Source of the DNA: Psychrobacillus psychrodurans
Lineage (GTDB): Bacteria > Bacillota > Bacilli > Bacillales_A > Planococcaceae
Direction of reading: 5' to 3'
Assembly: GCA_900114885.1 (NCBI GenBank)
Contig: FOUN01000002.1
Span: forward strand, 434,001-498,000
Length of the DNA: 64,000 nucleotides
Under the pieces are notes generated by a model, which saw only the letters and a list, made by a program, of their open reading frames with translations, was not told where the DNA came from and did no database searches. Below are positions 1-64,000 of this stretch, one piece after another (position 1 is the first letter of the stretch; each line of letters opens with the position of its first letter). Made by a program: the position numbers and the translations under genes.

Positions 1-1
1 T

Positions 2-2347
2 GAATACGCGAAACAAATAGATAAATCAAGTAAAGAAGTTATTGAGCAACTAGGAAAGATGAATATTCAAGTAACGAATCATATGTCAACACTTGAAGGT
101 GAAGCTATCAAAAAGCTTGATGGTATTTATAAAAAGTCTACACAGCAAACAACTAAACCTGCACAAACATCGTCAAAACCAGTACAACAAAATCAATCAA
201 GACCAACTAATCAAGGTCAACAGCAAAGGTCTTCATCACAAGGACAGTCGAGACCGTCTAACCAAGGTCAACAAAGACCTACATCACAAGGACAGTCGAG
301 ACCAGCTAACCAAGGTCAACAAAGACCAGCGTCACAAGGACAATCTAGACCTGCTAACCAATCGAATACAAAACCTGGTACATCAGGTACTAATACGCAA
401 GCTAGTAGCACACAAGGAAGTAATAACCAACCTAAAAAGACATTTACTAACAACAAAGCTCCAGCTGGTGCTTATCGTCCGGGTGGTCAAAATCGTCCAG
501 GTGGTAATAGACCTGGTCAAAAATTCCAAAAACGTAGAAAAGGTCCTACTACACCAGTTCAACCACCAGTACCAAGAAAAGAACGCGAACTTCCAGAGAA
601 AATTACGTTTACCGATTCTTTAACTGTTCTAGAACTTTCGAAAAAAATTGGTCGTGAACCAGCAGAAATCATCAAAAAGTTATTCCTACTTGGCGTAATG
701 GCGACAATAAATCAAGTGTTAGATAAGGATGCAATCGAACTTATTTGTGCAGACTATGGTGTAGAAGTGGAAGAAGAAATTCGAATCGATATTACTGATT
801 TAGAAGTTCACTTCGATCCTACTCCAGAAGACAGTACTAAGCAATCGGAGCGTCCACCAGTGGTTACAATTATGGGGCACGTTGACCATGGTAAAACAAC
901 CCTTCTTGACTCAATCCGTAATACAAAAGTAACTGCAGGGGAAGCAGGCGGTATTACTCAACATATCGGTGCCTACCAGATTATTGATAATGACAAAAAG
1001 ATTACGTTCTTAGATACACCAGGACATGCTGCATTTACAACAATGCGTGCACGTGGTGCGAAAATTACGGATATTACGATTCTGGTAGTTGCAGCAGATG
1101 ATGGTGTTATGCCTCAAACTGTAGAAGCCATTAACCATGCTAAAGCAGCTGAGGTTCCAATTATCGTTGCAGTTAATAAGATGGATAAACCATCTGCTAA
1201 CCCTGACCGTGTTATGCAGGAGTTAACAGAGCATGGATTAGTTCCAGAAGCATGGGGTGGAGAAACAATCTTCGTGCCAATTTCAGCCCTTAAAGGTGAA
1301 GGAATCGAAAATCTATTAGAAATGGTATTACTTGTGTCTGAGGTTGGAGAGTTAAAAGCAAATCCAAATCGCCTTGCATTAGGAACTGTAATTGAAGCAC
1401 AACTTGACAAGGGTAGAGGTTCTGTTGCTACATTGTTAGTTCAAGATGGTACGTTAAAAGTTGGAGATCCTATCGTTGTTGGTCATGCATTTGGCCGTGT
1501 AAGAGCAATGGTTAATGATCTTGGTCGTCGTGTGAAAGAAGCAGGTCCATCTACTCCAGTAGAGATTACTGGTTTAAACGAAGTCCCTCAAGCGGGTGAT
1601 CGTTTTGTCGTATTTGAAGATGAAAAAACAGCTCGTCAAGTTGGAGAATCCCGTGCATCAGAAGCTCAAGTAACTCAACGTTCAGAAAAAACTCGTGTGA
1701 CATTAGACAATTTATTTGATCAAATGAAACAAGGTGAAATGAAAGAGTTAAACTTAATCGTTAAAGCAGACGTTCAAGGTACTGTTGAAGCTATGGCTGC
1801 TTCCCTTATGAAAATTGATGTTGAAGGTGTTAATGTCCGCATCATTCACACTGGAGCAGGAGCTATTACAGAATCAGATATTAGCTTAGCAGCTGCATCG
1901 AATGCAATTGTTATTGGATTTAACGTACGTCCAGATACAAATGCTAAACGTATGGCAGATCAAGAAGGCGTAGATATTCGTCTGCACCGTATTATCTATA
2001 AAGTAATCGAAGAAATTGAATATGCGATGAAGGGACTTCTTGACCCAGAATTTCAAGAAAAAATCATCGGTCAAGCGGAAGTTCGTGAAACTTTCAAAGT
2101 ATCTAAAGTTGGTACGATTGCTGGTTCCTACGTTACAGAGGGTAAAATTTCTAGAGATAGTGGTGTTCGTGTCATTCGTGACGGAATCGTTATTTTTGAA
2201 GGTGAACTTGATACACTAAAACGCTTCAAGGATGATGCAAAAGAGGTTGCTAAAGGATATGAATGTGGTATCACTATTAAAGGCTTTAATGATATCAAAG
2301 AAAGCGATATCGTAGAGGCGTATATCATGGAAGAAATTAAACGATAA
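2..2347 (+). CDS. infB: Translation initiation factor IF-2 (5' partial)
   Basis: GTPase that places initiator fMet-tRNA on the 30S subunit and promotes 70S joining. The reading frame is open from base 2 and the upstream codons ([17 protein letters not shown]) match the usual IF2 N-terminal domain, so the true start lies before the window; the ATG at 59 is internal. Counting from that ATG there is a Gln/Ser/Arg/Pro/Asn-rich linker (about 20-165), a second IF2-N domain (about 175-230), and the G domain with GHVDHGKT (about 273), DTPGH and NKMD (about 373). Beta-barrel and C-terminal fMet-tRNA-binding regions follow. The linker contains a 48-bp tandem repeat. The stop codon overlaps the next ATG by one base, indicating translational coupling to ylxP within the nusA-infB-type operon. 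Confidence 0.97.
191..382 (+). repeat. 48-bp tandem repeat inside infB linker
   Basis: Four copies, imperfect at the edges, begin near 191, 239, 287 and 335, each 48 bp (16 codons). They encode a Gly-Gln-Ser-Arg-Pro / Asn-Gln-Gly-Gln-Gln-Arg-Pro type unit in the disordered IF2 linker. The exact period keeps the frame, so copy number can vary without breaking the gene. Confidence 0.85.
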
Positions 2348-2625
2348 TGATTGTATATGCAGATTGCGAATTTCTCGTTCCTACTGCACATTCTTTAAAA
2401 GAAAAGCGAGCAGTCCTTCAACGAATGCTCACTAGAACAAAACAGAAGTATAATGTTTCTATTTCAGAATTAGATCATCAAGATACATGGCAGCGTACTA
2501 CTATAGGAATCGTTTCAATTGCCTCACAAAAAGATGCAGCTGAACGAGAGCTTATGAACGCCATCCGTTTTCTCGAATCTAATCCTGAATGGGAATGCAT
2601 TAATATAAGTAAAGAATATTTATAA
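2347..2625 (+). CDS. ylxP: YlxP-like DUF503 protein
   Basis: 92-residue protein of the DUF503 family, normally found between infB and rbfA in Bacillales. The N-terminus ([12 protein letters not shown], then HSLKEKRAVLQ) is the characteristic family motif. The ATG overlaps the infB stop by one base (TAATG), so it is probably translated by coupling. Its function is not established; the B. subtilis homologue has been linked to ribosome assembly, and the position beside rbfA fits that. Length is normal for the family. Confidence 0.9.
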   Translation: MIVYADCEFLVPTAHSLKEKRAVLQRMLTRTKQKYNVSISELDHQDTWQRTTIGIVSIASQKDAAERELMNAIRFLESNPEWECINISKEYL

Positions 2626-2647
2626 ATGAAAATGAGGTGTAGCGATC

Positions 2648-2989
2648 ATGTCAATGCGTGCTAACCGAGTTGCTGAACAAATGAAAAAAGAGTTGGGCGA
2701 AATAATCGGACGTAAGTTAAAGGACCCACGTATCGGTTTTATCACAGTAACGGATGTAGCTGTTACTGGTGATTTACAACAAGCGACTATTTACATTACA
2801 GTCCTTGAAGGAAACCGTGCTGATACTTTAAAAGCATTAGAAAAAGCGAAAGGATTTATTCGTTCGGAAATTGGGCAGCGTATTCGCTTACGTATTACGC
2901 CTGAACTAATCTTTGAATATGATGAATCTGCAGCTTATGGTAATCGTATCGATGATTTATTAAGACAAATTAATAAACCATCTGAGTAA
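2648..2989 (+). CDS. rbfA: Ribosome-binding factor A
   Basis: 113-residue KH-like protein that binds the free 30S subunit and helps mature the 5' end of 16S rRNA, especially at low temperature. The sequence begins [20 protein letters not shown] and contains [12 protein letters not shown], both typical of RbfA; length is normal. A good ribosome binding site (gaggtg) precedes the ATG. It follows ylxP by 22 bp and is followed by a strong hairpin, so part of the transcription from infB probably stops after it. Confidence 0.95.
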
Positions 2990-2997
2990 TAAAACAA

Positions 2998-3040
2998 ACA
3001 AAGAAGTCTGCTTATTTTATTGAAGCAGACTTCTTTGTTA
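2998..3040 (+). terminator. Hairpin terminator after rbfA
   Basis: A perfect 14-bp stem (3000-3013 with 3023-3036) with a 9-nt loop lies 10 bp after the rbfA stop. The T-tract is weak, so it may be a partial terminator that lets some transcription continue into truB. Confidence 0.75.
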
Positions 3041-3059
3041 TATACCGGGGGTGAACTGC

Positions 3060-3980
3060 ATGTACGAAGGAATATTGCCTTTATGGAAAGAAAAAGGAAT
3101 GACTTCACATGATTGTGTATTTAAACTTAGAAAAATACTAAAAATGAAACGAATTGGACATACTGGAACATTGGATCCTAGTGTTGAGGGAGTTTTACCC
3201 ATCTGTTTAGGGCAAGCTACTAAGGTGTCTGAATACATAATGGATCAAGGAAAAACGTATGTAGCTACTATTTCTATTGGTACATCAACGACGACTGAAG
3301 ATGCAGATGGAGATATTGTAGAAAATGACTCTAGCCTAAAATCTTTTTCCCGTGAACAAATTTTAGGAGTATTAGAAAAGTTGACTGGAGAAATTACTCA
3401 AATTCCTCCTATGTATTCAGCAGTCAAAGTGAACGGGAAAAAGTTGTATGAATATGCCCGTGAAGGAAAAGAAGTAGAACGTCCAAGTAGGAAAGTGATG
3501 ATTCATAATATTAACTTATTGGATGATGCAGGTACTTTTTCAGGCAAGGAGGTTACCTTTAACATAGAAATTGACTGTGGAAAAGGAACCTATATCCGAA
3601 CACTTGCTGTTCAAATTGGTGAACTTCTTGGTTATCCTGCACATATGTCGTCTTTGGTTAGAACTTCTTCAGGAAGCTTTACTAAAGCTCAATGCCTAAC
3701 TTTAACCAATGTACAGGAAGCTGTTAATGAACAAACTTTATCAGATACATTACTCCCTTTAAAAGATGCATTATCGGATTGGCCAACAATTGAAGTGAAT
3801 GATCAAAACATAAAGAGTATTACGAATGGACAAGTAGTAGAAATCCATCCATTACTAGCTGAAAATGAGAAAGTTGTATTTTTATTGCTGGAGAATCCGA
3901 TTGCAGTTTATATTAAACATCCAACAAAAAATGGTATGATGAAACCAGAAAAAATGTTTTCATCTGAAAAAGGAGATTAA
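3060..3980 (+). CDS. truB: tRNA pseudouridine(55) synthase
   Basis: Isomerises U55 in the T-loop of elongator tRNAs. The conserved KxxGxTSHD segment and the HTGTLDP motif carrying the catalytic Asp are present near the N-terminus, followed by a normal C-terminal PUA-like region. An in-frame GTG at 3051 lies inside the GGGGGTGA ribosome binding site, so I place the start at the ATG at 3060, giving 306 residues. It is followed by ribF after one intervening base, the usual truB-ribF pair. Confidence 0.95.
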   Translation: MYEGILPLWKEKGMTSHDCVFKLRKILKMKRIGHTGTLDPSVEGVLPICLGQATKVSEYIMDQGKTYVATISIGTSTTTEDADGDIVENDSSLKSFSREQILGVLEKLTGEITQIPPMYSAVKVNGKKLYEYAREGKEVERPSRKVMIHNINLLDDAGTFSGKEVTFNIEIDCGKGTYIRTLAVQIGELLGYPAHMSSLVRTSSGSFTKAQCLTLTNVQEAVNEQTLSDTLLPLKDALSDWPTIEVNDQNIKSITNGQVVEIHPLLAENEKVVFLLLENPIAVYIKHPTKNGMMKPEKMFSSEKGD

Positions 3981-3981
3981 T

Positions 3982-4935
3982 ATGGACGTACATCACTTAG
4001 CTTATCCCAATCATTTATTTAACAATAAATCAAACGAAGCATATTCTATGGCTATTGGATTTTTCGATGGTGTGCATAATGGTCACCAAGCAGTAATTCA
4101 AGAAGCACTTAATAGAGGAAAAGAGTTAAATATTAAAACGGCAGTTATGACCTTTGATCCCCATCCTTCATTAGTATTAGGCGGTAGAAAAGAAAAAGTA
4201 TTCTATATAACACCTCTTCAAGAAAAAATAGAAATTTTGAAAAAATTGGGAGTGGACGCGGTTTTTGTTGTTCGATTTACTTCCGACTTTGCAAAATTAA
4301 CACCTGAGCAATTTATCGAATTTTTTATTGTACAAGCAAATGTTAAGCATGTTACAGCAGGTTTTGATTTCTCATTTGGAGCTTTTGGAAAAGGAACTAT
4401 GAAAGATATGGAGCTTCTTTCTGTTGGTAGATTTAAAGTATCAGTTGTAGATAAAAAGGAGTTAGTTGGTGACAAGATTAGCTCAACTCGTATTAGATCA
4501 GAGCTAACTGTTGGTAATATGGAGCAAGTAAAGGAATTATTAGGGAGACCCTTTAAGTTAACAGGGGTAGTTATACATGGAGACAAAAGAGGAAGAACTA
4601 TTAACTTCCCAACGGCAAATGTCGATCCATCTGAGGGGCAATTTACACCAGCAATTGGGGTTTATGCAGTTAAAATTTGTGTTCAGGAGACTTGGCATGA
4701 AGGTGTATGTAATGTAGGCTATAAACCAACATTTAATAATCCCGAAGAGAAAAAGCTTTCAATTGAAGTACATATTTTTAACTTTGATCAATCTATTTAT
4801 GGTGAAGAAGTAACGGTACTTTGGTATAAGCGCATTAGATCAGAACAAAAATTCAATGGAATTGAAGAATTAAAAGAACAAATCGGAAAAGACAAGCAAG
4901 TTGCAATTGAGTTCTTTAAAAAAGAAGATGACTGA
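3982..4935 (+). CDS. ribF: Bifunctional riboflavin kinase / FAD synthetase
   Basis: Converts riboflavin to FMN and FMN to FAD. The N-terminal nucleotidyltransferase domain has GFFDGVHNGHQ (about residues 26-36), with the class HxGH-like motif, and SSTRIRS near 170. The C-terminal kinase domain has GDKRGRTINFPTAN (about 200-215). Length (317) is typical. The ATG follows an AAGGAG site that lies at the end of truB. In this window it links to the FMN-sensing rib operon at 52.8-55.5 kb, because its FMN product is the riboswitch ligand. Confidence 0.96.
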   Translation: MDVHHLAYPNHLFNNKSNEAYSMAIGFFDGVHNGHQAVIQEALNRGKELNIKTAVMTFDPHPSLVLGGRKEKVFYITPLQEKIEILKKLGVDAVFVVRFTSDFAKLTPEQFIEFFIVQANVKHVTAGFDFSFGAFGKGTMKDMELLSVGRFKVSVVDKKELVGDKISSTRIRSELTVGNMEQVKELLGRPFKLTGVVIHGDKRGRTINFPTANVDPSEGQFTPAIGVYAVKICVQETWHEGVCNVGYKPTFNNPEEKKLSIEVHIFNFDQSIYGEEVTVLWYKRIRSEQKFNGIEELKEQIGKDKQVAIEFFKKEDD

Positions 4936-4945
4936 TAATAGATTT

Positions 4946-4974
4946 GCTACCGAAGTTTAATTTCGGTAGCTTTT
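4946..4974 (+). terminator. Terminator after ribF
   Basis: GCTACCGAA (4946-4954) pairs with TTCGGTAGC (4962-4970), followed by TTTT. It ends the infB-ribF transcription unit. Confidence 0.85.
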
Positions 4975-4979
4975 GCCCC

Positions 4980-5575
4980 ATGTACACTGTTTTCTGGTTC
5001 TTATAAGAATGATTTATACTACTGATTTCCGTTTCAGGTGGGCGCTTTCCGCGGGCGAGGCCGAGCCTCCTCGTTCGCTACGCTCCCTGTGGGTCTCGAC
5101 TTACTCGCTTATCCCGCTGGAGTCGCCACCTTGCACTCCAATCAATGTAAAGTGTAGTTCTACACTCTGAGATAGGACAAAGCATATCCCTAAGATAATA
5201 AAAGTAATCAGAATTATTACAGGGATAAAACCGCCCGCTTGATAGGTATACAATTTTATAATGAACAAAGTAAGTGGTTTTTGTTTTATTTAAGTCCACT
5301 TCATCATTACTTATTTAAAGATAGAACACGTATATGTAGGTGGTTTTATAACCAATTATTTTTTTAATAAAGTGGACCTAGTTAATTGGAGCACAGAGCG
5401 GCGACTCCTGTGGGAACAGCGCGAGCTGAAGACCCTGGACTGAGCATAGCGAGGGAAGCGGCTGAAGCCGTGCCCCACGGAAAGCGTCCGCTCGGAGCGG
5501 AAATTAACGGCATATTTAGGTTTTTGTTCTTAGAGGATTGGGCATCTTTTTGTCCGATGTATCTGATAAGATGAA
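4980..5575 (+). repeat. Long dispersed repeat, copy A (two inverted GC-rich cores)
   Basis: Noncoding region of about 600 bp between ribF and rpsO. It has an AT-rich lead, a GC-rich core (about 5035-5140), a conserved AT-rich spacer that includes an AGGGATAAAACCG block near 5221, and a second GC-rich core in reverse orientation (about 5390-5515). The whole layout recurs at about 16035-16690. Short ORFs in the cores are chance open frames. Confidence 0.8.
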
Positions 5576-5595
5576 TGTTCTCCATAACTAATTAG

Positions 5596-5624
5596 TTGCT
5601 TCGCCAACCTATTTATGATAATCT
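5596..5624 (+). promoter_or_regulatory. Candidate sigma-A promoter of rpsO
   Basis: TTGCTT (5596-5601), a 17-bp spacer and TAATCT (5619-5624) lie about 100 bp upstream of rpsO and just after repeat copy A. The resulting leader (about 5632-5723) could hold the usual S15 autoregulatory structure, but I cannot fold it reliably. Confidence 0.4.
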
Positions 5625-5723
5625 TTATAAGTACAATACCGTACTTAACCTTTCCTTGGCTTTTTCGATTCTCCAACGATTGCTCAGGATTAGGGGATAA
5701 CTAGAATTTAGGAGGAAAACAAC

Positions 5724-5993
5724 ATGGCAATTACACAAGAACGCAAAAATGAACTAATCGCTGAGTACAGAACTCACGAAAGTGATACTGGATCTGCTGA
5801 TATTCAAATCGCAATTCTTACTGAAGAGATTAACTCTTTAAACGAACATTTACGTACTCATAAGAAAGATCATCACTCACGTCGTGGTCTATTCAAAATG
5901 GTTGGACGTCGTCGTAACTTGTTAAAATACTTACGTGAAAACGAAGTATCACGTTACCGTGATCTAATCGCAAAACTTGGATTACGTCGATAA
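5724..5993 (+). CDS. rpsO: 30S ribosomal protein S15
   Basis: 89-residue primary 16S rRNA-binding protein of the 30S platform. The sequence ([16 protein letters not shown], then [11 protein letters not shown] and [10 protein letters not shown]) is a full-length match to the S15 family. A strong AGGAGG site precedes the ATG. The gene stands alone between a repeat and its own terminator, upstream of pnp as in other bacteria. Confidence 0.98.
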
Positions 5994-6006
5994 GATTCGA
6001 TTTAGG

Positions 6007-6033
6007 AAAGCGGGATTTATCCCGCTTTTTCTT
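6007..6033 (+). terminator. Terminator after rpsO
   Basis: AAAGCGGGA (6007-6015) pairs with TCCCGCTTT (6020-6028) across a TTTA loop and runs into a T-rich tract. Confidence 0.9.
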
Positions 6034-6148
6034 TTGCATAAAAAACTTCGCATAGTTGAAAGATTTTTGATACACTACTTATGATACATATAACCATTAT
6101 ATACCCTTTTTTTAAGGAGTTTTTGAAGTCGAGAGGAGTCCAGATTAC

Positions 6149-8269
6149 ATGAGTGAAAAGAAAGTATTTACGTACGAATGGGCAGGACGCCCGTTGCAAG
6201 TAGAAATAGGGCAACTTGCAAAACAAGCGAACGGAGCAGTTTTAGTAAGATACGGGGATACTACTGTATTATCTGTAGCAACTGCATCGAAAAACCCTAA
6301 GAATTTAGACTTCTTCCCATTAACAGTTAACTACGAGGAAAAACTTTACGCAGTAGGGAAAATACCAGGTGGATTTATTAAGCGTGAAGGGCGTCCATCG
6401 GAACGTGCAATCTTAACTAGTCGTTTAATTGACCGTCCAATTCGTCCTTTATTCCCTGATGGATTCCGTAACGAGGTACAAGTTATTTCAATCGTTATGT
6501 CTGTTGACCAAAACTGTTCTTCAGAGATGGCAGCAATGTTAGGGTCTTCTTTAGCTCTTAGCGTTTCAGACATTCCATTTGATGGACCAATTGCAGGTGC
6601 ACAAGTTGGGTTAATTGGCGAAGAACTAATTATTAATCCCACAGTTGAGCAAATGGAGAAGAGCACTTTAGATCTAACTGTTGCTGGAACGAAAGACGCT
6701 ATCAACATGGTTGAAGCTGGAGCAAAAGAAGTTTCAGAGGAAACGGTTCTTGAAGCAATTATGTTTGGTCATAATGAAATTATCAAGTTAATCGAATTCC
6801 AAGAAAAAGTAGTAGCTGAAGTTGGAAAAGCGAAAAAAGATATTCCTCTGTTTGAGTTGGATAAAGAGCTTTTCGAAGAAGTGAAGGGCATTTGCGAAGT
6901 AAAACTTGTACAAGCAATTCAAGTACAAGAAAAGCACGCTCGTGAAGATGCTATTACTGAAGTAAAAACAGAAGTTTTAGAACAATACACAGAAAAAGAA
7001 GCTACAGACGAAACGTTGAAACAAGTGCGTGAAATTTTAGACGCAATGGTAAAAGACGAAGTTCGTCGTTTGATTACAGAAGATAAAATTCGCCCTGATG
7101 GCCGTGGAGTAGCGGAAATCCGTCCTCTTTCGTCAGAAGTTGGCGTATTACCTAGAACACATGGTTCTGGATTGTTTACACGTGGTCAAACACAAGCTTT
7201 GAGTATATGTACTTTAGGACCTCTAGGTGATGTTCAAATTATTGATGGTATCGGTCTAGAAGAAACTAAACGCTTCATGCACCATTACAACTTCCCACAA
7301 TTTAGTGTTGGAGAAACTGGTCCTATTCGTGCTCCAGGTCGTCGTGAAATTGGACACGGTGCATTAGGAGAACGTGCTTTAGAAGCAGTTATTCCAGATG
7401 AAGCTGATTTTCCATATACACTTCGTTTAGTAGCTGAAGTATTAGAATCTAATGGTTCTACATCACAAGCAAGTATTTGTGCGTCTACTCTTGCGATGAT
7501 GGACGCAGGTGTTCCTTTAAAAGCACCTGTTGCGGGTATTGCAATGGGACTTGTGAAAAAAGGCGAACATTATACAATTTTAACGGATATTCAAGGGATG
7601 GAAGATCATCTAGGAGATATGGACTTTAAAGTAGCTGGTACATCTAAAGGAATCACAGCACTTCAAATGGACATTAAAATTGATGGGTTATCAAGAACAA
7701 TTCTTGAAGAAGCGTTAGAACAAGCTAAAATTGGCCGTATGCAAATTTTAGAAAGTATGCTTGCAACAATTTCTGACCCACGTGAGAAGTTGTCTAAATA
7801 TGCGCCTAAGATTGTTGTTATCAAGATTAATCCGGATAAAATCCGTGATGTAATTGGACCAGGTGGTAAACAAATTAATAAAATTATCGATGAAACAGGT
7901 GTGAAAATTGATACAGAGCAAGATGGTACAATTTATATCGCTTCAGCTGATGAAGAGATGATTGCACGTGCAAAAGAAATTATCGAAAACATCGTGCGAG
8001 TTGCCCAGGTTGGCGAATATTACTTAGGAAAAGTAAAACGAATTGAAAAATTCGGTGCTTTCGTAGAGATTTTCTCAGGAAAAGATGGTTTATTGCATAT
8101 TTCGGAAATTCAAGAGGAACGTACGAAAAATGTAGAGGACGTCCTTAAATTAGGTGATGAGCTTTTAGTGAAAGTAATCGAGATCGACAACCAAGGTCGT
8201 GTCAACTTATCTCGTAAAGTTGTAATTAAGGAAGAAAAAGAACGCGCTGAGCAACAAGAAAACAAATAA
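6149..8269 (+). CDS. pnp: Polyribonucleotide nucleotidyltransferase (PNPase)
   Basis: Phosphorolytic 3'-5' exoribonuclease and degradosome component. Domains in order are RNase PH 1 (about 10-145), an alpha-helical linker, RNase PH 2 (about 320-460, with [15 protein letters not shown]), KH (about 555-615, IGPGGKQIN) and S1 (about 622-692, [15 protein letters not shown]). Length (706) is typical. In B. subtilis ylxY lies downstream; here the next gene is mlpA, so ylxY is absent from this spot. RNase J2 and RNase Y, also mRNA decay enzymes, are encoded further along. Confidence 0.98.
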
Positions 8270-8290
8270 TCAACAATATCAGCACGACAT

Positions 8291-8332
8291 AAAAGGTTGA
8301 CCGTAGACATGTAGCTACGGCAACCTTTTTAA
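8291..8332 (+). terminator. Terminator after pnp
   Basis: AAAGGTTG-A-CCGTAG pairs with CTACGG-CAACCTTT, with one bulged A and an 8-nt loop, followed by a short T-run. Confidence 0.85.
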
Positions 8333-8363
8333 ATAGCTGAATAGAATAAACAGAGGTGTTAAT

Positions 8364-9593
8364 TTGATAAACAAAATTACATGTAAGAATGGGCTTCGGA
8401 TTGTGTCTGAGCACATCCCATATGTACGTTCTGTAGCTGTGGGGATTTGGGTGCAAGCTGGGTCAAGATATGAGCTTCCAGAAGAAAATGGCTTAACTCA
8501 TTTCATTGAACATATGTTATTTAAAGGAACTGAAAAGAGAACAGCAAAGCAAATTGCAGAAGAATTCGATCGTATTGGTGGAAATATCAATGCCTTCACT
8601 TCAAAAGAAAATACGTGCTACTATGCAAAGGTATTGGATCATCATGCCGAACATGCAGTAGAAATACTTGCAGATATGTTTTTTCATTCTCAATTTGATG
8701 CTCATGAAATAGAGAAAGAAAGACAGGTTGTTCTTGAAGAGATTAATATGGTAGAGGATACACCAGATGATATTGTTCACGAGTATTTATGGCAAGCGAT
8801 GTACGAAAATGATCCTCTAGGATCTCCTATTCTTGGAACAGAGGAAACATTGAATAGTTTCACAAAAGAAAAGATTTTGGCTTATATGAAAAAACATTAT
8901 ACGCCAGAAAATGTAGTCATTTCTGTTGCAGGAAATATTCCTGAAGGACTAATACAGCACATTGAAACATTATTTAGTCAATTAGATCAAAATAGTAATG
9001 AGAAAATACATGTAGCAACCCCTAATTTGAAAGCAGTGCATGTGGAAAACTTTAGAGAGACAGAGCAAGCACATCTTTGTTTAGCTTATCCAAGTTTAAG
9101 CGTAAAAGCTGATAATATTTATAGTTTAGTCGTGATGAATAATATTTTGGGTGGTAGCATGTCCTCTAGGCTATTCCAAGAAATCAGAGAAGAAAAAGGT
9201 CTCGCATACTCTATTTATTCTTATCATTCTTCCTATGAAGACACAGGGGCACTTGCTATATATGGTGGTACTTCAAACAACCAACTAGAAGAGCTATCAG
9301 AGTCTATTCAGCAAACGATACAATTAGTCCTTGAAAAGGGATTTACTGAAACAGAAGTTTCTAATGCTAAAGAGCAACTAAAAGGTAATTTACTTCTTGG
9401 ATTAGAGAGTTCTAATGCTAGAATGAGCCGTAACGGAAAAAATGAATTACTCTACGGAGAACATCGTTCATTAGATGAAGTAAGTGAATCAATTGATGAA
9501 GTTACATTACAATCAGTAATGGACCTTGCTGCAGAAACATTTTCTCACAAACCAGCTATTTCCATCATCAAACCAAAAGTCGATCAAAACTGA
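8364..9593 (+). CDS. mlpA: M16-family zinc peptidase (MlpA/YmxG)
   Basis: 409-residue processing-protease-like peptidase. The inverted zinc motif HFIEH is present at residues 46-50, with the downstream Glu region (about 120-130) expected of the M16B family. It is likely cytosolic, as no signal peptide is visible. The start is a TTG following an AGAGGTG site. The B. subtilis orthologue lies downstream of pnp and upstream of ymxH and the dipicolinate genes, the same order as here. Its physiological substrate is not known from sequence. Confidence 0.93.
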   Translation: MINKITCKNGLRIVSEHIPYVRSVAVGIWVQAGSRYELPEENGLTHFIEHMLFKGTEKRTAKQIAEEFDRIGGNINAFTSKENTCYYAKVLDHHAEHAVEILADMFFHSQFDAHEIEKERQVVLEEINMVEDTPDDIVHEYLWQAMYENDPLGSPILGTEETLNSFTKEKILAYMKKHYTPENVVISVAGNIPEGLIQHIETLFSQLDQNSNEKIHVATPNLKAVHVENFRETEQAHLCLAYPSLSVKADNIYSLVVMNNILGGSMSSRLFQEIREEKGLAYSIYSYHSSYEDTGALAIYGGTSNNQLEELSESIQQTIQLVLEKGFTETEVSNAKEQLKGNLLLGLESSNARMSRNGKNELLYGEHRSLDEVSESIDEVTLQSVMDLAAETFSHKPAISIIKPKVDQN

Positions 9594-9606
9594 TCGGCTT
9601 TTTTTA
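9577..9606 (+). terminator. Terminator overlapping the 3' end of mlpA
   Basis: AAGTCGATCA (9577-9586) pairs with TGATCGGCTT (9591-9600) with an AAAC loop and a run of seven T. The stem starts inside the last codons of mlpA. Confidence 0.85.
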
Positions 9607-9624
9607 TATGGGAAATATATAAAA

Positions 9625-10135
9625 ATGGTCATTGAACACTGGGGTAATGGGAATTGGAATGATGGATAATACTGCTGATTTTCGCTCTAGGCGGACGCTT
9701 TCCGCTACAATCTATATAATATGTAGTACTATACTATAAGATATAGAATAGCCTATCGCTTAGATGATAAGAGTAGTCAATGTTAATATAGGGATAAAAC
9801 CGTCTGTTGAATTAGAGATACTATTTTGTCATGAAGGATGAAGAAAGTAGATATTCTTTAGAACTAGTAGAAATAAAAGGAAATAGTGAGTGTTCACTAA
9901 TTAAAGAAGCAAAATAGCGAACGAAATTGCATCTTCGAGAGCTTACTCTATGAATATGTAACATCTTTTCTCTAGTTATCCAAAAACGAACTAACCTGTT
10001 TCTAAGAGTTGTAGGAGTGCAAGGGACAGACAAACGCCATAAAATTACCGATCAGCATCCCTAAAAATTTATACGGTAATAATATAGCAAGTCTGACTAA
10101 AGCCTACTGAAAAAGCTAGAAGCAGGTTTTGTACT
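9625..10135 (+). repeat. Long dispersed repeat, copy B (core deleted)
   Basis: This gap of about 630 bp holds no credible gene. It shares with copies A and D the lead ending near 9665, a remnant of the GC core (GCGGACGCTTTCCGC near 9692) and the AGGGATAAAACCG spacer block near 9790. From about 9955 it shares a different module with copy E: the CATCTTTTCTCTAGTTA stretch and the AAAGCC block near 10098. It looks like a rearranged or decayed copy joining two modules. Confidence 0.7.
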
Positions 10136-10175
10136 TTAAGAACCGTGCGTCTTAGAGCCCAGGTTTTCTTTTATT

Positions 10176-10203
10176 CACTTTGTACTGTGAAATGGCATAT
10201 ATA
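10176..10203 (+). promoter_or_regulatory. Candidate mother-cell sigma promoter for ymxH-dpaAB
   Basis: A CATATATA -10-like element (10196-10203) with a CAC -35-like element about 17 bp upstream resembles sigma-K/sigma-E promoters rather than sigma-A. The location before ymxH-dpaA-dpaB fits, because dipicolinate synthase is made in the mother cell under sigma-K in B. subtilis. The motif is short, so this is a suggestion only. Confidence 0.35.
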
Positions 10204-10232
10204 TAAATAGAAATCAATAAGGGGGAGAATGA

Positions 10233-10508
10233 TTGTTACTTTCGGAACTTGCAGAAAAAGAACTTATCCAAGTTAAGGACGGCGCAAGGTATGGCAAGCT
10301 AGCAGATACTGAATTACTCTTCAATCCTGAGAATGGAAAAATTGAAGGTTTTGAAGTTTTTCAAAGAACAACAGGTTCATTTTTTCAAGGGAATAAATCT
10401 GGCAAGAAAAAAGAATTTATTGCATGGGAAGAAATTATTCTCATTGGAAAAGACAGAATCCTGTTTAATGAAGCAAACTATGAAATTGGAAATAGTGAAT
10501 ATTCGTGA
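10233..10508 (+). CDS. ymxH: YlmC/YmxH-family PRC-barrel sporulation protein
   Basis: 91-residue protein of the YlmC/YmxH family with a single PRC-barrel-like domain (MLLSELAEKELIQVKDGARYGKL). The start is a TTG five bases after a GGGGGAG site. Its stop overlaps the dpaA GTG start by four bases, so it forms one operon with dpaA and dpaB. The molecular role is unknown; family members are sporulation associated. Confidence 0.9.
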   Translation: MLLSELAEKELIQVKDGARYGKLADTELLFNPENGKIEGFEVFQRTTGSFFQGNKSGKKKEFIAWEEIILIGKDRILFNEANYEIGNSEYS

Positions 10509-11305
10509 AAAAAAAATGTGCAATCATAGGTACAGATGCCCGTCTACCGTTTTTACAAGAAACATTAGATAACTTACTTGATGTGAAAATATTTCCAACG
10601 ATGATTTGGACGGAAGAACTCAAAGCTGCAATAAACGATTTTCAACCTAACATAATCTTTTTACCTATACCACCATTACAAATTGAAAGTTCTTTCGTTT
10701 TGCCAGAGTCATGTCTTCTCCTTTTCGTTGGAAAAAAGAATAAACAGATTGAACAGGAAATACAAAATAGCCAAGTCCATGCTTTTTATTATTTAGAGGA
10801 TGAACAGTGGATTTGGGAAAATGCAAATCTGACAGCAGAGGGATTCATAAATGACTTCTATAGAAGCGAAAAAGAATCAATATATAACAAAAAATTCATC
10901 ATTACAGGCTACGGAAGAGTAGGAAAAAGACTGGCTTTTGCCCTGCATCATTTAGGTGCCGAGGTAATTATCTCGGTACGTTCTGATCATCAGTTATTTG
11001 AAGCAAAAAGTTATGGGTACCAAATAGAGCAATTGGAGCATGCAGTTAAAAACCAAGGTGGCCTCTCAACCTATCTAATTAATACCATTCCAAATAGATG
11101 GCTCAGCCCGTCCGATACGACTAGATTTAAAAAAGTTTATGATCTAGCTTCAAATCCAGGATGTCTACTCGAGTCAGCCAATTCAATCCCTACAAATTAT
11201 ATACATTCCACTAGCTTACCAGGCTTGTATTTTCCGAAGGATGCAGGATATTTAATAGCAAAGGCTGTGCAAACTCAATTGGCTTTACTGGAGGGGGAAA
11301 AATAG
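10505..11305 (+). CDS. dpaA: Dipicolinate synthase subunit A
   Basis: Oxidises the DapA product to dipicolinic acid, the calcium chelator of the spore core, together with DpaB. A Rossmann NAD(P)-binding segment GYGRVGKRLA is near residue 137. At 266 residues it is shorter than the roughly 297-residue B. subtilis SpoVFA; the N-terminal domain looks compact rather than truncated. GTG start, coupled to ymxH upstream and dpaB downstream, with stop and start overlapping by one base. The substrate comes from asd-dapA immediately downstream. Confidence 0.92.
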   Translation: MKKKCAIIGTDARLPFLQETLDNLLDVKIFPTMIWTEELKAAINDFQPNIIFLPIPPLQIESSFVLPESCLLLFVGKKNKQIEQEIQNSQVHAFYYLEDEQWIWENANLTAEGFINDFYRSEKESIYNKKFIITGYGRVGKRLAFALHHLGAEVIISVRSDHQLFEAKSYGYQIEQLEHAVKNQGGLSTYLINTIPNRWLSPSDTTRFKKVYDLASNPGCLLESANSIPTNYIHSTSLPGLYFPKDAGYLIAKAVQTQLALLEGEK

Positions 11306-11892
11306 TGTTAAAGGATCTTCGAATTGGATTAGGGATTACTGCTTCTCATTGTACTTATGAGGAAGTAATTCCAATGATTAAACAGTTTACGGATTTAGGA
11401 GCAACTGTAGTTCCTATTATTACCTATTCTGTACTGACTGCGGCAACACGTTTTGGAACAGGTGAGGAATGGATACAGAAAATTGAACAGGCAAGTGGTA
11501 GTAAAGTAGTATCAAAAATAGTAGAAGCAGAACCATTTGGACCGACAAACCCATTGGATTGTATGGTAATCGCTCCGATGACTGGGAACTCTATTAGTAA
11601 ACTGGCCAATGCTCAAACAGATTCCCCGGTGTTAATGGCAGCAAAGGCTACATTGCGAAATGGAAAACCAGTAGTGCTCGGAATATCAACAAATGATGCA
11701 TTAGGATTGAATGGTATGAATATTATGAAACTACTTTCTACAAAAAATATATACTTTATCCCCTTCGGCCAAGATAGCCCTCATAACAAACCAAACTCAC
11801 TTATTGCTGATTTTACGAAAATAGTCCCAACAGTAGAACATGCAATTCAATTTAAACAATTACAGCCTTTACTAATTTCTCACGAATTATAA
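11305..11892 (+). CDS. dpaB: Dipicolinate synthase subunit B
   Basis: 195-residue flavoprotein-like (HFCD/UbiX-type fold) subunit of dipicolinate synthase. Typical features are GLGITASHCTYEEV at the N-terminus, VIAPMTGNSISKLANA in the middle and PFGQDSPHNKPNS near the C-terminus. GTG start overlapping the dpaA stop. It should be expressed with dpaA in the mother cell during late sporulation. Confidence 0.95.
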   Translation: MLKDLRIGLGITASHCTYEEVIPMIKQFTDLGATVVPIITYSVLTAATRFGTGEEWIQKIEQASGSKVVSKIVEAEPFGPTNPLDCMVIAPMTGNSISKLANAQTDSPVLMAAKATLRNGKPVVLGISTNDALGLNGMNIMKLLSTKNIYFIPFGQDSPHNKPNSLIADFTKIVPTVEHAIQFKQLQPLLISHEL

Positions 11893-11895
11893 ATA

Positions 11896-11923
11896 TTGAT
11901 GACGATGTATTTTCATGTATAAT
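11896..11923 (+). promoter_or_regulatory. Candidate sigma-A promoter of asd-dapA
   Basis: TTGATG (11896-11901), a 16-bp spacer and TATAAT (11918-11923) lie about 48 bp upstream of the asd ATG. It would give vegetative expression independent of the sporulation genes upstream. Confidence 0.55.
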
Positions 11924-11970
11924 ATAATACAATATCGAAAAATAGCATTGTTCTAGGAGGAGAGCTTTTC

Positions 11971-13017
11971 ATGTCACAGGGGTATACAGTAGCAATAGTT
12001 GGAGCGACGGGTGCAGTCGGTCAAAAGATTATCGAAAAATTGGTAGAAAGAAGTTTTCCATATACAACTTTAAAATTATTAGCTTCCAAAAAATCAGCTG
12101 GAAAAAAAGTAGAAGTAAATGGGAGCACTTATACAATTGAAGAGGCGACGCCGGAGGCTTTTGAAGGTGTTGACGTAGCATTTTTCTCTGCTGGTGGTTC
12201 TATATCGAAAGCTTTAGCAAAAGAAGCTAGTAATAGAGGAGCAATAGTTATCGACAATACAAGCGCCTTCCGGATGGATAAAGATACGCCACTAGTAGTT
12301 CCAGAAGTGAATAAACAAGCGTTGCATGAACAAACAGGGATTATTGCTAACCCGAATTGTTCTACTATTCAGATGGTTTGCGCACTTGAACCTATTAGAC
12401 AGAAATTTGGTTTGAACAAAGTTATAGTGTCTACTTATCAAGCAGTGTCTGGTGCAGGTGCAGCTGCTATTAACGAACTAACAACACAATCCAAAAGTAT
12501 AAAAGATAAACAAGTAAAACCAGAAATTTTACCAGTGAAAAGTGCTGAAAAGCATTATCCTATTGCTGGAAATGTTATTCCACAAATTGATGTATTCACC
12601 GAAGATGGTTTCACATTTGAGGAACATAAAATGATGAATGAAACGAAAAAAATTATGTCTTTACCGAATCTTTCAATCGCAGCTACATGTGTAAGGGTAC
12701 CAGTTGTGACGGGGCATTCCGAATCTGTATATATAGAAGTAGAACAAGATAACGTCACTCTTGATCAGGTAAGGCAACTTCTTGCAGATTCTGAGGGTAT
12801 TACGTTACAGGATGCTCCTGATCAACAATTATACCCTATGCCGTACTACGCTGAGGATAAGGACGGTGTATTTGTAGGCCGTTTAAGAAAAGACCCATCG
12901 AATGATAAAGGATTTCATATGTGGATTGTATCAGATAATTTATTGAAGGGTGCAGCTCTGAACTCTATACAAATTGCAGAAACACTTATTTCTGAAGGTA
13001 TATTAAAAGAGGTGTAA
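11971..13017 (+). CDS. asd: Aspartate-semialdehyde dehydrogenase
   Basis: Reduces aspartyl phosphate to aspartate semialdehyde for lysine, threonine, methionine, diaminopimelate and dipicolinate synthesis. It has the N-terminal NADP motif GATGAVGQKI, the catalytic Cys in NPNCSTIQ (about residue 130) and the substrate region around 230-240. Length (348) is typical. A strong AGGAGGAGAG site precedes the ATG. dapA starts two bases after the stop; the dapG aspartokinase found between them in B. subtilis is absent here. Confidence 0.96.
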   Translation: MSQGYTVAIVGATGAVGQKIIEKLVERSFPYTTLKLLASKKSAGKKVEVNGSTYTIEEATPEAFEGVDVAFFSAGGSISKALAKEASNRGAIVIDNTSAFRMDKDTPLVVPEVNKQALHEQTGIIANPNCSTIQMVCALEPIRQKFGLNKVIVSTYQAVSGAGAAAINELTTQSKSIKDKQVKPEILPVKSAEKHYPIAGNVIPQIDVFTEDGFTFEEHKMMNETKKIMSLPNLSIAATCVRVPVVTGHSESVYIEVEQDNVTLDQVRQLLADSEGITLQDAPDQQLYPMPYYAEDKDGVFVGRLRKDPSNDKGFHMWIVSDNLLKGAALNSIQIAETLISEGILKEV

Positions 13018-13019
13018 AA

Positions 13020-13901
13020 ATGAATATAGGTTCTATTGCTACGGCAATGGTTACCCCATTTCGGTCAGACGGTTCTATCAATTTTGAACAGGCAGAACTA
13101 TTAATTGAACATTTACTTGCGACAGGGACTGACTCCCTTGTCATTACCGGTACAACAGGGGAATCTCCTACCCTATCAACCGAAGAAAAGCTAAGTTTAC
13201 TGAAATTCGTTGTAGAGAAAGTGAATAATAGAGTTCCTGTTATTGCAGGTACAGGAAGTAATAGTACAATAGCATCTATTGACTTGTCTATAAAGGCGGA
13301 GGCTCTTGGAGTAAATGGTCTTATGATCGTTACACCATATTATAATAAGCCAAATCAACGAGGGTTAATTGCCCACTTTACTGCAATCGCAAATGCAACT
13401 ACTTTACCAATTGTCGTTTACAATATTCCAAGCCGTTCAGTTATAAATATGGAGTTGGAGACAATGGTAACGTTGAGTCAAATTCCATCTATTAAATTTC
13501 TAAAAGAAGCTAATGGAAATTTAGAACAGATGACCAGAATACTGTCAGAAACAAAAGGTAATTTGGAAGTATATAGTGGAGATGATTCATTAACTCTTCC
13601 TTTACTAGCGATAGGGGGCTCCGGAATAATTTCAGTTGCTTCTCATATTGTGGGGAATGAAATGCATGAAATGATTGAAGCTTTTCGAACTGGTAATCAT
13701 AAGGAAGCTTCACGAATTCATCAATCATTATTGCCGCTAATACAAGCGTTATTCAAACATCCTAATCCGATTGTTGTAAAATATGCGCTTTCGAAGGTAG
13801 GGATAAATGCAGGAAGTTTACGCCTACCACTTGTTCAAATGGCGGAAAGTGAAAAAAGGGAATTTGATGTAGTATGGGAACAATACTTGAATACTAAATA
13901 A
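13020..13901 (+). CDS. dapA: 4-hydroxy-tetrahydrodipicolinate synthase
   Basis: Condenses aspartate semialdehyde with pyruvate, the first committed step to diaminopimelate, lysine and dipicolinate. It shows the TIM-barrel family motifs GTTGESPTL (about 44-52), the Tyr of VVYNIPSR (about 135) and the Schiff-base Lys in FLKEANGNL (about 163). Length (293) is typical. The tight junction with asd (2 bp) indicates one transcript, and the product serves as the DpaAB substrate. Confidence 0.96.
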   Translation: MNIGSIATAMVTPFRSDGSINFEQAELLIEHLLATGTDSLVITGTTGESPTLSTEEKLSLLKFVVEKVNNRVPVIAGTGSNSTIASIDLSIKAEALGVNGLMIVTPYYNKPNQRGLIAHFTAIANATTLPIVVYNIPSRSVINMELETMVTLSQIPSIKFLKEANGNLEQMTRILSETKGNLEVYSGDDSLTLPLLAIGGSGIISVASHIVGNEMHEMIEAFRTGNHKEASRIHQSLLPLIQALFKHPNPIVVKYALSKVGINAGSLRLPLVQMAESEKREFDVVWEQYLNTK

Positions 13902-13909
13902 TTTAGCGG

Positions 13910-13943
13910 AAAGGCTGAAGATTTCCTATTTCAGCCTTTTTTT
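13910..13943 (+). terminator. Terminator after dapA
   Basis: AAAGGCTGAA (13910-13919) pairs with TTCAGCCTTT (13930-13939) and continues into a run of T. Confidence 0.9.
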
Positions 13944-13946
13944 TAT

Positions 13947-13975
13947 TTGTGTGAATCGTTGACGTCCGATATAAT
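13947..13975 (+). promoter_or_regulatory. Candidate sigma-A promoter giving rnjB a long leader
   Basis: TTGTGT (13947-13952), a 17-bp spacer and a perfect TATAAT (13970-13975) come straight after the dapA terminator. Transcription from about 13982 would produce a leader of about 310 nt before rnjB. The intervening 13982-14280 contains no credible ORF but has short inverted repeats, e.g. CCTGC/GCAGG at 14217-14231. Confidence 0.55.
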
Positions 13976-14295
13976 GGAGATTAGTGGATGTTGGTCGGGT
14001 TACCTTCTTCAGTAAAAATTTAACAATCAAACGTAGGAATAGATATCTCTCACTTCTGGAGAAAGCGTAGAGATGAATACTAAAATGTAATAACAACTCG
14101 GTGAGTATTAGCACTTGCTGATAATTTAAGTCTCTGGAGGATGTCACAGAATTTGAACAGACTCTTAGAAGTTGCTAACATAAAATCGTCGTATTCATGC
14201 GATAGTAGCTAACTGACCTGCATTAAGCAGGCCTAAGTACAATTCAAAATCTGAACGTAATTTCGAGGCGTAATTGATTTATAGGAGGAAAAGAT

Positions 14296-15963
14296 TTGGT
14301 AAAAGTAAAAAATGAACTTATTCGAATTATACCGCTCGGTGGAGTTGGGGAAATCGGAAAAGCAATGTATGTAGTAGAAATAGATGAAGAGATATTTGTC
14401 GTAGACAGTGGATTAATGTTCCCAGAAAATGAAATGCTAGGAATAGATATCGTTATACCAGATATTACGTATTTAGTGGAAAACAAAGAACGTGTAAAAG
14501 GGATCTTTTTAACGCATGGTCACGAGGATGCGATTGGTTCTATTTCTTATTTACTACAGAAGGTACAAGCACCAGTTTATGGATCTAAATTGACTATAGC
14601 TCTGGCAAAAACGCATTTAAAGGCGTTGCCGACAAAGCAACCAGTCAAGTTTTTCGAAGTAACAAACAAAAGTCGGATGAATTTCCAAGGTACATATGTA
14701 ACCTTTTTCCATACAACGCATAGTATACCGGATTCACTGGGAATTGTTTTCCATACTTCTGAAGGTGCAATTGTTCACACAGGGGAATTTAAGTTTGATC
14801 AATCGGCTAAAGGAAAATATCGTCCGGACATAGCAAAAATAGCTGGTTTAGGTGAAGATGGTGTATTTATTCTTCTATCTGATTCAACTGAAGCAGAAAG
14901 ACCAGGTTATACCACATCAGAAGCGGTAATTGAAAACCAATTATCAGAAACATTCCACGCTGCTAAAGGACGTATACTTGTTGCTTTATATGCATCAAAC
15001 TTTATCCGTATTCAACAAGTAATTGACAAAGCAATTGAAACCGGGAAAAAAGTTGCGATTGCAGGGAAAAGCTTAGAAAATATTTTTGAAATTGGTTTAG
15101 ACCTAGGGTATTTCAATGTAGAAGAGGATACAATGATTTCTATTAAAGAAATCTCTAAACAAAATGATGAAAATATTGTAATCATTGTATCTGGTACGCA
15201 AGGAGAACCATTAGAAGCTTTAGAAAAAATGATCCGTAAACACCATAAAGATATTAAAATAAAAGATACAGATACAGTTTTAATCACTTTTACTCCTTCT
15301 CCTGGTATGGAGGTAGGGATGTATAACACGATGAACCAAATTGCAAAAGTTGGAGCGAAAGTACTAACTTCTGAAAAAAATGTCCATGTTTCCGGTCATG
15401 GAAGTCAAGAAGATTTGAAAATGATGCTTAACTTAACAAAGCCTAAATACTTTATACCGATCCAAGGGGAATATCGCATGTTGATGGCCCATTCGAAATT
15501 GGCTCAAGCAACTGGAATGTCCAAATCGGAAATTTTCATTGCCGATAAAGGCGATATTGTTGAATATAAGAGCGGTAAAATGAGAATGAGTGGTCGAGTT
15601 CAAGCTGGAAACATTTTAATCGATGGAATTGGTGTTGGTGATGTAGGCAATATTGTTCTGCGCGATCGTAAGCTACTTTCACAAGATGGTATATTTATTG
15701 TAGTTGTTACGTTAAACAGAGCACAGAAGAAAATTGCTTCCGGGCCAGAAATTCTTTCGAGAGGATTTGTCTATGTTCGTGAGTCTGAAGAGCTAATGGA
15801 CGAGTCTGCTAACTTAGTAAGAACAGTTGTTGAAAAATATGTGAATAAAGAAACGTTTGAATGGACAAACATAAAACAAGAAATCCGTGATACGCTAAAT
15901 TCATATTTATTCCAGCAAACAAAAAGACGTCCAATGATCATCCCGATTATTATGGAATATTAA
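14296..15963 (+). CDS. rnjB: Ribonuclease J2
   Basis: 555-residue metallo-beta-lactamase/beta-CASP ribonuclease, partner of RNase J1. The HxHxDH motif reads HGHEDA (last His replaced), the next motif reads HTGEFKFD (Asp to Glu), and the late motif reads PIQGEYRM where RNase J1 has His. These changes mark the J2 paralogue, which is poorly active alone. TTG start preceded by AGGAGG. In B. subtilis tepA follows; here a long repeat lies between rnjB and spoIIIE. Confidence 0.93.
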   Translation: MVKVKNELIRIIPLGGVGEIGKAMYVVEIDEEIFVVDSGLMFPENEMLGIDIVIPDITYLVENKERVKGIFLTHGHEDAIGSISYLLQKVQAPVYGSKLTIALAKTHLKALPTKQPVKFFEVTNKSRMNFQGTYVTFFHTTHSIPDSLGIVFHTSEGAIVHTGEFKFDQSAKGKYRPDIAKIAGLGEDGVFILLSDSTEAERPGYTTSEAVIENQLSETFHAAKGRILVALYASNFIRIQQVIDKAIETGKKVAIAGKSLENIFEIGLDLGYFNVEEDTMISIKEISKQNDENIVIIVSGTQGEPLEALEKMIRKHHKDIKIKDTDTVLITFTPSPGMEVGMYNTMNQIAKVGAKVLTSEKNVHVSGHGSQEDLKMMLNLTKPKYFIPIQGEYRMLMAHSKLAQATGMSKSEIFIADKGDIVEYKSGKMRMSGRVQAGNILIDGIGVGDVGNIVLRDRKLLSQDGIFIVVVTLNRAQKKIASGPEILSRGFVYVRESEELMDESANLVRTVVEKYVNKETFEWTNIKQEIRDTLNSYLFQQTKRRPMIIPIIMEY

Positions 15964-15971
15964 TGTGAATT

Positions 15972-16010
15972 AAGGATTTCCTTTCCGAATACGAAAGGAA
16001 ATCCTTTTTA
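15972..16010 (+). terminator. Terminator after rnjB
   Basis: A perfect 14-bp stem (15972-15985 with 15993-16006) ends in a T-run. Confidence 0.9.
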
Positions 16011-16034
16011 TCTTAAAGGAAGTATTTAAAAATG

Positions 16035-16690
16035 TAGTGTGAAGACTGGATTCATGGAATTTGAAAAAATGAATAATACTGTTATTTCCGTTACAACGTA
16101 CTTTCATGTTTCGAAGCAAGCGCAACAATGTAAAAACAGGTCGAAGCTTTCCGCGAGCATGGCTTCAATCTCCTCGTCCCTACGTTCCTGCGGGGCTTTC
16201 AGAGTCGCCACATTTCACTACAATCAATATAATGGGTAGTACTGCACTTTAAGATTTAGCAAAGTATATCGCTGAAATAACAAGGTTATTTAAAGCTATT
16301 ATAGGGATAAAAACCGACTGCCCGTAGGTATGTTATTTTATTATGAAGGAAGAAAATAGATTTTCTTTTATCTGAATTCACTTAATCCTTACTTACTTAA
16401 TCCTTACTTACTTAAAGCTAAAACACGTATATTTAGGCGTTTTATATCCAATTATTCGTTTAAATAAAGTGGACCTAGTTGATGGAGCGCAGAGCGGCGA
16501 CTCCAGTGGGAACAGCGCGAGCTGAAGACCCTGGACTGAGCGTAGCGAAAATCTTTTTTGCGACGAGCTTGCGCAGGAGCAAAGGAAGCGGCTGAAGCCG
16601 TGCCCACGGAAAGCATCCGCTCGGAGCGGAGATCACGGGCATATCTGGGTTTCTGTTCTGAGAGGACCGGGTGTTTTTTATAAGTGATAT
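16035..16690 (+). repeat. Long dispersed repeat, copy D (two inverted GC-rich cores)
   Basis: Same layout as copy A: lead, forward GC core (about 16140-16215), AGGGATAAAAACCG spacer block (about 16303), reverse GC core (about 16485-16640). It has an extra insertion near 16550-16582 in the second core and a short tandem duplication of TTACTTACTTAATCC at about 16385-16420. It occupies the position where tepA lies in B. subtilis. No gene is present. Confidence 0.8.
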
Positions 16691-16718
16691 CAATAAAATG
16701 TAGAAAGTAGGTGACACT

Positions 16719-19010
16719 TTGGCAAGGAAGAAAAAAAGACCGACAAAAAAGCCAGTAAAAAAAACAATGCATCCGCTCCTTTATGAAATTATTGGACTTC
16801 TAATTATTGGATTATCCATCATTTCTTTTTTTGAATATGGGCTTGTTGGGGAATTCTTGGCTTATATAAGTTATTTCTTATTTGGTAATTGGCATATTGC
16901 GGTTCCGTTTATGCTCATCGTTTATGCACTTATAATTATGATTAAACAATCAGTTCCAGCATGGAATCATCGACTACTATTAGGCTGTGCATTTATATTA
17001 AGCAGTTTACTATTGTTTAGTCACATCGCTTTATTTCAGCAATTATTTGAAGGAAAAGCATTGGTGACAAATTCCGTTCTAAGAGAAAGTTATCGTGTTC
17101 TAGTTGAAAGTGGTGGGATTACCGATAGAAATAGTTCGTTAGGTGGGGGAATAATAGGAGCCATTCTTTTTGCGACATTCCATGTTCTCTTCGATTCGGC
17201 AGGAGCAAAAGTAGCAGGCTGGCTTATGTTATTTATAGGGATCGTTCTGCTGACTGGAAAAGCACTTGTTCCTTTCTTAGTAGAGACATTTCCGAAGCTA
17301 AAAGAAAGTTTCCTAAATAGAACGAAAAAAAAGAAAGTAAAACCAGCACCAGCTCCACCGCAGGGCCAGTCCCGTCGAAACAAGAAACAGGCTGCTCAAG
17401 AAGAAGCAGTTACTGTAATAGAGGCAATTCCAGTTGAAACAGAAGAAGTAGAACAATCTTCGTCGCCAATCATTTCAGCATTCACTGAACGAATAGCTAG
17501 AAAAGAAGTGGTTGAGGAACCATCTGAAGCTGTTGAACCATTAGAGATTAATATGGAAAATGTGACAGTTGAAAATGAAGATTATCAATTGCCTTCTATT
17601 AGCTTATTAGATTCCCCTGGTTATAGTGACCAAAGTGGAGAACTAAACGCAATTCAAGCAAATGCCAAAAAGTTAGAGCAAACATTTTTAAGTTTCGGAG
17701 TAAAAGCTAAGGTTACTCAAGTTCACTTAGGGCCAGCAGTAACTAAATATGAAGTTCTACCTGACGTTGGGGTAAAGGTTAGCAGAATCGTTAGTTTACA
17801 TGATGATCTTGCACTAGCTTTAGCTGCTAGAGATATTAGGATCGAGGCACCTATTCCTGGGAAATCGGCAATAGGTATTGAGGTACCTAACAAAGAAGTA
17901 GCAATTGTAAGCTTACGAGAGGTCCTAGAATCAGAAGAAAATAATAAACCGAATCTGAAGCTACTAATAGGTTTTGGTCGAGACGTTACTGGACAAGCTG
18001 TTCTTGCACAATTAAATAAAATGCCGCATTTACTTGTTGCAGGTTCCACAGGTAGTGGGAAGAGCGTATGTATCAATGGCATAATTACAAGTATTATGAT
18101 GCGTGCAAAACCTCATGAAGTAAAAATGATGATGATTGATCCAAAAATGGTAGAGCTTAATATGTATAATGGAATTCCACATTTACTTGCGCCGGTGGTA
18201 ACAGATCCACGAAAGGCATCACAAGCTTTGAAAAAAATCGTATCTGAAATGGAAAGAAGATATGAACTATTTTCACATACTGGAACCCGAAACATGGAAG
18301 GTTATAATGAGCATATTGATAGATGGAATGAAGAAAATGAAGAAAAACATCCAAAACTTCCATTTATAGTTGTAATTGTAGATGAGTTAGCGGATTTAAT
18401 GATGGTAGCTTCTAATGATGTAGAAGATTCTATCACTCGTTTAGCCCAAATGGCTCGTGCTGCGGGTATTCATTTAATTATTGCTACACAGAGACCAAGT
18501 GTAGATGTTATCACAGGAATTATTAAAGCAAATATACCTTCTAGAATTGCGTTTGCAGTTTCCTCAGCTATTGATTCTAGAACTATTTTAGACATGGGCG
18601 GAGCAGAAAAACTATTAGGTAGAGGCGACATGTTATTTCTCCCAGCTGGTAGCTCCAAACCGGTGCGAGTACAGGGAGCATATTTGTCAGATGCAGAAGT
18701 TGAAAGAATTGTAGATTTTGTTATTGAACAACAAAAAGCAAATTATCAAGATGAAATGATTCCTGACGAAGTGGAAGAATCTGAAGGGCAAATAGATAGA
18801 GATGAATTATATGATGAGGTTGTTCAACTTGTAACAGAAATGCAAACCGCGTCTGTGTCATTACTTCAAAGAAGGTTTAGAATCGGTTATTCTAGAGCAG
18901 CCAGAATTATTGATCAGCTAGAACTTAGTGGAGTTGTTGGACCTTATGAAGGAAGTAAGCCAAGACAGGTTCTAGTCTCCAAACACTCGGTAGATGATGA
19001 ATTTATTTGA
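16719..19010 (+). CDS. spoIIIE: FtsK/SpoIIIE DNA translocase
   Basis: 763-residue membrane-anchored DNA pump that moves the chromosome into the forespore or clears it from the septum. The basic N-terminus is followed by four predicted membrane segments (about 22-175), a Pro/Glu-rich linker (about 205-290), the motor with Walker [10 protein letters not shown] (about 442-450) and Walker [12 protein letters not shown] (about 550), and a C-terminal gamma winged-helix domain (about 690-755). TTG start after GTAGGTG. Position between rnjB and the ymfC-type regulator supports SpoIIIE rather than SftA. Confidence 0.94.
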
Positions 19011-19061
19011 GTCAAAAGGTTTAATAGTATAACACTTTCTAAAAAAAGTATGACAAAATCA

Positions 19062-19086
19062 TTACAAAACAATAAAGTTTTTGTAA
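19062..19086. promoter_or_regulatory. Inverted repeat between spoIIIE and the GntR gene
   Basis: TTACAAAA (19062-19069) and TTTTGTAA (19079-19086) form an 8-bp inverted repeat about 120 bp upstream of the GntR gene, with no T-tract. It could be a regulator site or a weak transcript end; nothing decides between them. Confidence 0.3.
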
Positions 19087-19208
19087 CGACTTTTAACCTA
19101 ATATAAATAAAAGTATTTATTTCACGTTTTAAAAATGGTATAGTATGACTGATTAGTAGGAAAGTTTTACATCAGAGGTCTGATCTCTTCAAAATGGTGG
19201 TGTTTTAG

Positions 19209-19937
19209 ATGACAATAAAAGTAGACCATCGTCATTTATATCTGCAAGTGATTGATCGTCTTAAACAAGACATCGATAAGGGCATATTTAAAGAAAAGGA
19301 AAAACTTCCTTCTGAATTTGAATTAGCCAAGTCGCTAGGAGTAAGTCGTGCAACTTTAAGAGAGGCTCTTCGCTTATTGGAAGAAGAAAATGTAATAATC
19401 AGACGGCATGGTGTGGGTACCTTTGTAAATTCTAAGCCAATTTTCACATCAGGTATCGAACAGCTTTCAAGCGTTTCTTCTATGATTCGTAAAGCTGGGA
19501 TGGAGCCAGGTACTATTTACTTGAGTTCTATGCAAGCGATTCCATCTGAGGATGATATTTTAAGATTTCAATGCGGTGATGAGCAATCGATTGTTACGAT
19601 GGAACGTGTCCGTACTGCAAATGGCGAACCAGTTGTATATTGTGTCGATAAGGTTCCGAAAAATTATTTACCTAATGATTTTCTCATTAGAGAAGAAGGC
19701 TCTATTTTTACTGCATTAGAGGAGTCTGGGGAAATACATATTTCGTACGCGGTGACGTTTATAGATCCTGTGGGTTACCACGAGATTGCATCACCAACTT
19801 TGAATTGTGAGCCAGAAACTTCATTGCTTGTTTTAAAACAACTCCATTACGATGAAAACGATCGTGTGGTTTTGTACTCGAAAAATTATTTTCGAGCAGA
19901 TAAATTTAGCTTTCACGTTGTTCGGAAAAGGGTGTAA
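19209..19937 (+). CDS. ymfC: GntR-family transcription regulator (UTRA domain, YmfC-like)
   Basis: 242-residue regulator. The N-terminal winged helix (about 8-72; [26 protein letters not shown] split over 30-55) is typical GntR, and the C-terminal UTRA-like domain (about 90-235) should bind a small ligand. It lies between spoIIIE and the nucleoside ABC importer, 46 bp from the importer's first gene start, so it probably senses a substrate of that importer and controls it. The ligand cannot be read from sequence. Confidence 0.88.
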
Positions 19938-19983
19938 AATGTAATAATTCCTGCTAATAAGAAAAATAATGGGGGTTTTCAAG

Positions 19984-21069
19984 TTGACAAAACGTAAATT
20001 TGGATTAGGTCTATCATTAGTACTAGCTGCTGGAACAATTCTAGGAGCATGTGGATCTAAAGATGAAGAAACAACTAAACCAAAAGATTCAGAGGGTACA
20101 GGTTCTGAAGGTACTACTGAAGCAGTAGATTTTTCTTTAGCAATGGTAACTGACGTTGGTGGAGTTGATGACAAATCTTTCAACCAACTAGCTTGGGAAG
20201 GTATTGAAGCTTTCGGTAAAGAAAATGGTCTTGAAAAAGGCGATGGTGGATATGACTACCTTCAATCAACTGGTGACGCTGACTATATTACAAACTTAAA
20301 TAACTTGGTACGTCGTGACTTTGATGTAGTTTATGGGATTGGTTTCTTAATGGAAGAACCGATTGGTACTATTGCAGACCAACAACCAGAAGCACAACTT
20401 GCAATTATCGATGCTATCGTAGATAAACCAAACGTTGCATCTGTAATGTTTAAAGAGCAAGAGGGTTCATTCCTTGCAGGCGTTGCTGCTGCTCTAATGT
20501 CTGAATCTAAACAAATCGGTTTTGTTGGTGGGATGGAAATTCCAGTAATCGAACGTTTTGAAGCTGGATTCTTAGAAGGTGTTAAAGCTGTAGACCCATC
20601 TATTAAAGTAGATGTACAATACACTGGTAAATTTGATGACGCTGCACTTGGTAAAACAACTGCAAACCGTATGTATTCTTCAGGCGTAGATATTATTTTC
20701 CATGCTGCTGGTGGTACTGGTAACGGTGTATTCGCAGAAGCAAAAGAACGTAAAACAAAAGATGCTAATGCAAACGTATGGGTTATCGGAGTTGACTCTG
20801 ACCAATACGAAGAAGGTGCAGTTGGCGATAAAAATATAACTCTTACATCTATGCAAAAACGTGTAGACATTGCAGTTCAAACAATTGCAAAAGAAGCAAT
20901 GGCTGGAAACTTCCCTGGTGGGAAAACAGTAACTTATGGTTTAGCAGAAAAAGGAGTTCAGCTTGCTGATTCTCGCGGAGCTATCCCACAAGAAATTTTA
21001 GATCAAGTTCAAGAATACTCAGACAAAATTGCTGCTGGGGAAATCGTTGTTCCGGAAACAGTAGAATAA
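19984..21069 (+). CDS. nupN: BMP-family nucleoside-binding lipoprotein
   Basis: Substrate-binding lipoprotein of an ABC importer. A signal peptide ends in the lipobox LGAC (about residues 20-24), followed by a Thr/Glu/Ser-rich linker and a BMP/Med-type periplasmic-binding domain ([21 protein letters not shown]). An upstream in-frame ATG (19969) overlaps the GGGGG ribosome binding site, so the TTG at 19984 is the better start (361 residues). The following ATPase and two permeases complete the transporter; family members carry purine nucleosides, guanosine for B. subtilis NupN. Confidence 0.88.
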
Positions 21070-21083
21070 TAGTATTACCAAAC

Positions 21084-21122
21084 ATCATAAAGACCGAATT
21101 TTCTCGGTCTTTATGATATTTT
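21084..21122 (+). terminator. Hairpin between nupN and nupO
   Basis: A perfect 14-bp stem (21084-21097 with 21104-21117) ends in a short T-rich stretch. It probably reduces transcription into the membrane genes so that binding protein is made in excess, as is common in ABC importer operons. Confidence 0.75.
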
Positions 21123-21212
21123 AAATTAATAGATGAAAGATTTTAACTTTTCAAAGTATAAAGTCTTTCCTGTATTAATTTAGTACTAGTATTATAGTGG
21201 GGAGTGAATTCA

Positions 21213-22763
21213 TTGGAATATGTAATAGAGATGCTTGGCATACGGAAAGAGTTTGGATCGTTTGTTGCAAATGATAACATTACCCTTCAGTTAAAAAAGG
21301 GCGAAATACATGCTCTTTTAGGAAAAAATGGAGCTGGTAAATCCACCCTTATGAACGTATTATTTGGGTTATATCAACCTGAGGCCGGCGAGATAAAAGT
21401 AAAAGGAAAGACTGTTAAAGTTACGGACCCAAATGTTGCGAATGAGTTAGGTATTGGGATGGTCCATCAGCATTTCATGCTTGTTGAGAATTTTACAGTA
21501 ACAGAAAATATAATATTAGGAAATGAGCTAACAAAAGCAGGCATTGTCAATATTAAAGATGCAGCAAAGAAAATTCAAAAGCTTTCAGAAATGTATGGAT
21601 TAGATGTAGACCCTAATGCAAAGATTGAAGATATTTCTGTTGGAATGCAGCAGCGAGTTGAAATATTGAAAACGCTTTATCGCGGTGCAGATATACTGAT
21701 ATTTGATGAGCCGACTGCTTCGCTTACTCCTCAAGAGATTAATGAACTTATACAAATTATGAAGCGCTTAATACAAGAGGGTAAATCAATTATTTTGATC
21801 ACGCATAAGTTAAAAGAAATTATGGATGTATCTGATCGAGTTACCGTTATTCGTAAAGGTGAAGGAATTGGTACTGTGGTTACCGCGGAAACAAATCCAA
21901 ATGAATTGGCATCATTAATGGTTGGTAGACAAGTAGAATTTAAGACTGTGAAAAGTGAAGCACATCCTACAGATGATACACTCGTTATAAAGGACCTTGT
22001 CGTAGCAGATTATCGTGGAATCGATAAAGTTAAAGGATTAAACTTAACTGTCCGTAAGGGTGAAATATTAGGGATTGCAGGAATTGATGGTAATGGGCAA
22101 AGTGAATTAATCGAGGCAATTACTGGTCTACGGAAATCAAAGTCTGGTTCAATAATGATAAATGGAACCAACTTGACCAATAAAAAACCACGTAAAATTA
22201 CAGAGTCTGGTGTAGGTCATATTCCGCAGGATCGTCATAAGCATGGTTTAGTTTTAGACTTCTCTATCGGTCATAATATTGCATTACAAACTTACTATCA
22301 AGTTCCTATTTCGAAAAATGGGATTATGAATTATTCAAAAGTTTCCGAGCTAGCTCAAAAAATTATTAACGACTTTGATGTTCGCACACAAGGGGAACAC
22401 ACACCTGCTCGTGCACTTTCTGGTGGAAATCAGCAAAAAGCAATTATTGGACGAGAAGTTATACGTGATCCAGAATTGTTAATCGCGGCATTACCAACAC
22501 GTGGACTCGATGTAGGAGCTATTGAATTTATTCATCAGCGTCTTATTGAACAACGAGATAAGGGTAAAGCGGTACTTTTACTTTCATTTGAATTAGATGA
22601 GGTTATGAATGTATCCGACCGCATTGCAGTTATCTATGATGGACAAATTGTAGATACATTATTTCCTAAAGAAACCTCTGAACAAGAGTTAGGATTATTG
22701 ATGGCAGGTCAAAAAAAGAATTCAAACATAGATAAACAGGGGGAAACAACTCATGTCGAATAG
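21213..22763 (+). CDS. nupO: Nucleoside ABC importer ATPase (two fused domains)
   Basis: Two ABC domains in one chain of 516 residues. The first has Walker A GKNGAGKST (about 36-44), signature VGMQQR and Walker B ILIFDEPTASL. The second has a divergent Walker A GIDGNGQSE, signature LSGGNQQK and PTRGLDV. This pattern is typical of the YufO/NupO, RbsA-like family. A GTG at 21204 lies inside the GGGGAG site, so the TTG at 21213 is preferred. The C-terminus overlaps the next gene by 11 bp. Confidence 0.9.
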   Translation: MEYVIEMLGIRKEFGSFVANDNITLQLKKGEIHALLGKNGAGKSTLMNVLFGLYQPEAGEIKVKGKTVKVTDPNVANELGIGMVHQHFMLVENFTVTENIILGNELTKAGIVNIKDAAKKIQKLSEMYGLDVDPNAKIEDISVGMQQRVEILKTLYRGADILIFDEPTASLTPQEINELIQIMKRLIQEGKSIILITHKLKEIMDVSDRVTVIRKGEGIGTVVTAETNPNELASLMVGRQVEFKTVKSEAHPTDDTLVIKDLVVADYRGIDKVKGLNLTVRKGEILGIAGIDGNGQSELIEAITGLRKSKSGSIMINGTNLTNKKPRKITESGVGHIPQDRHKHGLVLDFSIGHNIALQTYYQVPISKNGIMNYSKVSELAQKIINDFDVRTQGEHTPARALSGGNQQKAIIGREVIRDPELLIAALPTRGLDVGAIEFIHQRLIEQRDKGKAVLLLSFELDEVMNVSDRIAVIYDGQIVDTLFPKETSEQELGLLMAGQKKNSNIDKQGETTHVE

Positions 22764-23799
22764 AGTAGTCAATATACTTGTCCCTGTAATTTCTGTTATT
22801 TTAGGATTGCTCGTAGGAGCCATTGTCATGCTAGTAAGTGGATATGATCCGGTGCAAGGTTATGCTGCACTTTGGAATGGTATTTTTGGGGATACTTATG
22901 CAATTGGAGAGACTATTCGTCAAATTACTCCGTATTTACTTGCAGGTTTATCAGTAGCATTTGCTTTCCGTACAGGATTATTTAACATTGGGGTTGAAGG
23001 ACAATTATTAGTAGGATGGTTTGCAGCAGCTTATGTTGGGATTGCATTTGATCTACCTATGTATATCCATTTACCATTTGCAATTATCGCAGCAGCTTTA
23101 GCTGGAGCATTATGGGCTTTCATTCCGGGTCTTTTAAAGGCAAAATTACAGGTCCATGAAGTAATAGTAACAATCATGATGAACTATATTGCTTTACATA
23201 CAACAAATGCATTGATAAAAGTTGTATCGGATGGCGGAGACAATACAGGAACGATTAATGCAACGGCTTCCTTAAAGTCTGCATTTTTCGAAAGTATTAC
23301 AGATTATTCCCGTTTGCATTATGGTATTTTCATAGCATTAGCAATGGTGTTATTGATGTGGTTTTTATTAGAAAAAACAACAACTGGTTACGAGTTAAAA
23401 GCAGTTGGTTTTAACAAACATGCGTCTGAGTACGCAGGTATGAATGTGAACAAAAATATTATTCTTTCTATGGTAATTTCCGGTGCATTTGCTGGACTAG
23501 CTGGTGCGATGGAAGCGTTAGGTACGTTCCAATACGCAAATGTTAAAGGTGGATTTACTGGTATTGGTTTTGATGGAATCGCAGTTGCCTTATTAGGAGC
23601 GAATACTCCACTGGGAGTAATTTTTGGTGCGGTGCTATTTGGATCATTAAAATATGGAGCTCTCAATATGCCAAACGAAGCTGGTATTCCAGTAGAAATA
23701 GTTTCAATTGTAATAGCTATTATTATATTCTTCGTAGCATGTGGTTACGTTATTCGCTATTTCCTTGAAAAAGCGAACAAGAAAAAGGAGGCGAAATAA
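22753..23799 (+). CDS. nupP: Nucleoside ABC importer permease 1
   Basis: 348-residue BPD-transporter-2 family permease with about nine membrane segments and the conserved GLFNIGVEGQLLVG motif (about 80-95) and a later EYAGMN...SGAFAGLAGA cytoplasmic loop. It overlaps nupO by 11 bp and is followed by the second permease after one base, consistent with a heterodimeric channel. Length equals the B. subtilis YufP length as I recall it. Confidence 0.9.
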   Translation: MSNRVVNILVPVISVILGLLVGAIVMLVSGYDPVQGYAALWNGIFGDTYAIGETIRQITPYLLAGLSVAFAFRTGLFNIGVEGQLLVGWFAAAYVGIAFDLPMYIHLPFAIIAAALAGALWAFIPGLLKAKLQVHEVIVTIMMNYIALHTTNALIKVVSDGGDNTGTINATASLKSAFFESITDYSRLHYGIFIALAMVLLMWFLLEKTTTGYELKAVGFNKHASEYAGMNVNKNIILSMVISGAFAGLAGAMEALGTFQYANVKGGFTGIGFDGIAVALLGANTPLGVIFGAVLFGSLKYGALNMPNEAGIPVEIVSIVIAIIIFFVACGYVIRYFLEKANKKKEAK

Positions 23800-23800
23800 T

Positions 23801-24760
23801 ATGAGCTTCTTAGATGTATTATATTTTATTATCCCTTCTGCGATTTTCTATGCAGCTCCTTTAATCTTCGTAGCTATCGGTGGGGTTTTCTCAGAACGAT
23901 CTGGTGTTATCAACATCGGATTAGAAGGTTTAATGGTTATGGGTGCTTTTATCGGTATTCTATTTAACTTAATGTTTATAGATACATTTGGAGCGATGAC
24001 TCCGTGGGTTTCGTTAATCGCAGCAATGGTTGTTTCTGGGCTATTCTCAGTTATGCATGCAGTAGCATCGATTTCCTTCCGCGCGGACCAAACAATATCT
24101 GGGGTTGCGATCAATATGCTAGGTGTTGCAATTGCTCTTTTCTCTGTGAAAATGATCTATGATAAAGGTCAAACAGATTATATTCAACAGCGATTTATTC
24201 GCTTTGATATACCACTATTAAGTGATATTCCGATAATTGGACCAATGCTATTTAAAGATGTATATGGAACTTCAATTTTAGCAATCGGAGTTGCAGTGTT
24301 GGCTTGGTTCGTTATTTACAAAACTCCATTTGGATTACGTCTACGCGCTGTAGGGGAACATCCGATGGCTGCAGATACAATGGGTGTTAATGTAACTAAA
24401 ATGCGTTATATTGCTGTTATCCTTTCTGGTGCGCTTGCAGGATTAGGTGGTGCAGTTTACTCTCAGTCTATTTCTGGAGAATTTAGTCATACTACTATTA
24501 ATGGACAAGGGTTCATGGCTCTTGCAGCAATGATTTTTGGTAAATGGCATCCACTTGGAGCACTTGGAGCAGCATTGTTCTTTGGGTTTGCTCAAGCACT
24601 AAGTATTGTTGGTGGTCAGATTCCTTATGTAGATCAAGTACCAACTTATTTCTTACACATCTTGCCTTATGCTTTAACTATATTGGCAGTAGCCGGATTT
24701 ATAGGAAAAGCACACGCACCAAAAGCGAGTGGAATACCTTATATTAAAGGAAAACGATAA
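23801..24760 (+). CDS. nupQ: Nucleoside ABC importer permease 2
   Basis: 319-residue permease with about eight to nine membrane segments and the same family motif (GVINIGLEGLMVMG, about 38-51). A longer open frame from 23741 exists, but AAGGAG at 23785-23790 sits correctly for the ATG at 23801, and the product then begins MSFLDVLYFIIPSAI as in homologues. It is the last gene of the importer operon, followed by a strong terminator. Confidence 0.9.
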   Translation: MSFLDVLYFIIPSAIFYAAPLIFVAIGGVFSERSGVINIGLEGLMVMGAFIGILFNLMFIDTFGAMTPWVSLIAAMVVSGLFSVMHAVASISFRADQTISGVAINMLGVAIALFSVKMIYDKGQTDYIQQRFIRFDIPLLSDIPIIGPMLFKDVYGTSILAIGVAVLAWFVIYKTPFGLRLRAVGEHPMAADTMGVNVTKMRYIAVILSGALAGLGGAVYSQSISGEFSHTTINGQGFMALAAMIFGKWHPLGALGAALFFGFAQALSIVGGQIPYVDQVPTYFLHILPYALTILAVAGFIGKAHAPKASGIPYIKGKR

Positions 24761-24818
24761 TTTAAAGTTTTGTAGTTAAGCCAGTCTATACTTAACCAAA
24801 CTAAATAGAAAATGGAAG

Positions 24819-24845
24819 AGGGACCAATTAATTGGTCCCTTTTTG
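24819..24845 (+). terminator. Terminator after nupQ
   Basis: AGGGACCAAT pairs with ATTGGTCCCT (24819-24840), followed by TTTTT. Confidence 0.9.
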
Positions 24846-24921
24846 TTTGGACTGATATAATTAGAAAATGTATAGTGAATCACTAACTGAGATACACTAG
24901 AAAGAAAAAGGGGGATCACTT

Positions 24922-26199
24922 ATGTTTCAACAATTCGAACTTGCAAGTGGCGTTAAGCTTTTTGTGAGACCTACAGAACAATTCAAAACGATCAATATCT
25001 CGTTCAAATGGAAACAACCTTTAACAGTAGAAAAAGCATCTATTCGTGCAGTTTTAGCGAATATATTACAGTTCAGCAATGAAGTATACCCTACAAATGC
25101 AGCTTTTAGAAAGCGCTTAGACGACTTGTATGGAACTGCTTTATACTTTGATACAACGAAAAAAGGGAGCCACCATATTTTTTCACTGAACGCAGAAACC
25201 GTAAACGATGCATACTTATCCAATGAAAAAATTGTCGATGAAGTATTTTCTTTATTACATACCGTTATTTTTAAACCAAATTTGGAGAATGGCAAATTTG
25301 GTGAATCAATTGTAAAAAGAGAAAAAGAGCAGGTAATTGAACGAATTCAATCCATGTATGATGACAAAACCAGATATGCGCAGCAACGTTTGTTAGAGAA
25401 CATTCGCCCAAATAATCCAGCTTCTATTACATCTAATGGTACAGTGGAGACTGTTAAAGCGATTACAAACGAGCAACTAATTGAAATGCATCATGATTTA
25501 CTAACAAAAGACGATTTATCTATCTATGTAGTTGGGGATGTAAATATACAGGAAATAAAAGAAAAAATGCAGAGTCATTTTTCCTTTGTAGATCGAACAG
25601 AAAAGATTGAAAAGCCAGTTGATATACCAAGCGAAACAACTGATAAGAAATTTCTTCATGAAATACAAGATATGAAACAAGGTAAACTTCATATTGCCTA
25701 TCAAACACCTATCACTTTTTTCTCGGAAGAATTTCCGGTTATGCAGCTTACAAATGGTATTTTAGGTGGATTTTCGCATTCTAAAATTTTTATGAACGTG
25801 CGTGAAAAAGAAAGTATGGCCTATTATGCATCGAGTAGCTACTCTTCACTCTATGGATTAATATTCGTGTTAGCAGGAATAGATTCTAATTTGCAGAAAA
25901 AAGCGGTCGCATTAATAGATGAACAACTAAAAGTAATGCAAGCAGGTGATATTTCCGACTTAGAATTAAACCAAACGAAATCTATGCTTACCAATCAACT
26001 GAAAGAAGCTTTAGATTCCGCACGTGCTCAAATTGAAATATACGACCAATATAAAGAATTGAACGCATCCTTTACCGTAGAAGATTGGGTCGGAAAATGG
26101 ATGAATGTTACAAAAGAACAAATACAACAAATGGCATTAACTATTGAAAAGGAATTTGTTTATTTCCTTTCAGGCAAGGAAGGTGCAGCAAATGAATAA
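24922..26199 (+). CDS. ymfF: M16-family protein lacking the zinc motif (YmfF-like)
   Basis: 425-residue M16-fold protein. The HxxEH zinc-binding motif is missing: the equivalent region (ASIRAVLANILQFSNEVYP) has no such His/Glu pattern, so it is probably a non-catalytic partner. Its stop codon overlaps the start of ymfH, which does carry HFLEH, suggesting an active/inactive pair as in mitochondrial processing peptidase. B. subtilis has the same ymfF-ymfH arrangement. A strong GGGGGATC-type site precedes the ATG. Confidence 0.88.
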   Translation: MFQQFELASGVKLFVRPTEQFKTINISFKWKQPLTVEKASIRAVLANILQFSNEVYPTNAAFRKRLDDLYGTALYFDTTKKGSHHIFSLNAETVNDAYLSNEKIVDEVFSLLHTVIFKPNLENGKFGESIVKREKEQVIERIQSMYDDKTRYAQQRLLENIRPNNPASITSNGTVETVKAITNEQLIEMHHDLLTKDDLSIYVVGDVNIQEIKEKMQSHFSFVDRTEKIEKPVDIPSETTDKKFLHEIQDMKQGKLHIAYQTPITFFSEEFPVMQLTNGILGGFSHSKIFMNVREKESMAYYASSSYSSLYGLIFVLAGIDSNLQKKAVALIDEQLKVMQAGDISDLELNQTKSMLTNQLKEALDSARAQIEIYDQYKELNASFTVEDWVGKWMNVTKEQIQQMALTIEKEFVYFLSGKEGAANE

Positions 26200-27493
26200 A
26201 ACTTATTTTCAACAATTAGAAGAAACATTATACAACGAAACACTTCCGAATGGTTTAGATGTTTATATTTTGCCGAAGAGAGGGTTTTCGAAGACATTTG
26301 TCACTTTTACTACAAAATATGGTTCTATAGACCGTGAATTTATTCCTTTAGGTAAAGATGAACCTGTTATTGTTCCTGATGGCATTGCTCATTTTCTCGA
26401 ACATAAAATGTTTGAAAAAGAAGAAGGGGATGTATTTCAAAAGTTCAGTGAGAAAGGTGCATCTGCAAATGCATTTACTTCTTTTACAAGAACGGCGTAC
26501 TTGTTTTCCTCGACAGACCATGTATTAGATAATACGAAAACTTTGTTGGATTTTGTTCAACAGCCTTATTTTACAGAACAAACTGTAGAGAAGGAAAAAG
26601 GTATTATTGGTCAGGAAATTACGATGTATGACGATCAGCCAGATTGGCGTTTGTACTTTGGGACAATCGAAAATATGTATAAAGAACACCCAGTAAAGAT
26701 TGATATTGCAGGGACAATTGATACTATTAGCCATATTACAGCAGAACATTTATATGAGTGCTACAACACTTTCTATCATCCATCAAATATGGTTTTATTC
26801 GTAGTGGGGGCAGTTGATCCAGAAGAGATGATGGACTTCATCAAAGCAGATCAAGCGGCAAAAACATTTGAGGAACCACAGGAGATCAAACGTTTCTACC
26901 CTGAGGAGCAAAAAGCAGTCGATAAAAAAGAACGTACTCTTCAGATGGATGTTCAAAAACCTAAGGTATTATTTGGAATTAAAGCAAGTAATACCGACAT
27001 CTCTGGCGATGAAATGTTAAATTATGAACTAGCGATGCAAGTAGCAATTGAAATGATATTCGGTAGAAGTTCGGCATTTTATCAAGAAATATATGAGAAT
27101 GGATGGATTGATGAATCTTATTCAGCAGATTTCTCAATGGAGCAAGGCTATGGTTTTACAATGATTGGTTCAGATACCGTTAACCCGACTGAACTAACCG
27201 AGAAAATAAAGGAAACCATTAAAAATTATGCTTCTAATTGGAATGTGGAGGATGAAGATTTACAACGTATCGTCCGTAAGAAAATTGGCTTTTTCTTAAG
27301 AGCACTAAATTCCATAGAATATATAGCAAATCAATTTACACGATACTCCTTCAATGACATGAATTTATTTGATGTTGTTCCTGCTTTAGAGAAACTAACA
27401 ATGGATCAGGTGAAAGCAGCATTCCAATCGTTAATAGACGATAATGCTCATACTGTCTTTACAATCTTGCCTTATGAGAAAAGTAATGAGTAA
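26192..27493 (+). CDS. ymfH: M16-family zinc peptidase (YmfH-like)
   Basis: 433-residue catalytic M16 peptidase with HFLEH at residues 67-71 and a downstream Glu region (about 140-150). The start is the ATG at 26192, preceded by GGAAGG and overlapping the ymfF stop by eight bases; the longer open frame from 26144 would run deep into ymfF. It is probably the active half of a YmfF-YmfH complex. Substrate unknown. Confidence 0.9.
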   Translation: MNKTYFQQLEETLYNETLPNGLDVYILPKRGFSKTFVTFTTKYGSIDREFIPLGKDEPVIVPDGIAHFLEHKMFEKEEGDVFQKFSEKGASANAFTSFTRTAYLFSSTDHVLDNTKTLLDFVQQPYFTEQTVEKEKGIIGQEITMYDDQPDWRLYFGTIENMYKEHPVKIDIAGTIDTISHITAEHLYECYNTFYHPSNMVLFVVGAVDPEEMMDFIKADQAAKTFEEPQEIKRFYPEEQKAVDKKERTLQMDVQKPKVLFGIKASNTDISGDEMLNYELAMQVAIEMIFGRSSAFYQEIYENGWIDESYSADFSMEQGYGFTMIGSDTVNPTELTEKIKETIKNYASNWNVEDEDLQRIVRKKIGFFLRALNSIEYIANQFTRYSFNDMNLFDVVPALEKLTMDQVKAAFQSLIDDNAHTVFTILPYEKSNE

Positions 27494-28217
27494 AAAGTTT
27501 GCATTGGTGTTAGGTGCATCCGGTGAAATTGGTCACGCAATATGTCGTAATCTCGCGGAAGCCGGTTGGTCCATGTACCTACACTATGCAAATAATAAAG
27601 GAAGCATAGTAACATTAGTAACAGAACTCAACAAGTCTTATCCTGAACAAGAGTTTATCGTAGTACAAGCAGATATGAGTAATCCGAATTGTATTGAAAA
27701 AATAGTTGCTTCTATATTTACACTTCAAGCGATAGTATTTGCCCAGGGACATAGTCTGTACAAAGGTTTAGAGGACACTAGCTTAGATGATATTCGTCTA
27801 TTATTTCAAGTGCATGTGGAGCATCCTATGGCATTATTAGGAATACTAAATAGTAAGCTTCGTCAGCAGTCTAGTAGTTCAGTTATTTTTGTTGGCAGTA
27901 TATGGGGAGATACAGGTGCCTCTTTTGAAGTTGCCTACTCTGCTGCAAAAGGAGCTCAGCATGCCTTTGTAAAGGCATATGCTAAAGAGGTTGCACTACA
28001 ACGAACAAGGGTAAACGCGGTCGCACCAGGATTTATCGATACAAAAATGAACGCTCATATTGAAGAGGAAGCTCGTCAGCTGATTCTTGAAGAAATTCCT
28101 GCCGGTTTTTTGGGATCCACACAAGATATAGCGGATGCCGTCGAATTTTTAACGAGTGAAAAGGCCAAATACATAACAGGTCAAATCATTCGGGTTAATG
28201 GTGGATGGTATATTTAA
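27486..28217 (+). CDS. ymfI: Short-chain dehydrogenase (YmfI-like)
   Basis: 243-residue SDR with the NAD(P) motif GASGEIG (about 9-15) and an intact catalytic YSAAK (about 149-153), so a working oxidoreductase of the FabG-like type. The ATG at 27486 overlaps the ymfH stop by eight bases; upstream in-frame ATGs lie inside ymfH. It follows the peptidase pair as in B. subtilis. The substrate is unknown. Confidence 0.88.
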   Translation: MSKKFALVLGASGEIGHAICRNLAEAGWSMYLHYANNKGSIVTLVTELNKSYPEQEFIVVQADMSNPNCIEKIVASIFTLQAIVFAQGHSLYKGLEDTSLDDIRLLFQVHVEHPMALLGILNSKLRQQSSSSVIFVGSIWGDTGASFEVAYSAAKGAQHAFVKAYAKEVALQRTRVNAVAPGFIDTKMNAHIEEEARQLILEEIPAGFLGSTQDIADAVEFLTSEKAKYITGQIIRVNGGWYI

Positions 28218-28254
28218 TATCCTACTTCATGTCGCAAATAGTGAAACCAAATAG

Positions 28255-28300
28255 AAAAAGAAAAGAGAGTATTACACGCTCTTTTCTTTTTTTCTTTTAT
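28255..28300 (+). terminator. Terminator after ymfI
   Basis: GAAAAGAG-A-GT pairs with AC-G-CTCTTTTC around a short loop (about 28260-28288), followed by a long T-rich tract. Confidence 0.75.
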
Positions 28301-28374
28301 TCGACTACAAAATCATATATGATAGAACTAATCATGAAGTGAAACGTCATCTATAGAGAAGGGAAAGATATAAC

Positions 28375-29181
28375 ATGGCTAGTGAATGGTTTTTTGAATA
28401 TGAAATTCAAGTTAATCGTCCAGGACTTTTAGGTGACATTGCTTCTTTACTTGGTATGCTTCGAGTTAATATTGTAACGATTAATGGTGTAGATGAAGGC
28501 AGACGGGGTATGCTTATAAAAGCAGAGAAAAAAGAAAACATTGAACGTTTTGAACATATCGCTTCAACAATGGAAACGATTCAATTGACTAAATTTAGGG
28601 AACCTAAGCTAAGAGATCGTCTTGCAGTTCGTCATGGTAGATATATTCAACGTGATGCAGACGACAAAAAAACATTTACATTTGTTCGTAATGAGCTTGG
28701 TCTTTTAGTAGATTTTATGGCTGAAATCTTTAAGCAAGAAGGACATAAACTTATTGGAATTAGAGGAATGCCAAGAGTAGGGAAGACGGAATCAGTCGTA
28801 GCAGCAAGTGTATGTGCAAATAAAAAATGGATATTCTTGTCCTCTACGATGATCAAACAAACAATTAGAAGTCAATTGGCAGGAGACGAGTTTAGTGATC
28901 GTAATATTTTTATATTAGATGGTATTGTAACAAGAAAATCAAATGATGAAAAGCATTTACAGTTAGTAAGGGAAATGATGCGGATGCCGACTATCAAGGT
29001 TGTGGAACATCCTGATATGTTCATCCAGCATTCTGAGTATTCTCTTGATGATTTTGACTATATTATCGAGCTTCGTCATAGTCCGGACGAGCAAATCACA
29101 TATGAAATGATGGAAAAAAACCACGGAATGTCTGACAAAGGAATGACGGGCTTTGGCGGATTTGGTGGATTCAATTTTTAA
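28375..29181 (+). CDS. ymfK: DUF3388 protein (YmfK-like)
   Basis: 268-residue protein. The N-terminal 75 residues look like an ACT-type domain (EIQVNRPGLLGDIASLLGML). A P-loop-like GMPRVGKTES lies at about 136-145, and the C-terminus is Gly/Phe-rich (FGGFGGFNF). It matches the DUF3388 family found upstream of ymfM and pgsA. The DUF3243 gene ymfJ, which sits upstream in B. subtilis, is missing. Function unknown; nucleotide binding is inferred only from the P-loop-like segment. Confidence 0.82.
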   Translation: MASEWFFEYEIQVNRPGLLGDIASLLGMLRVNIVTINGVDEGRRGMLIKAEKKENIERFEHIASTMETIQLTKFREPKLRDRLAVRHGRYIQRDADDKKTFTFVRNELGLLVDFMAEIFKQEGHKLIGIRGMPRVGKTESVVAASVCANKKWIFLSSTMIKQTIRSQLAGDEFSDRNIFILDGIVTRKSNDEKHLQLVREMMRMPTIKVVEHPDMFIQHSEYSLDDFDYIIELRHSPDEQITYEMMEKNHGMSDKGMTGFGGFGGFNF

Positions 29182-29197
29182 TGGGCAGGTGTTTTAA

Positions 29198-30058
29198 TTG
29201 ACTGAACTTGGGGCTCGCTTAAAAGAAGCGAGAACAGCAAAGGGTTATAGTATTGACGATTTGCAAGAAATAACAAAAATTCAAAAACGGTACTTAGCAG
29301 GTATTGAAGAAGGTAATTATGCAACTATGCCAGGTGCATTTTATGTTCGTGCATTTATTAAACAATATGCAGAGGCAGTTGGATTGAATGGAGACGAATT
29401 ATTAGAAACGTATAAATCAGAAATCCCTTCTCCATCAAATGAGGAAGTAACAAAAAATATTCCTACAACACCATCTAGACGAGCATTAGGAGGACGATCG
29501 TCAAGTAAATTGATGGAGATTTTCCCAATGGTTATGGTTGTAGTTTTTGTTATTGCAATTATCGTAATGTTTTGGTTTTTATACCAAAATAGAGCCGATG
29601 ATCCGGATACAGAAGTTACTAACGACGAGTTAACGCAAGAGAATAAACCAACTTTTGAGGACAATGAAAATATACAACCTGATTCTGAAGAAGAGCCAGT
29701 TGAGGAAGAACCTGTAGAAGAAGTTGTGGAAGAGCCAGAACCACCTGCACAGCAGTTATCATTCGTAGATATACAAGGTGTAACTTCAACGTATAATTTA
29801 ACCAATGCAGAAAATTATGCAGTAAAATTGGTCGCAGCAAATACTACATGGTTGAATATTAGGGATGAAAATGACAAAATTCTTGTGGATCAATCGGTGA
29901 AGGCTGGAGAAACCTTCGAATTTGATGCAAATGCATTTTCTAAAATCCGTATACGTCTTGGGCATGCGCCTGGGAATACTGTTACAATAAATGAAGAAGT
30001 GGTAGAGTTTAAAAGCACAGAAGTTGCTCAAAATGTAGTAATACAGTTCAACAAATAG
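29198..30058 (+). CDS. ymfM: RodZ-like membrane protein with HTH domain (YmfM)
   Basis: 286-residue protein with an N-terminal XRE-type helix-turn-helix (about 5-70; LKEARTAKGYSIDDLQEITKI), one membrane segment (about 108-130), an acidic Glu/Pro-rich linker (about 145-188) and a C-terminal DUF4115-type domain. This is the RodZ layout, linking MreB and cell-wall elongation to the membrane. TTG start after GGCAGGTG. It lies 16 bp after ymfK and upstream of pgsA, the usual order. Confidence 0.88.
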   Translation: MTELGARLKEARTAKGYSIDDLQEITKIQKRYLAGIEEGNYATMPGAFYVRAFIKQYAEAVGLNGDELLETYKSEIPSPSNEEVTKNIPTTPSRRALGGRSSSKLMEIFPMVMVVVFVIAIIVMFWFLYQNRADDPDTEVTNDELTQENKPTFEDNENIQPDSEEEPVEEEPVEEVVEEPEPPAQQLSFVDIQGVTSTYNLTNAENYAVKLVAANTTWLNIRDENDKILVDQSVKAGETFEFDANAFSKIRIRLGHAPGNTVTINEEVVEFKSTEVAQNVVIQFNK

Positions 30059-30106
30059 TCATCTTAGTGATGGCTATTTTATTTGAAATTGAAAGGAGTT
30101 TTTTCC

Positions 30107-30691
30107 ATGAAAATGAATATACCAAACCAAATTTCTTTGTTTCGTATATTTTTAATACCTGTTTTTATGTTTTTTATGCTTGTAGACTTCAATTGGGGAG
30201 ATATTACTTTATTGGGAGCAACTATTCCGGTTGGACATCTAGTTGGTGCTATTATTTTTATAATTGCTTCGATTACAGACTTTATCGATGGGTACTACGC
30301 TAGAAAATATAACTTAGTTACGAATATGGGGAAATTTCTTGACCCTTTAGCAGACAAGTTATTAGTTTCAGCTGCTTTAATCATTTTAGTTGAGTTTGGA
30401 ATGGCACCATCATGGGTAGTAATATTAATTATCAGCCGTGAGTTTGCAGTTACTGGTCTTCGATTGATATTAGCGAATGAAGGCGAGGTAGTAGCTGCCA
30501 ATCAATTAGGTAAAATAAAAATGTGGACACAAATTGTTGCGATTTCCTCCCTTTTATTGGGTAATATATTCTTTGAAATGTTCCATATACCATTTGATAT
30601 GATCATGCTGTATGTATGTCTATTCTTTACGGTCTGGTCTGGATGGGATTATTTTTATTTGAACCGCAAAGTGTTACTAGATTCTAAGTAG
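30107..30691 (+). CDS. pgsA: CDP-diacylglycerol--glycerol-3-phosphate phosphatidyltransferase
   Basis: Membrane enzyme making phosphatidylglycerol phosphate. The CDP-alcohol transferase signature D-G-x2-A-R-x8-G-x3-D-x3-D is complete (DGYYAR, then GKFLDPLAD, about 58-82), and there are about five membrane segments. AAGGAG at 30093-30098 supports the ATG at 30107 (194 residues) rather than the upstream TTG. Confidence 0.95.
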   Translation: MKMNIPNQISLFRIFLIPVFMFFMLVDFNWGDITLLGATIPVGHLVGAIIFIIASITDFIDGYYARKYNLVTNMGKFLDPLADKLLVSAALIILVEFGMAPSWVVILIISREFAVTGLRLILANEGEVVAANQLGKIKMWTQIVAISSLLLGNIFFEMFHIPFDMIMLYVCLFFTVWSGWDYFYLNRKVLLDSK

Positions 30692-30705
30692 GAAGGAAGT
30701 TCTTC

Positions 30706-31962
30706 ATGAAGGCAGAAATTATTGCAGTAGGATCAGAGTTATTACTAGGGCAGATTTCTAATACAAATGCCCGTTTTATTTCCACTCAATTAGCAGAGAT
30801 TGGTCTGGACGTTTACTATCACACGGTTGTTGGAGATAATGCGAATCGGCTGTTAGAATCGATTAAAATTGCAGAGAAACGAGCAGACCTTATTATTTTC
30901 ACAGGGGGATTAGGTCCGACAAAAGATGATTTGACGAAAGAAACTATTGCAAAGCATCTAGGTATGAACTTAGTGCTAGATAATCATGCAATCATGTATA
31001 TTGAAGATTTCTTTAAGCGTATGGATCGTAAAATGACGGAAAACAATAAAAAACAAGCACTTGTTTTAGAAGGATGCACCGTGCTGGAAAACAAACATGG
31101 TATGGCACCAGGGATGTTACTTTCTACGGATAGTCATTCATATATGCTACTTCCTGGACCGCCGAAAGAGATGGAGCCAATGTTCCAATTCGAAGCGAAG
31201 CCATTATTACCTCAACTCCTTTTGGATGAAAATGTTATTTTGTCCCATGTTATCCGTTTCTATGGAATTGGAGAAGCAGAATTGGAAACAGAAGTGCAGG
31301 ATCTCTTAGAGAACCAAACGAATCCAACACTTGCTCCACTTGCATCTGATGGTGAGGTTACCCTTCGTTTAACCTCAAAAAGTAATTCTGAAGAAGAAGC
31401 TTGGAAAAAGATAGAAATGTTACAAGCTGAAATCCTCAACCGTGTAGGTAAATTTGTTTATGGTTATAATAATGACTCTCTACCATCGAAATTGAGAGAA
31501 ATCCTTATTGAAAATAGCCTAACTATTTCAGCAGCAGAGAGTATGACGGCGGGACTTTTCCAATCGGAGCTTGCTGCAGTACCAGGAATGGGAGAAGCAT
31601 TGGTGGGTGGAATGATTACCTACACAGAAGATGTGAAGATTAACCAATTAGGTGTTGATGCTGATATTATTGAGAAATACAGCGTTGTTTCTAGTCAGTG
31701 TGCTGAGCAAATGGCTCTTCGAGTTAAAGAAAAGTTTCAGACGGATATCGGTGTGGGCATTACCGGGGCAGCGGGTCCTGATGGTCATGGGGGTCAACCG
31801 GCAGGTACAATTTGGATTGGAATCGCATTAGGCGATACTAAGCCAGTAACATATAAGCTTAATCTATCAGGTTTACGAAACACGAATAGAATTAGAACAG
31901 TGAAGTTTACAATCTATTATTTGATACGTTTGTTGCGGGAACTAAAATTATCAGGAATTTAA
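30706..31962 (+). CDS. cinA: Competence/damage-inducible protein CinA
   Basis: 418 residues. The N-terminal MoCF-like domain (about 1-170; SELLLGQISNTNARF, TGGLGPTKDD) acts as an ADP-ribose pyrophosphatase in some homologues. The C-terminal domain (about 255-410; SAAESMTAGLF and GVGITGAAGPDG) is the NMN-deamidase-like PncC fold. It lies upstream of recA, the classic cinA-recA order, but a terminator and a separate SOS-type promoter lie between them. Confidence 0.95.
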   Translation: MKAEIIAVGSELLLGQISNTNARFISTQLAEIGLDVYYHTVVGDNANRLLESIKIAEKRADLIIFTGGLGPTKDDLTKETIAKHLGMNLVLDNHAIMYIEDFFKRMDRKMTENNKKQALVLEGCTVLENKHGMAPGMLLSTDSHSYMLLPGPPKEMEPMFQFEAKPLLPQLLLDENVILSHVIRFYGIGEAELETEVQDLLENQTNPTLAPLASDGEVTLRLTSKSNSEEEAWKKIEMLQAEILNRVGKFVYGYNNDSLPSKLREILIENSLTISAAESMTAGLFQSELAAVPGMGEALVGGMITYTEDVKINQLGVDADIIEKYSVVSSQCAEQMALRVKEKFQTDIGVGITGAAGPDGHGGQPAGTIWIGIALGDTKPVTYKLNLSGLRNTNRIRTVKFTIYYLIRLLRELKLSGI

Positions 31963-31973
31963 TTTTGATTTAT

Positions 31974-32010
31974 AAAAACGGCCCAAAATTTAATTTTGAG
32001 TCGTTTTTCA
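31974..32010 (+). terminator. Terminator after cinA
   Basis: AAAACG-GCCCAAAATT pairs imperfectly with AATTTTGAGT-CGTTTT, followed by TTTTT. Confidence 0.7.
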
Positions 32011-32041
32011 CACTCAAAATTAAATAGTTATAAAAAATAAA

Positions 32042-32055
32042 CGAATGAACGTTCG
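32042..32055 (+). promoter_or_regulatory. LexA (SOS) box upstream of recA
   Basis: CGAATGAACGTTCG matches the Gram-positive LexA consensus CGAAC-N4-GTTCG with one mismatch (T for C at position 5). It lies 8 bp upstream of the -35 element of the recA promoter. Confidence 0.75.
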
Positions 32056-32063
32056 CTTTTTTC

Positions 32064-32092
32064 TTGTAAATTTCTCAAAGACCGAGTATAGT
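32064..32092 (+). promoter_or_regulatory. Sigma-A promoter of recA
   Basis: TTGTAA (32064-32069), a 17-bp spacer and TATAGT (32087-32092), about 50 bp upstream of the recA start and adjacent to the LexA box. Confidence 0.7.
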
Positions 32093-32141
32093 AAGAATAG
32101 AAATAAAAAACATCATCATTTCTTTTGAGGAGGAAATATAA

Positions 32142-33212
32142 TTGGCTAACAATGATCGTAAAGCAGCTTTAGATATGGCGTTAAAACAAATAGAGAAACA
32201 ATTTGGTAAAGGTTCTGTTATGAAACTAGGAGAAAAAACAAATCTAGAAATTTCTACATCTTCTAGTGGTTCATTAGCACTGGATGCTGCACTAGGAATA
32301 GGCGGGTATCCAAGAGGACGTATTATTGAAATATATGGTCCTGAGAGTTCAGGTAAAACAACTGTTGCTCTTCATGCCATCGCAGAAATACAAAAAACTG
32401 GTGGTCAAGCTGCGTTTATCGATGCTGAGCATGCCTTAGATCCAGTCTATGCACAAAAACTTGGTGTAAACATTGATGAATTACTGTTATCGCAACCAGA
32501 CACAGGGGAGCAAGCACTTGAAATAGCAGAAGCTCTTGTACGAAGTGGAGCAATTGAGATATTAGTAATTGACTCGGTAGCAGCATTAGTACCAAAAGCG
32601 GAAATTGAAGGAGAGATGGGAGATTCTCATATCGGACTTCAAGCACGTTTAATGTCACAAGCATTGCGTAAGCTATCAGGTGTAATTAATAAATCGAATA
32701 CGATTGCAATTTTCATTAACCAAATTCGTGAAAAAGTTGGAGTAATGTTCGGAAATCCAGAAGTTACACCAGGTGGTCGTGCGCTTAAATTCTATAGCTC
32801 TGTTCGTTTAGAAGTAAGACGTGCAGAAGCGATCAAACAAGGTACCGATATTATGGGGAACAAAACCAAGATTAAAGTAGTTAAGAACAAAGTAGCTCCA
32901 CCATTTAAAACTGCAGAAGTAGACATTATGTATGGTGAAGGGATTTCACAAGAAGGAGAAGTAGTTGACATAGGATCAGAGTTTGATATTATTCAAAAAA
33001 GTGGTTCTTGGTATGCGTACAATGAAGAGCGCATAGGTCAAGGTAGAGAAAATGCAAAACAGTACCTAAAAGAAAATCCTTCTATTAAATCTGAAATAAC
33101 TGGTAAAATCCGTGAATCACTTGGAATGGCGGCAAGTTCACTAACGATTGGTGGACATGAAGTCGAAGAGGAAGAAGACGGAGAGTTCGAATTACTATTA
33201 GATGAAGAATAA
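32142..33212 (+). CDS. recA: Recombinase RecA
   Basis: 356-residue strand-exchange ATPase and SOS co-protease. Walker [10 protein letters not shown] (about 66-74), Walker B-type [10 protein letters not shown], the DNA-binding loop L1/L2 regions and an acidic C-terminal tail ([15 protein letters not shown]) are all present. The start is a TTG nine bases after GAGGAGG, giving [10 protein letters not shown]. Its own SOS promoter separates it from cinA. pbpX, next in B. subtilis, is absent; a repeat fills the space before rny. Confidence 0.98.
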
Positions 33213-33223
33213 AGTCCAGAAAG

Positions 33224-33250
33224 TCTCTCATTCATTTGAGAGATTTTTTT
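33224..33250 (+). terminator. Terminator after recA
   Basis: TCTCTCA (33224-33230) pairs with TGAGAGA (33237-33243), followed by eight T. Confidence 0.9.
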
Positions 33251-33264
33251 TGAAAGTTTATAAA

Positions 33265-33650
33265 CATGTAATGTGAATACTGGGTTCACAGGTCTTTAAG
33301 AATGTATAATGCAGCTGTTTTGCTCTTCAGTTGGACTCGTTCTGCATGGGTGAGCGATGCACCATCACCGTCGCTTGCGCTCAACATCTTGGTTCATCAC
33401 TCTCACTGATCGTGGGAGAGTCGCCACCTTTCACTTTGAATACGAATCATCTTTTCTCTAGTTAAACAAAAACGCACTAACCTATTTTCAAAAGTTATAT
33501 AAAATGCAATAAGGTTACCGAAAAATAGAGAGACTAGTCGTGACGTTAGTCACGACCAGACTCTCCAAAAAGTCCATCTGTATAATATAGATGGATGTTT
33601 GACCAAAGCCCTCAAAAAAGATAGAAACGGTTTTTGACCGTAAAGAAAGC
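33265..33650 (+). repeat. Long dispersed repeat, copy E (diverged core, hairpin module)
   Basis: The 33251-33780 gap has no credible gene. It begins with the same lead as copies B and D (ACTGGGTTCA near 33280), then a diverged GC-rich core ending in GAGTCGCCACC (about 33417-33427). After that comes the CATCTTTTCTCTAGTTA module shared with copy B (about 33450) and two strong hairpins (33526-33563 and 33571-33593) absent from copy B. Confidence 0.65.
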
Positions 33651-33787
33651 CTATGCTTTTTAAAGTAGACTTTTTCAAACCTAGCCATAATTTTCAATAA
33701 AAAACTGTATTTTTATTCGCTTGAATGAAACTACATATATCCAGATGTTTATTTTGTCCTACTTTTCATATATTATACTTCCCTTCC

Positions 33788-33816
33788 TTGACAGAGTATT
33801 TCTACATCTATACAAT
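33788..33816 (+). promoter_or_regulatory. Strong sigma-A promoter of rny
   Basis: A perfect TTGACA (33788-33793), an exact 17-bp spacer and TACAAT (33811-33816). The -10 is embedded in the palindrome TATACAATT-AA-AATTGTATA (33809-33828), and a second inverted repeat (ACGTATAT/ATATACGT, 33860-33883) lies in the leader. Confidence 0.8.
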
Positions 33817-33924
33817 TAAAATTGTATAATTTCTTTATTATTAAATGATTATAGGCATTACGTATATGTTTTTGTATATACGTGCCGACTGAAACTAAAA
33901 AGTATAGCATTAGGGGGTGTTCGA

Positions 33925-35481
33925 ATGACAGAAATTATCATCTCCGCTTTGCTTGGTCTGATTGTCGGTGCCGTTGTTGGTTATATTTATCTGAAAAACG
34001 TGAACGATTCAAAAGTGACTGGTGCAAAACAATCTTCAGCAAGTATCATAGATGAAGCAAAGCGAGAAGCGGAAGCGTTGAAGAAAGAAGCACTTTTAGA
34101 AGCCAAAGATGAAACTCACAAATTACGAAATGAAGCAGAATCTGACATCCGTGAACGCCGAGGCGAACTGCAAAAACAGGAAAATCGGTTATTACAAAGA
34201 GAAGAGAACCTTGATCGTAAAGATGATGCTCTAAACAAGAGAGAAGTAGGTCTTGAGCGTAAAGATGATGCTCTAACTGAAAGACAACAGCATATCGAAC
34301 AGAAAGAAAGCAAAGTGGATGAACTAGTTAAAAAGCAACAAACTGAACTAGAAAGAATTTCTACTTTAACTCGTGAAGAGGCGAAATCCATAATTCTTCA
34401 AGAAGTAGAAAATGAACTTGCTACGGATATTGCTGTGATGACAAAGGAATCGGAAACTAGAGCTAAAGAAGAATCCGATAAAAAATCTCGTGAGATTCTT
34501 TCCCTTGCGTTACAACGTTTTGCAGCAGACCATGTTGCAGAAACAACTGTTTCTGTAGTTAACTTGCCAAATGATGAGATGAAAGGTCGTATTATTGGCC
34601 GTGAAGGTCGAAACATTCGTACACTTGAGACGTTAACTGGTATTGATTTAATTATCGATGATACTCCAGAAGCTGTGATTCTTTCAGGCTTTGATCCAAT
34701 TCGAAGAGAAACTGCCCGTTTAGCACTTGAAAAACTGGTACAGGATGGACGAATTCATCCTGCACGAATCGAAGAAATGGTAGAAAAGTCTAGAAGAGAA
34801 GTAGATGAGCAAATTCGCGAAATTGGTGAACAAACTACATTCGATATTGGAATTCATAATTTACATCCCGACCTTATGAAAATTCTAGGTAGACTTCGTT
34901 ATCGTACAAGCTATGGTCAAAATGTATTAAAACACTCAACAGAAGTTGCCTATTTAGCTGGGTTATTAGCTGCAGAACTTGGTGAAGACGTAACACTTGC
35001 AAGACGTGCAGGGTTACTTCATGATATTGGGAAAGCAATTGACCATGAAGTGGAAGGCAGCCATGTAGAAATTGGTGTTGAGCTTGCAACAAAATATAAA
35101 GAGCATCCAGTAGTCATTAATAGTATTGCTTCCCATCATGGAGATACAGAAGCTACTTCTGTTATTGCCGTATTAGTGGCGGCTGCCGATGCATTATCAG
35201 CAGCACGACCTGGTGCAAGAAGCGAAACATTAGAAAACTACATTCGTCGTTTGGAGAAATTAGAAGAAATTTCTGAATCCTATGAGGGTGTAGAAAAATC
35301 ATTTGCTATTCAAGCTGGTCGAGAGATTCGTATAATGGTTCGTCCGGATCAGATTGATGACTTAACTGCTCATCGTTTGGCGAGAGATATCCGTAAACGA
35401 ATTGAAGAAGAATTAGATTATCCTGGTCATATTAAAGTGACTGTTATTAGAGAAACTAGAGCTGTAGAATATGCAAAATAA
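33925..35481 (+). CDS. rny: Ribonuclease Y
   Basis: 518-residue membrane-anchored endoribonuclease that starts mRNA decay. One N-terminal membrane segment (about 3-23), a long charged coiled coil (about 30-200), a KH domain (about 210-275, [12 protein letters not shown]) and an HD domain with [12 protein letters not shown] (about 364-375) are in the usual order. ATG after a GGGGGTG site. Together with PNPase and RNase J2 in this window it forms the Bacillales RNA decay machinery. Confidence 0.97.
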
Positions 35482-35524
35482 CATTCAATAATGGTGTTCT
35501 ACTGTTTGCTAAGTTAGTATTAAC

Positions 35525-35552
35525 AAAAAGGCTTCGAAATGAAGCCTTTTTT
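35525..35552 (+). terminator. Terminator after rny
   Basis: AAAAAGGCTTC (35525-35535) pairs with GAAGCCTTTTT (35541-35551). An in-frame ATG at 35539 lies inside it, which argues against that being the ymdB start. Confidence 0.9.
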
Positions 35553-35574
35553 TCGTGAAAGGAATGAAATAGTA

Positions 35575-36372
35575 ATGAGAATATTATTTATAGGTGATAT
35601 CGTTGGTTCGATGGGACGAGATACATTAGAAGATTATTTACCAAGATTAAAAAGAAAATATAATGTAGATGTAGTTATTGCTAATGGGGAGAATGCAGCT
35701 GCAGGTCGTGGGATTACTAAAAGTATTTTTCAATCATTGCTCCATATGGGCGTAGATGTAGTAACGATGGGTAACCACACTTGGGATCAAAAAGAAATTA
35801 TGGATTTTATCGATGACACGGATTATTTAATTCGTCCTGCGAACTTTTCAGAGGATGCACCTGGTAAAGGGATGACTTCCATCTCTAAAGGGGGTCATAC
35901 CATTTCAGTGATCAATATGCATGGCCGCACATTTTTACCACCCCATGATGATCCATTTAAGATGGCTACTGAAATGGTTGAAGATGCGAAAAAACTATCA
36001 CCAATTGTCTTTGTAGATTTTCATGCAGAAGCTACAAGTGAAAAAATCGCATTTGGTTGGCATTTAGATGGAAAAGCTTCTGTTGTAGTTGGAACACATA
36101 CGCATGTTCAAACTGCAGACTCCCGTATATTACCTGGAGGGACTGCTTATATCACAGATGTTGGTATGACAGGCCCATACGATGGGGTACTAGGTATGAA
36201 AAAAGAAGATGTTCTTTACCGTTTTCAAACGAATATGCCAGCTCGTTTTGAAGTACCAAAGACCGGACGTTCTGTGCTTAGCGGTTTCTTTGTAGAAGTG
36301 GACAATACCACTGGGAAAGCAATACACCAGGAACGAATTTATATAAACGAGGATTACCCATTTAAAGGCTAA
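35575..36372 (+). CDS. ymdB: YmdB-family phosphodiesterase
   Basis: 265-residue calcineurin-like metallophosphoesterase; the B. subtilis homologue hydrolyses 2',3'-cyclic nucleotides and affects biofilm and motility gene choice. Metal-binding motifs GDIVGSMGRD (about 6-15), NGENAAAGRG, MGNHTWD (about 66-72), DFHAEATSE and GTHTHVQTAD are all present. The start is the ATG at 35575 (MRILFIGDIVG) after a GAAAGGAA site. It follows rny, the conserved pair. Confidence 0.95.
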   Translation: MRILFIGDIVGSMGRDTLEDYLPRLKRKYNVDVVIANGENAAAGRGITKSIFQSLLHMGVDVVTMGNHTWDQKEIMDFIDDTDYLIRPANFSEDAPGKGMTSISKGGHTISVINMHGRTFLPPHDDPFKMATEMVEDAKKLSPIVFVDFHAEATSEKIAFGWHLDGKASVVVGTHTHVQTADSRILPGGTAYITDVGMTGPYDGVLGMKKEDVLYRFQTNMPARFEVPKTGRSVLSGFFVEVDNTTGKAIHQERIYINEDYPFKG

Positions 36373-36456
36373 AAGTCTAAAAGATTACTCCTGCGCATAA
36401 GTTAGATTATGAACCAGAAGCAAGTTCATAATATAGCGACAAAAGGAGAAATGATA

Positions 36457-36723
36457 GTGGATTCTTTAAAAGTATCTTCCAGATCAAACCCAAATTCAGT
36501 TGCTGGGGCATTAGTTGCAGTAATTAGAGAACAAGGGTATGCAGAGATGCAAGCAGTAGGAGCAGGAGCATTAAATCAGGCTATCAAAGCGATAGCAATT
36601 GCCCGAGGATTTGTAGCCCCAAGTGGAACAGACCTAACTTGTTCTCCTGCCTTCACCGATATTGTCATATCAGGTGAAGATCGAACAGCTTTAAAGTTAC
36701 TTGTTGAAAAAAAAGCAAAATAG
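36457..36723 (+). CDS. spoVS: Stage V sporulation protein S
   Basis: 88-residue Alba-like protein needed for normal septation and sporulation. The conserved run GAGALNQAIKAIAIARGFVA is present (about residues 36-55). AAGGAG at 36443-36448 is spaced correctly for the GTG at 36457 (MDSLKVSSRSN), while the ATG at 36451 is too close and the ATG at 36409 adds a non-conserved extension. Single gene with its own terminator. Confidence 0.95.
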   Translation: MDSLKVSSRSNPNSVAGALVAVIREQGYAEMQAVGAGALNQAIKAIAIARGFVAPSGTDLTCSPAFTDIVISGEDRTALKLLVEKKAK

Positions 36724-36725
36724 AC

Positions 36726-36766
36726 GGGGGGTCGCTACTTTTATAGTAGGCGACCTCTCTTTTTAA
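36726..36766 (+). terminator. Terminator after spoVS
   Basis: GGGTCGC-TAC pairs with GTA-GGCGACC around an AT-rich loop (about 36729-36757), followed by a T-run. Confidence 0.75.
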
Positions 36767-36942
36767 TAATTAGTACTAACTAAATGAATTTATAGATTTT
36801 TTTCGAATAATTTGTGACACTACGTTTCCGTCAAAGGTCTGAATTTCTATAAAAATACGGGGAATACATAGTGATAACTGCTAGTTCGTGATAAACTTAT
36901 GAAGGAAATTAGTATTTAATCGAATAGTAAGGAGATGTTTAT

Positions 36943-38697
36943 ATGTTGCAACAGCTTTCTTGGAAAGTAGGAGGGCAGCAAGGAGAGGGTATTGAAAGTA
37001 CAGGAGAAATATTCTCAATGGCGATGAACCGCCTAGGATACTATCTGTACGGATACCGTCATTTCTCTTCTCGAATTAAAGGTGGCCATACAAACAATAA
37101 AATCTGTGTACGTCCAACGCAAGTTCGTACAATTCCAGATGATTTAGATATTTTAGTAGCATTCGATCAAGAAACAATTGATGTCAACTACAAAGAGTTA
37201 ACGGAAAAAAGTGTAGTTTTGGCAGATGCGAAATTCTCACCAGTAGCACCTGAAGATTGTAAGGCACCAATGTATATTGTTCCTTTCACAGAGGTAGCTG
37301 CAGAACTTGGAACATCTCTTATGAAAAACATGGTAGCAATTGGCGCAAGTGCTGCACTACTTAACTTGGATAAAGCAGTATTCCAAGGGGTAGTAGATGA
37401 AATTTTTGGTAAAAAGGGACAAGAAGTAGTAGAAAAAAACATGCAAGCTATTCAACAGGGCTTTGAAACAATGGCTGAGCAACTGGGAGATCGTCTTGGT
37501 GAGTGGGAAATTGCGCCTGCTGACGGAAAACATCGGATGTTTATGATAGGAAATGATGCGATTGCTTTTGGTGCATTAGCAGCAGGTGTTCGCTTTATGG
37601 CTGCATATCCGATTACTCCTGCATCGGAAATTATGGAATATATGATTAAAAAACTACCATTATTTGGTGGAGCTGTTATACAAACAGAGGATGAAATTGC
37701 TGCTGCTACAATGGCAATTGGTTCAAACTATGGTGGTGTTCGTGCTTTTACTGCATCTGCAGGTCCAGGGCTTTCACTGATGATGGAGGCAATCGGTCTT
37801 TCCGGTATGACGGAGCAACCACTTGTAATTGTGGATACACAGCGTGGGGGACCTTCAACTGGTTTACCGACTAAACAAGAACAATCCGATTTAATGCAAA
37901 TGATTTATGGAACTCATGGAGAAATTCCAAAGGTGGTTATTGCACCAAGTACTGGAGAAGAAGCATTCTATGATACTATTCAAGCTTTCAATATTGCGGA
38001 GGAATTGCAGCTTCCAGTAATTATTTTATCAGATTTACAACTATCACTCGGTAAACAAACAGTAGAGCCATTTGATTATTCTAAGGTTGAAATCCGTCGT
38101 GGTAAATTAGTAGAAAATGATGAAATTCCTGTAGCTGAGGATAAATCATACTTCAAGCGTTTTGAAGTAACGGAAGATGGAATATCACCACGTGTTCTAC
38201 CGGGTACAGAGCATGCAATTCACCATGTAACTGGGGTTGAGCATGATGAAACAGGTAAACCATCTGAGGCAGCAACAAATCGTAAAGCTCAAATGGATAA
38301 ACGTTTAGGGAAGCTTCAGCATATTAACTTCAAAGAGCCGGTATACGTAAACGCACCTTACGAAGAAGCGGATATACTATTTGTTGGCTTTAACTCTACT
38401 AGAGGAGTGCTAGAAGAATTACAACAAACATTTATTGAAAGTGATATTAAAGTAAATCATGCACATATTCGTTTAATTCATCCATTCCCAGTGGAAGTAA
38501 TGCACTCACTAGTTGCAAAAGCGAAAAAAGTAGTAGTAGTAGAGAATAATGCAACTGGTCAATTAGCAAATATCATTAAAATGAATGTTGGCGGTCATGA
38601 TAAATTGGTAAGTGTAACAAAATATGATGGCACACCATTTTTACCATTACAGCTTGCAAAACAAGTAAAGGAGTTGCTAACAGATGGTAACATTTAA
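36943..38697 (+). CDS. korA: 2-oxoacid:ferredoxin oxidoreductase, alpha (fused gamma-alpha)
   Basis: 584-residue subunit with an N-terminal gamma domain (about 1-190; KVGGQQGEGIESTGEIF) and an alpha domain with the pyruvate/flavodoxin oxidoreductase fold (about 205-580; AAYPITPASEIMEYM, and the EDE motif). With KorB it probably oxidises 2-oxoglutarate (or another 2-oxoacid) to the acyl-CoA with ferredoxin reduction. It overlaps korB by 14 bp. B. subtilis has tdh-kbl in this place; other Bacillus species have the kor pair. Confidence 0.92.
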   Translation: MLQQLSWKVGGQQGEGIESTGEIFSMAMNRLGYYLYGYRHFSSRIKGGHTNNKICVRPTQVRTIPDDLDILVAFDQETIDVNYKELTEKSVVLADAKFSPVAPEDCKAPMYIVPFTEVAAELGTSLMKNMVAIGASAALLNLDKAVFQGVVDEIFGKKGQEVVEKNMQAIQQGFETMAEQLGDRLGEWEIAPADGKHRMFMIGNDAIAFGALAAGVRFMAAYPITPASEIMEYMIKKLPLFGGAVIQTEDEIAAATMAIGSNYGGVRAFTASAGPGLSLMMEAIGLSGMTEQPLVIVDTQRGGPSTGLPTKQEQSDLMQMIYGTHGEIPKVVIAPSTGEEAFYDTIQAFNIAEELQLPVIILSDLQLSLGKQTVEPFDYSKVEIRRGKLVENDEIPVAEDKSYFKRFEVTEDGISPRVLPGTEHAIHHVTGVEHDETGKPSEAATNRKAQMDKRLGKLQHINFKEPVYVNAPYEEADILFVGFNSTRGVLEELQQTFIESDIKVNHAHIRLIHPFPVEVMHSLVAKAKKVVVVENNATGQLANIIKMNVGGHDKLVSVTKYDGTPFLPLQLAKQVKELLTDGNI

Positions 38698-39550
38698 AGA
38701 TTTTCGTAATAATGTAAAACCTAACTGGTGTCCAGGTTGTGGTGACTTCTCGGTGCAGGCAGCAATTCAACGTGCTGCAGCAAATGTTGGCATTCAACCA
38801 CATGATTTAGCTGTAATTTCTGGTATCGGCTGTTCTGGGCGTATTTCTGGATATATTCATTCATATGGTTTCCATGGTATTCACGGTCGTGCACTTCCAA
38901 TTGCACAGGGATTAAAAATGGCAAACAAAGATTTACATGTTATTGCTTCTGGTGGTGATGGTGATGGATTTGCAATAGGGATGGGTCATACCATTCATTC
39001 CATCCGTCGTAATGTCGATATAACTTATGTTGTAATGGACAACCAAATCTACGGTTTAACAAAAGGGCAAACATCCCCACGTTCAGCAGAGGGCTTTAAA
39101 ACGAAGTCAACTCCTGGTGGAGCAATTGAACCATCTGTTCAACCGTTAGAACTGGCCCTAACTTCTGGAGCAACATTTGTAGCGCAAGGATTTTCTTCTG
39201 ATATTAAAGAGCTAACTGCAATTATCGAAGCTGGCATTAATCATAAAGGATTTTCGTTCATCAATGTTTTTAGCCCATGCGTAACTTACAATAAGGTAAA
39301 TACTTATGACTGGTTTAAAGAACATTTAACAAAGCTTTCCGCTGTAGAAGGATATGACTCTACTAACAGAGAAGAAGCTATGAAAGTAGTAATGGAAACA
39401 GAAGGTCTTGTTACAGGTATTATTTATCAAGATGAAAACGCCCCATCCTACCAAGAACAAGTTCCTGGTTATGCACCAACCCCACTTGTCGATCAAAATT
39501 TGAAGATGAGTGAACAGGAATTCAACGCTTTAATTCAAGATTTTATGTGA
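38684..39550 (+). CDS. korB: 2-oxoacid:ferredoxin oxidoreductase, beta
   Basis: 288-residue thiamine-diphosphate-binding subunit. Cysteines in WCPGCGD (about 12-15), GIGCSG (about 48) and FSPCVTY (about 197) are those expected to hold the 4Fe-4S cluster. The GDGDGFAIG segment (about 88-96) is the TPP/Mg motif. It works with KorA; the ferredoxin partner is not in the window. Confidence 0.93.
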   Translation: MVTFKDFRNNVKPNWCPGCGDFSVQAAIQRAAANVGIQPHDLAVISGIGCSGRISGYIHSYGFHGIHGRALPIAQGLKMANKDLHVIASGGDGDGFAIGMGHTIHSIRRNVDITYVVMDNQIYGLTKGQTSPRSAEGFKTKSTPGGAIEPSVQPLELALTSGATFVAQGFSSDIKELTAIIEAGINHKGFSFINVFSPCVTYNKVNTYDWFKEHLTKLSAVEGYDSTNREEAMKVVMETEGLVTGIIYQDENAPSYQEQVPGYAPTPLVDQNLKMSEQEFNALIQDFM

Positions 39551-39556
39551 TATAAC

Positions 39557-39597
39557 TGAGCTCATGAACCGTTAATGTTCATGGGCTATTTTTATAC
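39557..39597 (+). terminator. Terminator after korB
   Basis: AGCTCATGAAC pairs with GTTCATGGGCT (one G-U pair) around CGTTAAT, followed by ATTTTTAT. Its 3' arm is complementary to the repeat motif found just downstream. Confidence 0.85.
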
Positions 39598-39603
39598 AAG
39601 CGA

Positions 39604-39748
39604 AAGCCCATAAATATTAAAAAATAGCCCATAACAAGCAGAAGATAGCCCATAAAAACCATGCTAGCCCTTCATAGACAGATTATAGCTCTTAAATATG
39701 CTCGGATAGACCTTTATAATGAGGAAATAGCCCATAACATCTCCCACC
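39604..39748 (+). repeat. Seven-copy 21-nt-period array
   Basis: TAGCCCATAA-like motifs start at 39604, 39625, 39646, 39665, 39686, 39707 and 39728: six steps, five of exactly 21 nt and one of 19. The first 10 nt are conserved best (copies 2, 3 and 7 are near identical), and the other 11 are AT-rich and variable. Not a CRISPR: the repeats are too short and too degenerate. The rest of the 318-bp gap (39749-39868) shows no gene. Confidence 0.8.
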
Positions 39749-39889
39749 CAACCTCAATAATTCAATTATCTGAGCTTAATTTGTCTAAATAAGAAATTTT
39801 AAGTTGAAAGCCTTGTGGCATTAGAGAACTATTCAGTATAATAGGAGGGATATTCGTACTTTTCACGAATGAAGGAAAGGAGAGTTCTT

Positions 39890-41437
39890 ATGAACGAGGA
39901 ATCACGTTTACAAAGTACTCAAGTGAAGGAAGCTAGCTCTTTGGATAAAAAGTCCGAGAAGGATTATAGTAAATATTTTCAAGCAGTCTATACTCCACCA
40001 TCATTAAAAGATGCGAAGAAACGTGGCAAAGAAGAGGTAGAATACCACAACGACTTTGCTATTGCAGAGCAATTTAAAGGCATGGGTCAAAATAGAAAAT
40101 TTTATATACGTACTTATGGCTGTCAAATGAACGAGCATGATACAGAGGTAATGGCAGGCATTTTCATGCAACTAGGATATGAACCTACGGATACTGTAGA
40201 CGATGCAAATGTTGTTTTACTAAATACTTGTGCCATTCGTGAAAATGCTGAAAACAAAGTATTTGGTGAGCTTGGTCATTTTAAGCATTTAAAACAAAAA
40301 AACCCAGATGTATTAATCGGCGTCTGTGGTTGTATGTCGCAGGAAGAATCAGTTGTCAACAAAATATTAAAAACTTACAATCAAGTAGATATGATTTTTG
40401 GTACACATAATATTCACCGTCTTCCTAATATATTAAACGAGGCTTACCTTTCTAAAGAAATGGTAGTGGAAGTTTGGTCTAAAGAAGGAGACGTTATAGA
40501 AAACTTGCCGAGAGTACGTAAGGGTTCGATTAAGGCATGGGTTAATATAATGTATGGCTGTGATAAATTCTGTACATATTGTATCGTTCCATATACACGT
40601 GGAAAAGAACGCAGTCGTCGCCCGGAAGATATTATCCAAGAAATTAGACATCTAGCGGCGCAAGGGTACAAGGAAGTAACATTGCTTGGTCAAAATGTAA
40701 ATGCATATGGAAAAGACTTTGAAGATCTAGATTATCGCTTTGGTGATCTAATGGATGACCTTCGGAAGATTGACGTAGCTCGCATACGTTTCATGACTAG
40801 TCATCCTAGGGACTTTGATGATCACTTAATCGAAGTGCTTGCAAAAGGCGGAAATTTAGTCGATCATATTCATCTTCCAGTTCAATCTGGATCATCGGAT
40901 ATCCTTAAAATAATGGCTCGTAAATATACAAGAGAGCATTATTTAGAACTTGTTCGTAAAATAAAAGCTGCTATCCCAAATGTTTCATTAACAACCGATA
41001 TAATTGTTGGGTTCCCAAATGAAACCGATGAACAATTTGAAGAAACAATATCACTATATAAAGAAGTCGGTTTCGAAATTGCTTATACGTATATTTACTC
41101 TCCACGGGAAGGTACTCCAGCTGCAAAAATGATAGATAACGTACCGATGGAAGTGAAAAAGGAAAGACTGCAGCGTTTAAATAAGTTAGTAAATGATATG
41201 TCAGCTGAAGCTATGAAAAGACATGCTGGACAAGTTGTGGAAGTTTTAGTCGAAGGTGAGAGTAAAAACAACCCCGATGTACTTGCAGGCTACACAAGTA
41301 AAAGTAAACTAGTTAATTTCGTTGGTCCTAAAGATATTATTGGCAAAATAGTTAAAGTGAAAATAACAGAAGCAAAAACATGGTCACTTACTGGGGAACT
41401 AGTAAATGAAACAATCGAGCAAAAGGTGGGAGTATAA
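39890..41437 (+). CDS. miaB: tRNA-2-methylthio-N6-dimethylallyladenosine synthase
   Basis: 515-residue radical-SAM methylthiotransferase acting on i6A37 of tRNAs. The UPF0004 domain has YGCQMNEHD (Cys about 79) plus two further Cys, the radical-SAM motif CDKFCTYC is near 224-231, and a TRAM domain ends the protein. AAAGGAGAG supports the ATG at 39890; the upstream ATG at 39869 adds seven residues. The stop overlaps the ricA start by one base. Confidence 0.96.
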
Positions 41438-41874
41438 TGTCTACAACAAAATATACTAGAGACGAAATTATTGAAAAAGCAAAAGAAATTGCAACTATGA
41501 TTGCAAATACAGAAGAAGTTGAATTCTTCAAACGTGCCGAAGAGCAAATCAATGAAAATACAAAGGTACGCGAAAAAATAGCGAGTCTTAAAAGCTTACA
41601 AAAACAAGCTGTCAACTTTCAGCATTTAGGGAAAGAAAAAGCTCTTACACTTATTGAGGGGAAAATTTCAGCAATCGAGGAAGAAATTGATAGTCTACCG
41701 ATTGTACAACAATTCAAACAGTCACAAGGTGACGTAAATAGTCTGCTACAATTAGTTGCAAATTCAATTTCTAATAACGTAACAAATCAAATTATTGAAG
41801 CAACTGATGGTGACCTATTAAGAGGCGAAACAGGATCAAAAGTAAAAAATACAACGTACGATAGTTGTTCATAA
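41437..41874 (+). CDS. ricA: RicA (YmcA), YlbF/YmcA family
   Basis: 145-residue helical protein of the YlbF/YmcA family. In B. subtilis RicA acts with YlbF and YaaT in a complex affecting RNase Y-dependent mRNA processing and biofilm/competence/sporulation decisions. Family features are the coiled-coil helices (about 40-115) and the C-terminal GDLLRGETGSKV. Start coupled to miaB (TAATG). Downstream the B. subtilis neighbours cotE and mutS are not present, so conserved gene order ends here. Confidence 0.9.
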   Translation: MSTTKYTRDEIIEKAKEIATMIANTEEVEFFKRAEEQINENTKVREKIASLKSLQKQAVNFQHLGKEKALTLIEGKISAIEEEIDSLPIVQQFKQSQGDVNSLLQLVANSISNNVTNQIIEATDGDLLRGETGSKVKNTTYDSCS

Positions 41875-41884
41875 TACTTATTTT

Positions 41885-41928
41885 AAAAGGCATTCATTTA
41901 ATCTGAAAGGATTAAATGGATGCCTTTA
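41885..41928 (+). terminator. Terminator after ricA
   Basis: AAAGGCAT-CATTTAATC pairs with GATTAAATG-ATGCCTTT with one mismatch, then TAATT. The stem is long, about 17 bp. Confidence 0.8.
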
Positions 41929-42102
41929 ATTGCTTGTTCCGAGTCTTTCAAAACTGGGTTAATAATAGTTCTGTACTGAAAAGAAAACTAGTAATATACT
42001 TTTATAAAAACACTGAAAATGCATAATTGGTTGGCAATTTGTTAAACTTTTGTGTTAAAATTGTTATGTACTTTGGGAATATATATATGAGGGGGAAATT
42101 GT

Positions 42103-43092
42103 ATGAAGAAAAAGCAGTTTAAGCTATTAAGCATACTAAGTATTTTTGTTTTATTAATACTTGCAGCATGTGGCTCAAATGAAGGGGATTCATCGTCAGA
42201 TGGAGATTCTGGTAAAACAAAAGAAGACTACAAGTTTTTAAGCTTATTAACAGGTGGAGTACAAGGAACGTATTATCCACTTGGGGGAACATTTGCGGAA
42301 TTAATCAGCAGTGAAACTGGGATTAAAACTACAGCTGAGGTTTCACAAGCATCAGCAGCAAATATGACAGCACTAAAAGAGGGTACTGCAGAAATTGCAT
42401 TCACACAAACAGACATCGCTTTCTATGCAACAGAAGGAGAGTTAATGTTTAAGGACAATAAAGTAGATACAATCTCTGCACTTGGTGCACTTTATCCAGA
42501 AACAGTTCAACTAGTAACTACGGACAAAACAGGGATTAAGTCATTCGATGATTTAAAAGGTAAGAAAATTTCTGTAGGTGCTCCTGGATCAGGAACATAT
42601 GCAAATGCAGAACAATTACTTGAAATTCATGGATTAACGATGGACGATATTGAACCACAAAACTTAGATTTTGGTGAATCACAAGATAGTTTACAAGCTG
42701 GTCAAATTGATGCGGCATTTATTACTGCGGGAACTCCAACTGGAGCTGTAGAAGCGTTGAACGCAGTTGCTAATGTAGTAATCGTTCCTGTAGAAGATGC
42801 AAAAGCTGATGAGCTAATCGAAAAATATCCATATTACGCTAAAGATGTAGTGCCATCAGGTACTTACGGATTAACTGAAGAAGTACCTACAGTATCTGTA
42901 TTAGCAATGCTAGCTGTAACTAACGAGCTACCAGAGGACTTAGTTTATGAGATGACAAAAGCAATTTATGATAATGCTGGTAGTATTACTCATCCAAAAG
43001 GTCAATTTATTAAACCTGAAACTGGGCTAGAAGGTATTGGGATTAAAATTCATCCTGGTGCTCAAAAGTATTTTGATGAAGTAAATAAATAA
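42103..43092 (+). CDS. TAXI-family TRAP transporter solute-binding lipoprotein
   Basis: 329 residues. The signal peptide ends in the lipobox LAAC (about 19-23), with a Ser/Asp/Gly-rich linker. The binding domain has the TAXI-family opening LLTGGVQGTYYPLGGTFAE (about 48-66). It captures an anionic substrate, often a dicarboxylate or amino acid such as glutamate, for the fused permease two genes downstream. The ATG follows a GAGGGGG site. The substrate cannot be told from sequence. Confidence 0.9.
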   Translation: MKKKQFKLLSILSIFVLLILAACGSNEGDSSSDGDSGKTKEDYKFLSLLTGGVQGTYYPLGGTFAELISSETGIKTTAEVSQASAANMTALKEGTAEIAFTQTDIAFYATEGELMFKDNKVDTISALGALYPETVQLVTTDKTGIKSFDDLKGKKISVGAPGSGTYANAEQLLEIHGLTMDDIEPQNLDFGESQDSLQAGQIDAAFITAGTPTGAVEALNAVANVVIVPVEDAKADELIEKYPYYAKDVVPSGTYGLTEEVPTVSVLAMLAVTNELPEDLVYEMTKAIYDNAGSITHPKGQFIKPETGLEGIGIKIHPGAQKYFDEVNK

Positions 43093-43165
43093 AATTAAAT
43101 GCTCGGGGGCATGTTGCTGTTGCTTACATGTCCCTTTTTTATTGAAAGAATGGTGGAGCAAAGAA

Positions 43166-43681
43166 ATGCGGTTTCTTAAGGTGTTTGGAATAATAGTCCT
43201 TTTATGCGTTGTTGGCATTTCATTTTTCTTTCCATATCAACAAGTATTTGTTTTTACTGAAACTAGAAGTGACGATCCTAAATTATATTATTTACGGATT
43301 GAGGATGCACGAGACTTCCAAATTATATTCACACATTCTATACATAAAAGTGATGTAATAGAACTATATAAAATAACAGAGGATGCTAAAATTCAATTAG
43401 TATCAATGATGTATGAGGATTTAGCAATTGGAATGCCTGGACACGCAGAAGAAGGGCAAACTTTTGAAGAGAAAGATGGGATATATAAACTTTCCTATGA
43501 TGATAAAGTTATCAATTCTTTTACTCTTTTAGTTGCTGATATTGATATGGATTTAATATTTAAATATAAACAAAAGGAATATGACTTAAAAAAAATATTA
43601 GAACGTAGTAAATCATATGAATTTGAAGTAAAAAAAATATCTCTATATGAACAATGGAAAGGAGCTAAGATGAATGACTGA
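43166..43681 (+). CDS. DUF1850 protein of the TRAP cluster
   Basis: 171-residue protein with one N-terminal membrane segment or uncleaved signal (about 4-25) and a DUF1850-like outer domain (FQIIFTHSIHKSDVIELYKI). GGTGGAG spaced eight bases before the ATG at 43166 supports that start over the TTG at 43142. It overlaps the permease gene by eight bases. DUF1850 genes regularly accompany TAXI-TRAP operons; a role in assembly or substrate handling is only guessed. Confidence 0.8.
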   Translation: MRFLKVFGIIVLLCVVGISFFFPYQQVFVFTETRSDDPKLYYLRIEDARDFQIIFTHSIHKSDVIELYKITEDAKIQLVSMMYEDLAIGMPGHAEEGQTFEEKDGIYKLSYDDKVINSFTLLVADIDMDLIFKYKQKEYDLKKILERSKSYEFEVKKISLYEQWKGAKMND

Positions 43682-45701
43682 AAAACAATCAAAACCGAAC
43701 AGCGAATCGTCTGAAACAGAATCTTTTCAACAGTTATCGGAAGAAGAACAGCAAGCCATTTTACAGAAATACGATCCTGAATCTAATACAAGATCTGTAG
43801 ATGGTATTATGAAGAAGGTAATTTTCTTTGGATTATTAGCATTTTCTTTATTTCAACTTTATACAGCTATTGAAGGTCAATTTACAGCTTATATTCAACG
43901 GTCAATACATTTAGGGTTTGCATTATCCCTTATTTTCTTAATGTTCCCCGCAATGAAAAAATCAATTCGAAAAAGAAAAATTCCAATATATGATTATCTT
44001 TTATCCATATTATCTATTGGAGTAGGTCTCTACTGGCCGATACAATATCAAGAATTAGTTTTTCGAGTAGGAACAATGACAGATTTAGATTTTATAGTAG
44101 GTGCTTTAGCAATATTATTAACTTTAGAAGCAGCTCGCCGTACTGTCGGGTTACCTATTACAATAATCGCTACTGTTTTCTTAGTGTATGCATTCTTCGG
44201 ACCGTATTTTCCAGGTTTCTTAGCGCACAGAGGGCAAGATTTAAGCAGTTTAGTGCATCTAATGTTCTTTACAACAGATGGGATTTTAGGTACTCCGATT
44301 AGTGTATCTGCTACATTTATATTTGTCTTCCTGCTATTTGGATCATTCCTAGTGAAAACCGGAGTTGGGCAGTACTTCAATGACTTAGCGGTAACACTTG
44401 CAGGTCGTTTAACTGGGGGACCTGCAAAGGTTGCCATTTTCTCCAGTGCGTTACAGGGTACTATTTCAGGAAGCTCAGTTGCTAACGTAGTAACTTCTGG
44501 TTCTTATACGATACCAATGATGAAAAAGCTAGGTTATCGAAAGGAATTTGCAGGTGGAGTAGAAGCAGCAGCGTCTACAGGCGGGCAATTAATGCCCCCA
44601 ATTATGGGTGCAGCGGCATTCCTAATGGTAGAGTTTATCGGTGGTATTACTTATTGGGAAATTGCAAAAGCAGCAGCGATACCAGCAGTTTTATACTTTG
44701 CTGGTATATGGATTATGACACATTTTGAGGCAAAACGTGTTGGACTAAAAGGTATGTCAAAAGAAGAAATGCCAGATCGCAAAGAAGTTTTGAAAAAGTT
44801 ATATTTATTAATACCAATTATAACGATTATTGTTCTAATGTTTATAGGGGTACCAACGATGCAAGCAGCGTTATGGGGGATTGTTGCTGCCGTAGTATTC
44901 AGTGCAATTGATAAGGAAACTAGAATGAGTTTTAAAGATATAATTGATGCTCTAGTTGATGGTGCAAGAACTGCATTAGCAGTTGCAGCGGCAACCGCTG
45001 CTGCTGGTATTATTGTTGGAGTAGTTGTAAAAACTGGATTAGGACTAAGCCTGGCAAATGGTCTTATTTCTGCATCAGGTGGAAATATTCTCTTAACTCT
45101 ATTCTTTACGATGTTAGCATCTATTGTTTTAGGTATGGGTTCTCCAACAACAGCCAATTATGTAATTACGTCAACAATTGCTGCACCGGCTATCATCACA
45201 CTTTTGATGCTTGATATGCCTGCAGGTGCTACAGTACCATTAGTTGTCGCTTTATCTGCGCATTTGTTCGTATTTTACTTTGGTATTATTGCAGATATTA
45301 CACCACCTGTTGCACTTGCAGCATTTGCAGCAGCAGGGGTTTCTGGTGGAGATCCAATTAAAACTGGAGTTGTGGCTGCTAAATTAGCAATAGCAGCATT
45401 TATCATTCCATATATGGTGATATTCTCGCCTGCATTACTCATGATAGATACGACATTCCTTGAAGTTATTTGGGTTGTATTTACCGCAATTACCGGAATG
45501 ATTGCAATTGGTGCAGGAATGATTGGATATTGGTATCGCAAGGTAACATGGATTGAAAGAATATTTGCAGTTGGAACTGGGTTGCTTTTGATTTACCCAG
45601 AAAGTTTTTCAGATATTGCCGGATTAATTATCTTTGCAATCCTATTAGCAATTCAATTGTTTACTAAGGGTAAGAATAATCCAGAAGCAATAGCACATTA
45701 A
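43674..45701 (+). CDS. TRAP transporter permease, fused 4TM/12TM subunits
   Basis: 675-residue integral membrane protein joining the small (DctQ-like) and large (DctM-like) TRAP subunits. The polar N-terminus (about 1-42) is followed by around 16 membrane segments. Conserved DctM-type motifs include GSFLVKTGVGQYF, GTISGSSVANVV and STGGQLMPPIMGAAAFL. Ion-gradient-driven uptake with the upstream TAXI lipoprotein is expected. It is the last gene of the three-gene operon and is followed by a strong terminator. Confidence 0.92.
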   Translation: MTEKQSKPNSESSETESFQQLSEEEQQAILQKYDPESNTRSVDGIMKKVIFFGLLAFSLFQLYTAIEGQFTAYIQRSIHLGFALSLIFLMFPAMKKSIRKRKIPIYDYLLSILSIGVGLYWPIQYQELVFRVGTMTDLDFIVGALAILLTLEAARRTVGLPITIIATVFLVYAFFGPYFPGFLAHRGQDLSSLVHLMFFTTDGILGTPISVSATFIFVFLLFGSFLVKTGVGQYFNDLAVTLAGRLTGGPAKVAIFSSALQGTISGSSVANVVTSGSYTIPMMKKLGYRKEFAGGVEAAASTGGQLMPPIMGAAAFLMVEFIGGITYWEIAKAAAIPAVLYFAGIWIMTHFEAKRVGLKGMSKEEMPDRKEVLKKLYLLIPIITIIVLMFIGVPTMQAALWGIVAAVVFSAIDKETRMSFKDIIDALVDGARTALAVAAATAAAGIIVGVVVKTGLGLSLANGLISASGGNILLTLFFTMLASIVLGMGSPTTANYVITSTIAAPAIITLLMLDMPAGATVPLVVALSAHLFVFYFGIIADITPPVALAAFAAAGVSGGDPIKTGVVAAKLAIAAFIIPYMVIFSPALLMIDTTFLEVIWVVFTAITGMIAIGAGMIGYWYRKVTWIERIFAVGTGLLLIYPESFSDIAGLIIFAILLAIQLFTKGKNNPEAIAH

Positions 45702-45739
45702 AATTTCATTTCTTCTTAAGTAAAATATAAATTTAAAGT

Positions 45740-45772
45740 AAAACACGAGCCCATTTTGGCTCGTGTTTTTAT
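45740..45772 (+). terminator. Terminator after the TRAP operon
   Basis: AAAACACGAGCC (45740-45751) pairs with GGCTCGTGTTTT (45758-45769). Confidence 0.9.
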
Positions 45773-45810
45773 ATAATAGAGTAAAGATAGAAAGAATTGG
45801 GGTTTTTTAC

Positions 45811-46821
45811 ATGTCAATGAAATTTGTACTAGCTGAAAAGCAGATGAATGATGCAATACTTTTTCCGGAGTTTAACTTAACTATTAATGAAAGTGAAATC
45901 GTTTCACTTTGTTCAAACGTCAATGTTCGCGAGCAACTGTTATTCATATTGCTAGGGAAAACGAACTTATCGAAAGGCAAGATAGAATTTGATTCCGAGC
46001 AAAAACTAGGATTTTATTTCTTACGTGAAGGGGAATATGAAAGACTTACAGTGAAGGAATCTCTACAATTTTTCCATCGTATTCATCAATCCGATCAATC
46101 AATTGAAGAAGTTTTACAGACTGTGCAGTTGGAAAGCAAAAAAAATAAGAGAATAAAAGAACTTTCATATTCTGAAAAGAAACGTGTTCAACTTGCACAT
46201 ATACTTATCCAAAATCCTGCCATATACATAATGGAAGAACCCGATCAAAATCTAGATATTGAATCGAAAAAAATCTTTATCAATATACTTAAAATGTTGA
46301 GTTCGTCACAGAAAACAATTCTTATTTTGACGGGGCAAGTAGAAAGTGCTTTAGCTTATTCTGATCAAATATACCGCTTGGATGAAAAAGGACTTCATCC
46401 AATTCAATTAGAAGTGGAAACGCAAAATGATTCAAATAAGAAAACAGGAAATGAACATAAAGACAAGATTGTTCAACCTATTCGTTTTGAAAAAATACCA
46501 ACTAAGGTAAATGAAAAAATTGTATTATTTGATCCACCAGAAATCGATTATATAGAGAGCATTGAGGGACAAACTTTTTTGCATAATAAGGGAGAAAGTT
46601 TTCCGTGTGCATTTACGTTAAATGATTTAGAAGAAAGATTATTACCCTTTGGATTTTTTCGCTGTCACAGATCTTATATTGTGAATTTACAAAAAGTGCG
46701 CGAAGTAATTACATGGACTAGAAATAGTTACAGTTTAGTTCTGGATGATACGGAAAAATCATCTATACCACTTTCAAAGACGAAAATGACTGATTTAAAA
46801 GGAATGTTGGGCCTAAAATAA
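45811..46821 (+). CDS. LytTR regulator fused to a degenerate ABC ATPase domain
   Basis: 336 residues. The first 210 follow an ABC-ATPase layout: a signature-like ELSYSEKKRVQLAHIL (about 126-141) and Walker B IYIMEEPDQNLD (about 147-158). The Walker A slot (about 34-44, SNVNVREQLLF) has no GxxGxGK[ST], so ATP hydrolysis is doubtful. Residues about 235-330 form a LytTR DNA-binding domain (DIDYIESIEGQTFLHN-like start, FFRCHRSYIVNL). It precedes an ABC exporter and probably controls it through the direct repeats after its stop. The ATG at 45811 follows TTGGGG; the open frame also extends 16 codons upstream through the preceding terminator. Confidence 0.85.
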   Translation: MSMKFVLAEKQMNDAILFPEFNLTINESEIVSLCSNVNVREQLLFILLGKTNLSKGKIEFDSEQKLGFYFLREGEYERLTVKESLQFFHRIHQSDQSIEEVLQTVQLESKKNKRIKELSYSEKKRVQLAHILIQNPAIYIMEEPDQNLDIESKKIFINILKMLSSSQKTILILTGQVESALAYSDQIYRLDEKGLHPIQLEVETQNDSNKKTGNEHKDKIVQPIRFEKIPTKVNEKIVLFDPPEIDYIESIEGQTFLHNKGESFPCAFTLNDLEERLLPFGFFRCHRSYIVNLQKVREVITWTRNSYSLVLDDTEKSSIPLSKTKMTDLKGMLGLK

Positions 46822-46822
46822 G

Positions 46823-46855
46823 CTCCGTTCACCCCAAATTTAACTCCATTCACCT
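46823..46855 (+). promoter_or_regulatory. Direct-repeat operator, candidate LytTR site
   Basis: CTCCGTTCACC (46823) and CTCCATTCACC (46844) are near-identical direct repeats exactly 21 bp apart, two helical turns. LytTR proteins bind pairs of about 9-bp repeats with this spacing. The site sits between the regulator stop and the ABC gene start. Confidence 0.6.
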
Positions 46856-46941
46856 GAAATATAAGGTTTTTAATGAGAATATCTCTTAATCTTAGGTTGT
46901 TCATACAAAAATGCTCAACCAAAAAATTAGGAGGTTTTTAA

Positions 46942-47790
46942 ATGGAAAACGCAATCGAAGTGAAAGGTCTAGCAAAATATTATTCAAACTTTAAAGCAAT
47001 TGAAGATGTTCAATTTGAAGTTAAAAAGGGAGAGATATTTGGATTTCTTGGACCTAGTGGATCTGGCAAGACGACAACTATTAAAATCTTAACGGGACAA
47101 TTGAATGCAACAGAAGGAGAAGCTTTCGTTTTTGGAGAGAGCGTTTCTGTCCTGAAAAATCCAACAGCTCGAAAACGATTTGGTGTTCTAACAGATAATA
47201 GTGGATTATATGGAAGGCTGTCAATAATTGAAAATCTTCAGCTTTACTGCAAACTTTACGACTTACCCAATTCTAAAGTTGATGAGGCATTGGATTTTGT
47301 CAATTTAAAGGAAGCTGGGAAAAAGAAGATTTCCACTTTATCTAAAGGAATGACGCAGCGAGTCAATTTAGCTAGAGCAATATTACATGAACCTGAACTG
47401 CTATTTTTAGATGAACCAACTTCTGCATTGGATCCAGTAAATACACTACATATCTATAATGGCTTACGTGCATTAAATAATAGAGGAACAACGATATTCC
47501 TAACTACTCATGACATGCAAGAAGCTGATGTTTTATGTAACCGAGTAGCTTTCCTTCACAAGGGAAAAATTCAACTTCTTGATAAGCCAGGAGAGCTTAA
47601 AAAACAATTTGCAGATGGGACAGTAACTGTAGAATTATCGAACAATGAGAAAATTGTACTACGAAAGGATTCAGAGGGAGCAGAAGAAATGTTCCAGCTT
47701 ATGAAAGAGAATCGAGTTCAAACGGTACATTCAAATGAACCAACTTTAGGAGATATATTTGTAAAAGTGACTGGAGGAGAATTGGTATGA
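46942..47790 (+). CDS. ABC exporter ATPase
   Basis: 282-residue ABC ATPase with intact Walker A GPSGSGKTT (about 38-46), Q-loop, signature LSKGMTQRVNLA (about 133-144), Walker B LLFLDEPTSALD and switch His (LTTHDMQEA). The C-terminal 60 residues form the extension seen in DrrA/YhaQ-type exporters. AGGAGG precedes the ATG. It overlaps the permease gene by four bases. The cargo may be a drug, peptide or lipid; the sequence does not say. Confidence 0.9.
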   Translation: MENAIEVKGLAKYYSNFKAIEDVQFEVKKGEIFGFLGPSGSGKTTTIKILTGQLNATEGEAFVFGESVSVLKNPTARKRFGVLTDNSGLYGRLSIIENLQLYCKLYDLPNSKVDEALDFVNLKEAGKKKISTLSKGMTQRVNLARAILHEPELLFLDEPTSALDPVNTLHIYNGLRALNNRGTTIFLTTHDMQEADVLCNRVAFLHKGKIQLLDKPGELKKQFADGTVTVELSNNEKIVLRKDSEGAEEMFQLMKENRVQTVHSNEPTLGDIFVKVTGGELV

Positions 47791-48494
47791 CGTTTTCATG
47801 GAAGAGAGTAAATGCAATTTTTCAAAAAGACTTTAAGGATTTCTCAAGAAACTTAGCAGTTTCAATCGTGGTATTCTTACCACTAATTTTAGCTGCTGTA
47901 TATGGCCGTATGGGATTAGATACAATACAAGCTCATTTTATGAATATCAATATGACGTTTGCCATGGTTGGTACATACGTCCAATGTTGCTTGATAGCTG
48001 AAGAAAAAGAAAAGAACACACTACGTGGACTTATGCTATCTCCAGCCAGTACATTAGAAATTCTTGGTGGAAAAAGCCTGTTATCATTTGTATTAACTAT
48101 TGTTATTGCATTCTTCTGTGCATATTTATCGGAATATCGTCCAGCTAATATTGCAATCATTGCAACAGCTATTGTTATTTCATCTGTTTTCTTCATAGGT
48201 TTAGGAACTTTATTGGGCCTTATTGCAAAATCAGTTATGGAATCTTCTGTAATAGTTCTTCCTGTTATTGCTGTTTTTACAATGGGATCATTTGTAACTG
48301 TTTGGATAGAGAAGTATCCAGTATTGCAGATAGTTGAATATTTGCCAAACATTCAACTAATTGACCTTGCAACAAAAGTGGAAAGTGGAGCAGGATTCGG
48401 TGATGTAATTTCAAATCTGGCTATAATTCTAATTTGGACTGTGGTCGTATATATATTAACTGTGGTTGTATATAAAAAACGAATGGTGGATTAG
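47787..48494 (+). CDS. ABC-2 type exporter permease
   Basis: 235-residue membrane protein with six predicted membrane segments (starting about residue 24) and the EEKEKNTLRGLMLSP motif (about 72-86) typical of ABC-2 permeases. It pairs with the ATPase, overlapping by ATGA. With the LytTR-ABC regulator upstream this forms a three-gene unit. Confidence 0.88.
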   Translation: MTFSWKRVNAIFQKDFKDFSRNLAVSIVVFLPLILAAVYGRMGLDTIQAHFMNINMTFAMVGTYVQCCLIAEEKEKNTLRGLMLSPASTLEILGGKSLLSFVLTIVIAFFCAYLSEYRPANIAIIATAIVISSVFFIGLGTLLGLIAKSVMESSVIVLPVIAVFTMGSFVTVWIEKYPVLQIVEYLPNIQLIDLATKVESGAGFGDVISNLAIILIWTVVVYILTVVVYKKRMVD

Positions 48495-48570
48495 TTTTAA
48501 GTCTGATAAAGCATCAGCGAAATGTAGGGGCTTTATTGCTCCTGAATAATAAATATTTGTTTAAATATAC

Positions 48571-48605
48571 AGAGAATGCCTTTTATAGGGCATTCTCTTT
48601 TTGAA
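48571..48605 (+). terminator. Terminator after the ABC exporter
   Basis: AGAGAATGCC pairs with GGCATTCTCT (about 48571-48599), followed by TTTTT. Confidence 0.85.
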
Positions 48606-48705
48606 AGATAAGTATAAATGCTAAGGAAGCGTATCTTGACTAAGTAAGGGTATAATAAAAATAAGTATCTAGTATTGCTTTATCAATTAAGGAAAGGAAG
48701 ATTCG

Positions 48706-50175
48706 ATGACAGAAGCTAATATAAATGTAGGATGGAACTTGGAAAATACTTATACCAATCTGCCGGAATTAATGTATACAGTTATTAACGTAAATCCTGT
48801 TAGCAACCCCAAAATTGTTGTCTTAAATGGAGAATTAGCAACTACGTTAGGACTAGATCCTAAAGCTTTAGAAAGTAGACAAGGTATTGAGGAACTGGCT
48901 GGCAATCGCACAATAGAAGGTGGGATACCTTTAGCACAGGCCTATGCTGGGCATCAATTTGGACATTTTACTATGTTAGGGGACGGTAGAGCTCTGCTGC
49001 TCGGTGAACATATTAAGCCTTCGGGAGAACTAGTTGATATCCAGTTGAAGGGTTCAGGTAGAACACCATATTCTCGTGGAGGAGATGGAAGAGCAGGACT
49101 TGGACCAATGCTTCGTGAATATATTATTAGTGAATCTATGCATGCACTTGGTATTCCAACGACTCGTAGCCTTTCTGTAGTCACTACAGGTGAGGATATT
49201 ATGCGGGAAACTGTTGGACCAGGAGCTGTAATGACGCGAATAGCTTCTAGTCATTTACGTGTAGGTACTTTTCAATTTGCTGCAAAATGGGGAAGTATAA
49301 ACGATTTAAAAGACTTGGCAGATTATGCAATAGAGAGACATTATCCGATACTATTGGATAAAGAAAATCGTTATCTATTATTACTCCAGGAAGTGATTGA
49401 GCATCAGGCAGCTTTAATTGCGAAATGGCAACTTGTTGGCTTTATTCATGGAGTGATGAACACGGATAATATGACAATAAGTGGTGAAACAATCGATTAT
49501 GGTCCTTGTGCTTTCATGGATACTTTTGATTCGAAAACAGTATTTAGCTCAATCGATACTCATGGTCGGTATGCTTATGAAAATCAACCGAATATTGCCG
49601 CTTGGAATTTAGCAAGGTTGGCAGAAAGTTTATTACCACTTATTCATGAAGATGAGGAAGAAGCAGTCAAACTTGCAACAGAAAAAATAGGGGCATTTCC
49701 GGAAAAATATGAGACTTACTGGTTGACGGGAATGGGGAATAAGCTAGGTATTTTTAATATAGAAGAAGAGGACCTTTCGTTAATTGATAACTTGCTTCAA
49801 CTTATGGAGAAATACAGAGCAGACTATACTAATACATTCCGATTGATGACTCTTGATAAGTTAGAGGAAACTGTTTTGTTTGGTAAAAAAGATTTTGACC
49901 AATGGTATGAGAAGTGGCTAGCTAGAGTTGAAAAACAAGATGTGTCTAAAGAATTTATCCAGCAGCTGATGCAGAAAAGTAATCCTGCAGTCATTCCAAG
50001 AAATCATCGGGTAGAAGATGCAATTGAAGCAGCAGTGAATAATCAAGATTATAGTGTGCTAAAGAGCCTTCTTAAAGTAATTTCTAAACCATACGATTAT
50101 AGTTCTGATCATATGGATTATACTTCACTACCCCCTGATACCTCAAGACCGTATAAAACGTTTTGCGGTACTTAA
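48706..50175 (+). CDS. selO: Protein adenylyltransferase SelO (YdiU)
   Basis: 489-residue pseudokinase-fold enzyme that transfers AMP to Ser/Thr/Tyr of target proteins, part of the oxidative stress response. Family motifs are [10 protein letters not shown] (about 80-89), [20 protein letters not shown] split over about 112-131, and [19 protein letters not shown] (about 251-269) holding the metal-binding Asn and Asp. The C-terminus ends FCGT where some homologues carry Sec or Cys-Ser-Ser. Full length. AAAGGAAG precedes the ATG. Confidence 0.94.
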
Positions 50176-50183
50176 AAAAATTA

Positions 50184-50222
50184 AAACAAGCCTGTAAACA
50201 TTCTAAGTTTACAGGCTTTTAC
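50184..50222. terminator. Shared bidirectional terminator (selO / hydroxyacyl-CoA dehydrogenase)
   Basis: AGCCTGTAAAC pairs with GTTTACAGGCT around ATTCTAA, with T-runs on the plus strand and A-runs upstream that serve the minus strand. The two genes converge here. Confidence 0.85.
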
Positions 50223-50228
50223 TAATAA

Positions 50229-51122
50229 TTAGGATAAAAAATCAGGTTTCAAATAATTGGGGTTTGGATATTTGTAGAATCCTTCTCCAGCTTCTCTGCC
50301 AGTTTTGCCTTTATCGATATAATCTGTTTTTAAGATATTGGCCAATTTAATGAAATGATCGTTGCCAGATTGTCCTTTTGCATTGGCAATATTGTATGCG
50401 GTATTAATTCCAACGATATCCAGAATAGCAAATGGACCTTTTGGAGAGCCCGTTGCAATCATCCAAGTTTTATCGATAGTTTCAGGATCAGCAACGTCAT
50501 TTATTAATAATTGTTGTGCAGCTTCTAAAAAAGGAACTAGAAGGGAATTCAATATATATCCTGGCTGTTCTTTTTGTAATGGTAAAGCTACCATCCCGAT
50601 AGCTTTGGCAAATTTAATCACATCATTAAAAACTTGGTTCTCTGTCCCAGGATGTTTCATAATTTCGGCTGTATTGTTCATCCAAATTTCATTGGCAAAG
50701 TGTAATGCTAGAAATTTTCCTGGTCGACCTGTTACTTCGGCAAATTGGCTAGGTAGTAATGTAGAAGAGTTAGTTGCAAAAATTGTCTTTTGTGGTGCAA
50801 CTTTGCTTAAGTCCTTATAGAAATTATTTTTTATTGGTACAACTTCAGGGATTGCTTCGATTACGAGATCCGCTTCAATTACAGCTTTTTCTAAATCAGT
50901 GTGGAAAGAAATACGATTATATGCTTCGTTAATTTCTCCGTCAGTAGCTCCTAAATCTTCTTTATAACGTAATTTTAAATTCATCATTCTATTTTTTGCA
51001 TTGTCAAGAGCCTCATCATTAATATCATATACTGCAACTTGAAAACCTTTAAATGCCGTTTGAAAAGCTATTTGACTTCCCAAAACTCCACTACCGGCAA
51101 CTGTAATTTGTTCGTAATTCAT
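50229..51122 (-). CDS. 3-hydroxyacyl-CoA dehydrogenase, NAD-dependent
   Basis: 297-residue oxidoreductase of the 3-hydroxybutyryl/3-hydroxyacyl-CoA dehydrogenase family. The Rossmann motif GSGVLGSQIAF (about 10-20) and the conserved ATNSSTLLPSQ (about 116-126) are present, and catalytic His and Glu fall in ALHFANEIW (about 138-146). The C-terminal helical domain has KEQPGYILNS. It stands alone on the minus strand with an AGGAGA-type site before its ATG. The substrate chain length is unknown. Confidence 0.88.
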   Translation of the reverse strand: MNYEQITVAGSGVLGSQIAFQTAFKGFQVAVYDINDEALDNAKNRMMNLKLRYKEDLGATDGEINEAYNRISFHTDLEKAVIEADLVIEAIPEVVPIKNNFYKDLSKVAPQKTIFATNSSTLLPSQFAEVTGRPGKFLALHFANEIWMNNTAEIMKHPGTENQVFNDVIKFAKAIGMVALPLQKEQPGYILNSLLVPFLEAAQQLLINDVADPETIDKTWMIATGSPKGPFAILDIVGINTAYNIANAKGQSGNDHFIKLANILKTDYIDKGKTGREAGEGFYKYPNPNYLKPDFLS

Positions 51123-51339
51123 TTACAATCTCCTCTCCAATATAAAAAGTATAATCGTTTTACTATACCCTTTAAGCGAATGTTCAAGCAGAGTATAGCA
51201 AAATGAATATAACAAACACTATATAATTCAGAAAGGGATAATTATAGGAACTCTAACTTGTAACATAGCTTTTTTATCTTTAAAATTAAAGAGTAATCTA
51301 GTTAGGTTCAATTTTTAGAAAAAGGAGTTTTAAAAGCGT

Positions 51340-52200
51340 ATGCAGACGAACAAAGTAGCGGATACAACCCGACGAATAATTTTGATCGTAATAGGAGCAG
51401 CTATTGCGGGTTATGCACTTGAAGCTGTATTAATACCAAACTCAGTTATTGACGGTGGGGTAACAGGCGTTAGTATCATGGGAACATATTTATTTAATAT
51501 TCCTCTTGGCGTATTACTATTTGTATTAAACATTCCATTTGTATATTTAGGATATAAACAAGTCGGTAAAACCTTTGCAATAATGAGTATTGTTGGAATA
51601 GCATCACTATCTATTTCTACAGTTTTACTGCATCATATCGAGCCAATTTTAAGTGCAAAGGATCCTTTATTAGTAGTAATATCTGGGGGAGTAATGCTAG
51701 GTGTTGGTATTGGGGTTGTCCTTCGAAACGGTGGAGCTCTTGATGGAGCAGAAGTTTTAGCAGTCCTTGTATCTCGAAAAGTACCGTTTTCAGTAGGAGA
51801 TATCATTTTACTTATCAATGCGTTTATTTTTGTAGGTGCAGGTTTTATATATGGTTTAGAAAGTGCACTTTATTCAGCTACTACTTATTACATAGCTAAA
51901 ATCGTAATTGATGTAATTCAAGTTGGTCTTGAAAAGTCTAAATCTGTGCGTATTGTTAGTAAACAATCTGAGAAGATTGGCTCTGCAATTCAAGATCGTT
52001 TAGGTCGTGGTGTTACATATTCAAGTGGACGTGGCGGTTTTTCAAATGAAACAATGGATATTGTTACATGTGTAATTACTCGTATGGAAGAAAACAAATT
52101 AATGACGATTATTAAAGAATTGGACACAAGTGCTTTTGTTGTGATCACAGATGTGGCAGAAGTAAGAGGCGGTAGCTTCAAAAAACGTGATATTCACTAA
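51340..52200 (+). CDS. YitT-family membrane protein (DUF161 + DUF2179)
   Basis: 286 residues with five to six N-terminal membrane segments (about 13-190; motif PNSVIDGGVTGVSIM near 31) and a soluble C-terminal DUF2179 domain (about 215-280; ITDVAEVRGGSFKKRDIH). This is a common Firmicutes family; transport is suspected but not shown. AAAAAGGAG precedes the ATG by 12 bases. Single gene with a strong terminator downstream. Confidence 0.88.
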   Translation: MQTNKVADTTRRIILIVIGAAIAGYALEAVLIPNSVIDGGVTGVSIMGTYLFNIPLGVLLFVLNIPFVYLGYKQVGKTFAIMSIVGIASLSISTVLLHHIEPILSAKDPLLVVISGGVMLGVGIGVVLRNGGALDGAEVLAVLVSRKVPFSVGDIILLINAFIFVGAGFIYGLESALYSATTYYIAKIVIDVIQVGLEKSKSVRIVSKQSEKIGSAIQDRLGRGVTYSSGRGGFSNETMDIVTCVITRMEENKLMTIIKELDTSAFVVITDVAEVRGGSFKKRDIH

Positions 52201-52206
52201 TACAAT

Positions 52207-52256
52207 AAACCCGTTAAATGAGTAACTATCGTCATTTAACGGGTATTTATTATAAA
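52207..52256. terminator. Terminator after the YitT gene, likely bidirectional
   Basis: ACCCGTTAAATGA pairs with TCATTTAACGGGT around a 10-nt loop (about 52208-52243). The next gene converges on it from the minus strand. Confidence 0.85.
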
Positions 52257-52260
52257 AAAA

Positions 52261-52485
52261 TTATTTTCGTTTTTTCTTCCCAAGTTCTTTTGTAGCAGCT
52301 TTATTTTTATCTACAATCTGTTCAAATTCAACTTGTACATGGATGCCATTTTCTTCGGTTTCTTGGACACTAATCACTTTACCTTTTCGGCCTTTAATTT
52401 TTAGATTGTCTTCGACCGCAGGGATATCTCTCAATACTTGAGTTAAAACAATTATATTTTTCTCCATAAAATGAACAGCATACAT
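52261..52485 (-). CDS. Small DUF2187 (YkvS-like) protein
   Basis: 74-residue basic protein. The central GRKGKVISVQETEENGIHVQVEF resembles the small KOW/SH3-like DUF2187 (YkvS) family, and the C-terminus is Lys-rich. Two ATGs lie close together; the second (52485) is eight bases from the AAGGGG site and the first only two, so I use 52485. Function unknown. Confidence 0.65.
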   Translation of the reverse strand: MYAVHFMEKNIIVLTQVLRDIPAVEDNLKIKGRKGKVISVQETEENGIHVQVEFEQIVDKNKAATKELGKKKRK

Positions 52486-52730
52486 TTCCATTTCCCCTTA
52501 TTTTATATTTTAGAATCTATGTATTTTATGATTATTTGAAAGATATAGAACTTCTATAAGTTGTAAACATATTTGTATATCTATTTAAAAAGAAGAGGTG
52601 TTCAAAACAATAAACTCAAGACAGACTAGTTCAGGCTGAAATAGGCAATCATTGCAATTGTAAAGGTTAACGTGGACGCACTTTTAGATTTCTGATTTAA
52701 TTTTTGTTAGGAGTTTGTAATCGAAATAAC

Positions 52731-52759
52731 TTGCAAAAAATTTAAGGACTTGTTATTCT
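52731..52759 (+). promoter_or_regulatory. Candidate promoter of the riboflavin operon
   Basis: TTGCAA (52731-52736), a 17-bp spacer and TATTCT (52754-52759) end 19 bp before the first FMN aptamer. No comparable promoter is seen between the three aptamers, so all three probably lie on one leader. The 52500-52730 stretch holds nothing else recognisable. Confidence 0.5.
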
Positions 52760-52777
52760 TAGACCAATTAAATAATT

Positions 52778-52903
52778 TATCCTTCGGGGTCGGGTGAAAG
52801 TCCCAATCGACAGTAAGAGAGCAATCTTGAAGCCTGTGAGCCGTAAAACGCATGATTTGGTGTGAATCCAAAGCCGACAGTTATAGTCTGGATGGGAGAA
52901 GGA
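52778..52903 (+). ncRNA. FMN riboswitch (RFN element), copy 1
   Basis: Matches the RFN consensus: opening TATCCTTCGGGG, then GGGTGAAAGTCCC, GAAGCCTGTGAGCC, GGTGTGAATCC, AAAGCCGACAG and the closing GTCTGGATGGGAGAAGGA. All six peripheral helices can be traced. FMN binding is expected to favour the terminator downstream. Confidence 0.95.
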
Positions 52904-52979
52904 ATAAGTGCCTATTGTATAGGTTTTTTAGTTATACTAAAAAACGATATAAAAGGGCTTATTAAAGTACGACTTCTCT

Positions 52980-53010
52980 CGCATCCAATGAATTCTGGAT
53001 GTGTTTTTTT
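52980..53010 (+). terminator. Terminator of FMN riboswitch copy 1
   Basis: An eight-pair stem (52980-52987 with 52996-53003, one G-U) and seven T. A second perfect 11-bp hairpin (53055-53065 with 53073-53083) follows without a T-tract. Confidence 0.75.
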
Positions 53011-53142
53011 ATGTCTAGTTACAACGAATAGCTCCTCATGTCGTTTCAGTCTGGGCAATAAAGGCAAAGGTAGCCTTTATTGCAATTATTATCCGGTTGT
53101 CTAGGCTGGCATAGGAGCTTGCGCTTTTTTAAATTGAATAAT

Positions 53143-53268
53143 TATCCTTCGGGGTCGGGTGAAAGTCCCAATCGACAGTAAGAGAGCAATCTTGAAGCCT
53201 GTGAGCCGTAAAACGCATGATTTGGTGTGAATCCAAAGCCGACAGTTATAGTCTGGATGGGAGAAGGA
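53143..53268 (+). ncRNA. FMN riboswitch (RFN element), copy 2
   Basis: Identical to copy 1 over the aptamer as far as I can read; starts exactly 365 bp later. No gene lies between copies 1 and 2. Confidence 0.95.
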
Positions 53269-53344
53269 ATAAGTGCCTATTGTATAGGTTTTTTAGTTAT
53301 ACTAAAAAACGATATAAAAGGGCTTATTAAAGTACGACTTCTCT

Positions 53345-53375
53345 CGCATCCAATGAATTCTGGATGTGTTTTTTT
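53345..53375 (+). terminator. Terminator of FMN riboswitch copy 2
   Basis: Same stem and T-run as after copy 1, shifted by 365 bp. The 11-bp hairpin recurs at 53420-53448. Confidence 0.75.
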
Positions 53376-53507
53376 ATGTCTAGTTACAACGAATAGCTCC
53401 TCATGTCGTTTCAGTCTGGGCAATAAAGGCAAAGGTAGCCTTTATTGCAATTATTATGCGGATGTCTAGGCTGGCATAGGAGCTTGCGCTTTTTTAAATT
53501 GAATAAT

Positions 53508-53633
53508 TATCCTTCGGGGTCGGGTGAAAGTCCCAATCGACAGTAAAAGAGCAATCTTGAAGCCTGTGAGCCGTAAAAAGCATGATTTGGTGTGAATCCA
53601 AAGCCGACAGTTATAGTCTGGATGGGAGAAGGA
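53508..53633 (+). ncRNA. FMN riboswitch (RFN element), copy 3
   Basis: Two base differences from copies 1 and 2 (AAAAG for AAGAG, and AAAAAGC for AAAACGC); all conserved core motifs are kept. This is the copy directly upstream of ribE. Confidence 0.95.
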
Positions 53634-53692
53634 GTAGTTCGATGCTTTTTGAGAAATATTTACAAAAGGCTTGTTTGAATCTACCTAATTTT

Positions 53693-53730
53693 CCTCTGTC
53701 ACCTTTGTGGGCGGAGTTTTTTGTTTTTAA
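53693..53730 (+). terminator. Terminator of FMN riboswitch copy 3
   Basis: CTCTGTCAC pairs with GTG-GCGGAG including G-U pairs and one bulge (53694-53702 with 53707-53716), followed by TTTTTTGTTTTT. It is unrelated in sequence to the terminators of copies 1 and 2. Confidence 0.7.
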
Positions 53731-53776
53731 GAAGCTTCTGATTTCTCCTCAAAACATATTAGTAAAGGAGGATACA

Positions 53777-54412
53777 ATGTTTACAGGAATTGTAGAAGAG
53801 CAAGGTATTGTAAAAAACATTCAAAAAAGTGCTAGCAGTATGCAACTTTCTATACAAGCTGACAGAATTTTAGAAGATATAAAATTGGGCGATAGCATTT
53901 CAGTAAATGGTGTTTGTTTAACTGTAATCACATCTTCTCAAACTGAATTTACAGTAGATGTAATGCCAGAAACATTTCATGCGACTACAACCAATTTATT
54001 AAAAAATGGTTCAGCTGTTAACCTAGAACGAGCAATGGGCGCAAATGGCCGTTTTGGTGGACATTTCGTTTCCGGACATGTCGACGGAGTAGGTACGATA
54101 TTGAAGAAACGACCTACTGCAAATGCAGTTTATATTGATATTACTGTACCAGAAGATGTAAGTCACTTTTGTATTCCCAAAGGATCTATTACCGTAGATG
54201 GTACAAGTTTAACTATTTTTGAAATAACTAAGTCGACAATAACTATTTCACTAATTCCCCATACAAACAAAGAGACAGTGTTAGGGATGAAGAAAGAGCG
54301 TGAACTAGTCAATATTGAATGTGACATGCTAGGAAAGTATATGTATCAATATGTTAAAAATAAAAAGGAATCAACTATTACACAAGATTTTCTAAAGCAG
54401 AACGGTTTTTAA
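53777..54412 (+). CDS. ribE: Riboflavin synthase alpha chain
   Basis: Dismutates two lumazine molecules to riboflavin. 211 residues with the two repeated lumazine-binding barrels; [10 protein letters not shown] at the N-terminus, VNGVCLTV in the first barrel, [10 protein letters not shown] in the middle and VDGTSLTI in the second. A longer open frame from 53582 runs back into the riboswitch, but GGAGGATACAATG fixes the start at 53777. It is the first gene of the operon; ribD, usually in front, is missing. Confidence 0.96.
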
Positions 54413-54424
54413 GGAGATAATAAC

Positions 54425-55036
54425 ATGCTAAATACGATAGAAGAAGCAATAACGGATTTAAAACAAGGTAAGATCATTATTTTAATAGATGATGAAGACC
54501 GCGAGAACGAAGGGGATTTTCTTTGCTTAGCAGAATTTGCTACACCAGAAAATATTAATTTCATGGCCAAGTATGGTCGGGGGTTGATTTGTATGCCTAT
54601 TCATGAAGAAATTGCCCAGGAATTGCAATTGCATCCGATGGTTTCTAACAATACAGATTTTCATCATACTGCATTCACTGTGTCGATTGATCATGAGACG
54701 ACATCAACAGGGATTAGTGCTTTCGATCGATCTAAAACAATGCTGCAAGTGATTAATCCACAAGCTAGAGCACTACAATTTAAGCGACCTGGACATGTCT
54801 TTCCTCTGATTGCAAAACCAGGTGGTGTATTAGAAAGACGAGGACATACAGAAGCTGCCGTGGATTTTGGAATACTTTGTGCATCTTCAAAAGCTGGTGT
54901 AATTTGTGAAATTATGAACGAAGATGGGACAATGGCACGCTTACCAGATTTACTGGAATTTGCCCAACAATTTCAAGTGAAGATTGTAACAATTGAAGAA
55001 TTATCAAATTACTTAACAAATAATAAAGTTAGCTAA
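54425..55036 (+). CDS. ribB: 3,4-dihydroxy-2-butanone 4-phosphate synthase (RibB only)
   Basis: 203-residue enzyme converting ribulose 5-phosphate to the four-carbon lumazine precursor. Key motifs are the acidic [11 protein letters not shown] (about 24-34) and the C-terminal [11 protein letters not shown] (about 138-149). In B. subtilis the gene is a roughly 400-residue ribBA fusion; here it stops after the RibB domain, with a clean stop and ribH 12 bp later. No RibA remnant is seen. GGAGATAATAAC precedes the ATG. Confidence 0.94.
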
Positions 55037-55048
55037 GGAGAGAATAAG

Positions 55049-55513
55049 ATGGTAAAAACAATAGAAGCAAATTTAATCGGAACAGATTTGAAAATAGGTA
55101 TTGTCGTAGGGCGTTTTAATGATTTTATAAATGCAAAACTTGTTGATGGCGCAATAGATGGATTGAAACGTCACGGGGTAAAGGAAGAAAATATAGAAGT
55201 CGCATGGGTTCCAGGTGTATTTGAAGTACCGTTTATTGCAAAAAAAATGGCTGAATCACATAATTATAATGCTGTCATTGGTCTTGGAACAGTAATTCGT
55301 GGAGCTACTACACACTATGACTATGTATGTAATGAGGCTGCAAAAGGAATCGCTCAAGTAGGTTTACAAACTGGAGTACCAGTTATTTTCGGTATTGTTA
55401 CAACTGAATCCATTGAACAGGCTATTGAACGAGCGGGTACAAAAGTAGGGAATAAAGGATACGATGCTGCTATATCAGCTATTGAGATGGCAAATCTTTT
55501 GAAGATAATGTAA
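55049..55513 (+). CDS. ribH: 6,7-dimethyl-8-ribityllumazine synthase
   Basis: 154-residue capsid-forming enzyme that joins the RibB product with the pyrimidine precursor. Motifs GRFNDFIN (about 21-28), WVPGVFEVP (about 53-61) and [14 protein letters not shown] (about 79-92, with the catalytic His) are present. It closes the operon, and riboflavin made by RibE and RibH feeds RibF at 3982. Confidence 0.96.
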
Positions 55514-55537
55514 AAAGAGCAATAATAATATAGAAAG

Positions 55538-55575
55538 CCAATGACCAACGCAACAGGTCATTGGTTGGTTTACTT
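55538..55575 (+). terminator. Terminator after ribH
   Basis: CCAATGACC pairs with GGTCATTGG around AACGCAACA (about 55539-55565), followed by TTGGTTT. Confidence 0.75.
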
Positions 55576-55631
55576 ATGATTTTCCTTACAATATTTTTAA
55601 AATAGTAAGGAAAAAATGTTAAAAATAAATT

Positions 55632-55955
55632 CTAATTTTCTTGTATTTGAATATTAACAAGCTCATCAGTATCAGTAATATATTCAATCCTTACAGATAC
55701 TCCAAATTCCTTACCACTATCTTTTAACCATAACTTAAATTTTTCAATTGTAGAACTTTCTTTAGTTTCCTTTCCCTCATGTAGGTAGTCAATAATACTT
55801 GCATTCGGATATTTGGATTGTGCTTCTTTCATAGCTAGCTGTCCCCACTTAGCATATGCTGGTATTTCCTGTTGTGTAGGTGCAATCGACTGTATATGTG
55901 CTGTAACTAATTGGGTAGAAGTAATAATTCCAAGTGCAATAACTATTTTCTGCAT
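55632..55955 (-). CDS. Small secreted DUF3889 protein
   Basis: 107 residues: a signal peptide (about 1-19, probable cleavage after VTA), then a DUF3889-type domain with PAYAKWGQLAMKEAQSKYP (about 32-50) and a KESSTIEKFKLWL segment. An AAAGGAG site precedes the ATG on the minus strand. DUF3889 proteins are small exported proteins of Bacillales with no known function. No operon partner. The flanking 55956-56204 shows no other gene. Confidence 0.82.
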   Translation of the reverse strand: MQKIVIALGIITSTQLVTAHIQSIAPTQQEIPAYAKWGQLAMKEAQSKYPNASIIDYLHEGKETKESSTIEKFKLWLKDSGKEFGVSVRIEYITDTDELVNIQIQEN

Positions 55956-56204
55956 GATTAAACTCCTTTCCTTTTGTTTAGGATGAGTCTTTCGTTGAAA
56001 ATAATTCTATGAAGAGCCATGTTTATTAAAACATTATCGAATACAACATAATTTAGGTTTTAAGGAAGTTGTATTTCTTCATCAGTACATATATTCTTTC
56101 ATGTAGTCTGTTTATATATATAATGAGAGTAATAATTCTGAAAAATGATAAACTTGTAATATAATGAAAGATGAACAGGATACTGAAATCAAGGGGGCAA
56201 CATA

Positions 56205-56990
56205 ATGGAATTAGGATTAACAGGAAAAGTAGCAATAGTTACTGGTTCAAGTAAAGGTATAGGTTTACAAACAGCTTTGCAATTAGTGCAAGAGGGAGCA
56301 AGTGTAGTATTATGTGCAAGAGGAAAAGAAAAATTAAAAGAGGCAGCGGCATTTATTAAAACTGAAACAGGAGCAGACGTATTAATTGTTCCGGCTGACA
56401 TTACAAAAGAGGAAGCTTGTAAAGAAGTCATTCAAAAAACAATTAATCATTATGGTCGAATTGATATTTTAGTTAATAATGCGGGTACTTCATCTGCCAA
56501 TCCTTTCGATTCAGTGGATACAGATTTATGGCAAACAGATTTAGACTTAAAATTATTTGGAGCAATACATACCTCAAAAGCTGCAATTCCCTATATGAGA
56601 GAAGTAGGCGGAGGAGCTATTGTAAACGTAACAGCAGTTTTAGGGAAAACACCACCTGCAAGTTCTTTACCAACGACAGTTAGTCGAGCAGCTGGTATGG
56701 CTTTGACTAAAGCTATGAGTAAAGACTTAGGCAAAGACAATATTCGGGTAAATACAGTTTGCATTGGACTTATCAGAAGTAATCAAATCGAATTAAAATG
56801 GAAAAAGGATGCTCCAGAACTTACTTGGGAAGAATATTCTAGAAATGTAGTAGGTCCTACGATTCCACTTCAACGAATTGGTGAAACAACTGAAGCAGCA
56901 AATGTCATTACTTTTCTAGTATCCGATGCCGCTTCCTATGTAACTGGAACAGCCGTAAATATCGATGGTGGATCTGGTGGAACACTTTAA
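56205..56990 (+). CDS. Short-chain dehydrogenase lacking the catalytic Tyr and Lys
   Basis: 261 residues with an intact NAD(P) motif TGSSKGIG (about 13-20), NNAG (about 89-92) and the C-terminal VTGTAVNIDGGSGG. The catalytic YxxxK slot reads T157-V-S-R161 in context (TTVSRAAG), and the usual Ser region reads NVTAVLGK. It is therefore unlikely to work as a classical SDR oxidoreductase and may bind cofactor or use other residues. An AGGGGGC site precedes the ATG. The ymfI protein in this window keeps the full motif. Confidence 0.85.
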   Translation: MELGLTGKVAIVTGSSKGIGLQTALQLVQEGASVVLCARGKEKLKEAAAFIKTETGADVLIVPADITKEEACKEVIQKTINHYGRIDILVNNAGTSSANPFDSVDTDLWQTDLDLKLFGAIHTSKAAIPYMREVGGGAIVNVTAVLGKTPPASSLPTTVSRAAGMALTKAMSKDLGKDNIRVNTVCIGLIRSNQIELKWKKDAPELTWEEYSRNVVGPTIPLQRIGETTEAANVITFLVSDAASYVTGTAVNIDGGSGGTL

Positions 56991-57005
56991 GGGAAATAGA
57001 ATATC

Positions 57006-57274
57006 AATTGAGTCAATTTCATAAAAAATATTATTTAGTTAAACCCGAACAATGCTGATTTCCGTTCTAGGCGGACGCTTTCCGCGGGCACGGCTTCAAT
57101 CTCCTCGTCACTACGTTCCTGCGGGGCTTTCAGCTCGTGCTGTTCCCGCTGGAGTCGCCGGCTGCCACTCCAATCGACGGGATCAACTTTCCCTAAAAAC
57201 GAATAATTTATTGCGATATTATGTAAACATTCGTACTTTTAAATAATACAAGTAATTATGAAATTGACTCAATT
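57006..57274. repeat. MITE-like element with 18-bp perfect inverted ends
   Basis: AATTGAGTCAATTTCATA (57006-57023) and its exact complement (57257-57274) bound 269 bp that contain a GC-rich repeat core (about 57056-57178) of the same family as copies A and D. The inner ends are also partly complementary. No transposase; the open frame inside is a chance frame in the core. Confidence 0.75.
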
Positions 57275-57315
57275 AAAATGTAAATTTAATAATATTATGG
57301 AATTGAAAACAAAAC

Positions 57316-57352
57316 TAGAAATCCTAATTGTAAAAGGGTTTCTAGTTATTTA
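57316..57352. terminator. Hairpin, possible terminator
   Basis: AACTAGAAATCC pairs with GGGTTTCTAGTT with one mismatch (about 57316-57350). It has no strong T-tract; it may be the remnant of a gene end. Confidence 0.4.
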
Positions 57353-57430
57353 AATCAGTCAATATTTATATTAGATCATAAGCAGAGTTTCCTCGACCAC
57401 AATCCTCATTTGTAGCTTTTTCAGTAATTT

Positions 57431-57544
57431 TTAGTTTAATAGTTGCTTGAAGTCCTCCAAGTCAATTTTACATTTGCGTTCAAGCTCTTCCATTGTATCT
57501 GCTTTAATAAGAAAATCACTTCCTTTTGATTTCTTAGGCGTCAT
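57431..57544 (-). pseudogene. Possible remnant of an FAD-dependent dehydrogenase
   Basis: A 37-codon open frame on the minus strand encodes FLIKADTMEELERKCKIDLE-like sequence, which resembles the KADTxEELAxKxGxD segment of fumarate-reductase-type flavoproteins. Upstream on the same strand (to about 57720) only short, frame-broken pieces are open. This suggests a decayed gene, but similarity was judged by eye. The remaining 57275-57767 stretch holds nothing else I recognise. Confidence 0.35.
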
Positions 57545-57767
57545 ATGTGTTATATATCCCGAATTTCTATTTCGACTTTTCTAATAGCCATGAATTAAAC
57601 CTTCTTCCTCGCTATCCTGTAATCCTACTTTTTTAACACATGGTTATTTGTAATTTACAAACCATCTCCTGAAAACTCAGCGGAATCATCCCACCTTTAC
57701 AGTCACAACTCTACTCTAAAAGTAATATTATAGAGCTAAGTGCAGCCTATACATTAGGAGTGAAAGT

Positions 57768-59204
57768 ATGCCAGCTATAACAGGCAAGCAGTACATTAAT
57801 CGGATCGATCAGCTTAAAGCGGATGTTTGGATAGACGGAAAGCCTGTTTCAGGGAACATTTCTGAGCATCCTGCATTTAAAGGAATTATAAAAAGTCAGG
57901 CTAGATTGTACGATCTTCAGCATGACAAAGACTTAAAAAATGTTCTAACTTATTTATCTCCAACTACAAAAAAATGGGTAGGAATGTCATATTTGCAGCC
58001 CAAGACAAAAGAGGATTTAGTGGCAAGACGAGAAATGGTACAGCAATGGGCTAAATCGAATAATGGACTCATGGGAAGAAGTCCGGATTATATGAACACA
58101 GTATTAATGGCATTAGCCTCATCAGTTCATTTATTGGCGGACCAAAAGAATTGTTTTCCAGATAATCTACAATCATTTTACGAATATGCAAGAGAAAATG
58201 ACATCTCTATGACTCATACGTTTATAGAACCACAAGTAAATCGCACACAACTTTATGTGGAACGTTCAGATGAACCTATAGCCGCAAAAATAGTAGGCAA
58301 GAACAAAGATGGAATCATTATAAAAGGTGCGCGACTACTTGCGACACAAGGTGGAATAACGGATGAACTATTAGTTATTGCAGCAGGGGGGAAAGCAGAA
58401 GAAGGTAATAGTTTTGCATTTTCCATACCTTGTAATACAAAAGGTTTAAGGTTCATCGGTAGGGAATCGTTTGTTGGAGGAGACTCCAATTTTAACTATC
58501 CATTAAGTTCGAAGTACGAAGAAATTGATAGTATTGTTGTATTTGACGATGTTTTAGTTCCCTGGGAGCGTGTATTTTATTATGACAATTTATTTATATC
58601 AACTAATTTTATGAAGTCGAGCTCGTTCTTGCCCTTTACACTTCATCAAGTAGCATCTAGGCAGATTGTGAAAACTGAATTCATATTGGGAATTGTCCAA
58701 TCTATTATTGAAACAATTAATATTGAGGAATATCAACATGTGCAAGAGAAAGCAACTGAAATAATTATTGCCTTGGAAACGATGAAAGCGTTGGTGATAA
58801 AATCAGAAGTAGAGGCCAAAGTAGACAAAGGCGGATGGATGCAACCAGACAGCACCACATTACAAATTGCTATGAATGTATTTCCACGCATATATCCGCG
58901 TTTTAGTGAAATAATTCAGCTCTTAGGTGCCAGTGGATTAATGTCCATCCCAACCGAAAGCGCATTTCAATCGCCTATTAGAAATGAGTTAAATCACTAC
59001 TTACAATCTTGGGAAGACATTGGAAAGGATCGTGTCAAACTTTTCCGATTAGCATGGGATTTAACTATGAGTGCATTTGGCACACGACAAACACTATATG
59101 AACGTTTTTTCTTTGGTGATCCTGTTCGATTGGCAAGTCAGTTATACTTTTCCTATGATACGGAAGAATATGTACAACGAGTGAAAGATATTTTGAAACA
59201 ATAA
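57768..59204 (+). CDS. 4-hydroxyphenylacetate 3-monooxygenase-type oxygenase (HpaB family)
   Basis: 478-residue acyl-CoA-dehydrogenase-fold flavin-dependent hydroxylase. The N-terminal segment is MPAITGKQYINRID, a THTFIEPQVNRT block lies at about 149-160 (FADH2/substrate region), and the C-terminal helical domain includes GASGLMSIPTE. Such enzymes hydroxylate phenolic acids using FADH2 supplied by a separate reductase, which is not adjacent here. An AGGAGTG site precedes the ATG. It is a lone gene before the ileS promoter; its physiological substrate is uncertain. Confidence 0.88.
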   Translation: MPAITGKQYINRIDQLKADVWIDGKPVSGNISEHPAFKGIIKSQARLYDLQHDKDLKNVLTYLSPTTKKWVGMSYLQPKTKEDLVARREMVQQWAKSNNGLMGRSPDYMNTVLMALASSVHLLADQKNCFPDNLQSFYEYARENDISMTHTFIEPQVNRTQLYVERSDEPIAAKIVGKNKDGIIIKGARLLATQGGITDELLVIAAGGKAEEGNSFAFSIPCNTKGLRFIGRESFVGGDSNFNYPLSSKYEEIDSIVVFDDVLVPWERVFYYDNLFISTNFMKSSSFLPFTLHQVASRQIVKTEFILGIVQSIIETINIEEYQHVQEKATEIIIALETMKALVIKSEVEAKVDKGGWMQPDSTTLQIAMNVFPRIYPRFSEIIQLLGASGLMSIPTESAFQSPIRNELNHYLQSWEDIGKDRVKLFRLAWDLTMSAFGTRQTLYERFFFGDPVRLASQLYFSYDTEEYVQRVKDILKQ

Positions 59205-59208
59205 ATAA

Positions 59209-59237
59209 TTGACACTATCTTCTAATTTTGCTATATT
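59209..59237 (+). promoter_or_regulatory. Sigma-A promoter of ileS
   Basis: A perfect TTGACA (59209-59214), a 17-bp spacer and TATATT (59232-59237). It starts five bases after the preceding stop codon. Confidence 0.75.
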
Positions 59238-59261
59238 ACTATTCAATAAAAGCATATAAAT

Positions 59262-59516
59262 TCGTTGAAGAGAAAGAGTAATGTATCGATTTGTTCCCCA
59301 GAGAGCTGATACCTTGGTGAAAGTCAGTGTGCAGGTTATACATGAATATCCTCTCTGAGAAGAAGAGCTGAAGATTTTAGTAAGCTTATCCGGGTGTCTA
59401 CCGTTAAAAAGAACACGTATGATTTGTACGTTGCTAAGTGCTATTGGATCGGCTCAATAGAATTAGGGTGGTATCGCGGTTAACCCCGTCCCTTTACTCG
59501 GGACGGGGTTTTTTGT
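59262..59516 (+). ncRNA. Isoleucine T-box leader
   Basis: A full T-box leader: Stem I with an AGAGAGCTGATACC start, specifier codon AUC (59348-59350) in the specifier loop, and the T-box sequence AGGGTGGTATCGCGG (59465-59479). Within it the UGGU pairs with the tRNA acceptor end. The terminator is an 11-bp stem (59482-59492 with 59500-59510) with a T-run. Uncharged tRNA-Ile should turn on ileS. Confidence 0.95.
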
Positions 59517-59549
59517 ATGCCTTTTATACAATGTATAGGAGGAATAGTG

Positions 59550-62500
59550 ATGAGTGCGCAAGATGTAAAAGAAAGTAAAGTACAAAGGGAACAAAGAATT
59601 CGAGAGTATTGGCAAAACAATAGAACTTTTGAAAAGTCTGTACAAAACCGGGAAGAGAAAACTCCATTTGTTTTTTATGAGGGACCACCAACAGCAAATG
59701 GCCTACCGCATGTCGGCCACGCATTAGGAAGAACGATTAAAGATGTTGTAGCTCGCTATAAAACTATGCAAGGGTTTAGAGTAGAGCGAAAAGCAGGATG
59801 GGACACACATGGTTTACCAGTTGAACTTGGAGTAGAGAAGCAGCTAGGAATATCAGGGAAGCAAGATATTGAAAATTACGGTGTTGAGGATTTTGTTAAG
59901 AAGTGCAAGGAAAGTGTATTCACATACGAAAAAATTTGGCGTTCTTTTACCGAAGAACTTGGTTATTGGGTAGACATGGATAACCCATATTTAACATTAA
60001 GTAACGAGTATATGGAAAGTGTTTGGAATATTTTAAGTAAGGTTCATCACGATAAACTGCTTTATAAAGGACATCGAGTATCACCTTATTGTCCTAGCTG
60101 CCAAACATCTTTGAGTTCACATGAAGTGGCACAGGGTTATAAAGATGTAAAGGATCTCTCTGCTACGGTTAAGTTTAAACTCGTAAATGCTGATGAGTAC
60201 TTTCTTGGTTGGACTACAACACCTTGGACGCTACCAGCAAACGTAGCGCTAGCTATGAATCCTAGTCTAGTCTATGTGCGGGCTAAGGTAGAAAGTGAAA
60301 TATATATAGTTGCAAAATCATTAGTTCCTGCTGTATTGGGAGAAAAAGCTATCGTCCTAAGTGAACATTCAGGAGTCGAATTTGAAGGTGTTCCTTATCT
60401 TCCGCCATTCCATTATGTAGATATAACAAAAGGGCATATTGTTGTGTTAGCGGATTATGTAACAGAAACGAGTGGTACAGGAATAGTGCATATTGCCCCT
60501 GCATATGGTGAGGATGATTATCTAACAGTACAACAAAACGGACTTACTTTCGTAAATGTCGTGGATCAACGAGGGTGTTATACAGAAGTGGTCACAGATT
60601 TAGCTGGCCAATTTGTGAAGGACAGTGACGTTGAGATCATTAAGTTATTAGCGAATAACGGCTTATTATTTCATAAGGAGAAATACGAACATAGCTATCC
60701 TCATTGTTGGCGTTGTGATTCACCTCTACTTTATTATGCAACGGACAGTTGGTTCATTAAGATGTCAGCGTTAAAGGAACAGCTAGTTGAAAATAATGAG
60801 TCGGTAAATTGGTATCCTGACCATATTAAAAATGGGCGTTTTGGGAATTTCTTAGAAAATGTGGTGGATTGGAATATCAGCCGAAATCGTTACTGGGGAA
60901 CCCCTTTAAACATTTGGATTTGTTCAACCTGTGAATATGAAGTAGCTCCGACTAGTATTACATCTTTAACAAAACTCGCATCTAAGCCATTGCCTGAAAA
61001 CTTAGAGTTGCATAAGCCATATATAGATGCCATTCTCTGTACTTGTCCAAAATGTAGTGGGGAAATGTTGCGTACGCCTGAAGTAATCGATGTATGGTTT
61101 GATAGCGGATCGATGCCTTTTGCACAGAACCATTATCCATTTGATGATAATAAACAATTTAACGATCAGTTCCCTGCAGATGTAGTAATAGAAGGAATTG
61201 ATCAAACTCGAGGATTTTTCTATAGTTTGCTTGCTGTATCAACCCTCTTTACAGGAAAAGCACCTTACAAAAATGTGTTATCACTCGGACATGTATTAGA
61301 TGAGCAAGGTCAAAAAATGTCTAAAAGTAAAGGGAATGCACTAGATCCACTTGATCTAATGCATCAGTATGGTGCCGATGCATTACGCTGGTCATTATTA
61401 GTAGATAGTTCTCCATGGAATCCAAAACGTTTTTCGTCAAAGATTGTACAAGAAGCTAGTTCTAAGCTACTTGATACACTTGATAATATTTTTAAATTTT
61501 ATTCACTATATGCAAATATTGATCAGTTTACCTTCGATAAAACGAAACCTGGTAAACAAACAAAAATGGATCGATGGGTTCTTTCAAGGCTGAATAGTAC
61601 AGTTCAAAAGGTAACAGAGTTTATGGAAGATTATCAAATTACTCAAGCTACTCGTGAAATTGCTGAATTAGTTGAGGAAGTAAGTAATTGGTATGTTCGT
61701 AGATCGAGACAGCGTTTTTGGGCGACAGGTTTTTCTGACGATAAACGTGCAGCATTTAATACTCTATACCACGTATTAAGTACTGTTAGTAAATTAGTTG
61801 CACCGTTTAGTCCATACATCGCAGAGGACATACATTTAAAATTACAAAATGCCAGCGTTCATCTTCAAGACTACCCAAAATATCAAAGCAATTTCATCGA
61901 TAGAAAATTAGAGGATGATATGAATGCTGTATTGAAGATTGTGGAGTTAGGTCGCAGCATCCGAAATTCAAATAACTTGAAAGTAAAACAACCGCTAGCT
62001 GAAATGGTCATTTATACAGTAGTATCCAACGAAAACTTAAAGAAATATGAATCCATTATTCAAGACGAACTAAACATAAAAAAAATAAATTTTTTAACTG
62101 ATTTGGAAGGGCTAGAAGAAGTTTCGTTTAAGTTAAACTTTAAAACAGCTGGTGCTGTATTTGGTAAAAATGTGAATGATGTGAAACAGTATGTGGAGAA
62201 TTTGACAGTTTCCGAAAAAGAATTACTAAAATCAGAAGGTAATATAACAATAGTTTTGTCAAATGAATCCTATGTATTGTTAAAAGAGCATGTAATTACA
62301 GAATCCCATATGAAAGAAGGTTATGCATTTTTAGAGGATGGAATCTATAAGGTACTTATAAATACGAAGCTAACTACTGAGTTAATAGAAGAAGGGCAAA
62401 TTCGTGATTTTATACGTATCATTCAGGACACACGTAAAAAGCATAATTATCCAATTGAAAAATATATAAATATTTCAATAAGTTGCAACGAGGATTCTAA

Positions 62501-62645
62501 ATCATTAATTGAGCGTTTTGACTCCTTAATAAAAACAAATGTATTGGTTCATCATATACAATTTGTTTCAGAGCTTGAATCTGACTCATCAATAACTATT
62601 ATGTTAGATAATCAAAAAGTAAGCTTTAGCATACAGTTAAAATAA
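59550..62645 (+). CDS. ileS: Isoleucyl-tRNA synthetase, type 2 (IleRS2-like)
   Basis: 1031-residue class I synthetase. HVGH (in [11 protein letters not shown]) and KMSKS (in [10 protein letters not shown]) signatures are intact, with an editing domain between and a long C-terminal region. Length, the [17 protein letters not shown] wording and the lack of the usual C-terminal zinc Cys cluster fit the eukaryote-like type 2, which tolerates mupirocin, rather than the roughly 920-residue type 1. The altered GxHH signature of hyper-resistant enzymes is not present. AGGAGGA supports the ATG at 59550 over the ATG at 59517. Confidence 0.93.
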
Positions 62646-62654
62646 TTGCACTAA

Positions 62655-62898
62655 GAGGCTGGGACAGAACCCCAAAACAGCATTTTTCTCAGTGAGAAAA
62701 ATGCTGTATTTTTTACTGTGCACAAAATTGATTTCCATCTCAGGGACGCTTTCCACGGGCGTGGCCTGAGCCTGTAGTCTCAGGCGTCACGCTATTCCCG
62801 TAGGAGTCGCCCCTCCATTCCAATCAATTTTATTAAATATCCATTATTTAGTAAAGATTTCTCCTTATCCAATAAAATTTCAACTTCTGTCCAGCCTC
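62655..62898. repeat. Repeat element with GAGGCTGGGACAGAA inverted ends
   Basis: GAGGCTGGGACAGAA (62655-62669) is matched by TTCTGTCCAGCCTC (62885-62898), bounding 244 bp. Inside are a terminator hairpin and a GC-rich core (about 62738-62822) of the dispersed family. GGGACAGAA-type ends are common in Firmicutes intergenic repeats. Confidence 0.7.
62677..62714 (+). terminator. Terminator after ileS
   Basis: A perfect 14-bp stem (62677-62690 with 62694-62707) with a 3-nt loop, followed by ATTTTTT. Confidence 0.9.
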
Positions 62899-62921
62899 AA
62901 TTTTTTGATGAACATTATAAT

Positions 62922-64000
62922 TTAGACAGACTTTCTTATTATTTGAATAAGAGATTTTCTACGATAGACACTCAATGCTATACCTACAATAAAAGCATTT
63001 AGTATAGTCGGCATAAAACCGTAACTCATAAATGGTAAAGGCATCGAGACAATTGGTAATTTACCTACTGACATTCCTATAGTATATATAAATTGTATGG
63101 AAAAAAGTGTTACGCCTCCAATGACAAGTAACTTGCCAAATGAATCCTTTATAGAGAATGAAATAATACAAAGTCTTATTACAAATACTGACAAAAGTAT
63201 AACAATTAATAGTGCCAATCCATACCCATATGATTGTATTAGATGTCCAAATACCAAATCAGTATGAGCCCCAGGGATTTTAACTTGTGTTTTGGACCCA
63301 AACCAAGCTGCATTTTTTATAACTTCTTCTAGTAATAGATACATATAACCTGCGCCTTCTGCATTCTCTTGAGGGTTTAAATAACCATATAGACGATGTA
63401 ATTGATATTGATGAAGTATACTAGTGGTTAAAATAACCACTCCTATCGCTAAAATACCCGTAGCGCTAATCACAAGCAACTTTACTCTAGGAATGACTTG
63501 ACTTTGAGAAAAAAGGACACCTACCAGTACAACATACATAAATAATACGGATAAATTAGCAACAGATGCAAATGAAATAATTGATATGACAAAGAGAATC
63601 ATAGCTTGCAAAATTTTTACGGAAGGTCTAGCGAAGATCGCAGCCCATGCTATTAAAAATAAAGGAATGGCCATCCAAATTTGTAGGTCTAGCATACCTA
63701 TTGACAGCATAACCTCCCCATTAATTAACGTATTTGAAAAGAAATGAAGCAATGATAAGAAACCTATACCAGCGACGTAAAATAAATAACTAAATCTTTG
63801 TAGCTTTCGGTAGTCAGCATACATTATGGCTAAAGCAAGGAACAGACCAAGGATTACAAAGATAACTTTATTTTGAATCATTGTTTGTAAATCAATATAG
63901 CCACTATACTGTTCTTGTTTATATGTGAGCAAAGGTAAAAAGCTTAATAAAAGTGTACAGCAAAGTATGGAAATTAGTAGCCAATCAATTTTGGGTTTAT
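62922..64000 (-). CDS. RodA/FtsW/SpoVE-family glycosyltransferase (5' partial)
   Basis: SEDS-family peptidoglycan polymerase. The visible part (at least 358 codons) has about nine membrane segments, the extracellular loop with YMYLLLEEVIKNAAWFGSK, and the C-terminal GKLPIVSMPLPFMSYG motif typical of the family. The frame stays open past the TTG at 63932 to the window end (codons reading KPKIDWLLISILCC), so the true start lies outside. Which member (RodA, FtsW or a third paralogue) cannot be decided; the partner penicillin-binding protein is not in view. Confidence 0.85.
   Translation of the reverse strand, partial: KPKIDWLLISILCCTLLLSFLPLLTYKQEQYSGYIDLQTMIQNKVIFVILGLFLALAIMYADYRKLQRFSYLFYVAGIGFLSLLHFFSNTLINGEVMLSIGMLDLQIWMAIPLFLIAWAAIFARPSVKILQAMILFVISIISFASVANLSVLFMYVVLVGVLFSQSQVIPRVKLLVISATGILAIGVVILTTSILHQYQLHRLYGYLNPQENAEGAGYMYLLLEEVIKNAAWFGSKTQVKIPGAHTDLVFGHLIQSYGYGLALLIVILLSVFVIRLCIISFSIKDSFGKLLVIGGVTLFSIQFIYTIGMSVGKLPIVSMPLPFMSYGFMPTILNAFIVGIALSVYRRKSLIQIIRKSV

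Follow-up and report, generated by a model that had tools for sequence, protein, structure and literature searches.

Tandem arrangements of riboswitches for a single ligand have been described several times, and those for FMN are the closest relatives of the locus examined here. Triple FMN riboswitch arrays are catalogued in a 2022 article on the architectures and complex functions of tandem riboswitches (PMC9481103). Its main text gives four FMN triplets, as a count only, and classes the same-ligand tandem arrangement as pseudo-cooperative. For Bacillota, Morales and Merino (2025; PMC12452182) report double or triple FMN riboswitches upstream of ribE-ribB-ribH; they discuss this operon, and for ribE, ribB, ribH they list FMN FMN (87%) and FMN FMN FMN (13%). 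A triple tandem of c-di-GMP-I riboswitches, from Bacillus thuringiensis, is reported to give a more digital output (Zhou et al. 2016, cited in PMC9481103). A sequence-only reading of the present DNA knew of no described triple FMN array. Novelty cannot stand beside the double and triple arrays in the passages of PMC9481103 and PMC12452182, the latter placed before ribE-ribB-ribH. The two papers rule out a novel triple array, and the array described below is a further case of a known arrangement.

The window, a stretch of 64,000 nucleotides from Psychrobacillus psychrodurans, belongs to contig C22 (545 kb); the genome measures 4.0 Mb, and its assembly consists of 47 contigs. It contains three full-length FMN aptamers on the + strand (cmscan, RF00050). 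Their scores lie about 40 bits above the gathering score of 66.2, with E-values of about 1e-23, which excludes chance as the source of the matches. The spacing from aptamer to aptamer is exactly 365 and 365 nt. This agrees with the three complete RFN aptamers 365 bp apart of the sequence-only reading, whose starts (52778, 53143 and 53508) each fall 2 nt inside those of the cmscan matches. The stretches 52777-53141 and 53142-53506 differ at just two positions (53093, C/G; 53097, T/A), the two substitutions that had been noticed. Aptamer 3 differs from aptamer 1 by two internal mismatches and two at the extreme end. All three units have the aptamer fold and conserved core of RF00050, and riboflavin genes, namely ribE-ribB-ribH, follow downstream. 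As in pseudo-cooperative tandems, one gene is preceded by several complete riboswitches of a single class, every one of them equipped with a separate expression platform, and no gene intervenes. The coordinates are collected in Table 1.

Table 1. Features of the array and of the downstream operon, in window coordinates.
Feature	Position	Strand	Basis and remarks
Probable promoter of whole array	52731..52759	+	Pattern and distance to aptamer 1 common to six related species
FMN aptamer, unit 1	52776..52907	+	RF00050, 106.3 bits
Antiterminator 3' arm, unit 1 (predicted)	52973..52986	+	Nascent-leader RNA folding; overlaps terminator 5' arm
Intrinsic terminator, unit 1 (predicted)	52980..53010	+	Terminator scan; stem 52980-53003, then T-run; -10.6 kcal/mol
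Spacer 1	53013..53130	+	Interspersed genomic repeat copy; long imperfect hairpin, T-run near end, -37.4 kcal/mol
FMN aptamer, unit 2 (copy of unit 1)	53141..53272	+	RF00050, 106.5 bits
Intrinsic terminator, unit 2 (predicted)	53345..53375	+	Terminator scan; stem 53345-53368; identical to unit 1
Spacer 2	53378..53495	+	Second repeat copy, 98% identical to spacer 1
FMN aptamer, unit 3	53506..53637	+	RF00050, 106.6 bits
Antiterminator 3' arms, unit 3 (CTACC, TTCCTC; predicted)	53681..53696	+	Nascent-leader RNA folding
Intrinsic terminator, unit 3 (predicted)	53694..53722	+	Hairpin and T-run, folding; last-unit type kept in six-species clade
ribE, riboflavin synthase, 211 aa	53777..54412	+	Sequence; homologues found with protein; Shine-Dalgarno AAAGGAGG just 5'
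ribB, DHBP synthase without GTP cyclohydrolase II domain, 203 aa	54425..55036	+	ORF
ribH, lumazine synthase, 154 aa	55049..55513	+	ORF; order ribE-ribB-ribH conserved genus-wide

A terminator but no gene accompanies each of units 1 and 2, as had been read from the sequence; the 80-aa ORFs between the units are mechanical calls and not genes. A coding role for them was rejected, since the homologous stretch is interrupted by stops in relatives. This check translated one frame, which differs from the listed GTG frame; by eye, and in one relative (G004) alone, the GTG frame itself meets a stop after 18 codons.

Each unit also carries the elements of a transcriptional switch. In unit 1, RNA folding indicates that the aptamer 3' strand GGATGGGAGAAGG (52890-52902) is able to pair with CTTCTCTCGCATCC (52973-52986), giving 13 antiterminator pairs versus 0.2 in shuffles; the arrangement in unit 2 is the same. 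The minimum-energy fold of the whole unit 1 leader omits the FMN-bound aptamer fold, as expected in the absence of the ligand, and the predicted switch is for this reason drawn from partial folds. The terminator of unit 3 is unlike those of units 1 and 2 and has its own competing arm; its antiterminator arms CTACC and TTCCTC are predicted to pair with the 3' end of the aptamer and with the extension of this end. The sequence-only reading had called this terminator unrelated. At the terminator, the platform of unit 3 is indeed unlike platform 1, yet it is the type conserved in last position in a clade of related species rather than a newcomer. A scan of 89 units from 35 genomes finds a hairpin followed by a T-run in 88 of them. 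Pairing between aptamer and terminator arm averages 8.6 pairs across the 89 units, versus 1.7 with the platform shuffled. Fewer than six antiterminator pairs are predicted in 23 of 88 units; this is partly due to the crudeness of the scan, which in a few units takes an aptamer-proximal hairpin instead of the terminator.

A motif resembling AGGCTTATTTG (e.g. at 53667-53677) lies between aptamer and terminator of most units and recurs, genus- and family-wide, in platforms that are otherwise dissimilar. One may guess at a part of the antiterminator or at a pause site.

The whole array probably forms one transcript. A candidate promoter upstream of unit 1 consists of TTGCAA (52731-52736), a 17-nt spacer and an extended -10 element, TGtTATTCT (hexamer 52754-52759), with transcription expected to start near 52766. 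The pattern TTGCAA-17-TATnnT with extended -10 is found 16-17 nt upstream of aptamer 1 in six related species. Its score is matched by 8 of 200 shuffles in the window and by 8-12 of 200 per species across the six, so that the weight of the call lies in the position and sequence common to these species. In the window, the best matches between units do not rise above the scores of shuffled sequence, and an internal promoter was rejected on this ground, in line with the earlier remark that none is evident there. In two relatives (G007 and G008), and likewise in the four- and five-unit arrays described below, the next aptamer follows within about 10 nt of the T-run, which leaves little room for a promoter between units. 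Judged by sequence only, a promoter pattern stands ahead of unit 1 alone, and the proposal that one transcript has to pass three FMN-responsive stops is probably right.

The array is very probably a homotypic tandem of three complete transcription-terminating FMN riboswitches, placed in series in one leader RNA before ribE-ribB-ribH. The sequences show its anatomy, its conservation and its phyletic distribution; we infer FMN binding, termination, use of the promoter and independence of the units. Transcription would begin at a single promoter upstream of unit 1. FMN would stabilise each aptamer and thereby withhold its 3' strand from the antiterminator; the terminator would then form and RNA polymerase would stop. 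Without FMN, the antiterminator would form and the polymerase would pass. Full-length mRNA would require escape from three stops, and its amount would be roughly the product of three readthrough probabilities. Such a series would respond at lower FMN, reach a much deeper off-state and have a response range that is modestly narrower.

A dose-response model, the product of independent switches with per-unit leaks of 0 to 0.2, gives these effects their size. With three units rather than one, the modelled midpoint falls to 0.26-0.34 of Kd, the 10-90% span narrows to 32-43-fold (versus 81-fold), the effective Hill number is 1.17-1.26 and the leak is raised to the third power. An FMN-free readthrough below 1 per unit lowers the maximum output in the model, to about half for 0.8 per unit. 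The sequence-only reading had expected a much steeper off-switch; the modelled rise in slope is modest, off-state depth and threshold change more, and 'deeper off and lower threshold' is on this modelling the better summary. Its NOR-like logic is likewise not borne out: one ligand serves all inputs, and the pseudo-cooperative class of PMC9481103 is not a Boolean one. A two-input riboswitch logic gate, which takes different ligands, was rejected for three near-identical FMN aptamers.

The units are separated by a sequence of a different kind. The 118-nt spacer behind each of the first two terminators is a repeat interspersed in intergenic DNA, with many further copies elsewhere in the genome (68-76% identical). 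At E <= 0.001 the source genome has 13 matches, the two array copies included; G004 has 15 and G005 has 17, and the repeat is scarce or absent in the remaining members of the genus. That the spacer might be another structured RNA was considered and rejected: a permissive Rfam scan gave only the three FMN matches, and the spacer is the interspersed repeat. Modelled as a hairpin, the repeat could possibly exert a constitutive terminator or pausing effect, independent of FMN. Since it is present in both spacers, the duplicated block comprises unit 1 and the repeat behind it; this block would have been duplicated recently to yield the middle unit. About 200 extra bases, rich in inverted repeats, lie between the last terminator and ribE in G004 (L052) compared with its relatives; they are perhaps another repeat element.

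Arrays of this type are common among close relatives. A search of related genomes for repeated RFN matches, of the kind proposed with the sequence-only reading, finds FMN arrays in 17 of 19 genomes of the genus and in 58 of 121 of the family, 15 of the 58 having three or more units; the arrays were counted by eye in the match lists. Among 80 genomes from other families of the class, a single one (G141) has an array, a doublet (Fisher p about 4e-15 for the family against these other class members, in a test that leaves relatedness aside). At all 35 loci of the unit scan, the array precedes a riboflavin operon that starts with ribD or ribE. The longest, of five units, occurs in G112 (L151, C1:1208220-1209144) with a spacing of 201-202 nt and a terminator in each unit, upstream of an intact ribD-ribE-ribBA-ribH operon. 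Four-unit arrays are found in G035 (L152) and G079 (L153). A further one, in G088 (L154, C2), includes a unit in which part of the sequence is given as N; counts from draft genomes probably miss some arrays of this kind. The main-text passages of PMC9481103 and PMC12452182 make no mention of four or five FMN units, and arrays of this size may be new. In G042 (L163, C1:259938-260230), two adjacent weak FMN matches upstream of ribE (39.8 and 35.1 bits, both under the cut-off) may represent a single aptamer interrupted by an insertion, or two that have decayed.

Comparison of a six-species clade (G000, G004, G005, G007, G008 and G014) suggests how the triplets came about. First platforms are nearest to first or middle ones and last platforms to last ones. 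Both types are thus conserved across species, which places the two-unit array before the six species, and it appears to be ancestral in this Psychrobacillus clade. The nearest relative of 11 of the 15 clade aptamers is a paralogue within the same genome, and in each of the three triplets the platform nearest to the middle one is the first of its own genome. Sequence similarity thus points to the third unit of the triplets as either a later copy of unit 1 or a unit homogenised with it; in the window, the earlier suggestion of recent amplification fits well with a middle unit that copies unit 1 but for two mismatches. The triplets of G000, the genome of the window, and of G004 may go back to one common triplication or to separate ones. 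More tentatively, and with some doubt on our side, the number of FMN riboswitches upstream of the riboflavin operon might be a fast-evolving, selected setting in this family: two units would be old in the clade of the window, copies would be repeatedly added and homogenised, some lineages would reach four or five, and FMN threshold and leak would be lowered in a graded manner.

Stacked units could also serve mutational robustness rather than tune the dose response, by keeping the operon repressible if one riboswitch is lost. Every unit is complete and could act alone, and one broken unit in series leaves repression to the others; but second-order selection is usually weak, the sequence predictions are the same as those of the main explanation, and we hold this to be unlikely. 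It is more improbable still that only the last unit regulates ribE, be it from an unseen promoter before unit 3 or because one unit is enough, with the upstream units as unselected by-products of a recombination-prone repeat. Such by-products would accord with the near identity and recent duplication of units 1 and 2, with copy numbers that vary among close relatives, with the proneness of repeats to unequal exchange and with the modest slope gain from a third unit in the model. Against this, two-unit arrays keep both platforms across species, terminator and antiterminator intact; arrays persist throughout most of the genus; and the promoter matches between units stay at shuffle level, several relatives having no space for a promoter.

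The count of three might itself be an artefact of assembly, the true number of units being smaller (one or two) or larger. A near-perfect 365-nt repeat is longer than common short reads, the source assembly is in 47 contigs, and in the array of G088 one unit is in part N. However, two sites distinguish unit 1 from unit 2 and further ones set unit 3 apart, and triplets with unit-specific differences recur on very long contigs, namely in G004 (three units about 365 nt apart, in a genome that is mostly one 4.2 Mb contig) and in G008 (about 247 nt apart, one contig). An artefact is therefore very unlikely, and the serial tandem remains the preferred reading.

As for the genes under control, RibE has its best named relative in Psychrobacillus antarcticus (84% identity). 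The sole GTP cyclohydrolase II match of the genome is on another contig (C30), where ribA and ribD are adjacent (L174:7126-8968), beside heme synthesis genes. In the first 14 kb of this contig, an Rfam scan with permissive settings found no FMN riboswitch near ribA-ribD, and control of these two genes by a further one was rejected. With ribA-ribD elsewhere and free of a detected FMN riboswitch, the array seems to govern ribE-ribB-ribH only; the committed step of riboflavin synthesis may lie outside direct control by FMN. The only other FMN riboswitch of the genome lies on contig C12, upstream of a gene read from its sequence as ribU. The window also holds an ordinary T-box leader (59256-59496), ahead of an isoleucyl-tRNA synthetase gene.

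The triplet of the window is a clear instance of an arrangement already described. The larger value lies in the family, which offers a natural series of two-, three-, four- and five-unit arrays on similar operons. With it one could test directly how threshold, slope and leak respond to the stacking of identical riboswitches, and whether selection or drift sets the copy number.

Among known systems, the tandems of PMC12452182 are the nearest, since they likewise place two or three FMN riboswitches ahead of ribE-ribB-ribH and come from Bacillota as well; the source genome, the duplication of a unit and the repeat spacer are not described in the passages concerned. The four FMN triplets of PMC9481103 may or may not include the window array. 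Tandem TPP riboswitches (reference 54 of PMC9481103) are likewise complete one-ligand riboswitches in series, each terminating transcription, but they differ in ligand and aptamer and usually comprise two units, not three. The c-di-GMP-I tandem of B. thuringiensis matches the window array in having three complete one-ligand riboswitches in series, and differs in its ligand and aptamer class.
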